From: Caenibius tardaugens NBRC 16725
GTDB taxonomy: Bacteria; Pseudomonadota; Alphaproteobacteria; Sphingomonadales; Sphingomonadaceae
Assembly: GCF_003860345.1 (NCBI RefSeq)
Contig: NZ_CP034179.1
Coordinates: forward strand, 1,782,001-1,846,000
Direction of reading: 5' to 3'
DNA length: 64,000 nucleotides
The stretch's first letter is position 1. Each line of letters opens with the position of its first letter. Both the position numbers and the translations under genes were made by a program. Below, in pieces: positions 1-64,000 of this stretch. Below the pieces are notes generated by a model, which saw nothing but the letters and a program-made list of their open reading frames with translations, had not been told where the DNA came from and ran no database searches.

Positions 1-268
1 GCCCGAAGATCGCCAGGCCGCCGCCGCTTTGCCCGCTGCGATGCACAGGGCGATTGCCGCGCTGGTCGGCGGCGAGGCGGCAGGCACCGCACTGGCCGCC
101 TTGCAATCCGATCTGCGCGCAGCAGGCTTTCACACGGTGGACTATGCCGAACTGGTCGATGCCGCCAGCCTCCAGCCGCTTGCCGCGCCCGGCACCGCAC
201 CCGCGCGGCTGGTGGTGGCCGCGCGGATCGGCACGACCCGACTGATCGACAACATGCCAGTGGGTTGA
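1..268 (+). CDS. panC: Pantoate--beta-alanine ligase, C-terminal part (5' end outside window)
   Basis: Only the last 88 or so codons are present; the reading frame is open to the left edge from base 2. PanC condenses pantoate with beta-alanine using ATP, the last step of pantothenate (coenzyme A precursor) synthesis in the cytoplasm. The visible part has the family's C-terminal features: an opening resembling the YLS-E-R-AAA region, and the end RLVVAARIGTTRLIDNMPV, which closely matches the usual PanC terminus. No catalytic motif lies in the visible part, so the call rests on C-terminal similarity. Confidence 0.8.
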   Translation, partial: PEDRQAAAALPAAMHRAIAALVGGEAAGTALAALQSDLRAAGFHTVDYAELVDAASLQPLAAPGTAPARLVVAARIGTTRLIDNMPVG

Positions 269-377
269 TTTGCTTGCCGCCTGCCAGAGCGCAGAGTAAG
301 GAGCGGCGGGGTCCATTTTCTTCCGGTGACGTGGCGAAAATATCGCGCATCGGACCAGGCAGACAGGGAGTTCTCAA

Positions 378-1148
378 ATGAAAAAACTGATCGGCGCGGC
401 GATGGCTCTGGCCGTTGCAGCCACGGCAATGCCCGCGCTCGCGAAGGACCAGTCCTCGGCGCGCAAAAAGCAGGCTCAAGGCACGGCGGAAATTCCGCGG
501 TGCGGCCGCAATCTGGGCACAGTCGCCATTGTCGAACCCGACAATCAGTGGTGGCGTGAATTCAGCCTCGGCAGCCCCGAAGCGATTCTCAAGATTTTCG
601 TGCAGCGTTCCGGCTGCTTCACGCTGGTTAATCGCGGCCGCGCCATGACCACCAACCGCGCGATGGAGCGTGAACTGGCCGATCAGGGCGAGCTGCAGCG
701 CGGTTCGAACCTCGGCAAGGGTCAGGTCAAGGCCGCAGATTACCTGCTGCAGCCCGATATCGTTTCGACCAACAAGAATTCCGGCGGTGGCGGCGTTGGC
801 GGCTTCCTCGGCAACTTCGTCGGTGGGCCGATCGGCGCGATTGCTGGCGGGATCAACATCAAGAAGGGTGAAGCCAATGTCACCCTGTCGCTGGTGAATA
901 CCCGCACCACTGTGGAAGAAGCCCTGACCGAAGGCTATGCCCGCAAGTCCGACCTGAGCTTCGGCGGTGGCGCTGGCGGCCTGTTCGGCGGCGGCGTGTT
1001 CGGTGCTGCTGGCGGCGGCGGCTACCAGAACACCCAGATCGGGCAGATCATCGTTCTGGCCTATCTCGATTCCTACACGCAGCTGGTCAGCCAGCTCGGC
1101 GGCCTGCCGACCAACGCATCGGACGCGGCACCGCAGGCCGGCAAGTAA
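378..1148 (+). CDS. CsgG/HfaB-family secreted or outer-membrane-associated protein
   Basis: 256 residues with a clear Sec signal peptide (MKKLIGAAMALAVAATAMPALA, cleavage near residue 22). The mature part resembles the CsgG/HfaB curli-secretion family: a GTVAIVEP strand, a segment around LVNRGRAM, then alternating strands and two glycine-rich stretches (about residues 134-158 and 195-215). There is no lipobox cysteine, unlike E. coli CsgG. A GGGAG ribosome site lies 7 bases before the ATG and a strong terminator follows. No csgA/csgE/csgF-like partner is adjacent, so a role in curli export is not supported; an envelope-stress or assembly role is possible. The family call is fairly secure, the function is not. 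Confidence 0.7.
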   Translation: MKKLIGAAMALAVAATAMPALAKDQSSARKKQAQGTAEIPRCGRNLGTVAIVEPDNQWWREFSLGSPEAILKIFVQRSGCFTLVNRGRAMTTNRAMERELADQGELQRGSNLGKGQVKAADYLLQPDIVSTNKNSGGGGVGGFLGNFVGGPIGAIAGGINIKKGEANVTLSLVNTRTTVEEALTEGYARKSDLSFGGGAGGLFGGGVFGAAGGGGYQNTQIGQIIVLAYLDSYTQLVSQLGGLPTNASDAAPQAGK

Positions 1149-1178
1149 CCGGGGCCATCAGGCCAAATTGATCGAAGG

Positions 1179-1206
1179 AGGCGGGACCGAAAGGTTCCGC
1201 CTTTTT
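1179..1206 (+). terminator. Rho-independent terminator after the CsgG-family gene
   Basis: A 10-bp stem (aggcgggacc / ggttccgcct, one G-T pair) closed by a GAAA tetraloop is followed directly by TTTTT. It lies 30 bases past the stop codon. Confidence 0.85.
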
Positions 1207-1332
1207 CGTACCGCCCACCCCCAGCTTACAACGACCAAGCGGCTCGGGTCGCCGCGCGTCTAACGGAAACCCCGATCGCGGCCGTTCGCCATCGGGCAAG
1301 GCCGCGTTCAACGGCCCCGCCCCGATGCCTGT

Positions 1333-1764
1333 TCAGTCGTCCCCGGAACCACCAAAGGCACCGCCCCCGAATGCGCCGTCAGCGGGATTCTCGCGCGGGC
1401 GGAATTGTGCGCGGGCCGCATTGCGTTCGGCCTTGGTCAACTTTCCATCCTTATTGGCATCCTGCATGTCGAAACGGCGCAATTGCGCAGCCAGATATTC
1501 GTCCTTGCTGATCTTGCCGTCACCATCGGCGTCGGCGCGCCGCAAACCGCCCCCCGGGCCGCGCGTACCGCGTCCGGCTTCCTGTTCCGCCGCCGTCAGA
1601 CTGCCATCGCTATCGGTATCGAGCGCGGCAAATCGCGCCTCGGCACTCTTCGCTTCTTCCGCGCAATCCACTGTCGCATCACCCCACGGATCGGCGCGCT
1701 GCGCCTGGGCGGCACTACACAGCCCCACGGCAACAACGGCGGCGGCAATCGTCATCTTGTTCAT
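1333..1764 (-). CDS. Secreted EF-hand calcium-binding protein
   Basis: 143 residues from the ATG at 1764; a longer open frame upstream lacks the signal peptide context. The N-terminus MNKMTIAAAVVAVGLCSAAQA is a Sec signal peptide. Three canonical EF-hand loops follow, each starting with Asp and ending with Glu at position 12: about residues 49-60 (DTDSDGSLTAAE), 78-89 (DADGDGKISKDE) and 102-113 (DANKDGKLTKAE). The C-terminus is glycine-rich. It probably binds calcium in the periplasm or outside the cell. Such proteins are common in sphingomonads, with no assigned role. The gene stands alone, convergent with the CsgG-family gene. Confidence 0.8.
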   Translation of the reverse strand: MNKMTIAAAVVAVGLCSAAQAQRADPWGDATVDCAEEAKSAEARFAALDTDSDGSLTAAEQEAGRGTRGPGGGLRRADADGDGKISKDEYLAAQLRRFDMQDANKDGKLTKAERNAARAQFRPRENPADGAFGGGAFGGSGDD

Positions 1765-1906
1765 CGCATGACATCCTGTTCGGCAGGCATCCGGAAATCG
1801 GGTGCCCGGCGGGGGCGAATCGCCCCCATCTGCACAGGATATGGCGGCCGGTCCGCCACGCAATTTCGGAATGGTCGCAAATTGTCGCAGCGGACCGCGC
1901 GGGGGT

Positions 1907-2443
1907 TCAGTGCCCCGCGAAAGTGATCAGGCAATCGGTTGTGATGCCTTCTTTGGCAAGCATCGTCGCACCATCGAGATCGGGCAGACCGATCACGAAC
2001 TGGGCATGGTCCACTGTGGCCCCCGCCTCGCGCAGAAGCAGCGCCGCCGCCCGTGCCGTTCCGCCGGTGGCCAGCAAATCGTCCAGCAGGAGGAAGCGGC
2101 TGCCCTGCCCCACAAGATGCGGATCAATCTCAAGCCGGTCGGTGCCATATTCGAGCGCATAATCGATGCCGATCGTGGGCACCGGCAGCTTCCCGCGTTT
2201 ACGCACGGGGAGAAAGCCAAGGCCCAGCCGGGCGGCCACGGCCGCGCCAAAGATGAAGCCGCGCGCCTCGATCCCGGCAATCGCCTCCACATCCAGCGCG
2301 GCGGCGCGTTGCGTAAGCAAATCGACCGTCGCCGCCAGCCCTTCACCATCGGCGATCAGCGTGGTGATATCGCGGAACAGAATGCCAGGCCGGGGGAAAT
2401 CCGGCACCGTGCGCACCAGCGCCTTGAGCGCATCAGGGGTCAT
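1907..2443 (-). CDS. apt: Adenine phosphoribosyltransferase
   Basis: 178 residues. Converts adenine plus PRPP to AMP in purine salvage in the cytoplasm. The PRPP-binding signature FLLLDDLLATGGT lies at about residues 117-129, and the N-terminal VPDFPRPGILFRDI segment is typical of Apt. The ATG at 2443 is chosen over an earlier in-frame ATG because CAGGAG stands 7 bases before it and the length fits the family. It lies 84 bases downstream of petC on the same strand, but a terminator hairpin sits between them, so apt needs readthrough or its own promoter. Confidence 0.95.
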   Translation of the reverse strand: MTPDALKALVRTVPDFPRPGILFRDITTLIADGEGLAATVDLLTQRAAALDVEAIAGIEARGFIFGAAVAARLGLGFLPVRKRGKLPVPTIGIDYALEYGTDRLEIDPHLVGQGSRFLLLDDLLATGGTARAAALLLREAGATVDHAQFVIGLPDLDGATMLAKEGITTDCLITFAGH

Positions 2444-2454
2444 CGAAGGCTCCT

Positions 2455-2495
2455 GCAAAAGCAAACGCCCCCGCATCCGGTGGATGCGGGGGCGT
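2455..2495 (-). terminator. Terminator hairpin between petC and apt
   Basis: A perfect 14-bp stem (arms at 2465-2478 and 2482-2495) with a 3-base loop, followed on the minus strand by TTGCTTTT. It ends the petABC transcript. The T-tract runs almost straight into the apt ribosome binding site, so the hairpin forms part of the apt leader if transcription reads through. Confidence 0.8.
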
Positions 2496-2527
2496 GCATG
2501 ATTACCGTAAAGGCTGCGGGCCGTATA

Positions 2528-3379
2528 TCAGGCCTTCTTGCCCTTCTTCCCGGCCCATACCTGCTGCTTGGCAAGGTAGGCCAGCACTGTGGCGAAGAGC
2601 AGGAAGCCAAGAACCGGCCAGCCCGTCTGCTTGCGCTTGTCGAGCTTGGGTTCAGCCGTCCAGGTCAGGAATGCCGAAACGTCCTTCGCCATCTGGTCAA
2701 CGGTGGCTTTCGTACCGTCGCCATACGTTACCTGATCGGTTCCGGTCAGCGGCGGCGCCATCGCCAGATTCAGGTTGGCGAAGTACGGGTTGTAGTGCAG
2801 CCCTGCCCCGGTTTTGGAATCGGGGAACTTCTTGATCAGTTCGGCCGGCTGCTTCTGGTAACCCGTCAGCAGCGAATAGACATAGGCAGCACCGTCGTGG
2901 CGGGCCTTGGTCATCAGCGAAAGATCAGGCGGAACCGCGTTGTTGTTGGCAGCACGGGCGGCGATATCGTTCGGGTAGGGCTTGGGGAAATAATCCGTAG
3001 CCATACCCGCACGCGTGGTGGCTTCACCCGTGTTGGGGTCCACACCCGGAACCTGGAAGCCTGCGGCGATCGCCTTGATCTCGGCTTCGTTATAGCCGAG
3101 CGCAGCCAGATCGCGGAATGCGACGAGACGCAGCGAGTGACAGGCCGAGCACACTTCCTTGTAGACCTGGAAGCCACGCTGAAGCTGCTGCTTGTCGAAC
3201 TTGCCGAAGGCCCCGTCGCTCGCCAGCGCGAGGTGCTTGGGATGTTTGTGGAACTCATGCTCGGCGGTTTCCGGCTTGAGCTGCCCTTCGCTGATCACCG
3301 TATAGGCGCCCGTGGCGAAGGCCCACAGAACTGCGACCGTGAAGAACAGGCCGACGAGGATACCGATAATGCGAGTCAT
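2528..3379 (-). CDS. petC: Cytochrome c1 of the bc1 complex
   Basis: 283 residues. Membrane-anchored c-type haem subunit of ubiquinol-cytochrome c reductase; it passes electrons from the Rieske protein to cytochrome c. There is an N-terminal hydrophobic segment (about 4-28), the haem-binding motif CSACH at about residues 77-81, a downstream methionine in NLAMAPPL that fits the axial ligand, and a C-terminal membrane anchor (GWPVLGFLLFATVLAYLA) with a basic tail. Third gene of the petA-petB-petC operon, 27 bases after petB, followed by a terminator. Confidence 0.97.
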   Translation of the reverse strand: MTRIIGILVGLFFTVAVLWAFATGAYTVISEGQLKPETAEHEFHKHPKHLALASDGAFGKFDKQQLQRGFQVYKEVCSACHSLRLVAFRDLAALGYNEAEIKAIAAGFQVPGVDPNTGEATTRAGMATDYFPKPYPNDIAARAANNNAVPPDLSLMTKARHDGAAYVYSLLTGYQKQPAELIKKFPDSKTGAGLHYNPYFANLNLAMAPPLTGTDQVTYGDGTKATVDQMAKDVSAFLTWTAEPKLDKRKQTGWPVLGFLLFATVLAYLAKQQVWAGKKGKKA

Positions 3380-3406
3380 ATCAGATACTTTCTCTCAGGT
3401 CCGTTC

Positions 3407-4690
3407 TCAGTGTGCAGGCTTGATCGCGGCCGCATCGTCCGAACCCAGCACGGCTTCGGTGATCGAATAGGGCAGCGGTTCCGGCTTCTCGATCGAGGAG
3501 ATGATCGGCAGAATAACCAGGAAGTGCAGGAAGTAGTACGCCGTCGCGATCTGGCTAAGCATGACGTAGGGTTCTTCGGCAGCGGCGCCGCCGCAGTAGA
3601 ACAGGACAGCCATGGTCGGTATCAGACCGAACCAGAAGAACTTCCGGAACAGCGGGCGGTAGTTGCCCGAACGGACAGGCGACTTGTCGAGCCACGGCAG
3701 GAAGAACCACACGAGGATCGAGCCGAACATCGCCAGCACGCCCATCAGCTTCGCCGGAATGATGAAGAAGTCGGCAGTGAAGGCGCGCAGGATCGCGTAG
3801 AACGGCCAGAAGTACCATTCAGGAACGATGTGTGCGGGCGTGCTCATCGGGTTGGCCGGGATGTAGTTGTCCGGGTGGCCCAGCGCGTTCGGCAGGAAGA
3901 ACAGCATCGCGCAATAGATGATCAGGAAGACGCCCAGCCCGAAGCCGTCCTTCGCCGTGTAATACGGGTGGAACGGGATCGTGTCGCTTTCGCTCTTCAC
4001 TTCAACGCCCGTCGGGTTCGACGAACCCGGGATGTGCAGCGCCCAGATGTGCAGGATCACAACCGCCGCAATCACGAACGGCAGCAGGAAGTGCAGCGAG
4101 AAGAAACGGTTCAGTGCGGCATTGTCGGGGGCGAAGCCGCCGAGCAACCAGATCTGAATCGGTTCGCCGACCAGCGGGATCGCGCCGAACAGACCGGTGA
4201 TCACCTTGGCGCCCCAGAAGCTCATCTGACCCCAGGGAAGCACATAGCCCATGAAGGCCGTGGCCATCATCAGCAGGAAGATCACGACGCCCAGCAGCCA
4301 CACCATTTCGCGCGGCGCCTTGTACGAACCGTAATAGAATCCGCGGAAGATATGGAGATAGATCACCACGAAGAACGCACTGGCGCCGTTGGCGTGCGCA
4401 TAACGCAGCATCCAGCCCCAGTTCACATCGCGCATGATATGTTCGGTGGAATCGAACGCCACCAGTGCATTCGGCGCATAATGCATCGCCAGAATGATCC
4501 CGGTGACGATCTGCAGCACGAGACAGAAGCCCGCGAGAACACCGAAGTTCCAGAAATAGTTGAGATTGCGCGGCACCGGATAGCCGGAGCCAATCGCATT
4601 GTAGACGAAGCGCGGAAGCGGAAGCCGGTCATCCACCCACTGCATGACGGGGTGCGACGGCTTGTATTCGTTTGCCCAGGGAAAGCTCAT
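3407..4690 (-). CDS. petB: Cytochrome b of the bc1 complex
   Basis: 427 residues. The multi-pass membrane subunit that holds both b haems and the quinol oxidation and quinone reduction sites. Multiple hydrophobic helices are visible. Histidines fit the b-haem ligands in the second and fourth helices (in [12 protein letters not shown] with YLHIFRG, and in SLHFLLPF with ILHIWALH). The Qo-site motif PEWY is present in [13 protein letters not shown]. The ATG at 4690 has GAGG about 6 bases upstream. Middle gene of the bc1 operon, 17 bases after petA. Length fits an alphaproteobacterial full-length cytochrome b. Confidence 0.98.
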
Positions 4691-4707
4691 GGTCGTCCTC
4701 TTTCGCC

Positions 4708-5286
4708 TCAGCCGATCTTCACGACAGTGTCGGAGTTGAATACATATTCCGGAACTTCCAGGTTCTTTGGAGCCGGACCTTTGCGGATGCGTGCAGCGGT
4801 ATCGTAGTGCGAACCGTGACAGGGGCAGAAGTAGCCACCGAATTCACCACGCACTTCGCCTTCGCCGGCGCCGAGCGGCACACAGCCGAGATGGGTGCAA
4901 ACGCCCATGGTGATCAGCCAGTTTTCATGGCCTTCCTTGGTGCGTTCCGCCAAAGTCTGCGGATCGCGCAGCGACGACACCGAAACGGCGTTGGCTTCTG
5001 CGATTTCCTTGGCGGTCAGATTGCGAACGAACACGGGCTGCTTGCGGAAGACCGCCTTGATTGCCTGCCCGGGCTGGATCGCGCTGATGTCGATTTCCGT
5101 GGAGCTTTCGGCCAGCACGTCCGCCGAAGGCGACATCTGGCTGATCAGCGGCACCAAAGTGGCGACACCGCCAACTCCGGCCGCCGCAACAGCAGCGATA
5201 TTGATAAAATCACGCCGACGGACGCCATCTTCGCCAGCCGGGGCGTCGACGGTTTGTATATCCGCGGTGCCAGTATTTTCAGCCAT
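4708..5286 (-). CDS. petA: Rieske iron-sulfur protein of the bc1 complex
   Basis: 192 residues from the ATG at 5286, which has AGGG upstream; a GTG at 5329-5331 would add 15 residues but fits the family less well. The protein carries the 2Fe-2S cluster that takes the first electron from ubiquinol. Residues 23-28 (RRRDFI) with the following hydrophobic stretch form a twin-arginine-type uncleaved anchor. The cluster ligands are in CTHLGC (about 130-135) and CPCHGSH (about 154-160), so both Cys-His pairs are intact. First gene of the operon petA-petB-petC. Confidence 0.97.
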
Positions 5287-5488
5287 CAGCCCTGCCTTGC
5301 CAATGGACACACCCTGCGTGAAACAGGGCACATCCCTTTAAAATTCCTGCCGGATGTGCGTTAAGGAACCCCCCTAGCCGCACAGTCGGCGCACGCATTG
5401 CCAGCGCGCTGCCTATGCCGGTTTGGCGGGGCTGATATACGTGAAGGCGCCGCTTGCCAACAGGCTTTTAGGCCTGATGGCTGCGAAA

Positions 5489-6244
5489 TCAGCCTGCGAG
5501 AGCAATTAACGAGAACTGACGACCGTAATTCGCGGCCCCCTCGTGGGTGGCCCGACGGTAGGAATAGAAGCGTTGCGGATCGCTGTAAGTGTCCAGCCCG
5601 AGCGGATCGATCGTGCCCACGCCTGCGCGCCGCAATTGCCGTTCGACATAGTGTTCCAGCGCGAACTGATAGTGCCCCGCCTTGCCCGGAATAAAGAACT
5701 GCGCATCTTCTGGCGCAAAGTTCGCGCGAAAATCTTCCCCCACTTCATAACTGGGCTGGCCGATACATGGGCCAATCGCCGCAACGATCCGATCGCGCCG
5801 GGCCCCGAGCTGTTCCATCGCCGCCACGGTTGATTCGATCACGCCGCCATGCGCGCCTTTCCATCCGGCATGGGCCGCGCCGATCACCCCCGCATCGCGA
5901 TCCGCGAACAGCACCGGGGCACAATCCGCGGTGACGATGCCAAGGATCAACCCAGGGCGATTGGTGACCAGAGCATCGGCATGGGGCCGTTCGCCCTGTT
6001 CGTCCCACGGATCGGTCACAATCACGCAGTCGGGCGAATGGACCTGATAGACCGTCACCAACCGCCCGCCCGGCAGCACCGCGTCGGCGGCAAGGCGGCG
6101 ATTTTCGGCAACGGCATCGCCATCATCCCCGGCACCGCGCCCGACATTGAGCCCGGCCACCAGACCGGTGGAGACACCGCCTTCGCGCGTCAGAAACCCG
6201 TGCGCCACACCGTCGAGCAACGCGGAACGGATCGGCCTAACCAA
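5489..6244 (-). CDS. pgeF: Peptidoglycan editing factor / laccase-domain (polyphenol oxidase) family protein
   Basis: 251 residues. The family (YfiH/PgeF) has a copper- or zinc-type site and is reported to remove mis-incorporated amino acids from peptidoglycan precursors; older annotation is polyphenol oxidase. The conserved Cys/His motifs are present: VYQVHSPDC (about 67-75), TADCAPVLFAD (about 106-116) and AAHAGWKGA (about 124-132). The only start that keeps the N-terminus is TTG at 6244, which overlaps the last codons of pepN by 8 bases and implies translational coupling. Function beyond the family is inferred. Confidence 0.88.
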   Translation of the reverse strand: MVRPIRSALLDGVAHGFLTREGGVSTGLVAGLNVGRGAGDDGDAVAENRRLAADAVLPGGRLVTVYQVHSPDCVIVTDPWDEQGERPHADALVTNRPGLILGIVTADCAPVLFADRDAGVIGAAHAGWKGAHGGVIESTVAAMEQLGARRDRIVAAIGPCIGQPSYEVGEDFRANFAPEDAQFFIPGKAGHYQFALEHYVERQLRRAGVGTIDPLGLDTYSDPQRFYSYRRATHEGAANYGRQFSLIALAG

Positions 6245-8879
6245 GTGAGCGCCCCACTTGTTCCGCCGTATCGCGCGACAGGTTGGGCGCCGCAGCGACC
6301 CGTTCGAGTTCTGCCCGCATCAGGGCGGAACGCCCCGGCTCGATCCGCCGCCAGCGCCCCAGCGGCGGCACGAACCGCGCCGCTGTCTGTGCGTTGATCG
6401 GATCAAGCGCGAGAATGAGATCGGCAATCATGCGATAGCCTTCGCCACTGGCGGCATGAAACGCCTGCGGGTTCACCGCGAACGCCATGTAGAGCGAACG
6501 CACGCGATTCGGATTGTTCATGGTGAAATCGGGGTGCTGCGCCAGGTGTTTCACATGCTCCAGCGCCTGCGGGTGCAGCGACCCGGCCTGCAGCGAGAAC
6601 CACTTGTCCGTGACCAGCGCATTGCCTTCATAGCGGGTTTTGAAATCGGCGAGGAACGTCTCGCGGGCGGGCGTGTCCAGCCCGGCCAGCACCATCAGCG
6701 CCCCTTGCCGGTCGGTCATGTTATCGGCGGCACTGTACTGTGCCGCCGCCAGTTCGGCCGCGACCGCCGGGGCACCGGCCGCCAGCAGCACCAGCGCCTG
6801 CGTCTTCAGCTTGCGCGCGCCGCGGGCCACGGCCTCCAGACCATAAGGCACAGCCGATGCCCGCGCGTGCAAGGCGACCAGCCGGTCCTCAAGCCGCTGC
6901 CCGAGCCAGGCCTTCAACCCTTCGCGGGCGGCGTGAATCGCGCCCGGATCGGCTACCAGCAGCTGTTCCGCAAGATAGGCTTCACCCGGCAGCATCAGCA
7001 GTTCGCCGCGCATCAGATCGTCCAGCGCGGGATCATCGAGTATGGCGGCCATCGCCGCGCCGATCGCGTCCCGGCCATCGCCATCGCCAGCCTTCCCGCC
7101 ATCGGCGGTAAGGTACTGCACGGTCAGGCTTTGCATCGCCTCGTACCGCGCCAACGGATCATCGTCGTGCGCGGCAAGGAACACCAGTTCATCTTGCGGC
7201 ACCGCCCGCTCGATCGCGACCGGCGCGGAAAAGCCCCGGTTGAGCGACAGCACCGGCGGCTTGGCAAAGCCCGGGAAACGGAACGAATCGCCCGCCTTGT
7301 CGAACACCACCAGCTGTTCGCCGCCATGGTCCCCGCTATCGCGGTCAAACAGCGCCAGCCGGAGCGGAATGGGCATCGGCTGCTTGTCCGGCTGCCCCGG
7401 CGTGGCCGGAACCGTCTGGCTGAGATGCAGGATCGCCGCATCCCCGTCATGTTCCAGCCGCGCCTCAACCCGCGGCGTCCCCGCCTGACTGTACCACAGG
7501 CGAAACCGCGACAGGTCCAGCCCTGTGCCGTCCTCCATGGCGGTGACGAAATCTTCGCAGGTGGCGGCTTCGCCATCGTGCCGGTCGAAGTAGAGATCGC
7601 TGCCTTTGCGGAAATTCTCCGGCCCGGCCATGGTCCGCATCATGCGGATCACCTCGGCCCCCTTGTTATAGACGGTCGCCGTGTAGAAATTGGAGATTTC
7701 GCGATAGGAATCGGGGCGGATCGGGTGCGCCAGCGGCCCCGAATCCTCGGGGAACTGGGCCGCGCGCAAAACCCGCACGTCCTCGATCCGTTTCACGCTT
7801 TCCGAACCCATGGCCTGGCTGAACAGCTGATCGCGCAGCACGGTAAAGCCTTCCTTCAGCGAAAGCTGGAACCAGTCGCGGCAGGTCACGCGGTTGCCTG
7901 ACCAGTTGTGGAAGTATTCGTGCCCGATCACCCCTTCGACCGCATCGTAATCCGCATCGGTTGCCGTTTCGGGATCGGCCAGAACGTAACGGGTGTTGAA
8001 GATGTTGAGGCCCTTGTTCTCCATCGCGCCCATGTTGAAATCGGAAACCGCAACGATGTTGAACAGGTCGAGATCGTATTCCCGGCCGAACGCTTCCTCG
8101 TCCCACTGCATGCTTTTCTTGAGCGAGCGCATGGCATGATCGGTGCGATCGAGATCGCCATCGCGCACCCAGATTGCCAGATCGACCTTGCGGCCGCTCA
8201 TCGTCGTGAAACTGTCACGCCGTGCCACCAGATCGCCGGCAACCAGCGCGAAAAGATAGGACGGCTTGGGCCAGGGATCGTGCCATTCGGCCCAGTGCGT
8301 CCCATCGCCGTTATCACCCGATGCCGTGCAGTTGCCATTGGACAGCAACACGGGGAAACGGCCCTTTTCCCCCGTCAGCCGCACACGATAGGTGCTGAGC
8401 ACATCGGGACGATCGGGGAAGAAGGTAATCCGGCGGAACCCTTCCGCTTCGCATTGTGTGCACAGCATCCCGCCGGAGGCGTAGAGCCCCATCAGCTGGC
8501 TGTTGGCGCTGGGCGTGATTTGCGTTTCGACAGAAACCTCGTGCGCATCGCCGGGCAACGCTACAATCAGATCGGCGCCATCCATGTGCCAGTCATTGGT
8601 GATCACCCCGTCGACCATGACCGAACGGGCCGCCAGCCCATCGCCATTCAGACGAATCGCATGATCCCCGTCGCCCGCCGGATTGCGGCGCACGGACAGG
8701 CGCGAACGGACCTGCGTGGCATCGGGGTCCAGCGCGAAATCGAGCCCGACCTCGTCCACCAGCCATGCCGGAGGACGATAATCCGCGCGGCGGATTTCCT
8801 GCGGCTGCGCGAGAACGGGGGCTGCTACGGCAGGCTGGGCATTGCCGGAAAGGGCGGACGGGTCGCGTGCGATATCCAT
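6237..8879 (-). CDS. pepN: Aminopeptidase N (M1 family zinc metallopeptidase)
   Basis: 880 residues, full length for bacterial PepN. Cytoplasmic aminopeptidase that removes N-terminal residues from peptides. The substrate-binding motif GAMENKG is at about 284-290 and the zinc motif HEYFH at about 320-324, with the third ligand Glu in LKEGFT at about 343. The C-terminal half is helical and matches the E. coli PepN-type architecture (DUF3458 regions). The ATG at 8879 faces the divergent SDR gene, with a short shared promoter region of about 50 bases. pgeF follows with a small overlap. Confidence 0.96.
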   Translation of the reverse strand: MDIARDPSALSGNAQPAVAAPVLAQPQEIRRADYRPPAWLVDEVGLDFALDPDATQVRSRLSVRRNPAGDGDHAIRLNGDGLAARSVMVDGVITNDWHMDGADLIVALPGDAHEVSVETQITPSANSQLMGLYASGGMLCTQCEAEGFRRITFFPDRPDVLSTYRVRLTGEKGRFPVLLSNGNCTASGDNGDGTHWAEWHDPWPKPSYLFALVAGDLVARRDSFTTMSGRKVDLAIWVRDGDLDRTDHAMRSLKKSMQWDEEAFGREYDLDLFNIVAVSDFNMGAMENKGLNIFNTRYVLADPETATDADYDAVEGVIGHEYFHNWSGNRVTCRDWFQLSLKEGFTVLRDQLFSQAMGSESVKRIEDVRVLRAAQFPEDSGPLAHPIRPDSYREISNFYTATVYNKGAEVIRMMRTMAGPENFRKGSDLYFDRHDGEAATCEDFVTAMEDGTGLDLSRFRLWYSQAGTPRVEARLEHDGDAAILHLSQTVPATPGQPDKQPMPIPLRLALFDRDSGDHGGEQLVVFDKAGDSFRFPGFAKPPVLSLNRGFSAPVAIERAVPQDELVFLAAHDDDPLARYEAMQSLTVQYLTADGGKAGDGDGRDAIGAAMAAILDDPALDDLMRGELLMLPGEAYLAEQLLVADPGAIHAAREGLKAWLGQRLEDRLVALHARASAVPYGLEAVARGARKLKTQALVLLAAGAPAVAAELAAAQYSAADNMTDRQGALMVLAGLDTPARETFLADFKTRYEGNALVTDKWFSLQAGSLHPQALEHVKHLAQHPDFTMNNPNRVRSLYMAFAVNPQAFHAASGEGYRMIADLILALDPINAQTAARFVPPLGRWRRIEPGRSALMRAELERVAAAPNLSRDTAEQVGRSLG

Positions 8880-8931
8880 AACCTAGCACTTAGGTGCTTT
8901 CGTCCGTCCGTCCAGTGGGTAGAAGGCAAAT

Positions 8932-9732
8932 ATGGCTGATTTCTTTCTTTTCGGGCTCGGTTACAGCGCCCGCGTTCTTGCGGACCGGCTCCTTGCCGAT
9001 GGCTGGGCCGTGCAGGCGACAGGCAGCGCGGGCACGATTGCCTTCGCCGATGACGATGCCGTGCGCGCCGCGCTTGCCAGGACCAGCCACGTCCTCTCGT
9101 CCGTCCCGCCAGAGCCGGATGGTGCCGACCCGGTGCTGACCCGTTATGGCGATGCCCTGTCCGGGAAATGGCTGGGCTACCTGTCATCCACCGGCGTCTA
9201 TGGGGATGCCGGGGGCGCATGGGTCGACGAAAGCAGCCCTGTGGGCGTCGGCCGCCGCAGGGCGCGCGCCGCCGCCGATTCGGCATGGCTGGGGGTCGGA
9301 GCCCATGTGTTCCGCCTGCCCGGCATCTATGGACCGGGTCGCAGCGCGCTGGATCGCGTGCGGCAGGGCACGGCTCATCGTATTGCTCTGCCGGGGCAGG
9401 TGTTCAGCCGGATTCATGTCGAAGATATCGCCGAAGGCGTGCTGCACGCGCTCACCACACCGGGCGGGGCGTTCAATCTGGCCGACGATCTGCCCGCCAG
9501 CCAGAACCGCGTCATCGCGGAAGCGGCCCGTCTGCTGAACAGGGCGCCACCACCGCTGGTCTCTCTGGAGGAAGCAGGCCTCTCCCCCGCAGCGCGCGCG
9601 TTCTATGCGGAAAACAGGCGGGTTGCGAACGGCAAGGCGAAACGCCTGCTTGGCTGGCGCCCACGCTATCCTACATATCACGCTGGACTGCAGGCCATTC
9701 TCGCAGCCGAAGCCACAAAGAGGAACCTATGA
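8932..9732 (+). CDS. NAD(P)-binding SDR/epimerase-fold protein (YeeZ-like)
   Basis: 266 residues. An N-terminal Rossmann strand and nucleotide loop are seen as FFLFGLGYSARVLADRL (residues 4-20). The active-site region YLSSTGVYGD lies near 83-92, and LPGIYGPGRSALDRV near 125-140 is typical of extended SDRs that act on sugar nucleotides. The family includes YeeZ-like proteins whose substrates are not known. It overlaps the next gene in an ATGA arrangement, so the two are probably co-translated. Substrate not assigned. Confidence 0.75.
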   Translation: MADFFLFGLGYSARVLADRLLADGWAVQATGSAGTIAFADDDAVRAALARTSHVLSSVPPEPDGADPVLTRYGDALSGKWLGYLSSTGVYGDAGGAWVDESSPVGVGRRRARAAADSAWLGVGAHVFRLPGIYGPGRSALDRVRQGTAHRIALPGQVFSRIHVEDIAEGVLHALTTPGGAFNLADDLPASQNRVIAEAARLLNRAPPPLVSLEEAGLSPAARAFYAENRRVANGKAKRLLGWRPRYPTYHAGLQAILAAEATKRNL

Positions 9733-10037
9733 GCGAATCCATCGAGATCCTCCGCCAGATCGATGCCACCGGCGGCGAATATCAGGCCATTGTGCCCGGC
9801 AGCCCGCATATCGGCCACATGACATGGCGGCAGGTCGGCACCGGCGGGAAGGATGTCCGCCTCGTCAATCACACGCTGGTCCCACCGGAAATCGGCGGAC
9901 GCGGCATTGCGGCGCAACTGGTGCAGGCGTTGATCGACGATGCCCGCGCGCAGGATTTCCGGATCATTCCGCAATGCAGCTATGTCGTGGCACAGTTCCG
10001 CCGCCATCCCGATTGGGCAGACGTTCTGGCCAGCTAA
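9729..10037 (+). CDS. Small GNAT-like N-acetyltransferase (NATD1/YjdJ type)
   Basis: 102 residues. The compact fold has a short beta-hairpin and the acetyl-CoA region LVNHTLVPPEIGGRGIAAQLVQALIDDAR (about 44-72), with the RGxxxxL turn of GNAT enzymes. The ending IIPQCSYVVAQFRRHPDW is the signature end of the small GNAT_acetyltr_2/NATD1 group. The start ATG overlaps the stop of the upstream SDR gene by 4 bases. The substrate is unknown. It is the last host gene before the tRNA-Thr element. Confidence 0.8.
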   Translation: MSESIEILRQIDATGGEYQAIVPGSPHIGHMTWRQVGTGGKDVRLVNHTLVPPEIGGRGIAAQLVQALIDDARAQDFRIIPQCSYVVAQFRRHPDWADVLAS

Positions 10038-10077
10038 ACCCGGGTTCACGCCCGCCACTTGCCATGATTGGGGAAAG

Positions 10078-10111
10078 GGCTGGTGCTGCTGGGGAGGATT
10101 GAACTCCCGAC
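10078..10111. repeat. Left attachment-site repeat (tRNA-Thr 3' fragment)
   Basis: 34 bases identical to 14270-14303. It contains the last 31 bases of a tRNA-Thr gene (T arm, acceptor 3' strand, CCA) in minus orientation but no anticodon arm, so it is a displaced fragment and not a gene. Confidence 0.92.
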
Positions 10112-10297
10112 GCTACAACACACATCATTGGAAAACTTAGACTTTTTTAGATCGGCTTGGGAGGCTGTAATGCCCCATTGTAACAACCGCGACAAGCCCT
10201 GAATCCTGTGTATTCGATCGTTGTTTCGACCCGCAGGCCGGCTCATAGCCCAACTGACCGAGCGCACCGACATCAACCATAAGGTATCTGACGATAA

Positions 10298-10326
10298 CGA
10301 GACCCCCGCAGAGTGCAGGGGTCTCG
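10298..10326 (-). terminator. Hairpin after the small-gene cluster of the element
   Basis: A 9-bp perfect stem (cgagacccc / ggggtctcg) with an inner partial stem. It lies just past the stop codon of the 44-residue gene at 10334. The T-tract on the minus strand is weak (GTTATCG), so termination is inferred mainly from position. Confidence 0.5.
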
Positions 10327-10333
10327 CCTTTCT

Positions 10334-10468
10334 CTACTTCCGCTCGGGATGCTTTATGCGCTCCCGCTCGGTCGTCGCAGGGTGCCGCTGAGCATATCGT
10401 TCAGTTACAAAGCGCCCCGTCTGCGAACTGCGATGGGACGTTTGTGTCGGCACTTTCTTACCGGACAT
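10334..10468 (-). CDS. 44-residue basic hypothetical protein of the element
   Basis: The protein is MSGKKVPTQ... with the central motif SSQTGRFVTERYAQRHPATT (residues 14-33) and a basic, charged end. The TGRFVT-Y-HP-TT pattern resembles a widespread family of tiny hypothetical proteins found on alphaproteobacterial plasmids and islands (recalled from general knowledge, not searched). The ATG at 10468 has AAAAGGA about 7 bases upstream, a good ribosome site. It follows the 41-residue gene on the same strand by 97 bases and precedes a hairpin, so the two may form an operon. Function unknown. Confidence 0.58.
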   Translation of the reverse strand: MSGKKVPTQTSHRSSQTGRFVTERYAQRHPATTERERIKHPERK

Positions 10469-10565
10469 GGCGTGTCCTTTTCTGAAAGTGACCTGTCTCA
10501 TATCAGCGAACGAAAAGGGGTGCCCCCACCCACCATGCGCAATGGCGAGTGGAGGCCGTGATTGG

Positions 10566-10691
10566 CTAGTCGTCCACGATCACGGGAAACGCGCGAATAC
10601 CGCGCTCACGAGCATAAACTCGTTTTCCTTTGATCGTGATCCATGCACGCCAGATCACTCGCTTACCCGGAGGTGCGCTGATCTTCGACAT
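10566..10691 (-). CDS. 41-residue basic hypothetical protein of the element
   Basis: The protein is MSKISAPPGKR followed by VIWRAWITIKGKRVYARERG and IRAFPVIVDD. The pattern W-x-T-x-K-G-K-R-x-YAR-x-x-G-x-xAFP recurs in tiny hypothetical genes of rhizobial and sphingomonad mobile DNA (from memory). The ATG at 10691 is preceded by TGAGGT at a spacing of 7, a strong ribosome site for such a short frame, and the frame ends in TAG. It probably forms a unit with the 44-residue gene downstream. Function unknown; the size and basic charge would suit a DNA-associated or toxin/antitoxin-like accessory role, but nothing shows this. Confidence 0.55.
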   Translation of the reverse strand: MSKISAPPGKRVIWRAWITIKGKRVYARERGIRAFPVIVDD

Positions 10692-11181
10692 GTCATACCT
10701 CATTCATGAGGGTGGCCCGACAATCTTTGCGTCCGATCTGAACCGTGCTACGCACGGCTTGCACACAGGTCAGGATCGCGCACCCGTAACAGGGGCCACA
10801 TTCTGTTCCGGGATGGGGAGGTTCACTTTCATGTGGACTTCCCCGTTTCCCTGAGTCCTCAGCATAGCTTCAGAATCGGCAGCATGTTGGAGGCCCGGGC
10901 TTACGGGAGCAAGGTGTATGGACCTGTGGATATTGTGGATAGCGCGAGTTGAGTTTCATGACGATTACGATCAGATGAGGCGACTCGCAGGAATCCCTTA
11001 TGTTGCGAGCGCGGCAACCCCGGTCGTTATAATCGGGGGAAAGTAGAGTTTTCCACAGCCCCCTGATTCGTATACCCTGCATTTGGCACCGTCCACTTGC
11101 GTCGATGGCTATGATGCCAACCGAATCTGTATCGAATCGGATGATTCTCAGATTTTGACGTCAGACTCGCCATTCCATGTA
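10692..11181. other. 490-base stretch of the element without a convincing gene
   Basis: No open frame here has both a ribosome site and recognisable content. A 20-codon frame on the minus strand (10770-10832) has GGGGAAG upstream but is too short to claim. The stretch holds three DnaA-box-like 9-mers (10925-11058), a small perfect hairpin ccgtgc-gta-gcacgg near 10754, and nested inverted repeats at 11124-11154. It reads as a regulatory or replication-type region. Confidence 0.5.
10925..11058. other. Cluster of three DnaA-box-like sites
   Basis: TGTGGATAT (10925-10933) and TGTGGATAG (10934-10942) are directly abutting and each matches the DnaA box TGTGGATAA at 8 of 9 bases. TTTTCCACA (11050-11058) matches the reverse box TTATCCACA at 8 of 9. 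An AT-rich segment CGTTATAAT lies between them. Three near-boxes within 134 bases suggest a DnaA-binding region, perhaps an origin, but no Rep gene is seen. Confidence 0.35.
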
Positions 11182-11340
11182 TCAATCGCACTCGACGATG
11201 TTTGGCTGAAGTCCTCGTGTGAGACGGTAGTCCTTACTGAATCCGCATAGCTCGCCCCCATACCCCCAATCCAACGCTCGCAGGAAAAAGAGCCGCTGGC
11301 CATTTCCTGTACGATCTTTGGCCGTCATCTTGCTGACCAT
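11182..11340 (-). CDS. Possible 52-residue hypothetical protein of the element
   Basis: The frame runs ATG (11340) to TGA with 52 residues, starting MVSKMTAKDRTGNGQRLFFL and ending GLQPNIVECD, with a central DWGYGGELCGFSKDYRLTRG. The composition looks protein-like, with balanced charge and aromatic residues. A weak GGGA lies 13 bases upstream, so the start is uncertain; a second ATG at 11328 is possible. It is divergent from the resolvase and shares its promoter region. No family recognised. Confidence 0.35.
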   Translation of the reverse strand: MVSKMTAKDRTGNGQRLFFLRALDWGYGGELCGFSKDYRLTRGLQPNIVECD

Positions 11341-11379
11341 CGCGACGCGCCGTCCCGTATCGTTACCGGTCGTTTACGG

Positions 11380-11398
11380 TACACCTCCGGAGGGTGTA
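11380..11398. promoter_or_regulatory. Near-perfect palindrome upstream of the resolvase (operator or res subsite)
   Basis: TACACCTCCGGAGGGTGTA, a palindrome with one base out of step, lies 13 bases before the -35 box of the resolvase. Serine resolvases usually bind inverted repeats in a res site just upstream of their own gene. Two weaker inverted repeats flank it: taccg/cggta near 11364-11381 and gtgca/tgcac around the -10 box. Role inferred from position. Confidence 0.4.
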
Positions 11399-11410
11399 TC
11401 AAAAAATAGG

Positions 11411-11440
11411 TTGACGGGAGTTTCGGTGCACTTCTAGAAT
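11411..11440 (+). promoter_or_regulatory. Sigma-70-type promoter of the resolvase gene
   Basis: -35 TTGACG (11411-11416), an 18-base spacer and -10 TAGAAT (11435-11440); each hexamer matches consensus at 5 of 6. Start of transcription is expected near 11447, about 26 bases before the ATG. The inverted repeat gtgca/tgcac spans the -10 box, which would suit autorepression. Confidence 0.55.
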
Positions 11441-11472
11441 CGATGCACGGTTCCGATACAGGGGGATGCACT

Positions 11473-12051
11473 ATGACCCGCACATTTGCCTACTGCCGCG
11501 TCAGCACGCTAGACCAGACCACAGACAATCAAGTGAGGGAGATCGAGGCCGCAGGCTTTGCCGTGGAGCCCAAGAGGATCGTCACAGAGACCGTCTCCGG
11601 GTCTTTGCCCGCTATGGAGCGGAAAGGCTTTACCAAGCTCCTAGACCGGCTTGAGGCAGGCGACGTGCTCATCGTCACTAAGTTGGACAGGCTGGGCCGT
11701 AACGCGATGGACGTTAGGGCTACGGTCGAGAAGCTGGCAGCCGAGGGCATCCGCGTTCATTGCCTTGCCTTGGGCGGTGCGGACCTCACCAGCCCAGCCG
11801 GTAAGATGACCATGAACGTTATTGCTGCAGTGGCAGAGTTCGAGCGGGACCTCCTGATCGAACGGACGCAGGCTGGCCTCAGCCGAGCCAAGGCGGATGG
11901 TAAGCGGCTGGGCAGGCCGATGGCGCTCACCGAACAGCAGCAGTCCGAGATAGCCGAGAAGCGCAAGGCTGGGATGAGCCTACGAACTCTGGCCAAGGAA
12001 TACGGCACCAGCTTGGCATCAATCCAAAGGGCAGAGGCAAGGGCCGCCTAG
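11473..12051 (+). CDS. Serine recombinase, resolvase/invertase family
   Basis: 192 residues from the ATG at 11473; an upstream in-frame ATG at 11443 adds 10 unrelated residues. The N-terminal catalytic domain has YCRVSTLDQ with the nucleophilic Ser near residue 9, and [12 protein letters not shown] (about 66-77) with the conserved Asp-Arg-x-x-Arg. An [21 protein letters not shown] segment forms the E-helix. The C-terminal end (about 146-192) is a Hin/Tn3-type helix-turn-helix (GRPMALT...[18 protein letters not shown]). It could resolve multimers or invert or excise DNA. Full length, so not the large-serine type. It is the second recombinase of the element. Confidence 0.93.
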
Positions 12052-12177
12052 AATGCCCTGAGAAGCCCTGTGAGAATCTTATGGGATAGATGGGCCCTTG
12101 GGTAGCGGAGAGCTCACATTGACTCTGAGAGGGACCCTGAGGAGTCCTAGCGTCCATAGCGCAAGTGGAGTGCGGCA

Positions 12178-12369
12178 ATGGATATAGCGGGCGCACTCTA
12201 CGACCTTAGGTTGTCATGGGCTCACGTGCAGGACGCGGCTGGGTTCTACCTAAGGGTTTCCATATGGCTCTATGGGCGCTTAGGAAGGCCACCGGGTAGG
12301 TCATATGCGCTTACCCTATCTGTCTCTTTTTCCACGGAGATAGGTACGGATGAAACCCACGATAATTAG
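12178..12369 (+). CDS. Possible 63-residue protein of the element
   Basis: The frame begins MDIAGALYDLRLSWAHVQDA and contains a hydrophobic-aromatic middle (FYLRVSIWLYGRL). GGAG stands 7 bases before the ATG, a good ribosome site, and the gene would follow the resolvase on the same strand by 126 bases. Codon use is unlike the host, as elsewhere in the element. No family is recognised. It may be a chance frame in repeat-rich DNA. Confidence 0.25.
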   Translation: MDIAGALYDLRLSWAHVQDAAGFYLRVSIWLYGRLGRPPGRSYALTLSVSFSTEIGTDETHDN

Positions 12370-12535
12370 CCATCAGGTCATTTTGGGACCGTACAGAGAG
12401 ATACCCGTATCTGTCTCAAAAACCATGGCTACCATGGGGTACCCCTGTTCCAAACAGGATACCTCCTTAGAGGGTAACCAAGAGATATATCTAGGAATAG
12501 AAATCCCGGATGACCTACAAGGCAAACGACCCTGA
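12350..12535 (+). CDS. Possible 61-residue protein overlapping the tandem repeat
   Basis: The frame starts MKPTIISHQVILGPYREIPV, with TAGGT about 6 bases before the ATG and a 20-base overlap with the preceding frame. It runs through the first copy of the 140-base-period repeat. The second copy is out of frame, so the repeat is not a protein repeat. This favours a nucleic-acid role for the repeat and makes the frame doubtful. Confidence 0.18.
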   Translation: MKPTIISHQVILGPYREIPVSVSKTMATMGYPCSKQDTSLEGNQEIYLGIEIPDDLQGKRP

Positions 12536-12658
12536 GTGAGATACCCATATCTGTCTTAAAAACCATGGGTTATCCATGGGGTACCCCCTGATGAAAACAG
12601 GATAACTCCGTTAGAGAATACCATAGGGATATACCTAAAGATCATATCCCGGATGATA
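12396..12658. repeat. Two imperfect tandem repeats (about 120 bases, period about 140) with hairpins and T-runs
   Basis: Copy 1 is about 12396-12515 and copy 2 about 12536-12658. On the minus strand, which is downstream of the integrase, each copy folds as a series: a stem near GTATCCTGTT/AACAGG, then CCATGG-loop-CCATGG followed at once by TTTTT, then AGATAC/GTATCT. The CCATGG pairs are at 12423-12437 and 12563-12579, with the runs at 12418-12422 and 12558-12562. The hairpins are kept although the loops differ. A degenerate third start of the unit is at 12311-12325. The repeat could be a double terminator for the integrase transcript or a structured RNA. Confidence 0.7.
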
Positions 12659-12748
12659 CCCTAGGGGAAATACCTCTAGAGAGGCCCTAAGGGACCACCA
12701 GGGCAAATCCCAGACCATATCGACGGGTAGAGATGAAGCTCATTATCG

Positions 12749-14188
12749 TCAGAACTGATAACGAGGTAGCTTCTCTATGGCATCCCTCAGAGTGGCGAGA
12801 GGGACTGATCCGTACTTCCCTCCTTCATGTCGAGGTGCATGTCCCTGTATCTTGTCGGCAATGTGCTCGGGGATACCTGCCGCGCGTGACTGGGTTTTGA
12901 ACCTGTGCCGCCACCCATGGTTCGGTTGCGGGGTAATGATACCAAGACTCCGGACCCACTTAGCAAGATCACTCGCCCGAATCTTGGAGGCAGGGTTGAT
13001 TTCGTTGCCCGCTCCCTGCCGATAAAAGAGAGGTGTAGCGTCTCCAGCCTTGGCAAGTTGGGTAATGCCCTGCTCGACAAGATGAGAGTGCAGAGGGACC
13101 TTCCGAGCCTCATTGGTCTTTACACCACCGTCAGCCTCGGGGCTGATGAGTACGTACCAGATGCCCCCTTCTTTTTGAATGTCCATGGCCCGGAGCTGCG
13201 TCATCTCCCCGACGCGCGCACCCGTGTAGGCACATAGCCATGGCACCCAGCGCCTCGCTAGAGCATGATGTTTGGTCAGCTTCGGGGGTTGAGGTTGAAG
13301 TGCAGCCCGCAAGATGGTGGCGGCCTCACCATCGGAGTGGTCGCGCTCACGTGGCTTTACCGGCTTGGGCGCTCTGACCGTCAATCCTGCGGCAGGATTA
13401 GCGGGAAGTTCGCCGTCATCATGCGCGATTGCGAAGGCTGCGCGAATGGCTGGCAGGTATCCATCCACGATGGTCTTCCTGCTCAGCCCTTCAGCCACCA
13501 ACCTGGCGATCCACGCGTTCATGTCAGCCCGTGTCACATGACGTGCATCATCATGGCCAAGATGCTCGATCAGTTTCTCCACCGCCCTACGCCATTTACG
13601 GACAGTTTTCGGTTTCGCCGCACCTGAGACAGCATAGCGATCGAACAGCACACCCAACTCAATCCTAGAACTTGTGGAAGTCTCGTTGATCGGGGCTATA
13701 CCGAGCCTCTGATTGCCCGCATTCAAGACAGACACAGCCTGTCTTAGGGCCGCGAGCTCCGCATCTTGTTCTCTCAAGAGATCGATTGCAGCCGCCTCTT
13801 CCGGTGCCAACATGGCAGTGCTGGTGTGTCTCCGAATCCGCCATAGCGTCCGAAGGTCGCTGCGCGCTTCCCGTCGCTTTCTACTTTCCTCTTCAAGAAA
13901 CCCCCGAGCGGCTTCCTCCTCGAGTTCTCGCTGGGGTCTCAGCGATACCTCCGGTGCTTCAGTGGAGGTTCGAGCTAACTCATGCCGAGCGGCATCGATC
14001 AGATCATCCGTTTCGACCTCATGAGGCCGCAGTTGCCGTTTGGCCGATTCGCGATCCTTGACGCCTAAGCTAAACTTCCACTCGGTTCGAGGCTTACCCG
14101 AGGAGGTCTTGAAGAACCCTAAGAGGTCTTTGGGAACAGCGCGGCGAAAGTAGTAGGTCGAACCGACCTGATCGAGATAGGAACACAT
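12749..14188 (-). CDS. int: Tyrosine site-specific recombinase (integrase)
   Basis: 479 residues. The N-terminal arm-binding type region begins YYFRRAVPKDLLGFF (about 12-26), a SAM-like core-binding domain spans about 180-270, and the catalytic domain follows. Catalytic residues seen are Arg in AYTGARVGEM (about 336-345), Lys in VKTNEARKVPL, His-x-x-Arg in HGWRHRFK (about 427-434) and the Tyr in GGKYGSV near residue 460. ATG 14188 has GGAG 7 bases upstream. The gene lies 82 bases from the attachment repeat and reads away from the tRNA, as for tRNA-specific integrases. It drives integration and probably excision of this element. Confidence 0.95.
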   Translation of the reverse strand: MCSYLDQVGSTYYFRRAVPKDLLGFFKTSSGKPRTEWKFSLGVKDRESAKRQLRPHEVETDDLIDAARHELARTSTEAPEVSLRPQRELEEEAARGFLEEESRKRREARSDLRTLWRIRRHTSTAMLAPEEAAAIDLLREQDAELAALRQAVSVLNAGNQRLGIAPINETSTSSRIELGVLFDRYAVSGAAKPKTVRKWRRAVEKLIEHLGHDDARHVTRADMNAWIARLVAEGLSRKTIVDGYLPAIRAAFAIAHDDGELPANPAAGLTVRAPKPVKPRERDHSDGEAATILRAALQPQPPKLTKHHALARRWVPWLCAYTGARVGEMTQLRAMDIQKEGGIWYVLISPEADGGVKTNEARKVPLHSHLVEQGITQLAKAGDATPLFYRQGAGNEINPASKIRASDLAKWVRSLGIITPQPNHGWRHRFKTQSRAAGIPEHIADKIQGHAPRHEGGKYGSVPLATLRDAIEKLPRYQF

Positions 14189-14199
14189 GGGTGGTCTCC

Positions 14200-14213
14200 G
14201 TTACAAATGTAAC
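14200..14213. promoter_or_regulatory. Perfect palindrome between the integrase start and the attachment site
   Basis: GTTACAAATGTAAC (5-bp arms flanking a 4-base self-complementary centre) lies 12 bases upstream of the integrase ATG. It could be an operator for integrase control or an arm-type binding site. No excisionase gene was recognised. Confidence 0.4.
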
Positions 14214-14269
14214 AGCCGACTGTCAAAAACCCCAAGTTTTCCGAGAGTTTCCAGCATTTCTGCGGGAAA

Positions 14270-14303
14270 GGCTGGTGCTGCTGGGGAGGATTGAACTCCC
14301 GAC
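14270..14303. repeat. Right attachment-site repeat (overlaps the intact tRNA-Thr 3' end)
   Basis: 34 bases identical to 10078-10111. This copy is part of the complete tRNA-Thr gene, so integration regenerated the tRNA 3' end on the integrase side. Confidence 0.92.
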
Positions 14304-14347
14304 CTCACCCTTACCAAGGGTGCGCTCTACCACTGAGCTACAGCAGC
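14273..14347 (-). tRNA. tRNA-Thr (anticodon GGT)
   Basis: 75 bases including an encoded CCA. The acceptor stem GCTGCTG/CAGCAGC is perfect, the D arm reads TAGCTCAGTGGTAGAGC, the anticodon stem CACCC/GGGTG encloses TTGGTAA (anticodon GGT at 14313-14315), and the T arm reads TCGGGAGTTCAATCCTCCC. Discriminator A is followed by CCA. It decodes ACC (and ACT). Its 3' third is the integration target of the element to the left. Confidence 0.96.
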
Positions 14348-14485
14348 GTTACCAACCTGCGCGATCTGCCTGTCGAGCAAGCAGCACCGCGAGAGGCGCG
14401 CGCTATTGCTGCGAGCCGCGAACTTGTCAAGCGGTGCTGGACACCTGCTTGCCAAAACATCGATTGCGCGGCACTGCAATGGACC

Positions 14486-14662
14486 ATGAACGACAAGCCT
14501 GCCGCCCTTTCCCGCGAGGAACGCCTTGCTGCCAAGCTGCGCGAAAATCTGCGTCGCAGAAAGGCACAGGCACGCGAAATCAACGCAATCGAGGATGGAT
14601 CAAATGAAGGATCCGACAAGGGCGGCACGCACGCTCTTTCCAAAGAGCCGCGGAAAAGCTAG
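14486..14662 (+). CDS. Small charged hypothetical protein (58 residues)
   Basis: The start at 14486 gives MNDKPAALSREERLAAKLRE and continues with NLRRRKAQAREINAIEDG; the open frame upstream runs through the tRNA and is not coding. The N-terminal 30 residues (REERLAAKLRENLRRRKAQAR) are a strongly basic amphipathic helix. The same short motif precedes gpm-type genes in related alphaproteobacteria (recalled). The ribosome site is weak (ATGGA). Position 44 bases before gpmA suggests co-transcription. Function unknown. Confidence 0.65.
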   Translation: MNDKPAALSREERLAAKLRENLRRRKAQAREINAIEDGSNEGSDKGGTHALSKEPRKS

Positions 14663-14705
14663 GGGCCTGCGCTTCTAAAAAGTCTCGCAGAGGAGCCTCG
14701 ATCCC

Positions 14706-15392
14706 GTGCCCAGCCTTATCCTCGTCCGCCACGGCCAGAGCCAGTGGAACCTGGAAAACCGTTTCACCGGCTGGTGGGATGTCGACCTGACCGAAAAGGG
14801 CGAAGCGGAAGCACGTGCCGCCGGGCAATTGCTGGCGGAAAAAGGCCTGCTGCCGACAGTCGCCTTCACCTCGTTGCAGACCCGGGCGATTCGCACGCTG
14901 CATCTCGCGCTCGAAAATTGCGGACGGGTGTGGATTCCCGAAACCAAGGACTGGCGCCTGAACGAACGCCACTATGGCGGGTTGACCGGGCTGGACAAGG
15001 CCGAAACCGCAGCCAAGCATGGCGCCGATCAGGTGAAGATCTGGCGCCGCAGCTTCGACACGCCGCCGCCGCCGCTGGCCGATGACAGCGAATTCGCGCT
15101 GGCCCACGATCCGCGTTACGCAGGCATCGATGTTCCCGCGGCCGAAAGCCTGAAAGACACGATCGCGCGCGTTCTGCCCTATTACGAAAACGCTATCCTG
15201 CCCGCGCTGAAAGCCGGGGAAACGGTGATCGTTTCGGCGCACGGCAACAGCCTGCGCGCTTTGGTGAAGCATCTGTCGCAGATTTCCGACACGGATATTC
15301 TCGAACTGGAAATCCCCACCGGCCAGCCGATCGTCTATGATTTCGACGCGGCCTTCCAGCCGGGCGAACGACACTATCTGAAGGATCGCTGA
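14706..15392 (+). CDS. gpmA: 2,3-bisphosphoglycerate-dependent phosphoglycerate mutase
   Basis: 228 residues with a GTG start and AGGAG about 11 bases upstream. Interconverts 3- and 2-phosphoglycerate in glycolysis. The phosphohistidine motif [10 protein letters not shown] is at residues 6-15 with the catalytic His near 9. The [11 protein letters not shown] segment, the [14 protein letters not shown] segment and the second His in [11 protein letters not shown] (about 180) are all typical of the dPGM type. Length fits the 228-250 range. First of the run gpmA-purE-purK-folA-ribF with gaps of 0-20 bases. Confidence 0.96.
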
Positions 15393-15396
15393 GCCG

Positions 15397-15882
15397 ATGA
15401 CCGCACCTGTCGCCATCGTCATGGGGAGCCAGTCTGACTGGCCGACCATGAAATACGCCGCCACCGTGCTGGACGACCTGGGCGTTGCCCATGACGCGCG
15501 GATCGTTTCGGCCCATCGCACACCCGAACGCATGTACGATTTCGCGCAGAACGCAGCCGATGAAGGCTTCAAGGTCATTATCGCGGGCGCGGGCGGCGCC
15601 GCCCATCTGCCCGGGATGATCTCGGCGCTGACGCATCTGCCCGTGCTGGGCGTGCCTGTGCAATCCAAGGCATTGTCGGGGCTGGATAGCCTGCTGTCGA
15701 TTGTCCAGATGCCAGCCGGGGTCCCCACCGGGACACTGGCTATCGGCGAAGCCGGGGCAACCAATGCCGGCCTGTTCGCGGCCTCCATTCTGGCGACCAA
15801 CGACGCCGCGCTGACCGAACGGCTGAAAGCGTGGCGCGCGGCGCGGCGCGATGCCGTGGCGGAAAAGCCGAGCGACGTCTGA
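15397..15882 (+). CDS. purE: N5-carboxyaminoimidazole ribonucleotide mutase
   Basis: 161 residues. Class I PurE converts N5-CAIR to CAIR in purine synthesis. The motif [12 protein letters not shown] (residues 8-19), the SAHRTPERM catalytic-His segment (about 45-53) and the glycine-rich [14 protein letters not shown] (about 69-82) are all present. The start is 4 bases after the gpmA stop, and purK follows after 20 bases. The two Pur enzymes act in sequence (PurK first). Confidence 0.97.
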
Positions 15883-15902
15883 GTGGGTCTGAGCGGGGTA
15901 CA

Positions 15903-16961
15903 ATGATCGAACCGGGCGCAACGATCGGCATATTGGGCGGCGGACAACTGGGCCGCATGATGGCTATGGCCGCGGCACAACTGGGCTATCGCTGCCATAT
16001 CTATGCGCCCGAAGCCGACAGTGTCGCCGCCGAAGTCAGCGCGGAATTCACCTGCGCGGACTGGCACGATGCCGATGCGCTGGCGCGCTTCGTGCAGGCT
16101 TGCGCCGTCGTCACGCTGGAATTCGAGAATATCCCGGTCGCCCCGTTGCTGGCGATCCCTGCGGACAAGCTTGCCCCCGGCGTCCGGGCGCTGGAAGTGG
16201 CGCAGGACCGGCTGAAGGAAAAGACCTTCATCGAAGCGCTCGGCGGGCGGCCCGCGCTGTTCGCGGCAGTGGATTCGCGAGAGGATCTGGACGACGCGAT
16301 CACCCGGATCGGTGCGCCCGGCATTCTCAAGACCGCGCGTGACGGATATGATGGCAAGGGCCAATGGCGCGTCACCAGCGCCCACGATGCCGATGGCATC
16401 GCCCTGCCCGGCCAACCGCTGGTCTATGAAGGCTTCGTCCACTTCGAAGGCGAATTCTCAGTCATTCTCGCACGCGGGCGCAACGGCGAAGTGCGGTTCT
16501 GGGACAGTGCCCAGAACGTGCACGAAAACGGCATTCTGGCGCTGTCCTCCGTGCCTGCCAGCGCGCGAATTCTCGAAGACGTCGCTGCGGCCCGCAAACT
16601 GGCTACCGATGTGGCCGATGCGCTGGACTATGTCGGGGTGCTGACACTGGAATTCTTCGCCACGCCGGAAGGCCCGGTGTTCAACGAAATGGCGCCGCGC
16701 GTGCACAATTCGGGCCACTGGACCATCGAAGGCGCGCTGACCAGCCAGTTCGAAAACCACATCCGCGCGATCTGCGGATTGCCGCTGGGCGATACGGCGC
16801 TGACCGCACCGCGCGTGGAAATGCGCAACCTGATCGGCGAGGAGGCGCTGCACGGCGCGGCTATTCTGGCCGATCCCGCCAATCACCTGCATCTCTACGG
16901 CAAGGCCGAAGCGCGCGCGGGCCGCAAGATGGGCCATGTCACGCGCCTGATGCGGGACTGA
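15903..16961 (+). CDS. purK: N5-carboxyaminoimidazole ribonucleotide synthase
   Basis: 352 residues from the ATG at 15903, with GCGGGG just upstream; the longer frame into purE is not needed. ATP-grasp enzyme that carboxylates AIR with bicarbonate. The N-terminal GILGGGQLGRMMAMAAA (about 9-25), the EFENIPV segment, the ATP-grasp lysine region GILKTARDGYDGKGQ, the acidic EFSVILARG and NEMAPRVHNSGHWT motifs all fit PurK. It supplies the substrate of the adjacent PurE. Confidence 0.97.
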   Translation: MIEPGATIGILGGGQLGRMMAMAAAQLGYRCHIYAPEADSVAAEVSAEFTCADWHDADALARFVQACAVVTLEFENIPVAPLLAIPADKLAPGVRALEVAQDRLKEKTFIEALGGRPALFAAVDSREDLDDAITRIGAPGILKTARDGYDGKGQWRVTSAHDADGIALPGQPLVYEGFVHFEGEFSVILARGRNGEVRFWDSAQNVHENGILALSSVPASARILEDVAAARKLATDVADALDYVGVLTLEFFATPEGPVFNEMAPRVHNSGHWTIEGALTSQFENHIRAICGLPLGDTALTAPRVEMRNLIGEEALHGAAILADPANHLHLYGKAEARAGRKMGHVTRLMRD

Positions 16962-16966
16962 GCCTG

Positions 16967-17464
16967 ATGGCCCGCGATCTGTTCCTGATTTATGCCCGTG
17001 CGGATAATGGCACGATTGGGCGCGACAATGCCCTGCCCTGGCGCATCCCGGCCGATCTCAGGCATTTCAAGGCGATGACGCTGGGCAAGCCGATGATCAT
17101 GGGGCGCAAGACCTTCGAAAGCTTTGGCAAGCCTCTGCCCGGCCGCCGCCATATCGTGCTGACACGCGACCGCACATGGCATGCCGAAGGCGCGGAAGTG
17201 GCGGCCACAGTGGACGAGGCGCTGGGCCTGGCCGGCGCGGGCGAAATTGCCGTTGTCGGCGGGGCGGAAATCTATGCGCTGTTCCTGCCGCTGGCAGATC
17301 GTGTGGAACTGACCGAAGTCCATGCCCAAATCGCAGGCGATACCGTGATGCCCCCGCTGGACGATGCATGGCAGGAAAGTGCGCGCGAAGATCATCCTGC
17401 CGAAAATGGCAGCCCAGCCTTTTCTTTCGTAACGCTGCGCCGGGCCGTAAAGGCCGTGTCATAA
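16967..17464 (+). CDS. folA: Dihydrofolate reductase
   Basis: 165 residues. Reduces dihydrofolate with NADPH to keep the folate pool for purine and thymidylate synthesis. Motifs: IGRDNALPWRIPADLRHFKAMTLGKP (about 19-44) with the substrate-binding Asp, the cofactor site MGRKTFESFGKPLPGR (about 46-61) and the VVGGAEIYALFLPLADR segment (about 95-111). The stop TAA overlaps the ATG of ribF by one base. Confidence 0.96.
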   Translation: MARDLFLIYARADNGTIGRDNALPWRIPADLRHFKAMTLGKPMIMGRKTFESFGKPLPGRRHIVLTRDRTWHAEGAEVAATVDEALGLAGAGEIAVVGGAEIYALFLPLADRVELTEVHAQIAGDTVMPPLDDAWQESAREDHPAENGSPAFSFVTLRRAVKAVS

Positions 17465-18399
17465 TGATTCGCCTCAATTCCCGTTCTCCGGTCCCGGATC
17501 ACCTGCGCGGCGCGATTCTCGCGCTGGGCAATTTCGACGGATTCCATCGCGGTCATCAGGCCGTGGTGGGCGAAGCGATCCGGCGCGCACGGGAACAGGG
17601 CCGCCCGGCGATTGTCGCCACTTTCGATCCGCATCCGGTGCGCTTTTTCGATCCCGAGGCGGAACCGTTCCGTCTGACCACGCTGGACCAACGGGAAGAA
17701 TTTTTTGCCGCGGCGGGGGCCGATGCCATGCTGGTGATCGGGTTCGATACCGATATCGCCAACATGTCCGCGCAATCGTGGGTCGTGGACGGGTTGCACC
17801 AGCACCTGGGCGCGGCCGGTGTCGTCACGGGTGAAGATTTCACATTCGGCAAGGCCCGTAGCGGCAACCCCCAGGTCCTGCGCGAACTGGGCGCGCCACT
17901 GGGGCTTGAAGCAGTCACTGTGGGGCCGGTGCACGATGACACGGGCCCGATCTCGTCCAGCCGCATCCGCGAGGCGTTGAAAGCGGGGGAAACCGAAACC
18001 GCCACCGCGCTGCTGACCCGGCCTTTCGCGATTCGCGGCGTGGTCCAGCATGGCGACAAGGTGGGCCGCACGATCGGCTTCCCCACCGCCAATCTGCCAC
18101 TGGATACCTATCTGCGCCCGCGATTCGGCGTCTATGCGGTGACCGGCCGCATCATCGGTGAAGACCGCTTGCTGCAAGGCGCCGCCAATATCGGCATTCG
18201 CCCGCAATTCGATCCGCCGAAAGAACTGCTGGAACCCTATTTCTTCGATTTTTCGGAGGATCTCTATGGGCGCGAAATCGAAGTGGCCTTCCACCATTTC
18301 CTGCGGCCCGAAGCGAAATTCGCATCGCTGGACGCGTTGATCGAGCAGATGCGCAAGGATTGCGACAGGGCCCGCGCCCTGCTCTCCCCGCAAGGGTAA
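17464..18399 (+). CDS. ribF: Bifunctional riboflavin kinase / FAD synthetase
   Basis: 311 residues from the ATG at 17464. The N-terminal FAD synthetase domain has the nucleotidyltransferase motif LGNFDGFHRGHQ (about 21-32) and ISSSRIREAL near 160. The C-terminal riboflavin kinase domain has GDKVGRTIGFPTANL (about 198-212) and the ending GREIEVAFHHFLRPEAKF. It makes FMN and then FAD. The one-base overlap with folA implies co-translation. No FMN riboswitch is visible, as expected inside an operon. Confidence 0.97.
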   Translation: MIRLNSRSPVPDHLRGAILALGNFDGFHRGHQAVVGEAIRRAREQGRPAIVATFDPHPVRFFDPEAEPFRLTTLDQREEFFAAAGADAMLVIGFDTDIANMSAQSWVVDGLHQHLGAAGVVTGEDFTFGKARSGNPQVLRELGAPLGLEAVTVGPVHDDTGPISSSRIREALKAGETETATALLTRPFAIRGVVQHGDKVGRTIGFPTANLPLDTYLRPRFGVYAVTGRIIGEDRLLQGAANIGIRPQFDPPKELLEPYFFDFSEDLYGREIEVAFHHFLRPEAKFASLDALIEQMRKDCDRARALLSPQG

Positions 18400-18442
18400 T
18401 TGTCGCTCTTGCGCATGGCTGCGCGACGAGAGGTGTTTTCAC

Positions 18443-18472
18443 GGGGCAGTTGTCCCGCTAAGGCGCTGCCCC
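18443..18472 (+). promoter_or_regulatory. Hairpin covering the ileS ribosome-binding region
   Basis: GGGGCAG (18443-18449) pairs perfectly with CTGCCCC (18466-18472), which ends at the base before the ileS ATG. The likely ribosome site AAGG (18460-18463) lies in the loop. The fold could modulate ileS translation; no known riboswitch or T-box motif is seen. Confidence 0.4.
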
Positions 18473-21399
<2,927 letters not shown>

Positions 21400-21403
<4 letters not shown>

Positions 21404-21945
21404 GCTGGCTGACACGCAATCGAATCATCGGCCTGTTGATGGCCGCCGCGCTTTTCGCGGTGGATCAGTACATCAAATGGCTGATGGTCGGCCCGCTGCA
21501 ACTGCGCGAACGCGGGGTGATCGATCTGCTGCCGTTTTTCGATCTGCGCTGGACACAGAATTTCGGCGTGTCGCTGGGCATGCTGACGGCGGATTCGGTG
21601 GAAATGCGCTGGATTCTGGTGGCGATGACCGGGCTGATCGCGCTGGCCGTATTCATCTGGATGCTGCGCGAGAAAGCGATGTGGGACATTGCCGCACTGG
21701 CATTCGTGCTGGGCGGTGCGCTGGGCAATATCCGCGACCGGTTCCTGCTGGGCTATGTCATCGATTACGCCGATCTGCACATTGGCGACTTCCGCCCGTT
21801 CCTGATTTTCAACGTTGCCGACGCCGCGATCACGATTGGCGTCGTAATTATCCTTGCCCGATCCTTTTTCCTGCGCGACAAGCGCGAGCAAACGGATACT
21901 GACGACACCACAGACGACAGGGGCAACAGCCCTGCGGAGACCTGA
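21400..21945 (+). CDS. lspA: Lipoprotein signal peptidase (signal peptidase II)
   Basis: 181 residues. Inner-membrane aspartyl protease that cleaves prolipoproteins at the lipobox. Four hydrophobic segments are visible. The conserved N-terminal Asp region AVDQYIKWLMV is near 21-31. The catalytic aspartates fit GNIRDRFLLGYVIDY and FNVADAAITIG (about 108-145). The tail is hydrophilic (residues 160-181). Overlaps ileS by 4 bases; ileS-lspA linkage is common. The next gene encodes a lipoprotein, a possible substrate. Confidence 0.96.
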
Positions 21946-21949
21946 CACA

Positions 21950-22360
21950 ATGCGCAAGATCCACGCCTTCATCCTCCTCGCTGCCGGTTCGGTGGCGCTG
22001 TCGGCTTGCGGCGGCGGCGGTGTCTTCAACCGCGACCGACCGGATGAAATGGCCGTTCAACGGCAAGCCCCGCTGATCGTACCGCCCGATTTCCAGATGG
22101 CCCCGCCGCAGCCGGGCGCCCCTCGCCCGATCGAAGGCAGCGCCAGCCAGAAGGCGCTCGAAGCCCTGTTCGGTGGCCCGGCCCCCCGCAGCGATCTCGA
22201 AACCAGCGCGCTCGACAAGGCGGGCGGCGCCGCACCGGGGATTCGTTCTACCGTGGGCGACGAAAATACCAACGCGGTTGCCAAAGGCACCGTGACCCGT
22301 GATCTCCTCGCCGCGCCGCAGGGCGATGGCCAGGCCGCACGCGCGGTTATCCCGGGCTGA
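21950..22360 (+). CDS. bamF: DUF3035 lipoprotein, BamF-like outer-membrane assembly subunit
   Basis: 136 residues from the ATG at 21950. A lipoprotein signal ends in LSAC with the lipidated Cys at residue 20. The rest is low-complexity with RPDEMAVQRQAPLIVPPDF (about 29-47), the hallmark of DUF3035, and a proline-rich middle. Alphaproteobacterial DUF3035 proteins are named BamF and associate with the beta-barrel assembly machine. It follows lspA by 4 bases and ends the operon before a strong terminator. The family is clear; function here rests on the family. Confidence 0.8.
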   Translation: MRKIHAFILLAAGSVALSACGGGGVFNRDRPDEMAVQRQAPLIVPPDFQMAPPQPGAPRPIEGSASQKALEALFGGPAPRSDLETSALDKAGGAAPGIRSTVGDENTNAVAKGTVTRDLLAAPQGDGQAARAVIPG

Positions 22361-22394
22361 GGCGATCAGCCTCACTCAGGTCACCCCTGACAGG

Positions 22395-22422
22395 AAAAAG
22401 CCCGCCAATGGCGGGCTTTTTT
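22395..22422 (+). terminator. Terminator after the ileS-lspA-bamF run
   Basis: AAAAAGCCCGCC / GGCGGGCTTTTTT with a 3-base loop. The A-run on the left means it also could work for the opposing minus-strand gene ending at 22462. Confidence 0.9.
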
Positions 22423-22461
22423 GTCGCTGCGGTTGTTATAGCCGCGCGCGCAGCGGCATCC

Positions 22462-23784
22462 TCACCCCTCGTCCGGAGTATCCTCCGGCTGTTCGAGACG
22501 TTCGACCAGCAATTTGTCGATCCGGCGTTCGTCCATGTCCACCACTTCGAAGCGCCAGCCGCCTTCTTCGAAGACTTCGCCTTCCTGCGGCAGTTTCTTG
22601 AGCACGGAAAGCACGAAGCCGGCCGCCGTGGCATATTCCCGATCTTCGGGCAGAACCACGCCGAGCAATTCGGCCATCTGGTCAGCAGGCATGGCACCGG
22701 CAACCAGCAACGAGCCATCGGCGCGTTTCACGACCATCGGTTCATCGCCTTCGTCCTGATGGCCGACAAACTGACCGACAATCGCCGTCAGCAGATCGTT
22801 GGGTGTCACAATGCCTTCGAGATGGCCGTATTCGTCATGCACCAGCGCCATGGCGACATCGGCCTGCTGCAACATGCGCAAGGCATCCATCGCGTCAAGC
22901 TGGTCGGGAATCACCACGGCCTTGCGCGCCAGTTCGCCCAGCACCACGGGCAAACCGGCCAATTGCCGCGCCAGAATATCACGAATCTTGACCACACCGA
23001 CAATCCGGTCGGGCGAACCATCCGCCACCGGGATGAGCGAATGGGGCGTTTCATCCAGCAGTTCCCGGATCGCGTCGAGATCGGCGGTCGTTTCAATCCA
23101 GTCCAGTTCAGTGCGCGGCGTCATCAGTTCGCGGACCGGGCGATTGGCCAGTTTCATCACGCCCGCCATGATCGCGCGTTCATCCTCCTCGATCGCGCCG
23201 GAACGCGTCGCCTCGGCGAAAATCATTTGCAGTTCTTCGGCGGTCACACCGGTTTCGCCAGCATGGCGAATACCCAGCAGGCGCAACAGCGTGGAGGACG
23301 AACGGTCCAGCAACCAGACAAAGGGCGCGGCCGCACGGGCCAGCCATTCCATCGGCAGCGCCATGATCAACGCGATCCGTTCCGCCCCGCGCAACGCGAT
23401 CTGCTTGGGCACCAGTTCGCCCACGACAAGACTGAAATAGGTGGTCAGCACGATCACGACCGCAAAACCGACCTCGTCCGCCACTTCCAGGGGCATGCCC
23501 AGCGCCGCAAGCCGTTCTCCCACAGGGCCGCCGAGACTGGCACCCGAATAAGCACCGGCGATGATACCCACCAGGGTAATGCCGATTTGCACGGTGGAGA
23601 GAAACTTGCCCGGGTCCGCTTCGAGCGCCAACGCGGCCTTGGCCGCCTTGCTGCCTTTCTCGGCTTCCACCTGAAGGCGCGCAGGACGCGCGGAAACGAT
23701 GGCAAGTTCGGACATCGCGAAGATGCCGTTGATAAAGATAAGCCCCGCAATGACGAGGACATCGGTCCATGGAAACGGTGTCAC
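22462..23784 (-). CDS. CNNM/CorC-family transporter-like membrane protein (HlyC/CorC)
   Basis: 440 residues with the GTG start at 23784, where family similarity begins (VTPFPWTDVLVIAGLIFINGIFAMSELAIVSARPARLQ). An ATG at 23904 would add 40 residues without recognisable content; neither start has a strong ribosome site. The DUF21 membrane domain spans about 5-190, two CBS domains about 215-340 (ELMTPRTELDWI...; MALVHDEYGHLEGIVTPNDLL), and the CorC_HlyC domain ends the protein (EEGGWRFEVVDMDERRIDKLLVER). The family is linked to magnesium/cobalt efflux or resistance. Transported ion not proven. Confidence 0.85.
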   Translation of the reverse strand: MTPFPWTDVLVIAGLIFINGIFAMSELAIVSARPARLQVEAEKGSKAAKAALALEADPGKFLSTVQIGITLVGIIAGAYSGASLGGPVGERLAALGMPLEVADEVGFAVVIVLTTYFSLVVGELVPKQIALRGAERIALIMALPMEWLARAAAPFVWLLDRSSSTLLRLLGIRHAGETGVTAEELQMIFAEATRSGAIEEDERAIMAGVMKLANRPVRELMTPRTELDWIETTADLDAIRELLDETPHSLIPVADGSPDRIVGVVKIRDILARQLAGLPVVLGELARKAVVIPDQLDAMDALRMLQQADVAMALVHDEYGHLEGIVTPNDLLTAIVGQFVGHQDEGDEPMVVKRADGSLLVAGAMPADQMAELLGVVLPEDREYATAAGFVLSVLKKLPQEGEVFEEGGWRFEVVDMDERRIDKLLVERLEQPEDTPDEG

Positions 23785-23992
23785 GCCCGAAGCGCTAGCA
23801 GAAAGCAACGTAAAGGCGAAGGGGTTAGGTGCGGAGAGCCCGCCTCTCGGGAACGCATGGCGCAACACCGCGTTGTGGGTGAGGCCGGTCAATTCCTTGT
23901 TCATCTTATGACGCTGAAATATGACCGACGGGTGCGCGCTGTCACAGGGGCAGGCGTCGCCTGTGCCAAAAATAGAGGATTGGAGCATCCCC

Positions 23993-24685
23993 ATGAAGAA
24001 ATCCCGCCTGATTGTTTCGAGCCTTGCCGCCCTTTCCCTCGTCACTGTGAGCGCCTGTGTCACCGATCCCAATACCGGTGAACGCAAGGTTTCGCGTACC
24101 GCAATCGGCGGTGTCGGCGGCGCTGGCCTGGGTTACCTGTTGGGCAGCATTATCGGTGGCAGGACCGCCCGCATTGTCGGCGCTGGCATTGGCGGTGTCG
24201 CGGGTGGCGTCGTCGGTTACAAGATGGATCAGCAGATCAAGGAACTGAAGGAACAGACCGCCGGATCGGGCGTCGATGTGACGGAAACCGACAACGGCAA
24301 CGCGATTCTCGTCAATCTGCCCGATGGCGTAACCTTCGCGGTCGACAGCACCACGATCAACCCCACGTTCCAGGCCACGCTGAATCAGGTCGCAGAAAGC
24401 CTCAAGACCTATCCTGACAGCCTGATCGACGTATACGGCCACACCGATTCGACCGGTTCCGACGCCTACAATCAGACCCTTTCCGAACGGCGCGCCCAAT
24501 CGGTCGCGAACTATCTCTCGATGCGCGGCGTTTCATCGGCCCGTATCCGTTCGCAGGGATTTGGCGAACAATATCCGGTCGCGACGAACGACACCGCCGA
24601 AGGGCGCGCGTTGAACCGCCGCGTGGAAATCAAGATCACGCCGATCAGCAAGGAAGATGTCGATGCGGCCCGCCGCGGCAACTAG
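23993..24685 (+). CDS. OmpA-family outer membrane lipoprotein
   Basis: 230 residues. The lipoprotein signal ends VSAC with Cys at residue 22. A glycine-zipper segment (about 38-78, IGGVGGAGLGYLLGSIIGG...) is followed by a C-terminal OmpA peptidoglycan-binding domain (about 105-222), with VYGHTDSTGSDAYNQTLSERRAQSV and the ALNRRVEIKI ending. It probably anchors the outer membrane to peptidoglycan. GGAG lies 8 bases before the ATG. Divergent from the CorC-type gene. The stop codon lies inside a perfect 15-bp tandem duplication. Confidence 0.9.
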   Translation: MKKSRLIVSSLAALSLVTVSACVTDPNTGERKVSRTAIGGVGGAGLGYLLGSIIGGRTARIVGAGIGGVAGGVVGYKMDQQIKELKEQTAGSGVDVTETDNGNAILVNLPDGVTFAVDSTTINPTFQATLNQVAESLKTYPDSLIDVYGHTDSTGSDAYNQTLSERRAQSVANYLSMRGVSSARIRSQGFGEQYPVATNDTAEGRALNRRVEIKITPISKEDVDAARRGN

Positions 24686-24711
24686 GCCTACCTGATCTAG
24701 GCCTACCTGAT
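24682..24711. repeat. Perfect 15-bp tandem duplication at the end of the OmpA-family gene
   Basis: CTAGGCCTACCTGAT occurs at 24682-24696 and again at 24697-24711. The first copy contains the TAG stop. It looks like a recent slip duplication. Confidence 0.85.
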
Positions 24712-24732
24712 CCTGTTTCGCAAGAAACCGAA

Positions 24733-24762
24733 GGGGCTGACCGCAGGGTCGGCCCCTTTTTC
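24733..24762 (+). terminator. Terminator after the OmpA-family gene
   Basis: GGGGCTGACC / GGTCGGCCCC stem (one G-T pair) with a short loop, followed by TTTTT. Confidence 0.9.
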
Positions 24763-24806
24763 ATGCGCCCTGGGTTTTGGGCCGGTATTGGAACGGGTTT
24801 TGTAAC

Positions 24807-25595
24807 TCAGCGATCCGGGTAGGCGAGTTGCGCGGCGCGATCGGCCAGCCGGTTCACCGCCGCCTCATGGATTGCCGGGGCGCTGACCATCAGGCCAAAC
24901 GCGCGCGGATCGCGCTTGTTGAACACCAGCGCTTCGCCAAAGGCATCGCTGACGGTCGCCCCCGCTTCCCGCGCGATTAGGCTGGCGGCGGCGATATCCC
25001 ATTCGTACCCCCAGCGCAGCGTCGCCACCAGATCGGCTTCGTCCGCCGCCACCATGGCAATGCGCAAGGCAATCGAATTGGGTTTTTCCACCATAACCAG
25101 ATCGCGGTCTTCGCGTGGGAGCGAATCAGCGGGCACCCTGGCCCCATGGAAGGTGGTACGGCGACTCGCCTCCAGACGGGTTCCGTTGCGCCACGCGCCC
25201 TGCCCCGCAGTCGCGCTCCATTCTTCGTTACGCGCGGGGGCGTGGAGCAGGCCAATCAGCGGGCGCCCATCGCTGACCAGCGCCACCGAAACCCCCCAGC
25301 CGCTTCTTCCCCGCAAAAAATCGCGTGTCCCGTCAATCGGATCGACCAACCAGCACAATCCGCAACCCAGCCGGTCGGGATGATCGGCGGTCTCTTCGGA
25401 CAACCAGCCCGCCGCAGGCAACAAGGCGCCCAGCTCTTCCTTGAGAAACGCATCAACCGCCAAATCTGCGGCACTTACGGGGTTATCCGGGCTCTTTTCC
25501 CAGCGTTCGACCTCATGACCCGCGCCTGGCCAGCTGGCCATTGCGATGGCGCCGGCACGGCGCACAATATCTTCAAGGCGGGTGTAATCGATCAT
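24807..25595 (-). CDS. Inositol-monophosphatase-superfamily phosphatase (CysQ-like)
   Basis: 262 residues. Metal-dependent phosphatase fold with the EE pair in [11 protein letters not shown] (about 64-74), the catalytic [13 protein letters not shown] (about 82-94) and the second metal motif [15 protein letters not shown] (about 202-216). The arrangement fits 3'(2'),5'-bisphosphate nucleotidases (CysQ, recycling PAP from sulfate assimilation) as well as inositol monophosphatases. The superfamily is certain, the substrate is not. Divergent from sucC. Confidence 0.85.
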
Positions 25596-25713
25596 GTGTC
25601 AGTGTATTTTGCTGCTTTGCGCTGCGTTGCGGCACTTTTCAAGCGCCTCGCGATGTGCAAAGGCGCGCCGCAAACCAATTCAGCAACCCGAATCCAAGCG
25701 GAAAGCGACCGAC

Positions 25714-26913
<1,200 letters not shown>

Positions 26914-27117
26914 GCGCAGCCTTCACCCAATCCCTGGGAAACGGACCTGAGTGCCCTTCGCGGCCCGCACCTGAACTGTGCGAAATGCGAGGGGCACGGG
27001 GGTTGACCGGAGGGCGCTCTGGTCGCAAGTCCCTAATGCAGGTTCGTATTCACAAGGCCGGCCTTTCGCTTACCGGGACAGGACGCCCGCCGGCCCACGC
27101 TAGAAGGACAAGAACCC

Positions 27118-27864
27118 ATGAAGATTCTCGTGCCCGTGAAGCGGGTGATTGACTACAACGTGAAGCCGCGCGTCAAAGCCGACGGTACGGGTGTCGATCT
27201 CGCCAACGTCAAGATGAGCATGAACCCGTTTGACGAAATCGCTGTCGAAGAAGCGATCCGCCTGAAGGAAAAGGGCGTCGCCACCGAAGTCATCGCGGTT
27301 TCGGTCGGCCCGGCAAAGGCACAGGAAACGCTGCGTACCGCGCTCGCCATGGGCGCCGATCGCGCGATTCTGGTCCAGACCGACGATGAAGTCGAACCGC
27401 TGGCCGTTGCCAAGATTCTCAAGGCCATCGCGGACGAGGAACAGCCGGGGCTGGTTATCCTCGGCAAGCAGGCGATCGATGACGATTCCAACCAGACCGG
27501 CCAGATGCTCGCCGCGCTGCTCGGCCGCCCGCAGGGGACGTTCGCTTCGGAAGTCACCGTCGAAGGCGATTCGGTCATCGTGAAGCGCGAAGTCGATGGC
27601 GGTCTGGAAACGGTGAAGCTGGCTCTGCCCGCGATCGTCACCACCGACCTTCGTCTGAACGAGCCGCGCTATGCCTCGCTGCCGAACATCATGAAGGCGA
27701 AGTCCAAGCCGCTGGCGACCAAGGCACCGGCCGATTACGGCGTCGACACCGCACCGCGTGTCAAGACGTTGAAGGTCAGCGAACCGCCCGTGCGTGTGGC
27801 TGGCGTCAAGGTCGCCGATGTCGATGCGCTCGTCGCCAAGATCAAGGAGCTGGGGATCTCCTGA
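27118..27864 (+). CDS. etfB: Electron transfer flavoprotein, beta subunit
   Basis: 248 residues. Partner of EtfA; binds AMP and the dehydrogenase docking loop and takes electrons from acyl-CoA and related dehydrogenases for ETF-ubiquinone oxidoreductase. Opens [20 protein letters not shown], has [20 protein letters not shown] (about 37-56) and the ETF-beta signature region [30 protein letters not shown] (about 158-187). AAGGAC lies upstream of the ATG. It is 205 bases after sucC and 36 before etfA. Confidence 0.97.
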
Positions 27865-27899
27865 TCCTCGCCTGACCACGGAATTCAAGGATAGCTCTT

Positions 27900-28829
27900 A
27901 TGAAAACGCTTGTTTGGGTCGAACACGACAACGCTTCGGTCAAGGACGCCACGCTGGCTGTTGTGACCGCCGCTTCGCAGCTTGGCGAAGTGCACCTCCT
28001 CGTCGCCGGTGAAGGCTGTGCGGCTGTTGCCGATCAGGCTGCCAAGATTGCTGGCGTTGCCAAGGTCCACCTGGCCGACAACGCGGCCTATGGCCACGCT
28101 CTGGCAGAAAACGTCGCGCCGCTGATCGTCGATCTGATGGGCAGCCACGACGCGTTCCTCGCCCCGGCCACCTCCAACGGCAAGAACATCGCACCGCGCG
28201 TCGCAGCCCTGCTCGACGTGATGCAGATTTCGGACATTCTCTCGGTCGAAGGCGAAAAGACCTTCACCCGTCCGATCTACGCCGGCAACGCGATTGCCAC
28301 GGTTGAAGCCAGCGATGCAAAGCTCGTCATCACGGTACGCGGCACCGCGTTCGCCAAGGCTGCTGCTGAAGGCGGTTCGGCTGCGGTTGAAGCCGTTGCT
28401 GGCCCGGCCGATGCCGGTCTGTCGAGCTACGTCGGTTCGGAAATCGCCAAGTCGGAACGTCCGGAACTGACCAGCGCCAAGATCATCGTTTCGGGTGGTC
28501 GCGCACTGAAGGATGCGGATACCTTCCAGCAGGTCATCTTCCCGCTGGCGGACAAGCTGGGCGCCGCTGTCGGCGCATCGCGCGCGGCGGTGGACGCGGG
28601 CTACGTCCCCAATGACTATCAGGTCGGACAGACCGGCAAGATCGTCGCTCCGGAAGTTTACATCGCAGTCGGCATTTCCGGCGCGATCCAGCACCTTGCA
28701 GGGATGAAGGATTCCAAGACCATCATCGCCATCAACAAGGACGAGGATGCACCGATCTTCCAGGTGGCCGATCTCGGCCTCGTGGCGGACCTGTTCAATG
28801 CCGTGCCGGAACTGACCAGCAAACTCTGA
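27900..28829 (+). CDS. etfA: Electron transfer flavoprotein, alpha subunit
   Basis: 309 residues. Carries FAD. The N-terminal domain opens [19 protein letters not shown]. The C-terminal FAD domain has [12 protein letters not shown] (about 200-211), [28 protein letters not shown] and [32 protein letters not shown] (about 258-289). These are diagnostic of EtfA. AAGGA precedes the ATG. It forms a two-gene unit with etfB, closed by a strong terminator. Confidence 0.97.
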
Positions 28830-28852
28830 CAACAGGCGCAAACGCACACAGA

Positions 28853-28886
28853 AACGCCCCCGCAGCTTCGGCTTCGGGGGCGTTTT
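28853..28886 (+). terminator. Terminator after etfA
   Basis: Stem CGCCCCCG/CGGGGGCG extended by AGC-TTCG-GCT (a stable UUCG tetraloop), followed by TTTT. Confidence 0.92.
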
Positions 28887-28964
28887 CGTATCGGCGATAC
28901 GTTTCTTGGGCTTGTCACCTCACCGCTTGTGCCTGACAATCACGCCACGCGGTGGAGATTGCCG

Positions 28965-30116
28965 ATGACACGCCGGTTGCTCGCTTCTGTTGCTTTGCCA
29001 TTTGCCCTGCTCGTTGTGACCTTGGGAGTTCCGCTCTCGCCCGCCACCGCGCAGGAACAAGGGACACTGATCACATCCGATCCGGTGGCCGATACCCCGC
29101 CGGGCATGCAAGCGTGGCGCATATCTTATTGGACCCGCGACGATACCCAGCGCCTGATCCCGGTGACCGGCATGGTCATCGCCCCAAGGGAGGCTGCCCC
29201 CCGTGCGAAGCGCCCTGTCATCGCCTGGGCGCATGGAACCTCAGGTGTCATGCCCCGCTGTGCCGTTTCGACCAATCCTCTCATCTTTTCCGTTACCCCG
29301 GCGCTGCCCGAGATGATCGCCGCCGGTTATGTGGTGGTCGCACCAGACTATCCCGGGCTCGGCAGCACCGGGCCGCACGGTTATCTGGCCGGGGAAGAAA
29401 CCGCCCGTTCCGTGCTGGACGCGGTGCGCGCGGCGCAGCAAATTCCTGGTGCCCACGCGGGCAGCCGTTTTGCCGTATGGGGTGAATCCCAAGGCGGCCA
29501 TGCCGCGCTGTGGACCGCCCGGGAAGCGCGCACCTATGCCCGCGATCTCACACTGGTCGGCACTGCCGCCGCGGCCCCGCCAACCGCTATCGCGGAGAAT
29601 TTCCGCCGGGCGAGCGAACCCAATGTCAAAGCCATGCTAACCGCTTACGTCGCCTACAGCTGGTCGCAAAAATATGGCGCGCCTCTCAACACCCTGTTTG
29701 GAAAGGTCAATCGCGGGATCGCCACACGACTCGCGCAGAACAATTGTATCGAGTTGGGCATGACACCCAAGTTGGGGACGGTGGTGGGCATCCTGTCCGT
29801 GCGCGGCTCCATAAAGGGCAAGGACATCGGCCGGATCGAACCCTGGGCTTCGCTGGCGCAGAAGAACAGCATTGATCCCGCCCTCGTTCCTTCCCCGGTA
29901 CTGATCGCACAAAGTGTGAAGGACCCTGTCATTGCACCGGCGGTAACCCGAAATTTCGCTGCCGGACTTTGCAAACACCGCAAGGCTGTCCGCTATGTCG
30001 CGCTACCCGGCGGCGATCATGCGCACAGCGCCCGGGACAGCGCCTCTGTGACATTGGCCTGGATCGCCGATCGTTTTGCCGGCCTTCGCGCGCCCGATGA
30101 TTGCCCGCGCCTCTGA
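28965..30116 (+). CDS. Secreted alpha/beta hydrolase of the secretory-lipase type
   Basis: 383 residues from the ATG at 28965 with GGAG about 8 bases upstream. Sec signal peptide (cleavage near ATA-QEQ, residue 29). The alpha/beta-hydrolase core has the oxyanion region IAWAHGTSGVMPRC, the VVVAPDYPGLGSTG strand and the nucleophile elbow WGESQGGHA (about 178-186), with an Asp and the His in LPGGDHAHSA near 353. This fits PF03583-type secretory lipases and related esterases. Single gene flanked by terminator and convergent DUF445 gene. Substrate unknown. Confidence 0.82.
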   Translation: MTRRLLASVALPFALLVVTLGVPLSPATAQEQGTLITSDPVADTPPGMQAWRISYWTRDDTQRLIPVTGMVIAPREAAPRAKRPVIAWAHGTSGVMPRCAVSTNPLIFSVTPALPEMIAAGYVVVAPDYPGLGSTGPHGYLAGEETARSVLDAVRAAQQIPGAHAGSRFAVWGESQGGHAALWTAREARTYARDLTLVGTAAAAPPTAIAENFRRASEPNVKAMLTAYVAYSWSQKYGAPLNTLFGKVNRGIATRLAQNNCIELGMTPKLGTVVGILSVRGSIKGKDIGRIEPWASLAQKNSIDPALVPSPVLIAQSVKDPVIAPAVTRNFAAGLCKHRKAVRYVALPGGDHAHSARDSASVTLAWIADRFAGLRAPDDCPRL

Positions 30117-30321
30117 TGGGGATCTCGCCGGTTTGGCAAGCGCAATAACCCCATGCATCGACGCGAACTGTTGCCATTCGCGCTGCCGCCCGCACGCGCA
30201 TGGTATCGCCACATGCACATCCGTCCCGCCCGTGCCTATGGCGATGGTCTCGTCATGTACGGGCAACGCACATCCTGCGTAAGCCGGGGCCAAGTGCAAA
30301 CGGCCCGCAGCACCAGCAGCG

Positions 30322-31590
30322 TCACAGCACGCTGTCGACAAAATGGATCGCAAGGCCGACCAGCCCGCCAACCATCGTACCATTGATACGAATGAATTGC
30401 AGATCGCGGCCCACGGCGGTTTCGATCCGCGCGGTCACCGTGCGGGCATCCCAGCGGCGCACCGTTTCCGACACCAGTTGCACGATCTGCCCGCCATATC
30501 GCGTGGCAACGCCAACCAGCGTGCGCCGCGCGAAACGGTTGATCAGCTGTTGCAGGCGCGCGTCATTTTCCAGCGCCTGACCCAGTTCCACCAGCATCGC
30601 GCCAAATTGCCCTGACAACGCCTGTTCCGGATCGTCCACCGCGCGCAACAGGGCCGCGCGGGCGCGTTCCCACAGGCCATCCAGCCAGTACCCCACGGAA
30701 GGATCGGCAAGCAGTTCCAGCTTCATCGCCTCGACCTTTTCGCGCAGGGCGGGATCGTGCTGCAGCGCGTCGGCCAATTCCTGCAACCCTTCTTCCACTT
30801 TGCGCCGCAAGGGATGGTGCGGCTGCACGGCCATTTCAGCCAGGAGCTTGTACATGCCATCCAGCACGGCATTGGCGATTTTGGAATCGAGGCCAGTCAG
30901 TTGCAGCAGGCGGTTGGCGCGCTGCGAAATCATCGTGCGAACCAGTTCCTCATTGGCTTCCAGGGTCCGGCCAAGCCAGCTTATCGCGCGGTCCATCACC
31001 GGCAGATGGCGCCCATCCGCAATCGCCGCGCCGATCATCTGGCCCATTAACGGGGCCACCTCGATCTTGTGAAGCTGGCCCCGCAGCCCTTCCTTGACCA
31101 TGCCGCCCAGCCGTTTCTGATCGAGCGAACGCAGAAGATCACCGAACAGGCCCGCCGCGCCATTGCGCAGACGCTGTTCGCCGGTGCGTTTTTCCGTCAG
31201 GAACCGGCCAGCGGCAGCGGCCAGATTCATGTTTCTGATCCGGCGGGCGACCACTTGCGGCGTCAGGAAATTCTCCCGCAGGAACACGGCCATGGTGTCT
31301 GCGATCCGGTCCTTGTTTTCCGGAATGATCGCGGTGTGCGGGATCGGCAGGCCCAAAGGCCGCCGGAACAATGCGGTGACCGCAAACCAGTCTGCCAGCC
31401 CGCCGACCATCGCCGCTTCGCTGAAGGCCAGCAGATAGCCCCAGGCGGGGTGCAGTGCCGCGTTATGGCGCGCCAGCAGGAACAGCCCCGCCATGAGGAT
31501 CAGCAGCCCCGTCGCAGTCATCCGCATCCGGCGCAGGCGTTGCTCTGCCGTGCGCGGAAATGTTCCTGAAGGGTCGCTGTCTGCCACCAC
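30322..31590 (-). CDS. DUF445 membrane protein
   Basis: 422 residues. N-terminal hydrophobic segments (about 24-70: GLLILMAGLFLLARH..., WGYLLAFSEAAMVGGLADWFAVTALF) with the signature DWFAVTALFRRPLGLPIPHTAIIPENKDRI (about 67-96), a long helical middle, and a C-terminal hydrophobic end (GTMVGGLVGLAIHFV). DUF445 (YjiN-like) proteins have no settled function. The start is GTG at 31590, which overlaps the TAG of the RND gene by one base, so it is translationally coupled to the efflux pump. Confidence 0.88.
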   Translation of the reverse strand: MVADSDPSGTFPRTAEQRLRRMRMTATGLLILMAGLFLLARHNAALHPAWGYLLAFSEAAMVGGLADWFAVTALFRRPLGLPIPHTAIIPENKDRIADTMAVFLRENFLTPQVVARRIRNMNLAAAAGRFLTEKRTGEQRLRNGAAGLFGDLLRSLDQKRLGGMVKEGLRGQLHKIEVAPLMGQMIGAAIADGRHLPVMDRAISWLGRTLEANEELVRTMISQRANRLLQLTGLDSKIANAVLDGMYKLLAEMAVQPHHPLRRKVEEGLQELADALQHDPALREKVEAMKLELLADPSVGYWLDGLWERARAALLRAVDDPEQALSGQFGAMLVELGQALENDARLQQLINRFARRTLVGVATRYGGQIVQLVSETVRRWDARTVTARIETAVGRDLQFIRINGTMVGGLVGLAIHFVDSVL

Positions 31591-34500
31591 TATTCCGCGG
31601 GGGCCGACGCGCCGGGATGATGTTCCCTGTCGTCACCGGGACGATAGGTGAGGAAGCGATTGCGCAGCCAGGGGCCAACACGCTTTTCAAAGCTGTCAGC
31701 CAGACTGAACCCGGCCGGCACGATAACCAGTGTCAGCACAGTGGACAGCAGCAGCCCGCCGATCACGGTTGTGCCCATCGGCGCACGCACCGAACCATCG
31801 CCCGACAGCGCGATGGCCGTCGGCACCATGCCCGCCGTCATCGCGACGGTGGTCATGACAATCGGCTGGGCGCGTTTGTGCCCGGCATCGATAATCGCCT
31901 CCAGCTTGGGCACGCCGCGTTCCATCTCCTCAATCGCGAAATCGATCAGCAGGATGGAGTTTTTCGCCACGATCCCCAGCAGCATAAGAATGCCGATATA
32001 GACCGCCATCGACATCGGCTGGCCGATCAGCACGATCGCCAGCAACCCGCCGAGTGGGGCAAGCAGAAGCGAGGTCATATTGACCAGTGGCGAAACGATG
32101 CGCTTGTACAACAGGACCAGCACGCCAAAGACCAGCAGGATTCCGCTGACCACAGCCGTGCCGAAATTCACCACCAGTTCCTGTTCCATCTTGGCATCGC
32201 CCACCGCTTCGGTGCTGATGCCATTGGGCAGATCCTTCATGATCGGCAGATTGGCGATCTGCTGATCAACCGGCCCCTTCACCGCGCCCGGCGCAAGATC
32301 GGCGCCAATGAATACGCGGCGTGCCTGATTGTAACGCTGAATCTGGGTCGGACCCGCACCGAAACGGATCGTGGCCAGCCGTTTCAGCGGCACCGATTCG
32401 CCGGTAACAGTCGGCACCGGGAGATTTTCGATTGTCGAGAGATCACGGCGTGACGATTTGGGCATGATCACCCGGATCGGCACCTGCCTGTCCGACAACG
32501 AGAATTTGGCCGCATCGCGATCGATCTCGCCCAGCGTGGCAATCCGTATGGCCTCGCTCAACGAACCGGTGGTAACCCCCAGTTGCGCGGCAAGATCGAA
32601 ATGCGGTTCGATAATCAGTTCGGGCCGCTGCAGATCGGCCGCAATCCGCGGCGCGACAGCATCGGGGATAGTGCGCATCTGATCCACCAGCTTCTGCGCC
32701 GTATCGTGCAACAGTTCGGGATCGGAACCGGTCAGCATGACCGTGATATCGCGCCCGGAACCGGCCCCCATCGATTGCGTGGCGAAGGCCACCCGCGCAT
32801 CGGGTACCTGCTGCAGTTGCGGGGCCAGTCGCCGTTCGAATTCAATACTGGTGCTGTCGCGATCTTCCCGCAGCGAAATGTAAATATTCGCGGCGCCTTC
32901 ACGGATGACGGCGACCGCCAGTTTCACTTCCTGCTGCGCCTTGAGCATGGCCACGACTTCATCGGCGACCGCCGTCGTCTGTTCCAGCGTGGTGCCCGGC
33001 ACCATCTCGATATTCACCTGGCTGGAATCGTTGTTCGAATTGGGCATGAACTGCGTGGGCAACGAGGTCAGCAGCGTGATCGTAAGCATCAGCGCACCGA
33101 TGCCAATACCCAGCATCCAGATCCGGTGATCCCGCAGGTAAGCCTTGAACCGCACCCACAGACTGCGCGAATGGCCCATGCGCGCACGATAGGCATCGGC
33201 GCCCGTCTTATCCAGCGACCAGCGCAGAACCTTCATATAAAGGTCCATCATCCGGCCTTCGCCGTGGCTGCCCACACCTTTGGCCTCAAGGAAATAGGCC
33301 GCGAACATCGGCGTGATCATACGCGCCACTGCAAGGCTGATCAGCACGGCGACCACGACTGTCAGACCGAAGTTCTTGAAGAACTGCCCCGATACGCCCG
33401 GCATCAGGCCGACAGGCAGGAACACCGCGACAATCGAGAACGTGGTCGCCACCACGGCAAGACCGATTTCATCCGCCGCATCGATCGATGCCTGATAGGC
33501 GGTTTTGCCCATGCGCATATGGCGCACGATATTCTCGATCTCCACAATCGCGTCATCGACCAGCACCCCGGCCACAAGGCTCAATGCCAGCAGCGAGAAG
33601 GTGTTCAGCGTGAACCCCATCAGGTCCATGAACCAGAAGGTCGGGATCGCGGACAAGGGGATCGCAACCGCGGCGATAATGGTCGCCCGCCAGTCCCGCA
33701 GGAAGAAGAAGACCACGATCACCGCCAGAATCGCTCCTTCCACCATGGCTTCCATGGAGGCGGCATACTGCCCCTTGGTATAATCGATCGTGGTGAACAG
33801 GGGCGTGATGCGAATACCGGGATTCTCGGCCTCGATCTGTTTGATCTTCTCGATGGCGCCATCATAGACCGTGACGTCCGATGCGCCTTTGGCACGCTTG
33901 ATCCCGAAGGTGACAACCTGCCGCCCGTTCAGCTTGGCGAGCGAGACCTGTTCGGAATAACCATCATAGACATTGGCCACGTCGCTGAGCTTGATCGTGC
34001 GGCCATTGCCCAGGCTGATGCGCGTATCGGCCAGCGCTCGCGCATCGGCGGCATTGCCCAGCACGCGCACCGACTGGCGCGCGCCCGCGATTTCCGCCTG
34101 ACCGCCCGATGCGTCAACGTTGACCTGGCGCAGCGCGCTGTTGATCTGGCCCGCCGTCACCCCCAGCGATTGCATGCGCGCCGGATCGACAACCACCCGG
34201 ATTTCACGATCCACGCCGCCGCCACGTTCGACTTCGGCCATGCCTTCGACCGACAGCAGGCGGCGCGAGATGGTGTCGTCAACGAACCAGCTGAGTTCCT
34301 CCATCGTCATATCGTCGGCGCTGACCGCCATATAGGCCAGCGGCCCGCCACCCGCCGTATCGACCTTGGTGACTTGCGGTTCGAGAATGCCGTCGGGCAA
34401 ATCGCCGCGGATCTGGTCAACCGCGTTCTTGACCTCGCTGACCGCGACATTGACGTCGGTGCCGATCGAAAAATACACCACTGTCAACGAAGAGCCTTCG

Positions 34501-34763
34501 CTCGCCGTGGATTCGATATAGTCCACACCGCTGATAGAGCGGACGGAGGATTCCACCTTCTCAGTGATCTGGGTGACGATTTCGGTCGGTGCCGCGCCCG
34601 GCTGCGCCACTGTGACAATCACCGCCGGAAAGTCGATATCCGGCGAATCGTTCACATCCATGCGCATGAACGAGACGAGGCCTGCCAGCAGCAGCCCCAC
34701 GAAAACGATGCAGGGTACGATCGGGTTCCGGATCGACCATGCAGAGATATTGCGCAAGCCCAT
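31590..34763 (-). CDS. RND-type efflux transporter, inner membrane pump
   Basis: 1057 residues, the full size of an AcrB/MexB-type (HAE1 or related) proton-driven pump. The N-terminal helix is followed by DSPDIDFPAVIVTVAQPGAAPTEI, the usual periplasmic porter start. The two membrane halves are visible, with the proton-relay GVLVDDAIVEIENI near 400 and FFLRDWRATIIAAVAIPLS. The C-terminal half has MLLGIVAKNSILLIDF and the repeated helices. It follows the adaptor gene by 10 bases. No outer-membrane TolC-like gene is adjacent. Substrate unknown. Confidence 0.95.
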   Translation of the reverse strand: MGLRNISAWSIRNPIVPCIVFVGLLLAGLVSFMRMDVNDSPDIDFPAVIVTVAQPGAAPTEIVTQITEKVESSVRSISGVDYIESTASEGSSLTVVYFSIGTDVNVAVSEVKNAVDQIRGDLPDGILEPQVTKVDTAGGGPLAYMAVSADDMTMEELSWFVDDTISRRLLSVEGMAEVERGGGVDREIRVVVDPARMQSLGVTAGQINSALRQVNVDASGGQAEIAGARQSVRVLGNAADARALADTRISLGNGRTIKLSDVANVYDGYSEQVSLAKLNGRQVVTFGIKRAKGASDVTVYDGAIEKIKQIEAENPGIRITPLFTTIDYTKGQYAASMEAMVEGAILAVIVVFFFLRDWRATIIAAVAIPLSAIPTFWFMDLMGFTLNTFSLLALSLVAGVLVDDAIVEIENIVRHMRMGKTAYQASIDAADEIGLAVVATTFSIVAVFLPVGLMPGVSGQFFKNFGLTVVVAVLISLAVARMITPMFAAYFLEAKGVGSHGEGRMMDLYMKVLRWSLDKTGADAYRARMGHSRSLWVRFKAYLRDHRIWMLGIGIGALMLTITLLTSLPTQFMPNSNNDSSQVNIEMVPGTTLEQTTAVADEVVAMLKAQQEVKLAVAVIREGAANIYISLREDRDSTSIEFERRLAPQLQQVPDARVAFATQSMGAGSGRDITVMLTGSDPELLHDTAQKLVDQMRTIPDAVAPRIAADLQRPELIIEPHFDLAAQLGVTTGSLSEAIRIATLGEIDRDAAKFSLSDRQVPIRVIMPKSSRRDLSTIENLPVPTVTGESVPLKRLATIRFGAGPTQIQRYNQARRVFIGADLAPGAVKGPVDQQIANLPIMKDLPNGISTEAVGDAKMEQELVVNFGTAVVSGILLVFGVLVLLYKRIVSPLVNMTSLLLAPLGGLLAIVLIGQPMSMAVYIGILMLLGIVAKNSILLIDFAIEEMERGVPKLEAIIDAGHKRAQPIVMTTVAMTAGMVPTAIALSGDGSVRAPMGTTVIGGLLLSTVLTLVIVPAGFSLADSFEKRVGPWLRNRFLTYRPGDDREHHPGASAPAE

Positions 34764-34773
34764 CGTCAGATGC

Positions 34774-35970
34774 TCATTTTGCCGGTTGCCTGATCAACGA
34801 TGGCTTGATCTTCTCGCCCAGCGAGAGGAACGCACCGGCGCGATAGACGATCTTTTCACGGCCAGTCAGACCTTCGACCACGGCAATGCCCTGCTTGGTC
34901 ACGATCCCAGTCCTGACCGCGCGGCGTTGCACCCGGTCCTCCTTGTCGACCACCATGACGAAACTGCCCTTGTCATCGTTCTGGATCGCCGATTCCGGCA
35001 GCAGGGGGGCGACGATCACACCGCTCTGGATCGTGGCCGAGGCAAACCCGCCCGGGCGCAGCGCCGGCGAATAGGACAGCGCGATCCGGGCCGTGCCCTG
35101 ACGGTTCTGTGCATCGATCACCGGGGAAACCTGCCAGATCTGGCCGGTGAAGCTTTCGGCCGATCCCACCGGGGTCACCGTAGCCGATCGCCCGACTGTC
35201 ATTTTTGCGAGATCTTCCTCGCTCAGCTTCGCCAGCAGTTCGAGTTCACCGCCCTTGGCAATGCTGAACAGCACCGTGGGGCCACCGGTGACGACTTGTC
35301 CCGGCTCCGCGCCACGCGTCAGCAGAAGCCCGGCTTCGGGCGCAACGATGTTGAGCCTGGCGGCACGGGCCTGCAATTCCCCATGCTGGGCCCGGGCGAC
35401 GTTGACGCGCGCCACGGCGGCATCGCGAGTTGCAGTCAACCGGTCGACATCCGCCTTGGAAATGAATCCGCGCGCCACCAGCTTGAGCGCGCGATCGAGA
35501 TTGGACTGGGCCAGCTGGGCATCGGCGCGCGCGACGGCGATCTGCGCCGATGCGCTTGCGATCTGCTGGTTCTGAACCGAGCGATCCATAACCGCGAGCA
35601 CCTGCCCACGATTGACCCATTGACCCGGTTCAACCGGAACGGACACGATCCGCCCGCCTTCCCCTTCCACACCAACGGGCAGTTCCCGCCGTGCAGCAAG
35701 GGTGCCGGTGGCTTCGATAATGCCGTTAATCGAGGTGGTGCCAGGCACCACAACCGATACGACAGGCAGGGTCGACGCCTCGTCAGACGTGCCGGTCCCA
35801 CGGCCACCGTGCAGAAGCAGTGCGGCAATCAGCAAGACGACAAGTACCAGGGCCGCGATGAAGATCAGACGACGGCGGGACGAGCCCGTATCGTCTTCGG
35901 GCACTGAGGCCCCCGCCGCGAGACGGACATCTTCAGCGGTTTCGGGTGTGACGGAAGATTCGTAGTTCAT
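34774..35970 (-). CDS. RND efflux periplasmic adaptor (membrane fusion protein)
   Basis: 398 residues from the ATG at 35970; an ATG at 35994 would add eight residues, and neither has a strong ribosome site. One membrane anchor (about 36-54, RLIFIAALVLVVLLIAALLL), then the lipoyl-like half-motifs (GVEGEGGRIVSVPVEPGQWVNRGQVLAVMD and NIVAPEAGLLLTRGAEPGQVV), a coiled-coil hairpin between them, and beta-barrel and membrane-proximal domains. It links the pump to an outer-membrane channel. First gene of a three-gene unit with the pump and DUF445. Confidence 0.93.
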   Translation of the reverse strand: MNYESSVTPETAEDVRLAAGASVPEDDTGSSRRRLIFIAALVLVVLLIAALLLHGGRGTGTSDEASTLPVVSVVVPGTTSINGIIEATGTLAARRELPVGVEGEGGRIVSVPVEPGQWVNRGQVLAVMDRSVQNQQIASASAQIAVARADAQLAQSNLDRALKLVARGFISKADVDRLTATRDAAVARVNVARAQHGELQARAARLNIVAPEAGLLLTRGAEPGQVVTGGPTVLFSIAKGGELELLAKLSEEDLAKMTVGRSATVTPVGSAESFTGQIWQVSPVIDAQNRQGTARIALSYSPALRPGGFASATIQSGVIVAPLLPESAIQNDDKGSFVMVVDKEDRVQRRAVRTGIVTKQGIAVVEGLTGREKIVYRAGAFLSLGEKIKPSLIRQPAK

Positions 35971-36108
35971 GGTTTCTGCCGTTGCCCAGCCCATCGGTTA
36001 CCCGCGACGCCATCGCCGCCAGTGCGGCACCTGTTCCGCGCGTGCCGCCATAAACCCCATGACCAACGCTGGCAATTGCGAGTCGGCTGTAAACGCCCGC
36101 GAAACGCA

Positions 36109-36146
36109 GAACGGGGCGGTTCCGCCAGCAGCGGACCGCCCCGTTC
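36109..36146 (-). terminator. Terminator after the GlsB/YeaQ gene
   Basis: Perfect 12-bp stem (36109-36120 with 36135-36146) plus an inner ccgc/gcgg stem. The T-tract on the minus strand is weak (TTCTGCGTTT). Confidence 0.65.
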
Positions 36147-36169
36147 TTGAGTAACGGTCGACGACGCGC

Positions 36170-36436
36170 TTAGCGCACGCGCCCCCGCTGTACCAAATTG
36201 GCGATCGCAAGGAGTATAACCGCGCCCACGAGCGCAATTACCAGACCCTGGATGGAAAATTCCTTCACGCTCCCCTGAATACCGAAAAGAGGGCCCGCAA
36301 GGGCATTACCGATCAGGGAACCGACACAACCGACAACAATGTTCCAGATGATGCCCATGGATGCATCCCGGTTCATCACCAAACTGGCAAGCCAACCAGC
36401 CACGCCACCGACAATCAACGCAATAATCCAGCCCAT
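36170..36436 (-). CDS. GlsB/YeaQ/YmgE family small membrane protein
   Basis: 88 residues. Three hydrophobic helices with glycine-rich turns: IIALIVGGVAGWLASLVM (about 4-21), IIWNIVVGCVGSLIGNALAGPLFG (about 29-52) and GLVIALVGAVILLAIANLV (about 64-82). This is the full transglycosylase-associated protein (PF04226) pattern. The family is stress-induced in many bacteria; no enzymatic role is shown. A good GGAGG-type site lies before the ATG (AGGAGGAC). Single gene with its own terminator. Confidence 0.92.
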   Translation of the reverse strand: MGWIIALIVGGVAGWLASLVMNRDASMGIIWNIVVGCVGSLIGNALAGPLFGIQGSVKEFSIQGLVIALVGAVILLAIANLVQRGRVR

Positions 36437-36576
36437 ATTCAGTCCTCCTCCTGTTCTCCGGCAAGGTGCCGGTTGATTTACGCTTTACTTGGATTTTCGT
36501 TCCATTGCATCTTAATAAGCGGCAGTCAGGATTTGGATACGCCCCCCGGATTGGACATCTTCTTTTCGCATTGCAC

Positions 36577-36603
36577 AAAAAAAGGGCCGGCATAACCGGC
36601 CCT
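36577..36603 (-). terminator. Terminator after sciP
   Basis: AGGGCCGG/CCGGCCCT stem with a 5-base loop, followed on the minus strand by seven T residues. Strong. Confidence 0.92.
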
Positions 36604-36626
36604 CCAAACGATCATGATGCAATAGC

Positions 36627-36926
36627 TCAATATTTGAGCTGGCGTTCATATAGATCGCGATAATGCTGAATCCGCGTGACCCGCAGTCCTTGCATACCTG
36701 AACGGTCTACAGCCCGCTGCCAGGACGCAAACTCCTCCAGCGTCAGGCCATAGCGCTCCAGCACTTCGTCAATTGTCAGCAGCCCGCCATTAACGGCAGC
36801 GACCACTTCCGCCTTGCGGCGAACCACCCAACGGCGTGTGTCAGCCGGAGGCAGGCTATCAAGCGTCAGCGGCTCCCCGAGAGGGCCGATAACCTGCGCC
36901 GGTCGAATTTTCTGATTTTCGATCAT
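36627..36926 (-). CDS. sciP: DUF1153 protein, CtrA inhibitor SciP
   Basis: 99 residues. DUF1153 proteins are the SciP regulators of alphaproteobacteria, which in Caulobacter bind CtrA target promoters and hold back CtrA-dependent transcription early in the cell cycle. The protein has VIGPLGEPLTLDSLPPADTRRWVVRRKAEVVAAVNGGLLTIDEV, matching the Caulobacter protein closely, and a helix-turn-helix (about 50-85) ending GLRVTRIQHYRDLYE. The start ATG overlaps the stop of the upstream 102-residue gene by 4 bases. Strong terminator downstream. Confidence 0.93.
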   Translation of the reverse strand: MIENQKIRPAQVIGPLGEPLTLDSLPPADTRRWVVRRKAEVVAAVNGGLLTIDEVLERYGLTLEEFASWQRAVDRSGMQGLRVTRIQHYRDLYERQLKY

Positions 36927-37231
36927 TCTGTTCCTCGATCGCCGGTCCTAGCAATGTCCCCGTGTTCAAACCCCTTGCGCGCATTCGGTTTTCGATTGCA
37001 TAAATCATCAAGGTTAACAGGTCGTTTACTTTTTAAACCAGGCTCCATACCGGCCCCCGTATGGCCCCAATCCCCATCGTCACGAAACATCCCGGCGCTG
37101 CGCAGCGAACGCGCGGCAGCGAACCGTGCGACCAGATCGCGCCACGACAGGGGATGCAAGGCATCCGACATTGGGGCCGCCGCGAAGCGGGTGGCCCTAT
37201 GCCATTGATCTGTTTTGACATCGTCGAACAT
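36923..37231 (-). CDS. Conserved-looking hypothetical protein coupled to sciP
   Basis: Up to 102 residues; a second start at 37171 (MSDALHPLSWRDLVARFAAA) is likely because the conserved-looking part begins there, and the first has no ribosome site. The segment SDALHPLSWRDLVARFAAARSLR resembles short sphingomonad proteins found beside sciP (recalled, not searched). The remainder is polar and probably disordered. The stop overlaps the sciP start in an ATGA arrangement, so the two are co-translated. Function unknown; a link to cell-cycle control is inferred only from position. Confidence 0.6.
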   Translation of the reverse strand: MFDDVKTDQWHRATRFAAAPMSDALHPLSWRDLVARFAAARSLRSAGMFRDDGDWGHTGAGMEPGLKSKRPVNLDDLCNRKPNARKGFEHGDIARTGDRGTE

Positions 37232-37344
37232 GACACGGGTATAACCCCACCATTGTCAAAATTGCGTAAATCAGCACGATAATTATCCTGTCACCGCTGA
37301 AGGCAGGCTTTGCCGTCGGCCTAACAGACGTGTATGGGCGCCGG

Positions 37345-38508
37345 ATGACGCGCCCCAGCGACCTTGATCTGGATTTCGACCCGGCCATTCTGTTCGATCT
37401 GCCCCGGGCTGCGGCGCAATGCCGGATCGTCGTTGCGATGTCCGGCGGCGTCGACAGTTCGGTGGTGGCCGCACTGGCGGCCGCGAGCGGCGCGGAAGTG
37501 ATCGGGATCACGCTGCAACTCTACGATTACGGTGCCGCGACAGGCCGCAAGGGCGCCTGTTGCGCGGGCGACGATATCCGCGATGCCCGCGCGGTGGCCG
37601 ATCGGCTGGGCATCGCGCATTACGTCTTCGATCACGAATCCTCGTTCCGCGAAGAAGTGGTCGAGCGCTTCGCTGACGATTATCTCGCCGGACGCACGCC
37701 GATTCCCTGCATCCGCTGCAACATGGGGCCGAAGTTTACCGACCTTCTCGCCATGGCGCGGGATCTCGGGGCGGATTGCCTCGCCACCGGCCACTATGTC
37801 CGTCGCGTTGTCGGCCCCGCCGGGCCGGAACTGCATCGCGCGCTCGATCCGGCCCGCGATCAAAGCTACTTTCTCTACGGAACGACCGAGGCGCAGCTTG
37901 ATTTCCTGCGTTTCCCGCTGGGCGGCTTGCCCAAACCGCAGGTACGCGCCATCGCGGAACAGTTTGGCCTGCGTGTCGCGGCAAAGCCGGACAGTCAGGA
38001 CATCTGTTTCGTTCCCGATGGCGATTACGCAAAAATCGTGCGCAGCGTCCGCCCCGAAGGCGTTGCCGCCGGCGCCATTGTTCATGCCGAATCGGGCGCG
38101 GTTCTGGGCCAGCATGCCGGTGTGATTCACTATACGGTCGGACAGCGCCGCGGGCTGGAGATCGGCGGACAGCCCGAACCGCTCTACGTCGTGGCGCTCG
38201 ATGCGCAAAAGGCTGAGGTTCTGGTCGGGCCCAAAAGGCTGCTGGCCGTCGGTGCCGCGCGCGTGATCGAAACCAACCGGATCGGCCCCTTGCCCGCCGC
38301 GGAAAGCGGCATCCCACTGACGGCCAAAGTCCGTTCGCTGGCACGGCCGGTGCCGGTCACGCTTGACGGTGCACTGGGCGATGGCGAGACGGTGACGCTC
38401 CGCTTTGCCGAGCCGGAATACGGTGTCGCGCCCGGTCAGGCCGCCGTGCTCTATGCCGGGGATCGCGTGATCGGCGGCGGCTGGATCGACGGAACCGAAT
38501 CAGCCTGA
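37345..38508 (+). CDS. mnmA: tRNA-specific 2-thiouridylase
   Basis: 387 residues from the ATG at 37345; a GTG at 37330 would add five residues. Adds sulfur to U34 of tRNA-Lys, -Glu and -Gln. The PP-loop motif [16 protein letters not shown] is near 30-45; the catalytic cysteines fit [13 protein letters not shown] (about 113-125) and [13 protein letters not shown] (about 216-228); the C-terminal barrel has [12 protein letters not shown] second Cys-rich part [13 protein letters not shown] replaces the usual MNDE region. Convergent with the next minus-strand gene. Confidence 0.96.
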
Positions 38509-38528
38509 CCGATCGACCGCCCACCCGG

Positions 38529-38921
38529 TCAATCGTCCCATTTGTCCAGTACGCAGCCCCAACCATCGCGGTAACGCGCGGTCGCGCTGGCGAGCAGCGG
38601 CACACGCGCTGTCACGCTTTTCGCTTCGGGATTGTCGCTCAGGAAGACGAGACTCATGCCGTCTTCCATATCGCCTTTGCAGCTGCCCATATCGCGGCCG
38701 CCGATATAACGGCAGGAACAGGCCACATGCGCGCCATAGGCCGCGCCCGTGCGGGAATAGCCCAGCAACGGCGTGCTGTAGAAATAGAACAGGGCCGCCA
38801 CCGCAACCGCGAGGACCAGCGCCAGCTGCACCCAGCGCCCGCGCAACAGGCCATAGGCATACCCCCCGCCTTTGCGTGTGAAAGGGGATTTGTTGCTGGA
38901 GGATTTCTTTGCGGTTGCCAT
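38529..38921 (-). CDS. Membrane-anchored hypothetical protein (130 residues)
   Basis: The start at 38921 has AGGGA 7 bases upstream; the longer frame is a shadow of the neighbouring gene. A basic, Ser/Lys-rich cytoplasmic head (residues 1-20) leads to one membrane segment (about 31-47, VQLALVLAVAVAALFYF), and the rest lies outside the membrane with four to five cysteines (CSCRYIGGRDMGSCKGD and GWGCVLDKWDD), which could form disulfides. No family is recognised. Divergent from the serine hydrolase, sharing a 30-base region. Likely envelope protein. Confidence 0.65.
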   Translation of the reverse strand: MATAKKSSSNKSPFTRKGGGYAYGLLRGRWVQLALVLAVAVAALFYFYSTPLLGYSRTGAAYGAHVACSCRYIGGRDMGSCKGDMEDGMSLVFLSDNPEAKSVTARVPLLASATARYRDGWGCVLDKWDD

Positions 38922-38951
38922 CGTTCCCTGCTTGGGCGAGTGAAGCGCGGC

Positions 38952-40082
38952 ATGCCGCGCCGCCTCCCCCTTATCGCCTCCCTTGCCCTGCTGCCAGCCC
39001 TGGCAGCGTGTGGCAGTGACGGCACGTCTGCGCCACCGCCCCCGCCCAGCGAAACGGCCATGGCGGCGGTTTCGAAAGACCCCGGCGCGCCTCGCGAACA
39101 ACTGGCCCGGGCCACCGATGCCCTGTTCACTGCCGAAGAAATCGGCGAAACGCGCGCCCTGATCGTGATGTATCGCGGCGAAATCGTCGCCGAACGTTAC
39201 GCCGATGGATTCGATGCCAAGACCCGCTTTCTTGGCTGGTCGCTGAGCAAGTCGGTCACGGCTGTCGCGATCGGCATTCTGGTGGCGGAAGGGAAACTTC
39301 GGCTCGACGAATCGCCCCCTGTCCGCCACTGGCAGCGCCCCGGCGATGCCCGCGGCGAAATTACCCTGCGGCAATTGCTGCAGATGCGCTCGGGCCTGCG
39401 CCATACCGAAAGCGCCGAACCGGCTTACGATGCGACAACGGTGCAATTGCTGTTCCTTGCGGGTCGCGATGACATGGCGGCCGAGGCGGAAGCGCAGCCG
39501 CTGGAAGCGGAACCCGGGCGGCAGTTCAAATATTCCACCGCCAGCAGCATCATTCTTTCCGATGTCATGGCGCGCGTACTGTCACCGCGCAAAGATGCCG
39601 CCAGCCGTCAGGCCGAAGTCAGCCATTTCATGCACGATCGCCTGTTTGGCCCGGTCGGGTTGTCATCGATGACGGCGGAATACGATGCGGCTGGCACCAT
39701 GATCGGTGGGGCGATGATCCATGCCACCGCGCGGGATTGGGCTCGTTTCGGCGAATTTCTGCGCCATGGCGGTGCGGTGAAAGGCGCACAGGTGGTGCCG
39801 CGCGGCTGGGTTGCGTTCATGCGCCGCCCATCCCCCCGCGCACCCGATTACGGCGCAGGCCTGTGGCTGAACCGCAATTCGGGCGGGGATCGGCGGGTGT
39901 TGTTTCCCGGGCAAGCGCCGGGCAGCCTGTTCGCAATGGCCGGCCACATGGGCCAGTATGTGCTGGTGTCCCCCGAACAGAAGCTGACCGTTGTGCGCCT
40001 GGGCAAAACACCCGAAGCCGACACCCGCAAGCTGGTGGATACTTTGGCGAAGATCGTCGCGCTCTATCCGGCGGTGAACTGA
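38952..40082 (+). CDS. Serine hydrolase of the class C beta-lactamase fold (lipoprotein)
   Basis: 376 residues. Lipoprotein signal ending LAAC with Cys at residue 20, then a proline-rich linker. The active-site SxxK is SLSK at 97-100 in GWSLSKSVTAVAIG; the second motif fits YSTAS (FKYSTASSII, about 189-198) and later HMGQYVLV. Family members include esterases, D,D-peptidases and amidases; beta-lactamase activity is not implied. The start is ATG at 38952. Repeat A follows within 16 bases of the stop. Confidence 0.85.
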   Translation: MPRRLPLIASLALLPALAACGSDGTSAPPPPPSETAMAAVSKDPGAPREQLARATDALFTAEEIGETRALIVMYRGEIVAERYADGFDAKTRFLGWSLSKSVTAVAIGILVAEGKLRLDESPPVRHWQRPGDARGEITLRQLLQMRSGLRHTESAEPAYDATTVQLLFLAGRDDMAAEAEAQPLEAEPGRQFKYSTASSIILSDVMARVLSPRKDAASRQAEVSHFMHDRLFGPVGLSSMTAEYDAAGTMIGGAMIHATARDWARFGEFLRHGGAVKGAQVVPRGWVAFMRRPSPRAPDYGAGLWLNRNSGGDRRVLFPGQAPGSLFAMAGHMGQYVLVSPEQKLTVVRLGKTPEADTRKLVDTLAKIVALYPAVN

Positions 40083-40097
40083 CGCTTCCCCGCCGTT

Positions 40098-40173
40098 CTA
40101 GTGACCCGAATCTGAAGTTCGCAACATTGCGAGGCAGGCGCTGAGCGAACTTCAGATTCATCAACCACACTAG
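40098..40173. repeat. CTAG-bounded palindromic repeat, copy A
   Basis: 76 bases beginning CTAGTG and ending CACTAG. The inner arms gaatctgaagttcgc and gcgaacttcagattc are perfect 15-bp inverted repeats around a 25-30 base centre. It lies between the serine hydrolase and the CDF gene and supplies the CDF stop codon (40170-40172). It is nearly the reverse complement of copy C at 47748-47823. Confidence 0.9.
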
Positions 40174-41078
40174 CGCGGCAGGACATTCGCTGCGGCCAGA
40201 CCCTGATCCCTGTGCCCGACCGGATCGGGGTGAATCAGCACCTCCACATCGGGAAATGCGGATTTGAGCGCCGTTTCGATCGCGTCCATCACCCGATGCG
40301 CCTCAACAATGGTCAGGGTGCCATCGAGCCACACATGGAACTGCGCGAAATCGCGATCGCCCGCCGTACGGGTGCGCAGATCATGCACCCCCCGCAATTC
40401 GGGCAGACGGGGGATGGCGGCGAGGAAGCTCTCCCGTTTGTCTTCCGGCCATTCCTTGTCCATCAGCTGGTCTATCGCCGCCTGCGAAGCCTTCCACGCC
40501 CCCCAGCCAAGCCACAATGCGATCAGGAACCCGAAGACCGGGTCCGCTCCGGCGATCCCGCCATACTGATCCAGCACCAGCGCCGCGATAACCGCAAGGT
40601 TGAGCAGCAGATCGGATTGATAATGCACATGATCGGTCGCAATCGCGAGGCTGCCTGTGCGGCGCAGCACATGGCGCTGCCACGCCAGCAGCACCAGTGT
40701 CGCGGCAATCGCCGCCACCGACACACCGATCCCTTCGGATGCCGCCTCCACACGGGATCCGGCAAGAAACTGTTCGACCGCGGTCAGGCCGAGTGACAGC
40801 GCCGAGATCGAGATCAGCACCACCTGAAACATGGCTGCCAGCGCTTCCGCCTTGCCATGGCCGAAGCGATGCCCCTTGTCCTCTGGCTGGGCGGCGACCC
40901 ACACGCCCAGCAAGGTCGCAATGCTGGCGATCAGGTCCAGCGCGGTATCCGCCAGACTGCCGAGCATGGCGGTCGAGCCTGTCGACCACGCCGCCCAGCT
41001 CTTCAGCCCGACGAGAAACACGGCCACGGTTATGCTGGCCATAGCCGCAGAACGATTGAGCATGTTGGATTGCATCAT
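40170..41078 (-). CDS. Cation diffusion facilitator family metal exporter (FieF-like)
   Basis: 302 residues from the first of two ATG codons at 41078 with GGGA upstream. Membrane part with six hydrophobic segments. Metal-site motifs are TAMLGSLADTALDLIAS (the Asp pair, about 36-52) and HRFGHGKAEALAAMFQ (about 70-85), then DHVHYQSDLLLNLA (about 150-163). A C-terminal cytoplasmic domain (about 205-302) has the histidine-bearing FHVWLDGTLTIVEAHRVMD. The family exports zinc, iron or cobalt. The stop TAG lies within the CTAG end of repeat A, so the last residues may have been set by repeat insertion. Confidence 0.92.
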   Translation of the reverse strand: MMQSNMLNRSAAMASITVAVFLVGLKSWAAWSTGSTAMLGSLADTALDLIASIATLLGVWVAAQPEDKGHRFGHGKAEALAAMFQVVLISISALSLGLTAVEQFLAGSRVEAASEGIGVSVAAIAATLVLLAWQRHVLRRTGSLAIATDHVHYQSDLLLNLAVIAALVLDQYGGIAGADPVFGFLIALWLGWGAWKASQAAIDQLMDKEWPEDKRESFLAAIPRLPELRGVHDLRTRTAGDRDFAQFHVWLDGTLTIVEAHRVMDAIETALKSAFPDVEVLIHPDPVGHRDQGLAAANVLPR

Positions 41079-41095
41079 AGCGTCCCGCTCCGGCC

Positions 41096-41698
41096 TTAGG
41101 GATAGAGCAGCGTGCTGCTCCACCCCGCGCCGTCGCGGGTGAAGCGCCGCCGTTCGTGCAGGCGATGATCGCGGTCCTGCCAGAATTCGATCCGTTCCGG
41201 CGACAGGCGAAAACCTTTCCAGTGCGGCGGACGCACCACATCGCCATCGGCAAAGCGCGCCTTCACCTCTTCATAGCGCGCCAGAAACGTCTCGCGCGAA
41301 TCGAGCGGAGCCGACTGGTCCGATGCCACCGCGCCCAGTTGCGAATCGCGATGGCGGCTGGCGAAATAGGCATCGACGGCTGCCGCATCGACTTCAGTCA
41401 GCGGCCCTTCGATGCGAATCTGCCGGCGCAGCGATTTCCAGTGAAACAGCAGCGCGGCATGCGGATTGGCGGCGATTTCCTGCCCCTTGCGGCTATGCGC
41501 ATTGGTGTAGAACACGAAACCTTCCGGGCCATACCCTTTGAGCAGCACCATGCGCACCGAAGGCAAACCCTCCGGCGTGGCCGTCGCCAGGGCCATAGCG
41601 TTGGAATCGTTCAGCTCCGTCCCGCGCGCCTCGTCATACCATGCGGCGAAAATTGCCAGCGGATCGCCATGCGGAATTGCATCCTGTTCAGCTTTCAA
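41096..41698 (-). CDS. pdxH: Pyridoxamine 5'-phosphate oxidase
   Basis: 200 residues with TTG as start at 41698, chosen because AGGAAAG stands 4 bases before it and the length fits PdxH. FMN enzyme of vitamin B6 salvage and synthesis. Motifs: [47 protein letters not shown] (about 32-78, FMN and PLP binding), [13 protein letters not shown] and the C-terminal signature [18 protein letters not shown] (about 174-191). The CDF gene starts 17 bases after its stop on the same strand, so the two are likely co-transcribed. Confidence 0.95.
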
Positions 41699-41745
41699 GG
41701 GACTTTCCTGCACAAAGAGGTTGAAGATAGCGCGACAGATCCCGT

Positions 41746-41776
41746 TGACAGTGACGGGGGGTGACAGGGGTGACAC
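41746..41776. repeat. Short iterated TGAC motif between pdxH and the DnaJ gene
   Basis: TGAC occurs four times within 31 bases in the pdxH-dnaJ divergent region, in the pattern TGACAGTGACGGGGG then GTGACAGGGGTGACA. TTGACA at 41745-41750 resembles a -35 box, but no -10 box is at the right distance. Possibly a regulator-binding site. Confidence 0.35.
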
Positions 41777-41942
41777 AGTTCTGAACCGGTGGATTGGCAT
41801 CCTGCGGGCGGTATCGCAAGGACCGGAAGCCGCATCGGGCAAAGCGTGTCGCAAAAGCATGCATCAGGCGGAACTACGCCTGTACCATAAAGTAGGAAAG
41901 CCTGTGCTTGCGCCGCGGCGGACAGGCACCTAGCTATGGGCC

Positions 41943-42854
41943 ATGGCAGATCCCTATACCACTCTTGGCGTTGCGCGCGGTGCGAGCGAAAAGGACATCA
42001 AGTCCGCCTATCGCAAGTTGGCGAAGGAGCTTCACCCGGATCGCAACAAGGACAATCCCAAAGCTGCGGAACGCTTCTCGGAAGTGACCCGCGCCTACGA
42101 CTTGCTGTCCGACAAGGACAAGCGCGCCCAGTTTGACCGGGGCGAGATTGACGCCGATGGCAACCCGGCCATGCCCTTTGGCGGCGGGTTTGGCGGGGGC
42201 GGCCCCGGCGGAGGCATGGGCGGCGGCTTTCGCGGCTTCGGCGGGGGCGACGGGATCGACCTTGACGATATTCTGGGCGGCATGTTCGGTGGTGGCCGTC
42301 AGGGCGGTGGTTTTGGCCGGAACCGCCCCCCGCCGCGCGGCGGTAATGTACAATACCGCCTGAAGGTGTCCTTCACCGATGCCGCCGCCGGCAAGGAACA
42401 GCGCATCACGCTGGGCGATGGCAAGACGATTGACCTGAAGCTGCCCGGCGGGGTGGAAGACGGCACGCAAATGCGCCTCAAGGGCAAGGGCGAACCCGGC
42501 CCCGGCGGCGCCGGTGACGCCATTGTGATCATCGAGGTCGGCACGCACCCCTTCTTCAAACGCGATGGTCAGGATGTCCGACTGGACCTGCCGATCACGC
42601 TGGAGGAGGCGGTTAACGGGGCCAAAGTCAAAGTGCCGACAGTGGATGGTGCGGTCATGCTGACCATCGCGCCCGGCAGCAGTTCGGGCAAAGTCCTGCG
42701 GCTGAAAGGCAAGGGCTTTACACGCACCAACGGCACCCGGGGTGACCAGCTGGTCACGCTGGAGATCGATTTGCCCCAGGGCGATGACGATCTCGTCAAA
42801 CGGCTGGAGGGCTGGCACGATACCCGTAATCCAAGGGCCCGTCTGGGTGTCTGA
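41943..42854 (+). CDS. DnaJ-type co-chaperone (CbpA-like)
   Basis: 303 residues. The J domain (about 3-68) has the HPD tripeptide at 31-33 in KELHPDRNKDNPKAAERF. A Gly/Phe-rich linker (about 78-130) follows, then two beta-sandwich substrate-binding domains (VQYRLKVSFTDAAAGKEQRITL...; DVRLDLPITLEEAVNGAKVKVPTVDG). The cysteine zinc fingers of true DnaJ are absent, so it is CbpA-like, a type II Hsp40. It stimulates DnaK. It overlaps the BrkB gene by one base (TGATG). Confidence 0.93.
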   Translation: MADPYTTLGVARGASEKDIKSAYRKLAKELHPDRNKDNPKAAERFSEVTRAYDLLSDKDKRAQFDRGEIDADGNPAMPFGGGFGGGGPGGGMGGGFRGFGGGDGIDLDDILGGMFGGGRQGGGFGRNRPPPRGGNVQYRLKVSFTDAAAGKEQRITLGDGKTIDLKLPGGVEDGTQMRLKGKGEPGPGGAGDAIVIIEVGTHPFFKRDGQDVRLDLPITLEEAVNGAKVKVPTVDGAVMLTIAPGSSSGKVLRLKGKGFTRTNGTRGDQLVTLEIDLPQGDDDLVKRLEGWHDTRNPRARLGV

Positions 42855-43837
42855 TGGCAGGGGATAATCCCCCCGATCCCATGCCCGCAGGGGATAGCGT
42901 GCGCCTGCCGCCCGTGCCCGATCATTCGCCCGAGGCGCGGCGCCGCGCCGCCCTGCTCTCCCCCGCGAAAGGCAGAAAGGGGCCGCGCCGGTTTATCGGC
43001 GTGCGCGCCTACAATGTCATCCAGCGCATGTTTGCCGGGATCTGGGCGGACGGGTTCATCCATGCGGGCAATCTGGCCTATATGGGCATGTTCGCGATCT
43101 TCCCGTTCCTGATCCTCGGGGCCGCATCGCTGTCGCTGCTTTCCATAACCGATCTCAGCGCCGGGTCGATCACATCGGTTTTCGAAGGCCTGCCCGTGCG
43201 CGTGCGTGACGTCATCATTCCCGTGGCCGAAAGCGCCATTGCCGCGCGCACCGGCCCCTTGCTGTGGATTGGCGGGCTGGTCGGGCTGTGGTCGACATCC
43301 AGCCTGGTCGAAACGATCAGGGACATGTTGCGCCGGGCCTACGGCACGCGCCCGACACTCAGTTTCTGGCGCTATCGCGTGCTTTCGTTCGGGATCACCT
43401 TGCTGGCGGTGCTGCTGCTGATGGCCTCGTTGCTGGCGCAGATCATTATTGGCGCGGCGGGCGAGATGATCGGGGCGTGGTTCCCGCAATTGGAAAGCCT
43501 GCTGTCGCACCTTTCGCTGTCGCGCATCGTGCCTGCGGTGCTGTTCTATTGTGCGGTGCTGCTGCTGTTCGTGACGCTGACACCGGCGGCCTATCGCACC
43601 CGCCGCTACCCGAAATGGCCCGGCGCCCTTGCGGTAACCGTATGGACGGTGGGCGTGTCCGCGTTGCTGCCGCCCATGCTGCGCACGGTCTTCACCTATG
43701 ATCTGACATACGGAAGTCTTGCCGGGGCGATGATCACGCTTTTCTTTTTCTGGCTTGTGGGGCTAGGGATGGAAGCAGGTGTCGAGCTCAACGCTGCGCT
43801 CGCACGAACGCCTGAGGAGGAGGAAGCAGACGCATGA
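42854..43837 (+). CDS. YihY/BrkB-family membrane protein
   Basis: 327 residues. Basic cytoplasmic start, then a typical YihY arrangement of six hydrophobic segments, e.g. GNLAYMGMFAIFPFLILGAASLSLLS (about 76-101) and LSFGITLLAVLLLMASLLAQIIIGAAGEMI (about 176-205). The signature TYDLTYGSLAGAMITLFFFWLVGLGMEAGVELNAAL closes the protein (about 280-317). The older name ribonuclease BN is wrong for this family; function unknown, perhaps envelope transport. The last four bases overlap fabI. Confidence 0.92.
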   Translation: MAGDNPPDPMPAGDSVRLPPVPDHSPEARRRAALLSPAKGRKGPRRFIGVRAYNVIQRMFAGIWADGFIHAGNLAYMGMFAIFPFLILGAASLSLLSITDLSAGSITSVFEGLPVRVRDVIIPVAESAIAARTGPLLWIGGLVGLWSTSSLVETIRDMLRRAYGTRPTLSFWRYRVLSFGITLLAVLLLMASLLAQIIIGAAGEMIGAWFPQLESLLSHLSLSRIVPAVLFYCAVLLLFVTLTPAAYRTRRYPKWPGALAVTVWTVGVSALLPPMLRTVFTYDLTYGSLAGAMITLFFFWLVGLGMEAGVELNAALARTPEEEEADA

Positions 43838-44637
43838 CCGGTTTGATGGCAGGGAAACGCGGCTTGATCATGGGCCTGGCGAACGACAAGTCGCTGGCTT
43901 GGGGAATCGCGCAGAAACTGCGCGAACATGGCGCGGAACTCGCTTTTTCCTATCAGGGCGAAGCGCTGGAAAAACGCGTGCGGCCACTGGCGGAAAGCCT
44001 TGGCAGCGATTTCCTGATCGATTGTGACGTGTCCAGCATGGACGCGCTGGATGACGCTTTCGCGCAGCTCAAGGCGCGGTGGGACACGCTGGATTTCGTC
44101 GTGCACGCGATCGGTTTTTCCGACAAGAACGAGTTGCGCGGCAAATATGTCGATACCAGCCTCGACAATTTTCTGATGACCATGAACATTTCGGCCTATT
44201 CGCTGGTCGCGGTGACGAAACGCGCCGCCGAAATGATGCCCAATGGCGGCTCTATCCTCACCCTCACCTATTACGGCGCGGAAAAGGTCGTGCCGCATTA
44301 CAATGTCATGGGTGTGGCAAAGGCCGCGCTGGAAGCCAGCGTGAAGTATCTGGCGAACGACCTTGGCCCCGTAAATATCCGTGTGAACGGCATTTCGGCA
44401 GGCCCGATCAAGACACTGGCCGCCAGTGGCATTGGCGATTTCCGCTACATCCTGAAGTGGAACGAACTCAATTCCCCGCTGCGCCGCAATGTCACGATCG
44501 AGGATGTCGGCGGCGCCGGGCTCTATATGCTGTCCGACCTGTCTTCAGGCGTGACCGGCGAAACCCATCACGTCGACGCGGGCTACCATCTCGTTGGTAT
44601 GAAACAGGAAGACGCGCCGGATATCGCACTCGCCTGA
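43834..44637 (+). CDS. fabI: Enoyl-[acyl-carrier-protein] reductase (NADH)
   Basis: 267 residues. Last reductive step of fatty-acid elongation. The modified Rossmann motif GLIMGLANDKSLAWGIA (about 10-26) is that of FabI, not a general SDR. The catalytic Tyr156 and Lys163 (Y-x6-K) are present with Tyr near 147. The protein ends ...GETHHVDAGYHLVGM. AGGAGGA precedes the ATG. It overlaps the BrkB gene by 4 bases. Confidence 0.96.
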   Translation: MTGLMAGKRGLIMGLANDKSLAWGIAQKLREHGAELAFSYQGEALEKRVRPLAESLGSDFLIDCDVSSMDALDDAFAQLKARWDTLDFVVHAIGFSDKNELRGKYVDTSLDNFLMTMNISAYSLVAVTKRAAEMMPNGGSILTLTYYGAEKVVPHYNVMGVAKAALEASVKYLANDLGPVNIRVNGISAGPIKTLAASGIGDFRYILKWNELNSPLRRNVTIEDVGGAGLYMLSDLSSGVTGETHHVDAGYHLVGMKQEDAPDIALA

Positions 44638-44697
44638 GTTTCCCTTCCGTTCATGTTCATGATACGTTCCTGATCTCGATTCGTCAGGAGAACAGTC

Positions 44698-45123
44698 ATG
44701 ACCACAAGCGGTGCCAAAGCCGGTGCCCGCACAGGCGGCTGCCACTGCGGTGCGGTGCGCTATGAAGTGACCGGCCACGCCGCCCATCACGCCATCTGCC
44801 ATTGTGACGATTGTCGCGCCTCCTCGGGCGCGCCAATGGTCGCATGGTATGCCGTGGGGGAAGACCAGTTCCGCCTCACCGCAGGCGAACCCACGGTGTT
44901 CGAAGGGGCCACGGGCGCCGAACGCGCGTTCTGTCCGCGATGCGGCACCGGCCTGTTCTATCGCAATGCGCAGATCCTGCCCGGCATCGTCGATATCCAG
45001 TCCGCGACTTTCGACGATCCGGCGGAACAACCGCCGACGATCCAGATCCAGTGCGCCGAACGGCTGCCATGGGTGACGCAGATGGCTGCGATGCCGGAAT
45101 TCGCACGCTATCCGGAAGAATAG
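44698..45123 (+). CDS. GFA-family (glutathione-dependent formaldehyde-activating fold) protein
   Basis: 141 residues. Zinc-binding cysteines of the Mss4-like GFA fold: GGCHCGAVRYE (about 12-22), CHCDDCRASSGAP (about 33-45) and FCPRCGTGLFYR (about 79-90), seven cysteines in total. A clear AGGAG lies before the ATG. The name comes from a family enzyme for S-hydroxymethylglutathione; most members have no known substrate. It probably has its own promoter after fabI. Confidence 0.88.
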   Translation: MTTSGAKAGARTGGCHCGAVRYEVTGHAAHHAICHCDDCRASSGAPMVAWYAVGEDQFRLTAGEPTVFEGATGAERAFCPRCGTGLFYRNAQILPGIVDIQSATFDDPAEQPPTIQIQCAERLPWVTQMAAMPEFARYPEE

Positions 45124-45151
45124 CGTGCCCGCAAAATAGCACGCGCCGCGT

Positions 45152-46459
45152 TCAGCCTGCCTTGCGCAAGTTGTCCGGCACGCTGGCGGACGGCGTCGGC
45201 TGATCGGGCCAGATCCCGCGTGTATCGTAGACGGCCTTGTCTTCGCGTTCGGCCAACGGCACCGATTTGAAGACGTCATGATCGACCAGCACGATCAGCA
45301 CGTCGCAGGTTTCCAGTGCCGTATCGACGTCAATCAGATGGGCGCCGGTGTCAGTGAATTCGATCGGCAGTTGCGCGGCATAGGGTTCGACCACATGCAC
45401 GCGATCGCCGAACCGGCGCGCCAGCGTGGCTGCCACAAGCCGGGCCGGGCTTTCGCGAAAATCGTCGATATTGGCTTTGAAGGCCAGCCCCAGGCAGGCG
45501 ATTTTCGCATCCGGATGGCTTTCCACCAATGCGGCCGCGCGTGCGATCACATGATGAATTTTGCCGTCGTTCACCCCGCGCGCGGTGCGGATCAGGGGCG
45601 TTTCATCGGGTGCGCCATGCACGATGAACCACGGATCGACCGCAATGCAATGGCCGCCAACGCCGGGGCCGGGCTGGAGAATGTTCACCCGGGGATGGCG
45701 ATTGGCCAGCCGGATCACTTCCCACACATCCAGACCCATCGCATCGGCAACGACCGAGAGTTCGTTGGCGAAGGCGATATTGACGTCGCGATAGGCGTTT
45801 TCGACCAGCTTGGTCATTTCCGCGCTGCGCGCATCGGTGGTCACACAAGTGCCGCGCACGAACCGTTTGTAGAAAGCCAGCGCCTTGCGGGCGCAGCGCG
45901 GGGTAATCCCGCCGATCGACCGGTCGTTGTTGGTCAATTCCTCGAGAATGCGGCCGGGCAATACCCGTTCGGGGCAATAGGCAATCGCAACATCAGGCGT
46001 CCCTTCGCACAGGCCCGGCATTTTCAGATCGGGCCGCTGCCGCGCAATCAGATCGCGCATCTGCTCTGTCGTCCCCACGGGCGAGGTCGATTCGAGAATA
46101 ATCGTATCGCCGGACTTGAGCACAGCGGCGACGTTTTCCGCAGCGGACAGCACATAGGAAGTATCGGGGGTGTGCTTCCCATCCTTCGCGAACGGGGTCG
46201 GCACGGCGATCACGAACACATCGGCAGGCGCAATGGCCGTCGCCGCGCGCAGCAGGCCGCGCTGCACCACCCCATGCACCAGACCATCCAGATCGACTTC
46301 CTCGATATGGATTTCACCGCGATTGATCGTGTCGACAACGTTCTGCGACACATCGAGGCCAAGCACCTTCATCCCCGCGCGGGCGATTACCGCCGCAGTG
46401 GGGAGCCCGATATATCCCAGGCCAACGACACAGACTTCAGGCAATTCGCTTCCGCGCAT
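45152..46459 (-). CDS. wecC: UDP-N-acetyl-D-mannosamine dehydrogenase
   Basis: 435 residues. Oxidises UDP-ManNAc to UDP-ManNAcA with two NAD. N-terminal Rossmann motif VVGLGYIGLPTAAVIARAGM (about 10-29), the catalytic Cys in PGPGVGGHCIAVDPWFIV (about 255-272), and the C-terminal UDP-binding domain. The sequence follows UDP-glucose/GDP-mannose dehydrogenases and the WecC branch. AGGAAT lies before the ATG. It follows wecB by 71 bases on the same strand, giving a two-step path from UDP-GlcNAc. Confidence 0.92.
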   Translation of the reverse strand: MRGSELPEVCVVGLGYIGLPTAAVIARAGMKVLGLDVSQNVVDTINRGEIHIEEVDLDGLVHGVVQRGLLRAATAIAPADVFVIAVPTPFAKDGKHTPDTSYVLSAAENVAAVLKSGDTIILESTSPVGTTEQMRDLIARQRPDLKMPGLCEGTPDVAIAYCPERVLPGRILEELTNNDRSIGGITPRCARKALAFYKRFVRGTCVTTDARSAEMTKLVENAYRDVNIAFANELSVVADAMGLDVWEVIRLANRHPRVNILQPGPGVGGHCIAVDPWFIVHGAPDETPLIRTARGVNDGKIHHVIARAAALVESHPDAKIACLGLAFKANIDDFRESPARLVAATLARRFGDRVHVVEPYAAQLPIEFTDTGAHLIDVDTALETCDVLIVLVDHDVFKSVPLAEREDKAVYDTRGIWPDQPTPSASVPDNLRKAG

Positions 46460-46530
46460 GGGGCATTCCTGCTGGTTGAAATTCGGCCATGCCGTAAAGG
46501 GGTAAACATAGCGGTAACGATCCGCCCGTG

Positions 46531-47649
46531 TCAGCCCGTGGCGAGCAATTCGACAATGCGGTGCGCGCTGTGGCCGTCGCCAAACGGGTTATGCGCCCGC
46601 GCCATAGCCGCATAAGCATCGGAATCATCGAGAAGACGGAAGGTTTCGGCCACGATCCGGTCCGAATCGGTACCGACCAGCCGGGCCGTACCTGCTTCCA
46701 CGCCTTCGGGGCGTTCGGTCGTCTCGCGCATCACCAGCACGGGCTTGCCCAGTGCGGGGGCTTCTTCCTGCACCCCGCCGCTATCGGTCAGCATCAGTGT
46801 GGCAATATCGATCAGACGGGCGAAATGCGGATAATCGAGCGGGGCGATCAGGGCGACATTATCCAGCCCCGCCAATTCCGCCTCCATCACCGACTGCACA
46901 TGCGGGTTGAGATGCACCGGAAAGATCAGCGCAACATCGTCGCGCGCGGCAATCTGGCGTATCGCCCGCGCGATCCCCTGCATCCCGTCGCCGAAATTCT
47001 CGCGCCGGTGGCTGGTCACACCGATAATCCGTTTCCCGGCGAAGCGAGCTTCCAGCTCGGTCAGCCCGGCCGCCAGTTCGGGCTTTTCCCGAATCTGTGC
47101 GGTGACCCAATGCAGGGCATCGATCACGGTGTTGCCGGTGACGTGAATCGCCGCCGGATCGGTATTTTCGCGCTTCAGCGCATCGGCCGCCGTTTCGGTG
47201 GGCGCACAATGCAGCCGCGCCATCGTGCCGATGATCTTGCGATTGATCTCTTCCGGCCAGGGGTGATGGATATTGCCCGACCGCAGCCCCGCTTCGACAT
47301 GGGCCACGGGAATCTTGCGGTAATAGGCGGCCAGCGCGCCGCACATGGCCGTCGCCGTATCCCCCTGCACCACCACCCAGTCGGGGCGTTCCGCATCCAG
47401 AACCTGCCCGATCCCGGTCAGCAGCCGCGCAGTCAGGGCATCGAGGCTCTGATCGGGCTGCATGACGTTGAGATCGTGATCGGGTGCGACGCCAGCAATG
47501 GCCAGCACCTGATCGAGCATGCCGCGATGTTGCCCGGTTACGCAGACACGGCTGACAAACCGCGAATCGCCCCGCAGTGCATGGACCAGCGGAAACATCT
47601 TGATCGCTTCCGGCCGGGTGCCGAAAACAGTAAGTATTTTTAGAGCCAT
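46531..47649 (-). CDS. wecB: UDP-N-acetylglucosamine 2-epimerase (non-hydrolysing)
   Basis: 372 residues. Converts UDP-GlcNAc to UDP-ManNAc for surface polysaccharide. Motifs: VFGTRPEAIKMFPLVHAL (about 8-25), GDTATAMCGALAAYYRKIPVAHVEAGLRS (about 97-125), HRRENFGDGM (about 212-221) and LTDSGGVQEEAPALGKPVLVMRETTERPEG (about 286-315). With wecC it forms a UDP-ManNAcA supply unit, but no glycosyltransferase is adjacent. The ribosome site AGGAAGG partly lies in the CTAG edge of repeat B. Confidence 0.95.
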   Translation of the reverse strand: MALKILTVFGTRPEAIKMFPLVHALRGDSRFVSRVCVTGQHRGMLDQVLAIAGVAPDHDLNVMQPDQSLDALTARLLTGIGQVLDAERPDWVVVQGDTATAMCGALAAYYRKIPVAHVEAGLRSGNIHHPWPEEINRKIIGTMARLHCAPTETAADALKRENTDPAAIHVTGNTVIDALHWVTAQIREKPELAAGLTELEARFAGKRIIGVTSHRRENFGDGMQGIARAIRQIAARDDVALIFPVHLNPHVQSVMEAELAGLDNVALIAPLDYPHFARLIDIATLMLTDSGGVQEEAPALGKPVLVMRETTERPEGVEAGTARLVGTDSDRIVAETFRLLDDSDAYAAMARAHNPFGDGHSAHRIVELLATG

Positions 47650-47658
47650 GCGCCCTTC

Positions 47659-47735
47659 CTAGTGTGGTGGATTTGAAATTCGCATCATTAATCGGCTAGG
47701 TGCGGCGCGAATTTCAAATCCATAAACCACACTAG
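47659..47735. repeat. CTAG-bounded palindromic repeat, copy B (diverged)
   Basis: 77 bases, CTAGTG to CACTAG, with arms ggatttgaaattcgc and gcgaatttcaaatcc (perfect 15 bp). The plan matches copies A and C but the arm and centre sequence differ, so it is a diverged subtype. It sits 10 bases before the wecB ATG. Confidence 0.85.
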
Positions 47736-47747
47736 AATCGATAAATT

Positions 47748-47823
47748 CTAGTGACCCTTATGAATCTGAAGTTCGCTCAGCGCCTGCCTCAGAATGCTGC
47801 GAACTGCAGATTCGGGTCACTAG
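47748..47823. repeat. CTAG-bounded palindromic repeat, copy C
   Basis: 76 bases from CTAGTG to CACTAG, 12 bases from copy B. Close to the reverse complement of copy A over its 64 outer bases (about 60 identities by eye), including gaatctgaagttcgc; one arm carries a single change. Confidence 0.88.
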
Positions 47824-47861
47824 CGTCCAATGGTTAAGGGCGCATTGGCGATAACGGGGCC

Positions 47862-48410
47862 TTATTGAACCGGATCGTCCGGGCTTTCGACAGTGCCAGC
47901 GGCGGCTTCTGCGGCCTTGCGTTCCTCATGCTCTTTCTCGAGCTGTTCCACCCGGCCCTGTTCCTCCGCGGCATCGGCATCGACGGTCGACAGCCGTTCT
48001 TCCCGCGCCTTGGCGATCAGTTCGCCGAACCGGTCTGCACCGCTTTCCTTGGCTTCGCCGCGCGCGGCGGCCAGCAGCTTCTGCGTACAGCCGAATTCCC
48101 CGCCCATCCCGACAGGCGAGCAGGAATTGGTGCCGGTGGCCCCGACCGTTTCATAGGCCAGCACACGTTCGGTCCATGCCTTGTTGGCGGGATCGCCGCT
48201 CAACCGCAGATCTTCGGGGATACGATAGCGCTCGTTCTCGGCCTTGCGGGCGCAGACGGTGATTTCCCCCGCCGTCGATTGCGGACATGCATCATCGCCG
48301 TAAATGATAAGCTGGTTGACCTTGTAGTCCTGATCCTGCGCTGCGGCAGGCGCCGCCCAGGCGGCCAAGGTCAAAGCGGAAAAACCGACGGCAATCAGGC
48401 GTTTCATCAT
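47862..48410 (-). CDS. Secreted hypothetical protein (182 residues)
   Basis: The start at 48410 (first of two ATG codons) has GGAGTTGAG just upstream; the longer frame is not needed. Sec signal peptide MMKRLIAVGFSALTLAAWAAPAAAQ (cleavage near residue 25). The mature part begins KVNQLIIYGDDACPQST, with three further cysteines in TVCARK, SCSPVG and GCTQKL, and ends in an acidic, charged helix (about 140-170). No domain name can be given. Single gene on the minus strand, convergent with nothing. Probably periplasmic. Confidence 0.7.
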   Translation of the reverse strand: MMKRLIAVGFSALTLAAWAAPAAAQDQDYKVNQLIIYGDDACPQSTAGEITVCARKAENERYRIPEDLRLSGDPANKAWTERVLAYETVGATGTNSCSPVGMGGEFGCTQKLLAAARGEAKESGADRFGELIAKAREERLSTVDADAAEEQGRVEQLEKEHEERKAAEAAAGTVESPDDPVQ

Positions 48411-48544
48411 CTCAACTCCATGGCGGAACACGCCGCCCCCTTTTTCCCTGCCCAGAGGCACCAATCCTGCTGAACCGGATATGACCCGGGCGGGTTGCAC
48501 CGCATCCTGTTCGGATACCATGCTATAGATCAAATGCGTAACTG

Positions 48545-49069
48545 TCAGATTCTTTCCGAAAGCCGGATGGCAAGGCGGCACCCCGCCCGGATTGCCCCCG
48601 ACAGCAGCGGGTAAGCCGGGGCCTGTTCCGCACCGGCAGCCAGCGCGGCATCGCGATGTTCACGTTCATCCGCGCGGAATGCCTCGACCAAAGTGGCCAG
48701 TTCGGGATCATCACCACCCGACAGTTCATCGAGTTGTGCGGTATAATGACGGTCGATTTCCTCTTCCACCGCCGCCGTACAGGCCATCGCGGCCTTCGGC
48801 CCGATCAGCGCGGTGGCAGCGCCCAGCGCAAAGCCCGCAACAGACCAGAACGGCTGCAACAGCGTGGGGCGCACCCCGCGCTGCGCCATAAGTGCATTGA
48901 AACGGGCAAGATGATCGTCTTCCTGACGGGCCATCCCTGCGATTTCGCCCGCGTGGGGGCCATTGCTGCCCAGTACCGCCAGTTGCCCAGCATAGATGCG
49001 CGTCGCCCCATATTCGCCCGCCTGATCCACGCGAATCATGCATGCGGTATCGGTTTTGTCACTGCGCAT
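48545..49069 (-). CDS. coq7: Demethoxyubiquinone hydroxylase (Coq7 family)
   Basis: 174 residues from the ATG at 49069. Di-iron monooxygenase late in ubiquinone synthesis. Iron ligands of the ferritin-like fold are seen as VDQAGEYGATRIYAGQ (about 13-28), ARQEDDHLARFN (about 44-55), EEEIDRHY (about 95-102) and the second DEREHRDAAL (about 128-137). Overlaps the end of dsbB by 11 bases, so it is co-transcribed. Ubiquinone then feeds the bc1 complex encoded at 2.5-5.3 kb. Confidence 0.94.
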   Translation of the reverse strand: MRSDKTDTACMIRVDQAGEYGATRIYAGQLAVLGSNGPHAGEIAGMARQEDDHLARFNALMAQRGVRPTLLQPFWSVAGFALGAATALIGPKAAMACTAAVEEEIDRHYTAQLDELSGGDDPELATLVEAFRADEREHRDAALAAGAEQAPAYPLLSGAIRAGCRLAIRLSERI

Positions 49070-49574
49070 CGGGTAATCCCTTATCCTTTGGCCCTTTACG
49101 ATTTGGCCCGCCTTTCGCCAGCAAAACGAAAATCGCCAGTGCGCCCAGAGTCGAGAAAAGGAAATTCCATCCGGCCAGCGAAATACCGGCCAGTTCCCAC
49201 TGCACCTGATCGCATTGCACCAGCGGTTTGGCGAAAATCGCCTCCAGCGGGTCGCCGCCGGCGCTGCCCACCGTGCCGCTACAGGCGGTGAGCCCTTCCC
49301 ACCAGCGATATTCCACACCCGCGTGAAAGGCCCCGATCAGACCGGAGACGAGAATCGCCACTGCGGCCAGTGAAACCCACAACTGACGCGGTGACGCCAC
49401 GAAGCCGATGGCAGCCAGCGCCACGGCCACGAAATGCGGATACCGCTGCCACCAGCACATTTCGCAAGGATAGAGGCCGAACGCATATTGCCCGACATAA
49501 GCCCCGGCGAGCAGGCCCGCAGGCACGATCAGGGCGAGGATATTGGCCTGCCGTACCGATAGAGCCCCTGCCAT
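49059..49574 (-). CDS. dsbB: Disulfide bond formation protein B
   Basis: 171 residues. Inner-membrane quinone-linked oxidant of DsbA. Four hydrophobic segments, the first periplasmic cysteine pair in LYPCEMCWWQRYPHF (CxxC, about 36-39), and the second pair in ACSGTVGSAGG...PLVQC (about 97 and 121). The order of segments matches DsbB. It starts 3 bases after ctpA and overlaps coq7. Confidence 0.92.
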   Translation of the reverse strand: MAGALSVRQANILALIVPAGLLAGAYVGQYAFGLYPCEMCWWQRYPHFVAVALAAIGFVASPRQLWVSLAAVAILVSGLIGAFHAGVEYRWWEGLTACSGTVGSAGGDPLEAIFAKPLVQCDQVQWELAGISLAGWNFLFSTLGALAIFVLLAKGGPNRKGPKDKGLPDAQ

Positions 49575-49577
49575 GGT

Positions 49578-50924
49578 TCAGTTACGCTTGCCCGCCGGAC
49601 GCACCGTCACGCTATCCGCGCGGCGCAGTGTTTCCAGCGCGTAATAGAGCTGGAAATCCTCGATACCCTTGGCCTTCAGTTCTTCGGGCGTGGCGGAAAA
49701 GCGCGGATCGGCGTTCTTGTCGATCTGCAACTGTTTGTCGTCGAGATCGACTTCGTTGACCAGGTGGCCACGCAAGTCGGATTCGCGGTAACGCAGCTTG
49801 GCCCGCTTCGCGCGGTCGGGATCGGAAAGCTGCGGCACCGTGATATCCGGTTCGATGCCGCCTTCCTGCACCGAACGCCCCGAAGGGGTGTAATACCGTG
49901 CCGTGGTGATTTTCAGCGCGCTGTCGCGTGTCAACGGCAGCAGCGTCTGCACGCTGCCCTTGCCGAAGCTGGTTTCGCCCATGACCAGCGCACGCCGGTG
50001 ATCCTGCAGGGCACCTGCGACAATTTCGGAAGCCGAGGCCGAACCCGCATCGATCAGCACGACAATCGGCACACCCTTGACCACATCGCCGCGATAGACC
50101 TTCTCCGCATCGTAATAGATGTTTTCGCGCTGCACGCGGCCGCGCTGCGAAACGATCTGCCCACTGTCGAGGAACAGGTCAGACAGCGCCACGGCTTCGT
50201 CCAGCGACCCGCCGGGGTTGGAACGCAAGTCGAGCAGAAGGCCCTTCAGCGTACCACCAGCCTGACGACGCAGGTTCTGGATTTCGTTCTTCACGTCCGC
50301 ACCGACATCGCGCGAGAATTCGTTCACCGTGATCAAACCGATATTCCCGGCCTCGAGCTTTGACGTCACGGGTTCCAGTTCGATCACCCCGCGCGTAACC
50401 GTCACATCGAAGGGTTCATCCCGGCCCGCCCGGAAAATCGTCAGCCGGATTTGCGTGCCCGCCGGGCCGCGCATCTTGGCGACGGCTTCGTCCAGTTCGA
50501 GCCCGTAGATCAGCTTGCCATCGAGGTGCGTGATGAAATCGCCCGCCTTCACACCGGCCTTTTCGGCGGGGCTGCCACGGAAGGGCGAAATCACTTTCAC
50601 CGCCTGGTCATCCATCGTAACCGACAGTCCGAGCCCCTGATAATTGCCGTCGATCATCGTTTCGAGGCGCTGCAGATCAGAGCCATCGAGATAGGCGGAA
50701 TGGGGATCGAGCGCGGCCAGCATCCCGTCAATCGCCCCGCGCACCAGTTTCTCGTCATCCACCGGTTCGACGTAGTTCGCCTTGATCCGTTGATAGACCG
50801 CGTAAAGCTTGCCGAATTGCGGCGCGGCGCGGCCATCCACCTGCGCAAGCCCGGCGGTGGCGACGGGCAAAAGCGCGACGGAAGTGACGAGCGCGATCGA
50901 ACGCATCAGAGGGGCGATTTTCAT
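49578..50924 (-). CDS. ctpA: Carboxy-terminal processing protease (S41 family)
   Basis: 448 residues from the ATG at 50924. Signal peptide (about 1-28). The PDZ domain (about 90-165) has GLGLSVTMDDQAVKVISPFRGSPAEKAGVKAGD. The catalytic Ser lies in DAGSASASEIVAGALQDH (about 300-317) and the Lys in ETSFGKGSVQ (about 325-334). Periplasmic protease that trims C-termini of cell-wall and envelope proteins. It follows the EnvC-like gene, the usual order. Confidence 0.96.
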   Translation of the reverse strand: MKIAPLMRSIALVTSVALLPVATAGLAQVDGRAAPQFGKLYAVYQRIKANYVEPVDDEKLVRGAIDGMLAALDPHSAYLDGSDLQRLETMIDGNYQGLGLSVTMDDQAVKVISPFRGSPAEKAGVKAGDFITHLDGKLIYGLELDEAVAKMRGPAGTQIRLTIFRAGRDEPFDVTVTRGVIELEPVTSKLEAGNIGLITVNEFSRDVGADVKNEIQNLRRQAGGTLKGLLLDLRSNPGGSLDEAVALSDLFLDSGQIVSQRGRVQRENIYYDAEKVYRGDVVKGVPIVVLIDAGSASASEIVAGALQDHRRALVMGETSFGKGSVQTLLPLTRDSALKITTARYYTPSGRSVQEGGIEPDITVPQLSDPDRAKRAKLRYRESDLRGHLVNEVDLDDKQLQIDKNADPRFSATPEELKAKGIEDFQLYYALETLRRADSVTVRPAGKRN

Positions 50925-51057
50925 GAGGATGCTCTCTATCGCGCCAGCGACCTGAACACCAGATGAGGATTGCAAGGGCCGTGCGACAAAACGGCATTTC
51001 CTTCCGGCTCAGGCGATTTCCGGCAACACCCCCATCGCCAGCGGGCAAGGCCTTGTT

Positions 51058-52275
51058 TCAGCCAAGATATTCCATGGGGTTCACCGCTTCGCCCGCGCGC
51101 CGCAGTTCCAGCGTAACCGTAGGCCGGGCCGGACCGGCAACGCCCAGCGGCGCCCCGCCGACCAGCCGGTCGCCCACAGCAACCGAAACCCGCGCCAGAC
51201 CGGTTACCAGCGTGATCCAGCCGCCGGGATGTTCGAGAATGACGATCTGGCCATAGCCCCGGTAAGCTCCGGCAAAGGCGATCCGCCCGCTGGCCGGAGC
51301 CACCACCTGTGCCGCCGGGCGCGTGGCAAATGTCACCCCCTCGTTGCGAATCCCGCCGCTGGTGATCGCGCCGAACCCTGCGACGACCCGCCCCGCAACG
51401 GGCAACTGGTACCCCGAGGGTGGCCGGACCACTTGCTGCGGTGCCACCGGTTGCGCCCCTGCGATCTGTGATTCCTGCGGCCTTGCGGGCCGGGCGATGG
51501 GCCCGTCGAGCGCGGCAAGCTGCCGCCGCAAAGACCCGGCCTTGTCCAGTTGCACGACCAGTGAATCGAGATCGCGGGCCTGTTCTGCCAGGGCCAACGC
51601 CCGCTCCGCCTCGCGCGCAGCCGTTCCACTCGCCTCCCGCGAAGCCAGACGCTGGCGTGTTTCCAACGTGGCCAGCGCCTCGCGCCGACGCACGAGTTCC
51701 GTTTCATCCGAACGCAATGACGCCAGACCCTGACGCGCCTGTTGCTCCAGCGCCTTGCCCTGGGCAATTTCGCTGCGCAGGGCCGCTGTGCGGCGTTCCA
51801 CTTGCGGCAGGGTGCTGGCCAGCATAGCCCGCAGATAGACCACTTCGCGGACGGACCCCGGACGCAGCAACGAAAGCGCAACCGGCCTGCGCGAGAAATT
51901 CTGCAGCGATGCCGTCAGTTCGACCAGCGGTTTCTGCTTTTGCGCCAGCCGCACGCGCAAGGCCGCCCGTTGGCGTTCCACGAGCGCCAGCCGGGCCTGC
52001 CCGGCCGAGATATTGGCCTCCGATTGCTGAATACGCGCGGCCAGCGCCGCCGCTTCGCTGGCGGTCTTCTCCGCCGCACGCGTCGCCCGGGCCGCATCCG
52101 CTTCCAGCTTTTCCGCCCGTTTCTGCGCGGCCTCGCGATCCGCCAGCGCCCGGTTCAACGCCATGCGCGTTTCATTCGGATCATCGGAAATCGCATCGCG
52201 CTGCGCCGATGCGCCCACGGCCATACCGGCCAGCGCCAGCGCAACAAGCGGACGGACGCGGAAAAACGCTGTCAT
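51058..52275 (-). CDS. envC: EnvC-like murein hydrolase activator with degenerate LytM domain
   Basis: 405 residues from the ATG at 52275; a GTG at 52290 is possible. Signal peptide (about 1-25), a long coiled-coil (about 30-260, Ala/Arg/Glu-rich), then a C-terminal LytM (peptidase M23) domain. The zinc ligands of active M23 enzymes are missing: the HxxxD position reads RNEGVTF and the HxH position reads TVTLELR. This is the EnvC/NlpD condition, where the domain activates amidases and does not cut. It likely helps cell separation. Neighbours ctpA and rlmH support the call. Confidence 0.9.
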   Translation of the reverse strand: MTAFFRVRPLVALALAGMAVGASAQRDAISDDPNETRMALNRALADREAAQKRAEKLEADAARATRAAEKTASEAAALAARIQQSEANISAGQARLALVERQRAALRVRLAQKQKPLVELTASLQNFSRRPVALSLLRPGSVREVVYLRAMLASTLPQVERRTAALRSEIAQGKALEQQARQGLASLRSDETELVRRREALATLETRQRLASREASGTAAREAERALALAEQARDLDSLVVQLDKAGSLRRQLAALDGPIARPARPQESQIAGAQPVAPQQVVRPPSGYQLPVAGRVVAGFGAITSGGIRNEGVTFATRPAAQVVAPASGRIAFAGAYRGYGQIVILEHPGGWITLVTGLARVSVAVGDRLVGGAPLGVAGPARPTVTLELRRAGEAVNPMEYLG

Positions 52276-52279
52276 GACG

Positions 52280-52702
52280 TCAACCCGCACGGTGATAGGG
52301 ATGCCCGGCGAGGATCGCGGTCGCCCGGAACAGTTGTTCCATCAGCATGGCACGCACCAGAAGATGGGGCCATGTCGCCTTGCCGAACGAGATCAGCAGG
52401 TCCGCCTCCGCCCGCGCGGCATCACCATGGCCATCGTGGGCACCGATGACAAAGCGGGTTTCGCGCACCCCGTCATCGCGCCAGCGGCCCAGCAAGGCAG
52501 CGAACTGTTCCGACGTCATATCCTTGCCGCGTTCATCGAGCAGGACCGTGCGCGCCGGGGTGAGCGGCGGGGAAATGGTTCCACCGGTTTCAGGCAGTTC
52601 CGTCAGTTTGAAAGGCCAGGAAATACGCTTTTCATAGCGCGCAACCAGTTCGGCTTCTGGCGAACGGCCAATCTTCCCCCGGGCGATCACGTGCAAGCGC
52701 AT
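52280..52702 (-). CDS. rlmH: 23S rRNA (pseudouridine-1915 N3) methyltransferase
   Basis: 140 residues from the ATG at 52702 (MRLHVIARGKIGRSPEAELVARYEKRI). SPOUT-fold methyltransferase that marks the ribosomal intersubunit bridge after translation begins. The conserved TVLLDERGKDMTSEQFAALL segment (about 50-69) and the knot region RFVIGAHDGHG with the C-terminal KATWPHLLVRAMLMEQLFRA are typical. It follows rsfS, with which it is linked in most proteobacteria. A slightly short form, as is normal in alphaproteobacteria. Confidence 0.95.
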   Translation of the reverse strand: MRLHVIARGKIGRSPEAELVARYEKRISWPFKLTELPETGGTISPPLTPARTVLLDERGKDMTSEQFAALLGRWRDDGVRETRFVIGAHDGHGDAARAEADLLISFGKATWPHLLVRAMLMEQLFRATAILAGHPYHRAG

Positions 52703-52873
52703 AAGGACTGCTATCTGTCCGAGGCGGAATGGGCAACCGATCGCCGCCAAAAAACCGGAAATCTTCTTCGGGGAACAGCCGCCCTGCGCCGCCAAACCTG
52801 TTTTGACGGCGCGAGACATACAAGGGGCCACACGCATCCCGGCAACGGACCGTTGCGGTGCGCGATGGCCGGA

Positions 52874-53302
52874 TCAGGCCTGGCCCACCGCCGTCGCTGC
52901 CGCGTCGCCGAAGCCCCACATCCGTTCAAGGTTGTAGAAGCTGCGCACTTCGGGGCGGAACAGGTGCACCACCACATCGGCGGCATCGATCAGCACCCAG
53001 TCGGCGGCGGGAAGCCCTTCGACCCGGGGATTGCCGAAACCGCCCTGTTTCAGCCGTTCGGCAAGTTTCTGGGCAATAGCCGCGACCTGACGCGTCGAAC
53101 GACCCGACGCGATTACCATGTAATCGGCCATGCTCGACTTGCCCTGAAGCGGAATGCAGATGACCTCCTGCGCCTGATCCTCGTCAAGCGAGGTCAGCAC
53201 GAGGTCGAGCATCGACCCGGGTTCCGGGTCAGTACCGGGGATGGCCATGGCCTCTCCGGCAGTGGTTCCAGCCGAAGCCGGTGTTGTCTGCGCGTGATTC
53301 AT
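52874..53302 (-). CDS. rsfS: Ribosomal silencing factor RsfS
   Basis: 142 residues. Binds ribosomal protein uL14 and blocks subunit joining in poor conditions. The conserved core DYMVIASGRSTRQVAAIAQKLAERLKQGG (about 60-88) and the signature ADWVLIDAADVVVHLFRPEVRSFYNLERMW (about 100-129) are clear. An extra N-terminal 30-residue extension is Ala/Thr-rich. It lies between nadD and rlmH. Confidence 0.95.
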   Translation of the reverse strand: MNHAQTTPASAGTTAGEAMAIPGTDPEPGSMLDLVLTSLDEDQAQEVICIPLQGKSSMADYMVIASGRSTRQVAAIAQKLAERLKQGGFGNPRVEGLPAADWVLIDAADVVVHLFRPEVRSFYNLERMWGFGDAAATAVGQA

Positions 53303-53359
53303 CGCAGTTATTTGCGCTCCTTGCAGCGGGGTCGACAGGCAGAAATGGCGCGTGACGCG

Positions 53360-54061
53360 TCATGCGCCGCCCGCCTTGCTGTTGCCGGTATGGATGATGT
53401 CGTGCGTCAATTGATCCCTCAGCAGCCCCCCATGATAGCGTGAGGCCCAGTCAGGATCGGCGTGGCGAAGCTGTGTCGCCGAGCGCGGATCAGGATCGAA
53501 ACGCAATTCTATCAGCGCCGGTGCGCTCCATTTACCCCGTTTACGAAAACTGGCGGCGTCGACACGGTATCTTCGCAACCAGGCCATTGCGGGGCTCGCA
53601 ATCGCGGCAGCATCATAACCCGGCCGCGCAATCACCGCAATCGGCATGATTTTCGCGATACCGCGCCAATCTTTCCAGCGATGGAATTGGGCGAGGTTAT
53701 CGGCCCCCATCAACCACACAAACCGCCGTTTCGGCCAGCGCCGGACCAGAGCCCGCAAGGTGTCGACCGTATAGCGCGAGGGCCAGTGCCGTTCGATCGC
53801 GCTGACACGGATCGGCGCACGCCGCGCCGCAGCCCGGGCGGAACACACCCGCGCGCCCAAAGGCGCCATGCCCCGATTCGGCTTGAGCGGATTGCCGGGC
53901 GACACCAGCCACCACGCCTCGTCCAGCCCCAGTGCGGCCATGGCGAAGAGCGTGATCCGCCGGTGCCCCCCATGCGCAGGGTTGAAGCTGCCGCCGAGCA
54001 GCCCCGTGCGCGGGCCATTGCGCCGCTTGTGCGCCACCCTATCGCGCGTCCGGCGTGCCAC
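53360..54061 (-). CDS. nadD: Nicotinate-nucleotide adenylyltransferase
   Basis: 233 residues with a GTG start at 54061; a GTG at 54037 is a good alternative that would give 225. Converts nicotinate mononucleotide to deamido-NAD with ATP. The nucleotidyltransferase motif GLLGGSFNPAHGGHRRI is at about 21-37, WWLVSPGNPLK at about 51-61 and VWLMGADNLAQFHRWKDW at about 114-131, followed by the SRYTVDTL variant of the ISSTxIR site. The start is near the proA stop, so the two genes are coupled. Confidence 0.92.
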   Translation of the reverse strand: MARRTRDRVAHKRRNGPRTGLLGGSFNPAHGGHRRITLFAMAALGLDEAWWLVSPGNPLKPNRGMAPLGARVCSARAAARRAPIRVSAIERHWPSRYTVDTLRALVRRWPKRRFVWLMGADNLAQFHRWKDWRGIAKIMPIAVIARPGYDAAAIASPAMAWLRRYRVDAASFRKRGKWSAPALIELRFDPDPRSATQLRHADPDWASRYHGGLLRDQLTHDIIHTGNSKAGGA

Positions 54062-54069
54062 CGCTTCGC

Positions 54070-55392
54070 TCAGGGGCGGGTCTGCCCGTTGCCGCGCACT
54101 TGCCACTTGTAGGTTGTCAGCCCTTCCAGCGCGACCGGCCCACGGGCATGAATACGCCCTGTGGCAATCCCGATTTCGGCGCCCAGCCCGAATTCCCCGC
54201 CATCCGCGAACTGCGACGATGCGTTGACCATGACAATGGCGGAATCGACTTCGCCGAGAAACCGTTCCGCCACCGCATTGTCGGCCGTGACAATCGCGTC
54301 GGTATGGCCGGAGCTGTGGCGCGCAATATGATCGAGTGCCGCATCGAGTCCATCGACCACCGCGACCGACAAGACCGCATCGAGATATTCCGTATCCCAA
54401 TCCTCATCCGTAGCGGGCAGAATCGCGGGATTAAGAGCCTGCGCACGCGAATCGCCACGCAATTCGCACCCTGCGCCCAACAGATCGCCCACGATGTCCT
54501 GCGCTGCCGGGAAAGCGGCATCGATCAGCAGGGTTTCCATAGCCCCGCAGATTCCGGTGCGGCGCATCTTGGCATTCAACGCCACGATACGTGCCATCTC
54601 GGGATCGGCTGCGGCGTGGACATAGGTGTGGCAGATGCCATCCAGATGGGCGAGCACGGGAACCCGCGCATCGGCCTGCACCCGGGCGACCAGGCTCTTC
54701 CCGCCGCGCGGCACGATCATGTCGATCAGCCCGGTGGCACGCAGCATGGCCCCCACAGCAGCCCGATCCTGCGTAGGCATCAGCTGCACGGCATCGGCGG
54801 GCACCCCGCCCTCCACCAGCCCCTTGACCAGAGCGTTCAGAATGGCGCGGTTGGAATGGATCGCTTCGCTGCCGCCGCGCAGCAACACCGCATTGCCCGC
54901 ACGCACGCACAAGGCGGCCGCATCGGCCGTCACGTTCGGGCGGCTTTCATAAATGATCCCGATCAGCCCGATCGGCACCCGCACGCGCGACAATTGCAGC
55001 CCGTTGGGGCGTTCGGCGCGATCGATCACATCACCGACCGGATCGGGCAGATCCGCCACCGCATCGACCGCATCGGCAATCCCGGCAAGGCGGCCCGAAT
55101 CCAGCCGCAGCCGGTCAAGCATGGCGCCGGTCAGGCCGCGCGCCGCGCCGGCTGCCATATCGAGCGCATTGGCGGCCAGAACATCCGGTTCGGCCTCGCG
55201 CAGGGCCTGCGCCGCGCGATGCAGGGCATGCGCTTTGGCAGGAGAATCCATGCGCGCCAGCGTCCGCTGGGCTATGCGCCCGGCGCTGGCGAGCCGTTCA
55301 ATCAGAGCTTCGGGCGATGATTCAGGCGATTCAACGGGTGTATAGCCCGCTTCGGCAATCAAGGTATTTTCGGCAGTCATGGCCGTGCGCAT
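54070..55392 (-). CDS. proA: Gamma-glutamyl phosphate reductase
   Basis: 440 residues from the ATG at 55392 with AGGGGA 6 bases upstream; an ATG at 55380 is possible. NADPH enzyme of proline synthesis. Motifs: [39 protein letters not shown] (about 138-176), [14 protein letters not shown] (about 225-238) and the catalytic Cys in [13 protein letters not shown] (about 280-292). Length fits. proB is not in the window. It lies upstream of nadD on the same strand. Confidence 0.96.
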
Positions 55393-55611
55393 AGCATTCC
55401 CCTGCCCGATTGTCAGGAGCGAATCGGTTCGTTCGGGCGCCTAACAATGCCTTGCAAGGCAGATGGTTCCGGCATCCATCCACCAATTTGAACGGTTCAT
55501 CGCGTGACTCCCTCAACTCATCTGCTTTCCTCCCCACCCACTTTCTGCTGCGACGAACCGCATGCTAGCGAGCCGCCGATTGAGAATACGGGCGAGGGGT
55601 CGCTTTTGAAT

Positions 55612-56754
55612 ATGGAATCATCTGGCGGTCTTGGCGCACGTCTGGCCGCCTGGTTTCCCGATCGCGAATTTTTCATGCGGTCGCAGGGCCAGGTGCGTTT
55701 TGTGCGTGTATCCTCGCGTATGCAGAAGATCGCTGCAGGCCTTGTCGCGGCTGTGCTGCTGCTCTGGGTCGGTTCGATCGGCACCATGGCTATCAGCCAG
55801 TTCCTGTCGAGCAACGACCGCGCCAGCCTGCTCGAACGGGAAGCCGTAGTTACCAAGGCGGAAAGCCGCGTCGCCGCGTACCGTGACGATCTCGATACAG
55901 TCGCTGACGATCTCAAACGGCGCCAGACCTTTATCGAAGAAATGGTCGACAGCCTGCCCGCCGACGCCAAGGCACACGAAACGGTTTCGGACAGCAGCGG
56001 AGAATCGGCCAAAGCCGTTGCGAAGATCAGTGCGGTCATTCCCGAAGCGGGCGCTCTCGCCCGGATCGAAGCGCGCCAGCTCGCCTTCGTCGAAAAGCTG
56101 ACCCGTTATGCCGACCGCCGTGCAGCCCGCGCCGCCGTGGCCATTCGCAAGCTCGGCCTTGATCCGCGCGCGATAATGGCTGCCTCCGACGAAGCAGGAC
56201 GGGGCGGTCCTCTGGAACTGCTCACCACCGAACGGGATGGTTCGCTGGACCCCCGCTTTGAACGGCTTGGCCTCAGCCTTGAACGGCTGGAAGCCCTGGA
56301 ACGCGGATTGGCAGGTATTCCGCAAGTGCTGCCTGCCAGCCTCAGCATGATTTCCTCTGGTTTCGGTTATCGCCGCGATCCCTTCGCTGGGCACGCCGCG
56401 CTCCATTCCGGGCTCGATTTTCGCGGCCCGATCGGATCGCCGATTTACGCCGCGGCCACGGGCAAGGTCATTTTCGCCGGCGTGAAAAACGGTTATGGCA
56501 ATGTCATCGAAATCAGCCATGGTAACGGGCTCGTAACCCTCTACGCCCATATGTCGGCATTCCACGCCCGGCCGGGGCAGGACGTTCAGGCCGGGGATAT
56601 CATTGGCGCCATTGGCAACACCGGTCGTTCGACCGGACCGCATCTTCATTTCGAAGTGCGGCACAACGGACGCGCGGTAAATCCGCGCCCCTTCCTGGAG
56701 GCTGCTCCTAATGTTCTCAAAGAAGTCCGCGCCGGAAGCGCGGATCGCAGGTAA
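55612..56754 (+). CDS. M23 family metallopeptidase with coiled-coil (LytM-type)
   Basis: 380 residues from the ATG at 55612; a TTG at 55606 has better ribosome-site spacing (AGGGG, 6 bases) and would add two residues. A membrane segment (about 41-62, GLVAAVLLLWVGSIGTMAISQF) precedes a charged helical part (about 70-180) and a C-terminal LytM domain. Zinc ligands are intact: HSGLDFRG (about 265-272) and GPHLHFEVR (about 343-351), with LYAHMS between, so it should cut peptidoglycan cross-links. Its 3' end overlaps the bactofilin gene by 44 bases. Confidence 0.9.
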   Translation: MESSGGLGARLAAWFPDREFFMRSQGQVRFVRVSSRMQKIAAGLVAAVLLLWVGSIGTMAISQFLSSNDRASLLEREAVVTKAESRVAAYRDDLDTVADDLKRRQTFIEEMVDSLPADAKAHETVSDSSGESAKAVAKISAVIPEAGALARIEARQLAFVEKLTRYADRRAARAAVAIRKLGLDPRAIMAASDEAGRGGPLELLTTERDGSLDPRFERLGLSLERLEALERGLAGIPQVLPASLSMISSGFGYRRDPFAGHAALHSGLDFRGPIGSPIYAAATGKVIFAGVKNGYGNVIEISHGNGLVTLYAHMSAFHARPGQDVQAGDIIGAIGNTGRSTGPHLHFEVRHNGRAVNPRPFLEAAPNVLKEVRAGSADRR

Positions 56755-57148
56755 TTCCATGGCAAGCGCAAACAGCACTTTCTCCATCATCGGCAATGAC
56801 GTGACGATCAAGGGCGACATCACCGCCTCTGCCGATCTGCACGTCGATGGCCGGATCGAAGGCGATATCACCTGCGCCAGCCTGGTGCAGGGCGAACACA
56901 GTGTGATCGTCGGCACGATCACCAGCGAAACCGCCCGCCTGGCCGGATCGATCAACGGTTCGATCAGCGCCCGCGAACTGACGGTCCTGCGCACCGCGCG
57001 GATCAATGGCGACGTGCAGTACGATGCCCTGACCATCGAACAGGGCGCCGAAGTCGAAGGCCGCTTTTCACACCGTGTGGCCAGCAAGACTGCGGCCACG
57101 GAGGGTACCACGGGGGACGGCGAACCGCATCTCACACTGGCGAGCTGA
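56711..57148 (+). CDS. bacM: Bactofilin (polymer-forming cytoskeletal protein)
   Basis: 145 residues from the ATG at 56711 (GGAGG about 9 bases upstream), beginning inside the M23 gene. The bactofilin domain (about 20-125) has repeated short beta-strand turns with the signature SIIGNDVTIKGDITASADLHVDGRIEGDI and the later GSINGSISARELTVLRTARINGDV. The family forms filaments that can anchor wall-modifying enzymes. Here it directly follows and overlaps an M23 peptidase, as in many bactofilin loci, which supports a shared role in cell shape. Confidence 0.93.
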   Translation: MFSKKSAPEARIAGNSMASANSTFSIIGNDVTIKGDITASADLHVDGRIEGDITCASLVQGEHSVIVGTITSETARLAGSINGSISARELTVLRTARINGDVQYDALTIEQGAEVEGRFSHRVASKTAATEGTTGDGEPHLTLAS

Positions 57149-57172
57149 CACGCTCCTGCCTGCAATCATACG

Positions 57173-57198
57173 AAACCCCGCCACGCGCGGGGTTTTTT
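57173..57198 (+). terminator. Terminator after the bactofilin gene
   Basis: AACCCCGC / GCGCGGGGTT-type stem with a short loop, followed by TTTTTTATT. It lies 24 bases past the stop. Confidence 0.85.
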
Positions 57199-58906
57199 AT
57201 TGCGAAGAGGCACCCAGCACTTCGGCCACCAGTGCCTTGCGATCGAGCTTGCCGATCGGCGTCTTGGGCAAGCTATCGCGGATTACCACGGATTCGATGC
57301 GTTCATGCTTGCCGATGTGGGGCTTGAGCCAGGCCAGAAGATCGTCCCCGGTCACAGGCGGGCCATCGTCCGTCAAGGTCACATAGGCCCGTGGCCGTTC
57401 GCCCAGATAATCATCCGGCACCCCGATCACCAGGGCTTCCTTGACCGAAGGGTGCTCCACCAGATGCTTTTCCAGCGTGCTGGGAAAGACCTTGAACCCG
57501 CCGACATTGATCATGTCTTTCAGCCGGTCGACAATACGGATGAAACCATCGGTATCGAACGTGGCGATATCGCCCGTGCGAAACCACCGTTCGCCATCGC
57601 GTTCGACAAACGCCGTTGCCGCCGCATCGGGCCGGTTCCAGTAGCCCTGCATCACTTGCGGGCCGTTAATGGCCAATTCCCCCGGTTCATTGCCCGGCGG
57701 ATCGCGCAGCGGGTCTTCCTTGTCGAGCAGGCGCACCCGCGTCAGCGGCAGCACCTGCCCGATAGTGCCTTCACGGTTTTCGCCATGCAGCGGATTGGTG
57801 CTGACGACGCCGCTGCTTTCCGTCAGGCCATAGCCTTCCACCACCTTGACGCCCGTTTCCTCCTCGAACCGGCGTTTGAGCGGCAAGGGCAAGGGCGCGC
57901 CCCCGGAAATCGTCTCTCGCAAGGAGGAGAAATCGGTGTCCTTCAACTGTGGATGATCGAGCAGCGCCTGATACATGGTCGGCACGGCAAAAAGCGATGT
58001 GGGACGGACCCGCCCGATCGTGGCCAGCACCTGCCCGGCTTCGAACCGGGGCAACATGGCGATACAGCCGCCATTCGCGATCGTGCGGTTGAGAATGCAG
58101 GTATTGGCGAAAACATGGAACAGCGGCAGCACGCCGAGAACCATATCGCGCCGCCCCTGATCCGGATCGATCGCCCTGATCTGGCGCGCATTCGCAGTGA
58201 GATTCTGGTGAGTCAGCATCGCCCCCTTGGGCGTGCCGGTGGTCCCGCCGGTATATTGCAGCAAGGCAATATCGTGCTGTGGATCGATCGGCACCGCCGT
58301 GGGGGCTTGGCTGGACAGATAATCCTGCCACGCCGTGACATCGGCCCGCGCCGGGATCGCCGTCAGCTGTTTGCGCGCGAACAGCCGCATGGCCCACCCC
58401 TTCAGGCGCGGGAGCATATCGGGCAACCGGGCGACAACCAGGTTTTCCAGCGGTGAATGGTCCAGCACTTCGAGTGCCGTGGGCAGCAGTGCAGAGGAAT
58501 CCACGGTGACCAGCACCCGCGTACCCGAGTTGGCGACTTGCGCTTCCAGTTCCTCAGCCGAATAGAGCGGCGAGAAATTCACCACCGTGGCCCCGGCCAG
58601 CAAGGCGCCGAAGTAGGCTGCGACATAAAGGGGAACGTTCGGCAGATAGAGCCCGATCCGATCCCCACGCCCCAGCCCGCGTTTCTGAAGGCCGGCGGCA
58701 AATCCTTCTGCCGCGCGCCATATCTCGTTGTAGGAATAGGTGCGGCCGAGAAAATCGACCAGGGGATGATTGCCCCTCTGCGCTGCGGCCTGCCGCAACA
58801 TATCCGGCAGGCTCAACGGCGGTAAATCAATGTGCCACGCGCCGTAATGCGCGTAATGCTCCCCGGCCAGAACGGGCCGGGCACCACTGTCCTGATTTCT
58901 TTCCAC
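57197..58906 (-). CDS. Long-chain acyl-CoA ligase (AMP-forming)
   Basis: 569 residues if the GTG at 58906 starts it; upstream GTG (58927) and TTG (58948) are possible, and none has a clear ribosome site. Adenylate-forming enzyme that activates fatty acids for beta-oxidation. Motifs: the P-loop-like LLQYTGGTTGTPKGAMLTH (about 210-228), YGLTESSG (about 354-361), the GWFRTGD equivalent RWFRTGDIATFDTDGFIRIVDRLKDMINVGGFKVFP (about 432-466) and the C-terminal Lys in PKTPIGKLDRKAL. Substrate chain length not shown. Confidence 0.92.
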   Translation of the reverse strand: MERNQDSGARPVLAGEHYAHYGAWHIDLPPLSLPDMLRQAAAQRGNHPLVDFLGRTYSYNEIWRAAEGFAAGLQKRGLGRGDRIGLYLPNVPLYVAAYFGALLAGATVVNFSPLYSAEELEAQVANSGTRVLVTVDSSALLPTALEVLDHSPLENLVVARLPDMLPRLKGWAMRLFARKQLTAIPARADVTAWQDYLSSQAPTAVPIDPQHDIALLQYTGGTTGTPKGAMLTHQNLTANARQIRAIDPDQGRRDMVLGVLPLFHVFANTCILNRTIANGGCIAMLPRFEAGQVLATIGRVRPTSLFAVPTMYQALLDHPQLKDTDFSSLRETISGGAPLPLPLKRRFEEETGVKVVEGYGLTESSGVVSTNPLHGENREGTIGQVLPLTRVRLLDKEDPLRDPPGNEPGELAINGPQVMQGYWNRPDAAATAFVERDGERWFRTGDIATFDTDGFIRIVDRLKDMINVGGFKVFPSTLEKHLVEHPSVKEALVIGVPDDYLGERPRAYVTLTDDGPPVTGDDLLAWLKPHIGKHERIESVVIRDSLPKTPIGKLDRKALVAEVLGASSQ

Positions 58907-58971
58907 CCCTGCAGATTGGGATGCCACGCGGCGCGCGGCAAGCCCCAATCGGCATCAGAGCGAAAACAAAG

Positions 58972-59673
58972 TCAGTCTCCGTTGGCTTCCTGCGCACGGC
59001 GCGCTTCGAGCCACGCATGCGCTTCGGCTTCCTGCGCGGCTTCGACAGCCGCCTTGGCCGCCGCTTCGCGTTCGGCCTGCAATTCCTCGATCAGGGCCTG
59101 CTTGTCCCCGCCGAGTGCCGCAGCATCCTGCGCCGCACCGCCTTCGAGCCCAGCCTTCTTCGCAGCCTTTGCCACCACGGCATCGAGTTCGCGCTGCGAA
59201 CAGAGGCCCAGTGTCACCGGATCTTTCGGCTGGATGTTCTGGATATTCCAGTGCGAACGATCGCGCACCGCAGCAATCGTATTGCGCGTGGTGCCAATCA
59301 GCTTGCCGATCTGCGCATCGGAAATTTCCGGGTGGTTGCGCACCAGCCATGCAATGCCATCCGGCTTGTCCTGCCGTTTTGACACGGGGGTATAGCGCGG
59401 CCCCTTGGTGCGGCTGACCGAAACCGGCGCCCGCTGCATACGAAGCCGGTATTCCGGATCGGCCTGCCCCTTTTCAATTTCCGCGTGGTTCAATTCACCC
59501 GAATGGATGGGGTCCCGGCCCGTGTACTTGCTGCTCGCAAGATCATCGGCCATGGCCTGAACTTCCAGAATATGCAGACCGCAGAATTCGGCAATCTGCT
59601 CGAATGTCAGCGCCGTATTGTCGACCAGCCAGGAAGCGGTCGCATGCGGCATGAGTGGCGTCGGTTGGGACAT
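58972..59673 (-). CDS. trcR: DUF1013 protein, TrcR-type cell cycle transcriptional regulator
   Basis: 233 residues from the ATG at 59673 with GGAGAAG upstream. The DUF1013 core (about 10-160) has LMPHATASWLVDNTALTFEQIAEFCGLHILEVQAMAD, then PDGIAWLVRNHPEISDAQIGKLIGTTRNTIAAVRDRSHWN, two helix-turn-helix-like units. Caulobacter TrcR is a DUF1013 protein tied to cell-cycle transcription. A variable Ala/Glu-rich coiled tail ends it. Together with SciP this is a second cell-cycle regulator in the window. The family is certain, the targets are not. Confidence 0.9.
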   Translation of the reverse strand: MSQPTPLMPHATASWLVDNTALTFEQIAEFCGLHILEVQAMADDLASSKYTGRDPIHSGELNHAEIEKGQADPEYRLRMQRAPVSVSRTKGPRYTPVSKRQDKPDGIAWLVRNHPEISDAQIGKLIGTTRNTIAAVRDRSHWNIQNIQPKDPVTLGLCSQRELDAVVAKAAKKAGLEGGAAQDAAALGGDKQALIEELQAEREAAAKAAVEAAQEAEAHAWLEARRAQEANGD

Positions 59674-59745
59674 GGTTCTTCTCCACCCCTGCGGGGCCCT
59701 GTTCCGCCTCCACATTATAGCCGGAAGCGGCACTTGAAAGACACG

Positions 59746-59780
59746 GTAAAAACACAAGGGCCGCCCCTTTCGGAGCGGCC
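59746..59780 (-). terminator. Terminator after the glycosyltransferase gene
   Basis: GGCCGCTCC-GAAA-GGGGCGGCC stem on the minus strand followed by TTGTGTTTTT. Confidence 0.85.
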
Positions 59781-59844
59781 GTTCGCCAGCCTGTCTAGGC
59801 GATTGCCCGCCCCGGGGCAAGGAGAATGCGCGTCAGCCCGGCGA

Positions 59845-60912
59845 TCACGCCACCAGGGCTCCTGCTGGATCGCCCACCAGATCGCCCGCCGGGTCAGTCG
59901 CCGGAGCACAGGCCAGCGCGTCAAGGAACTGCCGGGCGCTGGCTTCCCATGTGAAGCTGGCGCCATATGTCGCGCACGTGCCGCGATCGCAGGCCAGCGC
60001 CCGGGCAATCGCGCGATCGAGCTGCTCGTCGAGAGCGCCGCAGTGCGGTGTCACGATATCCTGCGGCCCCTGCACGGGATAGGCTGCCACGGGCGTTCCA
60101 CAGGCCAGCGCCTCGATCATCACCAGACCGAAGGTATCGGTCCGGCTGGGAAAGACGAAGACATCCGCCCCCGCATAACACGCCGCCAGATTCTGCCCCG
60201 TCTGGGTGCCGAGGAAAATTGCCTCGGGAAAGCGGGCGGCCAGCCGTGCCCGGGCCGGTCCATCGCCGACCACCACTTTCGATCCGGGATGGGGATTGGT
60301 GAGAAAGGCCTCGATGTTCTTTTCGACCGATACCCGACCGACATAGAGCTGGATGGGCCGTTCCAGCCGTCCGAACAGATCGGGCGGGACAATGGCGGGC
60401 GTGAAGCTGGCCAGATCGACGCCCCGGCTCCACGGCAGGAGCTGCGTCAGCCCCTGCTGCTGCAATTGTCTGCGCACCGTATCGGTCGCCACCATGATTC
60501 CGGCCGAAGGGCGATGGAACCAGCGAATATAGGGCCAGAAGGCCGATGCCGGCAGACGCGTGCGGCGCGCGAGATAATCCGGGAACTGCGTGTGATAGGC
60601 CGTGGTGAAGGACAGACCGTGGCGCAGGCAATGCCCCCGCGCGGCCAGCCCCAGCGGCCCTTCGGTCGCAATATGGATCGCATCGGGCGCAATCCGGTCA
60701 AGCCATGCGCCCACTGCCCCGCGCCCCGGAAAAGCGAGACGGATTTCGGGGTAGCTCGGACAGGGCAGGGAACGGAACCGGTCGGGCGAAATCACGGTCA
60801 CTTCGTGCCCCCAGCCACGCAGGACACGCGCCAGCGTAGTCAATGTGCGGACAACCCCGTTGACTTGCGGCGTCCAGGCATCGGTCACGATCGCGATCCG
60901 CAAGCCGGTCAT
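59845..60912 (-). CDS. Glycosyltransferase family 4 (mannosyltransferase-like)
   Basis: 355 residues. Retaining GT-B glycosyltransferase. The start IAIVTDAWTPQVNGVVRTLTTLARVLRGWGHEVTVISPD (about 6-44) is the GT4 acceptor domain. The donor domain has LYVGRVSVEKNIEAFL (about 189-204) and the EX7E region FVFPSRTDTFGLVMIEALACGTPVAAYPVQGP (about 252-283). It closely follows the family that includes alpha-mannosyltransferases for glycolipids. Its ATG overlaps the stop of the phosphoesterase gene by four bases. Acceptor unknown. Confidence 0.88.
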   Translation of the reverse strand: MTGLRIAIVTDAWTPQVNGVVRTLTTLARVLRGWGHEVTVISPDRFRSLPCPSYPEIRLAFPGRGAVGAWLDRIAPDAIHIATEGPLGLAARGHCLRHGLSFTTAYHTQFPDYLARRTRLPASAFWPYIRWFHRPSAGIMVATDTVRRQLQQQGLTQLLPWSRGVDLASFTPAIVPPDLFGRLERPIQLYVGRVSVEKNIEAFLTNPHPGSKVVVGDGPARARLAARFPEAIFLGTQTGQNLAACYAGADVFVFPSRTDTFGLVMIEALACGTPVAAYPVQGPQDIVTPHCGALDEQLDRAIARALACDRGTCATYGASFTWEASARQFLDALACAPATDPAGDLVGDPAGALVA

Positions 60913-61832
60913 GCCGCGCGTTCCAGTGTGCGCCCGGCGCGTTCCGCAACCATTTGGGCCGCCTCACGTTCCGCTTCACGCTTCGCCATTTCCTCGGGCC
61001 AATGCAGCACTTCCATGTGGCCGTCGGCATGTTCCACCAATGCGGTACAACCTTCCACCCAGTCGCCATCGTTGAAGTACGCGACGCCATCAAGGTTTCG
61101 GATTTCGGCCGTATGGATATGGCCGCAAACCACGCCGTCCACCCCGCGTTCCGCAGCAGCCCGGGCCACGACCTCTTCATATTGCGAAATGAATTCGACC
61201 GCGTTCTTGACCTTGTGCTTGGCCACTTTGGACAGCGACCAATAGGGCATGCCAAAGCGGCGACGCACGGCGTTGACCCGCCGGTTCAGCCCCATCAACA
61301 CGTGGTACAGGGCATCGCCAATGACGGCGAGCCACCGATGCGCCAGCATCACCGCATCGAATTCATCGCCATGCAGGACCATCAACCGGCGGCCATCGGC
61401 GGTGGTGTGAAAAGCCGCACGGCGAATTTCCACGCCGCCAAATTTCAACCCGGTGAACTGGCGGAACATCTCGTCGTGATTGCCGGGAATATAGACGATC
61501 CGCGTGCCGCGCCGGGCCCGTTTGAGAATGCGCCAGACGATATCGTTGTGGCTTTGCGGCCAGTAGAACTTCTTCTTCAGGCGCCAGCCATCGATAATAT
61601 CGCCCACCAGATAAAGCGTCTCGCTATCGACGGAATCGAGAAAGTCGATGAGCATCTCGGCATTGCAACCGCGCGTGCCCAGATGGACATCCGAAATCCA
61701 GATCGTGCGAAATTGCCGCCTGCCGCTGGCATCCGGCTCTGGCCGGGCTGGTGCACGCAGTGGGAACGGCAAGGGCAGAGGCGATCCGCCGTCGTCTTCC
61801 CACATATGATCGATGAACGGTTCGATCCCCAT
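60909..61832 (-). CDS. LpxH-like metallophosphoesterase (UDP-2,3-diacylglucosamine diphosphatase family)
   Basis: 307 residues from the ATG at 61832; an ATG at 61805 is possible. Calcineurin-like metal motifs are WISDVHLG (about 44-51), VGDIIDGWRLKK (about 74-85), IPGNHDEMF (about 112-120), VLHGDEFDAV (about 148-157) and VVCGHIHTAEIR (about 232-243). The family is annotated as the lipid A enzyme LpxH; members next to GT4 genes may act on other lipid diphosphates, so the substrate is open. Coupled to the downstream glycosyltransferase gene (ATGA). Confidence 0.85.
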   Translation of the reverse strand: MGIEPFIDHMWEDDGGSPLPLPFPLRAPARPEPDASGRRQFRTIWISDVHLGTRGCNAEMLIDFLDSVDSETLYLVGDIIDGWRLKKKFYWPQSHNDIVWRILKRARRGTRIVYIPGNHDEMFRQFTGLKFGGVEIRRAAFHTTADGRRLMVLHGDEFDAVMLAHRWLAVIGDALYHVLMGLNRRVNAVRRRFGMPYWSLSKVAKHKVKNAVEFISQYEEVVARAAAERGVDGVVCGHIHTAEIRNLDGVAYFNDGDWVEGCTALVEHADGHMEVLHWPEEMAKREAEREAAQMVAERAGRTLERAA

Positions 61833-61938
61833 GAACGGGCGGATAGCCCGCGATTGTTACACCCCGATCTCAGTTCGATGACGGTTTTGTGAAGCCTGTC
61901 GTTTCTCCAACATGCTGCCTGGCTTCGATATTCCCCCG

Positions 61939-62556
61939 TCAGTCCATGGACACATAGCCGGGTAGCGCCTGCACCCGGTCCAGCCAGGCGCAGATATGGG
62001 CGTAGTCGCGCAGGCGGAACCCCCCGGCTTCGGCGATGTGGGTATAGGCGTAGAGCACGATGTCGGCCAAAGTCACCGAAGTGCCCACGAGCCACGCATG
62101 ATCGGCAAGATGCCGATCCATGACCGTCAGCGCATCATCGCCCGCCATTCTTTTCGGAAGCAGTTGATGACGCTGCAACTCGGTCAGATTGCGCTCTCCG
62201 ACATAGAGCAGCCAGAACCGCAAGGTCGCGATATTCGGTTCGTGATTGTATTGTTCGAAAAACATCCAGCGCAGCATGTCCGCCCGGTCGAACCGGTCCT
62301 GCGGGATCAGCGCGCTGCCTTCTGCGAGATAGAAACACGCCGCGTTGCTTTCGGGGAGATAGCGATCACCGATCTGCAGCACGGGAATGCGTCCGTTCGC
62401 ATTGATCTGCGAAAGAAATTCCGGCGTTCGCGTCTCCCCCCGGATGATATCGTAGGACACCCGTTCCAGCGCCTGCCCGAGCAGGGCCGCCGTCAGGCGT
62501 ATCTTGTAGCAATTGCCGCTGCGGGCATCTTCATGAAGGACCAGACTCTCCATCAT
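61939..62556 (-). CDS. Glutathione S-transferase family protein
   Basis: 205 residues. N-terminal thioredoxin-like domain (about 5-80) with SLVLHEDARSGNCYKIRLTAALLGQALERVSYDII and the cis-Pro and glutathione-binding segment NANGRIPVLQIGDRYLPESNAACFYLAEG (about 53-81). An all-helical C-terminal domain ends with VTLADIVLYAYTHIAEAGGFRL. Two ATG codons follow a strong GGAGG. It overlaps the upstream quinone reductase gene by 26 bases, so the pair is probably one unit handling electrophilic compounds (inference). Confidence 0.88.
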   Translation of the reverse strand: MMESLVLHEDARSGNCYKIRLTAALLGQALERVSYDIIRGETRTPEFLSQINANGRIPVLQIGDRYLPESNAACFYLAEGSALIPQDRFDRADMLRWMFFEQYNHEPNIATLRFWLLYVGERNLTELQRHQLLPKRMAGDDALTVMDRHLADHAWLVGTSVTLADIVLYAYTHIAEAGGFRLRDYAHICAWLDRVQALPGYVSMD

Positions 62557-63556
62557 CTACCTCCAGAACAATTTTGCCGATGTGATCCCCCGCTTCCATC
62601 CGGGCATGGGCGGCGGCGGCTTCCCGCAACGGGAAACGCCGGTCCATGACCGGCCGCAGTTCGCCGTCGGCAACCAAATCCCAGACATTACGCTGAATAT
62701 CATCAGCCAGCAGCGTCTTGAAAGCGTCGGAACGGGGGCGCAGTGTGGAACCGGTCAGCGTGTAACGCCGCGTCATCACTTGGGCGAGGTTGATTTCCGC
62801 CTTCACTCCGCCCTGCACCGCGATCGTCACATGGCGGCCGTCTTCCGCCAGACACTTGAGATTGCGCGCGACATAATCGCCGCCCACCATGTCGAGCACG
62901 AGATTGACCCCCCGCCCATCGGTTAGCGCCTTCACTTCCTCCACGAAGTCATGGGTCCGGTAGTTGACTGCATGCGCCGCACCAATGCGTCGTGCCGCCG
63001 CGCACTTTTCATCGCTACCACACGTAACGATCACATTGATACCAAACAGCTTTCCCAGCATTGACGTCATGGTACCAATACCGCTGGTGCCCCCGTGGAC
63101 CAACATCGTTTCTCCTTGTGTGGCATAGCCGCGTTCGAACACGTTGTGCCACACGGTGAACAGCGTTTCGGGCAATGCCGCCGCCTGATCCAGCGGCAGG
63201 CTTTCGCAAACCGGCAGGCAATGCCCGGCTTTAGCCAGACAATATTCGGCATAGCCGCCGCCCGTCACCAGTGCGCAGACTTCCTGATTGAGCAGTTCTG
63301 GCGGAACCTCGCGTCCCACCGCCACCACTGTGCCGGACACTTCGAGCCCGGGAATCGGCGATGCGCCCGGAGGCGGCGGATAAAGCCCTTGCCGCTGCGC
63401 CACATCCGGCCGGTTCACCCCGGCAAATGCGACTTTGATCAGCACATCTTCCGGCCCCACCTGAGGCACGGCCATATGCACTGGTCGCAACACATCCGCC
63501 CCCCCGGGCGCGTCGAATCCCATCGCCAACATTGTTCGCGGTATTATTCCGGCCAC
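62531..63556 (-). CDS. NAD(P)H quinone oxidoreductase (zinc-independent MDR, PIG3-like)
   Basis: 341 residues with a GTG start at 63556, preceded by AGGGGGG at 5 bases; a TTG at 63577 is weaker. Medium-chain dehydrogenase fold without catalytic zinc ligands. N-terminal GFDAPGGADVLRPV, VAFAGVNRPDVAQRQGLYPPPPG (about 43-65), the NAD(P) loop VHGGTSGIGTMTSMLGKLFG (about 153-172) and the LNLAQVMTRRYTLTGSTLRPR segment are typical of the PIG3/QOR group. Reduces quinones. First gene of the pair with the GST. Confidence 0.9.
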   Translation of the reverse strand: MAGIIPRTMLAMGFDAPGGADVLRPVHMAVPQVGPEDVLIKVAFAGVNRPDVAQRQGLYPPPPGASPIPGLEVSGTVVAVGREVPPELLNQEVCALVTGGGYAEYCLAKAGHCLPVCESLPLDQAAALPETLFTVWHNVFERGYATQGETMLVHGGTSGIGTMTSMLGKLFGINVIVTCGSDEKCAAARRIGAAHAVNYRTHDFVEEVKALTDGRGVNLVLDMVGGDYVARNLKCLAEDGRHVTIAVQGGVKAEINLAQVMTRRYTLTGSTLRPRSDAFKTLLADDIQRNVWDLVADGELRPVMDRRFPLREAAAAHARMEAGDHIGKIVLEVDDGESGPS

Positions 63557-63665
63557 CAAGCCCCCCTGGTTTCCCAACTATTCCTGTGGCTAAGCCGCCA
63601 CATGGCCCTTGGGTAAACCCCATGTGCATTGACAGCAAGCGTCAGAAGGGAAATGCTGCATTGCA

Positions 63666-63872
63666 ATGGATGAGAACGATCTCCCGAGACGGCGCGGAGA
63701 CGCTGCCACCCAGCTCTCTCTTGAGAGCCTGGACAGTTATTCGCAGGACGAGCTGGATGACCGCATCCATATGCTCGAGACCGAGATCGCACGCGTAAAA
63801 GCCCACCGCGACAAGGCGGCGGCACACAGGCAGGCAGCCGATGCGCTGTTCAGGCCGCGAAATAACGGGTGA
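63666..63872 (+). CDS. DUF1192 small protein
   Basis: 68 residues. The DUF1192 core is visible as LESLDSYSQDELDDRIHMLETEIARVKAHRDKAAAHRQAADALFR (about 19-63), with a short coiled coil. Such proteins are common in alphaproteobacteria and unstudied. The ATG at 63666 has AGGGAAA upstream at long spacing. Divergent from the quinone oxidoreductase gene. Confidence 0.85.
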   Translation: MDENDLPRRRGDAATQLSLESLDSYSQDELDDRIHMLETEIARVKAHRDKAAAHRQAADALFRPRNNG

Positions 63873-63986
63873 TGAATACCGCCTCTCCTTTTTTTGGCGA
63901 TGGCGCACCATATAGGTTTCAACAGTCCCGTCCCGACACCTCTCCCGGTCGAGGGACAGTCATTTCCTCTAGCGAAAGGCCCCTAG

Positions 63987-64000
63987 ATGCCCAGTTTCGC
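63987..64000 (+). CDS. Start of a further gene, cut by the window edge
   Basis: An ATG at 63987 is followed by four codons before the window ends, reading MPSF. A CTAG-rich stretch and CGAAAGG lie upstream. The opening MPSF is shared by many ClpA proteins of this group, so clpA is a guess; too little is visible to name it. Confidence 0.3.

Follow-up and report, generated by a model that had tools for sequence, protein, structure and literature searches.

A cargo-poor tRNA-Thr island from a family that pairs a tyrosine integrase with a small serine recombinase

Results

The element studied here lies in a 64-kb window (the whole stretch of DNA that was analysed) and is delimited by a perfect 34-bp direct repeat at positions 10078-10111 and 14270-14303, which encloses 4,192 bp and can be extended to 43 bp at 93% identity. 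The proximal repeat is the 3' end of an intact tRNA-Thr (GGT) gene on the minus strand (14273-14347), and the distal repeat, a copy of that 3' end, is missing from the corresponding site in two congeners (G001 and G002). A query made of the joined flanks aligned unbroken to both congeners, with one tRNA copy and ~74% identity over ~1.15 kb; because the flanks run contiguously there, the 4,192 bp represent an insertion. These alignments show that the element entered the 3' end of tRNA-Thr at a site that is empty in both congeners. It occurs once in the 4.36-Mb host genome, with a GC content of 44-62% against 60-70% in the flanks. Direct repeats of a tRNA 3' end, a tRNA-adjacent integrase and an empty site in relatives are the features by which tRNA-targeted genomic islands are recognised, and all three were found. 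A sequence-only reading of the locus had described a small tRNA integrative element, unusual in combining two recombinase chemistries with no large cargo; the repeat search, the tRNA call, domain matches to both recombinases and the single-copy site restored in the congeners bear out this description.

The tyrosine integrase (12749-14188, minus strand; 479 aa) is of the DUF6538 type, with an N-terminal DUF6538 domain followed by SAM-like and Phage_integrase domains. Its catalytic residues (R325, K357, H424, R427, H450 and Y459) are present and near-invariant across 15 aligned relatives, and the gene starts ~82 bp from the att repeat. The motif GGAAAACTTAGACTTTTT occurs close to each element end, with the two copies inverted relative to one another on either side of the att core: the distal copy (10130-10147, plus strand) is 83% complementary to the one at the integrase end (14225-14242, minus strand). 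The flank of the latter is kept, at 74% over 292 bp, in a related island (L032), which has AAAAAGATCGTTATTTTCC in place of GGAAAACTTAGACTTTTT at the distal position. By their placement these motifs resemble integrase arm sites and are putative binding sites. No excisionase was recognised in the element, and no relatives of the integrase were found in viral contigs.

Convergent with the integrase gene is that of a serine resolvase/invertase (11473-12051, plus strand; 192 aa; Resolvase domain, E 5.5e-38), which starts at ATG 11473, has a further in-frame ATG upstream at 11443 and retains the family-conserved residues. Among known structures, sequence comparison places it nearest to DNA invertases and gamma-delta/Tn3 resolvases. 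Immediately upstream, a res-like region (11374-11463, plus strand) contains the half-sites CGGTACA/TGTATCA, CGATGCA and CGATACA at -98, -80, -34 and -21 from the ATG, and these overlap a promoter-like TTGACG-18-TAGAAT at 11411-11440. The half-site positions are common to resolvase relatives (L005, L008-L013), whose motif is CGATACA...TGTATCG. Such a layout would fit a self-repressing resolvase equipped with a res site of its own. A search of the 64-kb window for a second res site gave nothing above chance expectation. As far as can be judged from motifs and reading frames, the integrase, att core, arm-like sites, resolvase and res-like site all look intact.

Between the two recombinase genes lies a non-coding, palindrome-rich and AT-richer stretch (12060-12740, no strand assigned) for which no relatives were found and which contains a 123-bp duplication at 79% identity (12395-12513 and 12535-12656). 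Two structured non-coding stretches had been proposed for the element. One of them, 12050-12740, folds somewhat better than its shuffled versions (z -2.7, 20 shuffles), while the other, 10720-11440, is unremarkable as a whole (z -1.4). A T7-like or phage origin of the stretch at 12.05-12.75 kb was considered and rejected: there was no plasmid match, only the resolvase and the tRNA appeared among the phage matches listed, and the repeat motif had no exact match in viral contigs. A replication origin within the element was likewise rejected, DnaA-box-like sites being no commoner than chance. Six-frame searches against Pfam and PHROG that read through stops returned no significant family besides the two recombinases. 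The six-frame scans of the element gave no terminase, capsid-remodelling, primase or AlpA-like gene, no relaxase gene (which would mark an ICE or IME) and no transposase (which would mark a transposon with a resolvase); genes for transfer, packaging or replication are lacking.

The left end of the element forms a leftward operon on the minus strand, consisting of a hairpin, a leader, two very small genes and a second hairpin. The first hairpin (10815-10844) has a 12-bp stem, and a hairpin of different sequence occupies the same place in genome G240 and viral contig L172. It is followed by a structured leader RNA of ~110 nt (10692-10803; model R1, 10 copies), by p45 (10566-10691), encoding a 41-aa basic protein (MSKISAPPGKRV...), and by p55 (10334-10468), encoding a 44-aa basic protein (MSGKKVPTQTS...); the hairpin downstream of p55 (10301-10329) is the likely operon end. 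The two hairpins stand out locally in folding (z -5.3 and -4.6, respectively) and lie within what had at first been taken for "tiny genes" and is in fact a conserved cassette. The whole operon recurs in G240 and L172, in each case between terminase and portal of a GTA-type head cluster whose genes were named from reading translations, and also in a Mu-like phage or prophage contig (L185). Relatives of p45 are 76-78% identical in G240 and L172, with changes mostly at codon position 3; relatives of p55 are 84% identical, with p55 relatives in four larger viral contigs as well. Other neighbours of cassette relatives include an HTH regulator gene encoded upstream in L118 and L185, and a PIN-domain protein and an excisionase-family HTH in L035. 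The cassette of leader RNA, p45 and p55 is the element's only recognisable cargo, so the earlier impression that there was none does not stand.

A recognisable leader also precedes more distant relatives of p45 and p55. A covariance model built from six leader copies recovered four held-out copies (E 1.7e-7, 3.9e-6, 4e-4 and 6e-3), all of them preceding a relative of p45 or p55; these four had been spotted by eye before model building, yet were kept out of it. The same model gave no further match in the ~2 Mb searched. Across the ten copies, 93% of cells pair and 10 of the 22 pairs show two-sided changes, a result reached by 0 of 500 shuffles and by no slid version; the alignment of all ten was made to fit the structure, and a six-copy MAFFT alignment agrees in direction. 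At the 3' end of the leader, a hairpin lies just ahead of the start codon and spans the ribosome-binding site in the window element, G240, L172 and L185, which suggests translational control. Translation of p45 is probably under leader control, exerted by this possible Shine-Dalgarno-masking hairpin. Rfam holds no entry that matches the leader above gathering score. One segment, GGACGCAAAG, we took to be reminiscent of the c-di-GMP-I riboswitch, an identity rejected since no such Rfam match appears even at E 10. Nor is the leader a regular part of GTA clusters: 0 of 40 other GTA loci have it, and the terminase-portal gap in GTA loci is usually <100 nt.

We collected 20 repeat-bounded islands with this integrase type, 19 from genomes of the same bacterial family and one (L032) from a Sphingomonadales MAG. 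They range from 2.75 to 17 kb and target tRNA-Leu, -Ser, -Thr, -Ala and -Tyr, among others. A serine recombinase of 184-264 aa is present in 19 of the 20, and in 16 of 17 after the resolvase-found L033 and L044 and the window element are dropped. Defining a paired island as a DUF6538-type integrase and a serine recombinase of <300 aa in one repeat-bounded unit, we find that the window element is one. A small serine recombinase lies near 26 of 38 DUF6538 integrases, counted in 20 genomes (a few of them picked via the resolvase) with the partner ≤20 kb downstream (all were within ~13 kb), against 5 of 62 other tyrosine integrases, counted in eight of the same genomes with the partner ≤20 kb on either side (Fisher P 2.7e-10). 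Without the resolvase-chosen genomes G000, G141 and G356 the DUF6538 figure is 23 of 32, and a single genome (G142) holds four integrase-recombinase pairs.

Integrase and resolvase identities are uncorrelated between islands (rho 0.10, P 0.32). The resolvase of the window element, for instance, shares 75-77% identity with its counterparts in L033 and L044, while the integrases of those two islands match that of the window element at only 25-26%. Because partner similarities do not co-vary, the partners appear to have been swapped independently while the pairing was kept. Outside this bacterial family, a small serine partner was found at 4 of ~24 adequate DUF6538 loci, so that pairing is not shared by DUF6538 integrases at large; it is a habit of a clade, not a general law. 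Within the family, the two-recombinase pair is a signature of the islands and no peculiarity of the window element. Among the titles and abstracts listed from the open-access literature, none described the paired architecture. The element had been put forward as a candidate for an undescribed system; with 19 of 20 islands paired, it is instead one of a family of tRNA islands whose backbone consists of two recombinases.

Paired-recombinase islands recur at other tRNA genes; as a unit, the 4.2-kb element is absent from 398 genomes of the bacterial family. Relatives are 7-17 kb and carry anti-phage cargo such as type I restriction subunits, C5 methylases, a TIR protein and an Lmu-like SMC protein. 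The island on MAG contig L032 occupies the same tRNA-Thr next to the same gpmA-like (phosphoglycerate-mutase-like) gene, with 33-bp repeat copies 7.7 kb apart. The N-terminus of its integrase, which is interrupted by a stop, is 60% identical to that of the window element, and its cargo differs, consisting of signalling genes as read from translations. At the lower end of the range, the 2.75-kb relative L100 has decayed: its integrase is truncated, and besides a resolvase it retains a type I restriction family fragment of 91 aa. The window element is the smallest family member that still looks complete.

Discussion

We consider it likely that the element is an integrated, recombination-competent genomic island of the paired-recombinase family. 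It is most likely a cargo-poor tRNA island requiring outside help for cell-to-cell movement. The tyrosine integrase would integrate and excise the element, and the serine enzyme would work at the res-like site within its promoter, reducing element dimers or tandem copies to one while repressing its own gene. Since the element lacks genes for transfer, packaging and replication, cell-to-cell transfer would rely on a helper, which may be a phage, a GTA or a conjugative element. Against this reading stand the absence of a recognised excisionase, the lack of the 4.2-kb unit in other genomes of the family, ~1.4 kb of non-coding sequence without relatives, which resembles a decaying element, and the rarity of the pairing among DUF6538 integrases beyond the bacterial family.

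The main alternative is an immobile remnant, in which a larger defence island lost its cargo by internal deletion, leaving the ends and the recombinases. Such a history is in keeping with the cargo and 7-17 kb size of the relatives, with the long non-coding stretches and with the clear decay of L100, which keeps it in play, yet we regard it as rather unlikely, given that both recombinases keep their reading frames and catalytic residues, that conservation extends to the att arms and the res-like site, that the cassette is undamaged with silent changes in excess, and that the six-frame scans detect no piece of former cargo. The outcome that was to count against the sequence-only reading, a degraded part of a larger island, applies by half: the family does consist of larger islands, but no gene is broken in this copy. 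Very improbable is a phage or GTA satellite that a helper packages, with the cassette and leader RNA as its helper-sensing or -modifying part: the cassette's position in GTA-type head clusters and a Mu-like contig, an unrelated phage (Mae-JY04) that has, next to its own integrase, a 45-bp attP-like sequence nearly identical to this tRNA-Thr end, and a size of 4.2 kb, about what known small-capsid GTAs package, all speak for it, but the element has none of the terminase, capsid-remodelling, primase or AlpA-like genes sought, the host genome has no detected GTA-type capsid, and no cos or pac site was identified. Of the three options raised by the sequence-only reading (a self-sufficient element, a satellite, a remnant), a small recombination-competent island that depends on a helper for transfer fits best, with the remnant as a possible outcome and the satellite lacking direct support from packaging or replication genes.

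The recombination-competent island is probably a functional, small member of a family of two-recombinase tRNA islands and not a system of its own. We would also entertain, as a doubtful proposition, a joint reading in which the family has a coupled two-chemistry recombinase backbone, with res as the exchange point at which co-resident islands swap an integrase half against a cargo half, and in which the window element also carries a structured RNA of a new cis-acting class, which governs a cassette of two microproteins that travels between islands, prophages and GTA head clusters.

For many genomic islands, neither the means of movement nor that of maintenance is known. Here, we show a strong statistical rule by which an integrase clade nearly always occurs with a small serine recombinase drawn from several unrelated lineages, pointing to an unrecognised required step, which might be multimer or tandem resolution or module exchange. 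As the 4.2-kb element can be cloned whole, the pairing step is testable on it. The leader RNA, with ten copies, compensatory changes, a two-microprotein operon and no Rfam entry, offers a second entry point. Both the pairing rule and the leader RNA are of more interest than the small size of the element.

Among described systems, the PICMI minimal phage satellites of Vibrionaceae insert beside fis, and three core proteins that they encode serve excision and replication (PMC10803314). The window element shares their very small size, reduced gene content, integrase and lack of capsid-remodelling genes, but is located at tRNA-Thr instead of fis and has neither the three core proteins nor any replication protein (PMC10803314). 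The I23, I44 and I55 islands of Pseudomonas are tmRNA islands with a tyrosine integrase, alpA and phage-defence cargo (PMC12595487). As in these, a tyrosine integrase lies beside an RNA gene, direct repeats are present, autonomous transfer genes are lacking and defence genes occur, the last in the relatives of the window element (PMC12595487). The window element differs in occupying tRNA-Thr and not tmRNA, in having no AlpA found, so that both marks of IntY/AlpA tmRNA islands are missing, and in combining 4.2 kb and no defence gene with a dedicated serine resolvase and its own site (PMC12595487). Unlike solo Tn3/Hin-type resolvases, the window resolvase resides within a tyrosine-integrase island and has no transposase, but it resembles them in its small catalytic domain with an HTH and in the inverted half-sites that overlap its own promoter.

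Leader RNA and microprotein cassette

We show that a cassette comprising a conserved structured leader RNA followed by two microprotein genes, p45 and p55, occurs in islands, gene transfer agent (GTA)-type head clusters and one Mu-like prophage. It lies at 10290-10850 of the window (minus strand), L034:9985-10540, L172:4170-4740 (a viral contig) and L185:2670-3135 (a Mu-like phage contig); leader RNA copies total ten, and comparison with Rfam and protein families returned no match for the cassette. Across the GTA-type clusters (L034, L172, L189-L228), terminase and portal are mostly separated by <100 nt, and by 0.2-1.7 kb in some genomes, the gap spanning about 9530-10533 in L034 and 3792-4734 in L172. 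This gap is possibly an insertion spot for small cassettes.

Island content and relatives

The AT-richer, palindrome-rich non-coding stretch of the window island (12060-12740) contains a diverged 123-bp duplication, and every collection searched lacked relatives of it. A 2.75-kb tRNA-Leu island (L100 1897-4647, genome G102), holding a truncated integrase, a serine recombinase and a fragment from the type I restriction family, is a decayed relative. Four separate integrase/serine-recombinase pairs are present on C1 of genome G142 (1.40, 2.03, 2.14 and 3.36 Mb), making this genome a suitable system for studying inter-island exchange.

Microcystis phage Mae-JY04 (L229, PP395637.1) carries a near-identical 45-bp copy of the tRNA-Thr 3' end at 4001-4045, just downstream of an unrelated tyrosine recombinase gene. 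Although recorded on Microcystis, the phage may have a co-cultured bacterium as its true host; the copy is apparently an attP for the same tRNA-Thr gene that the window island targets.
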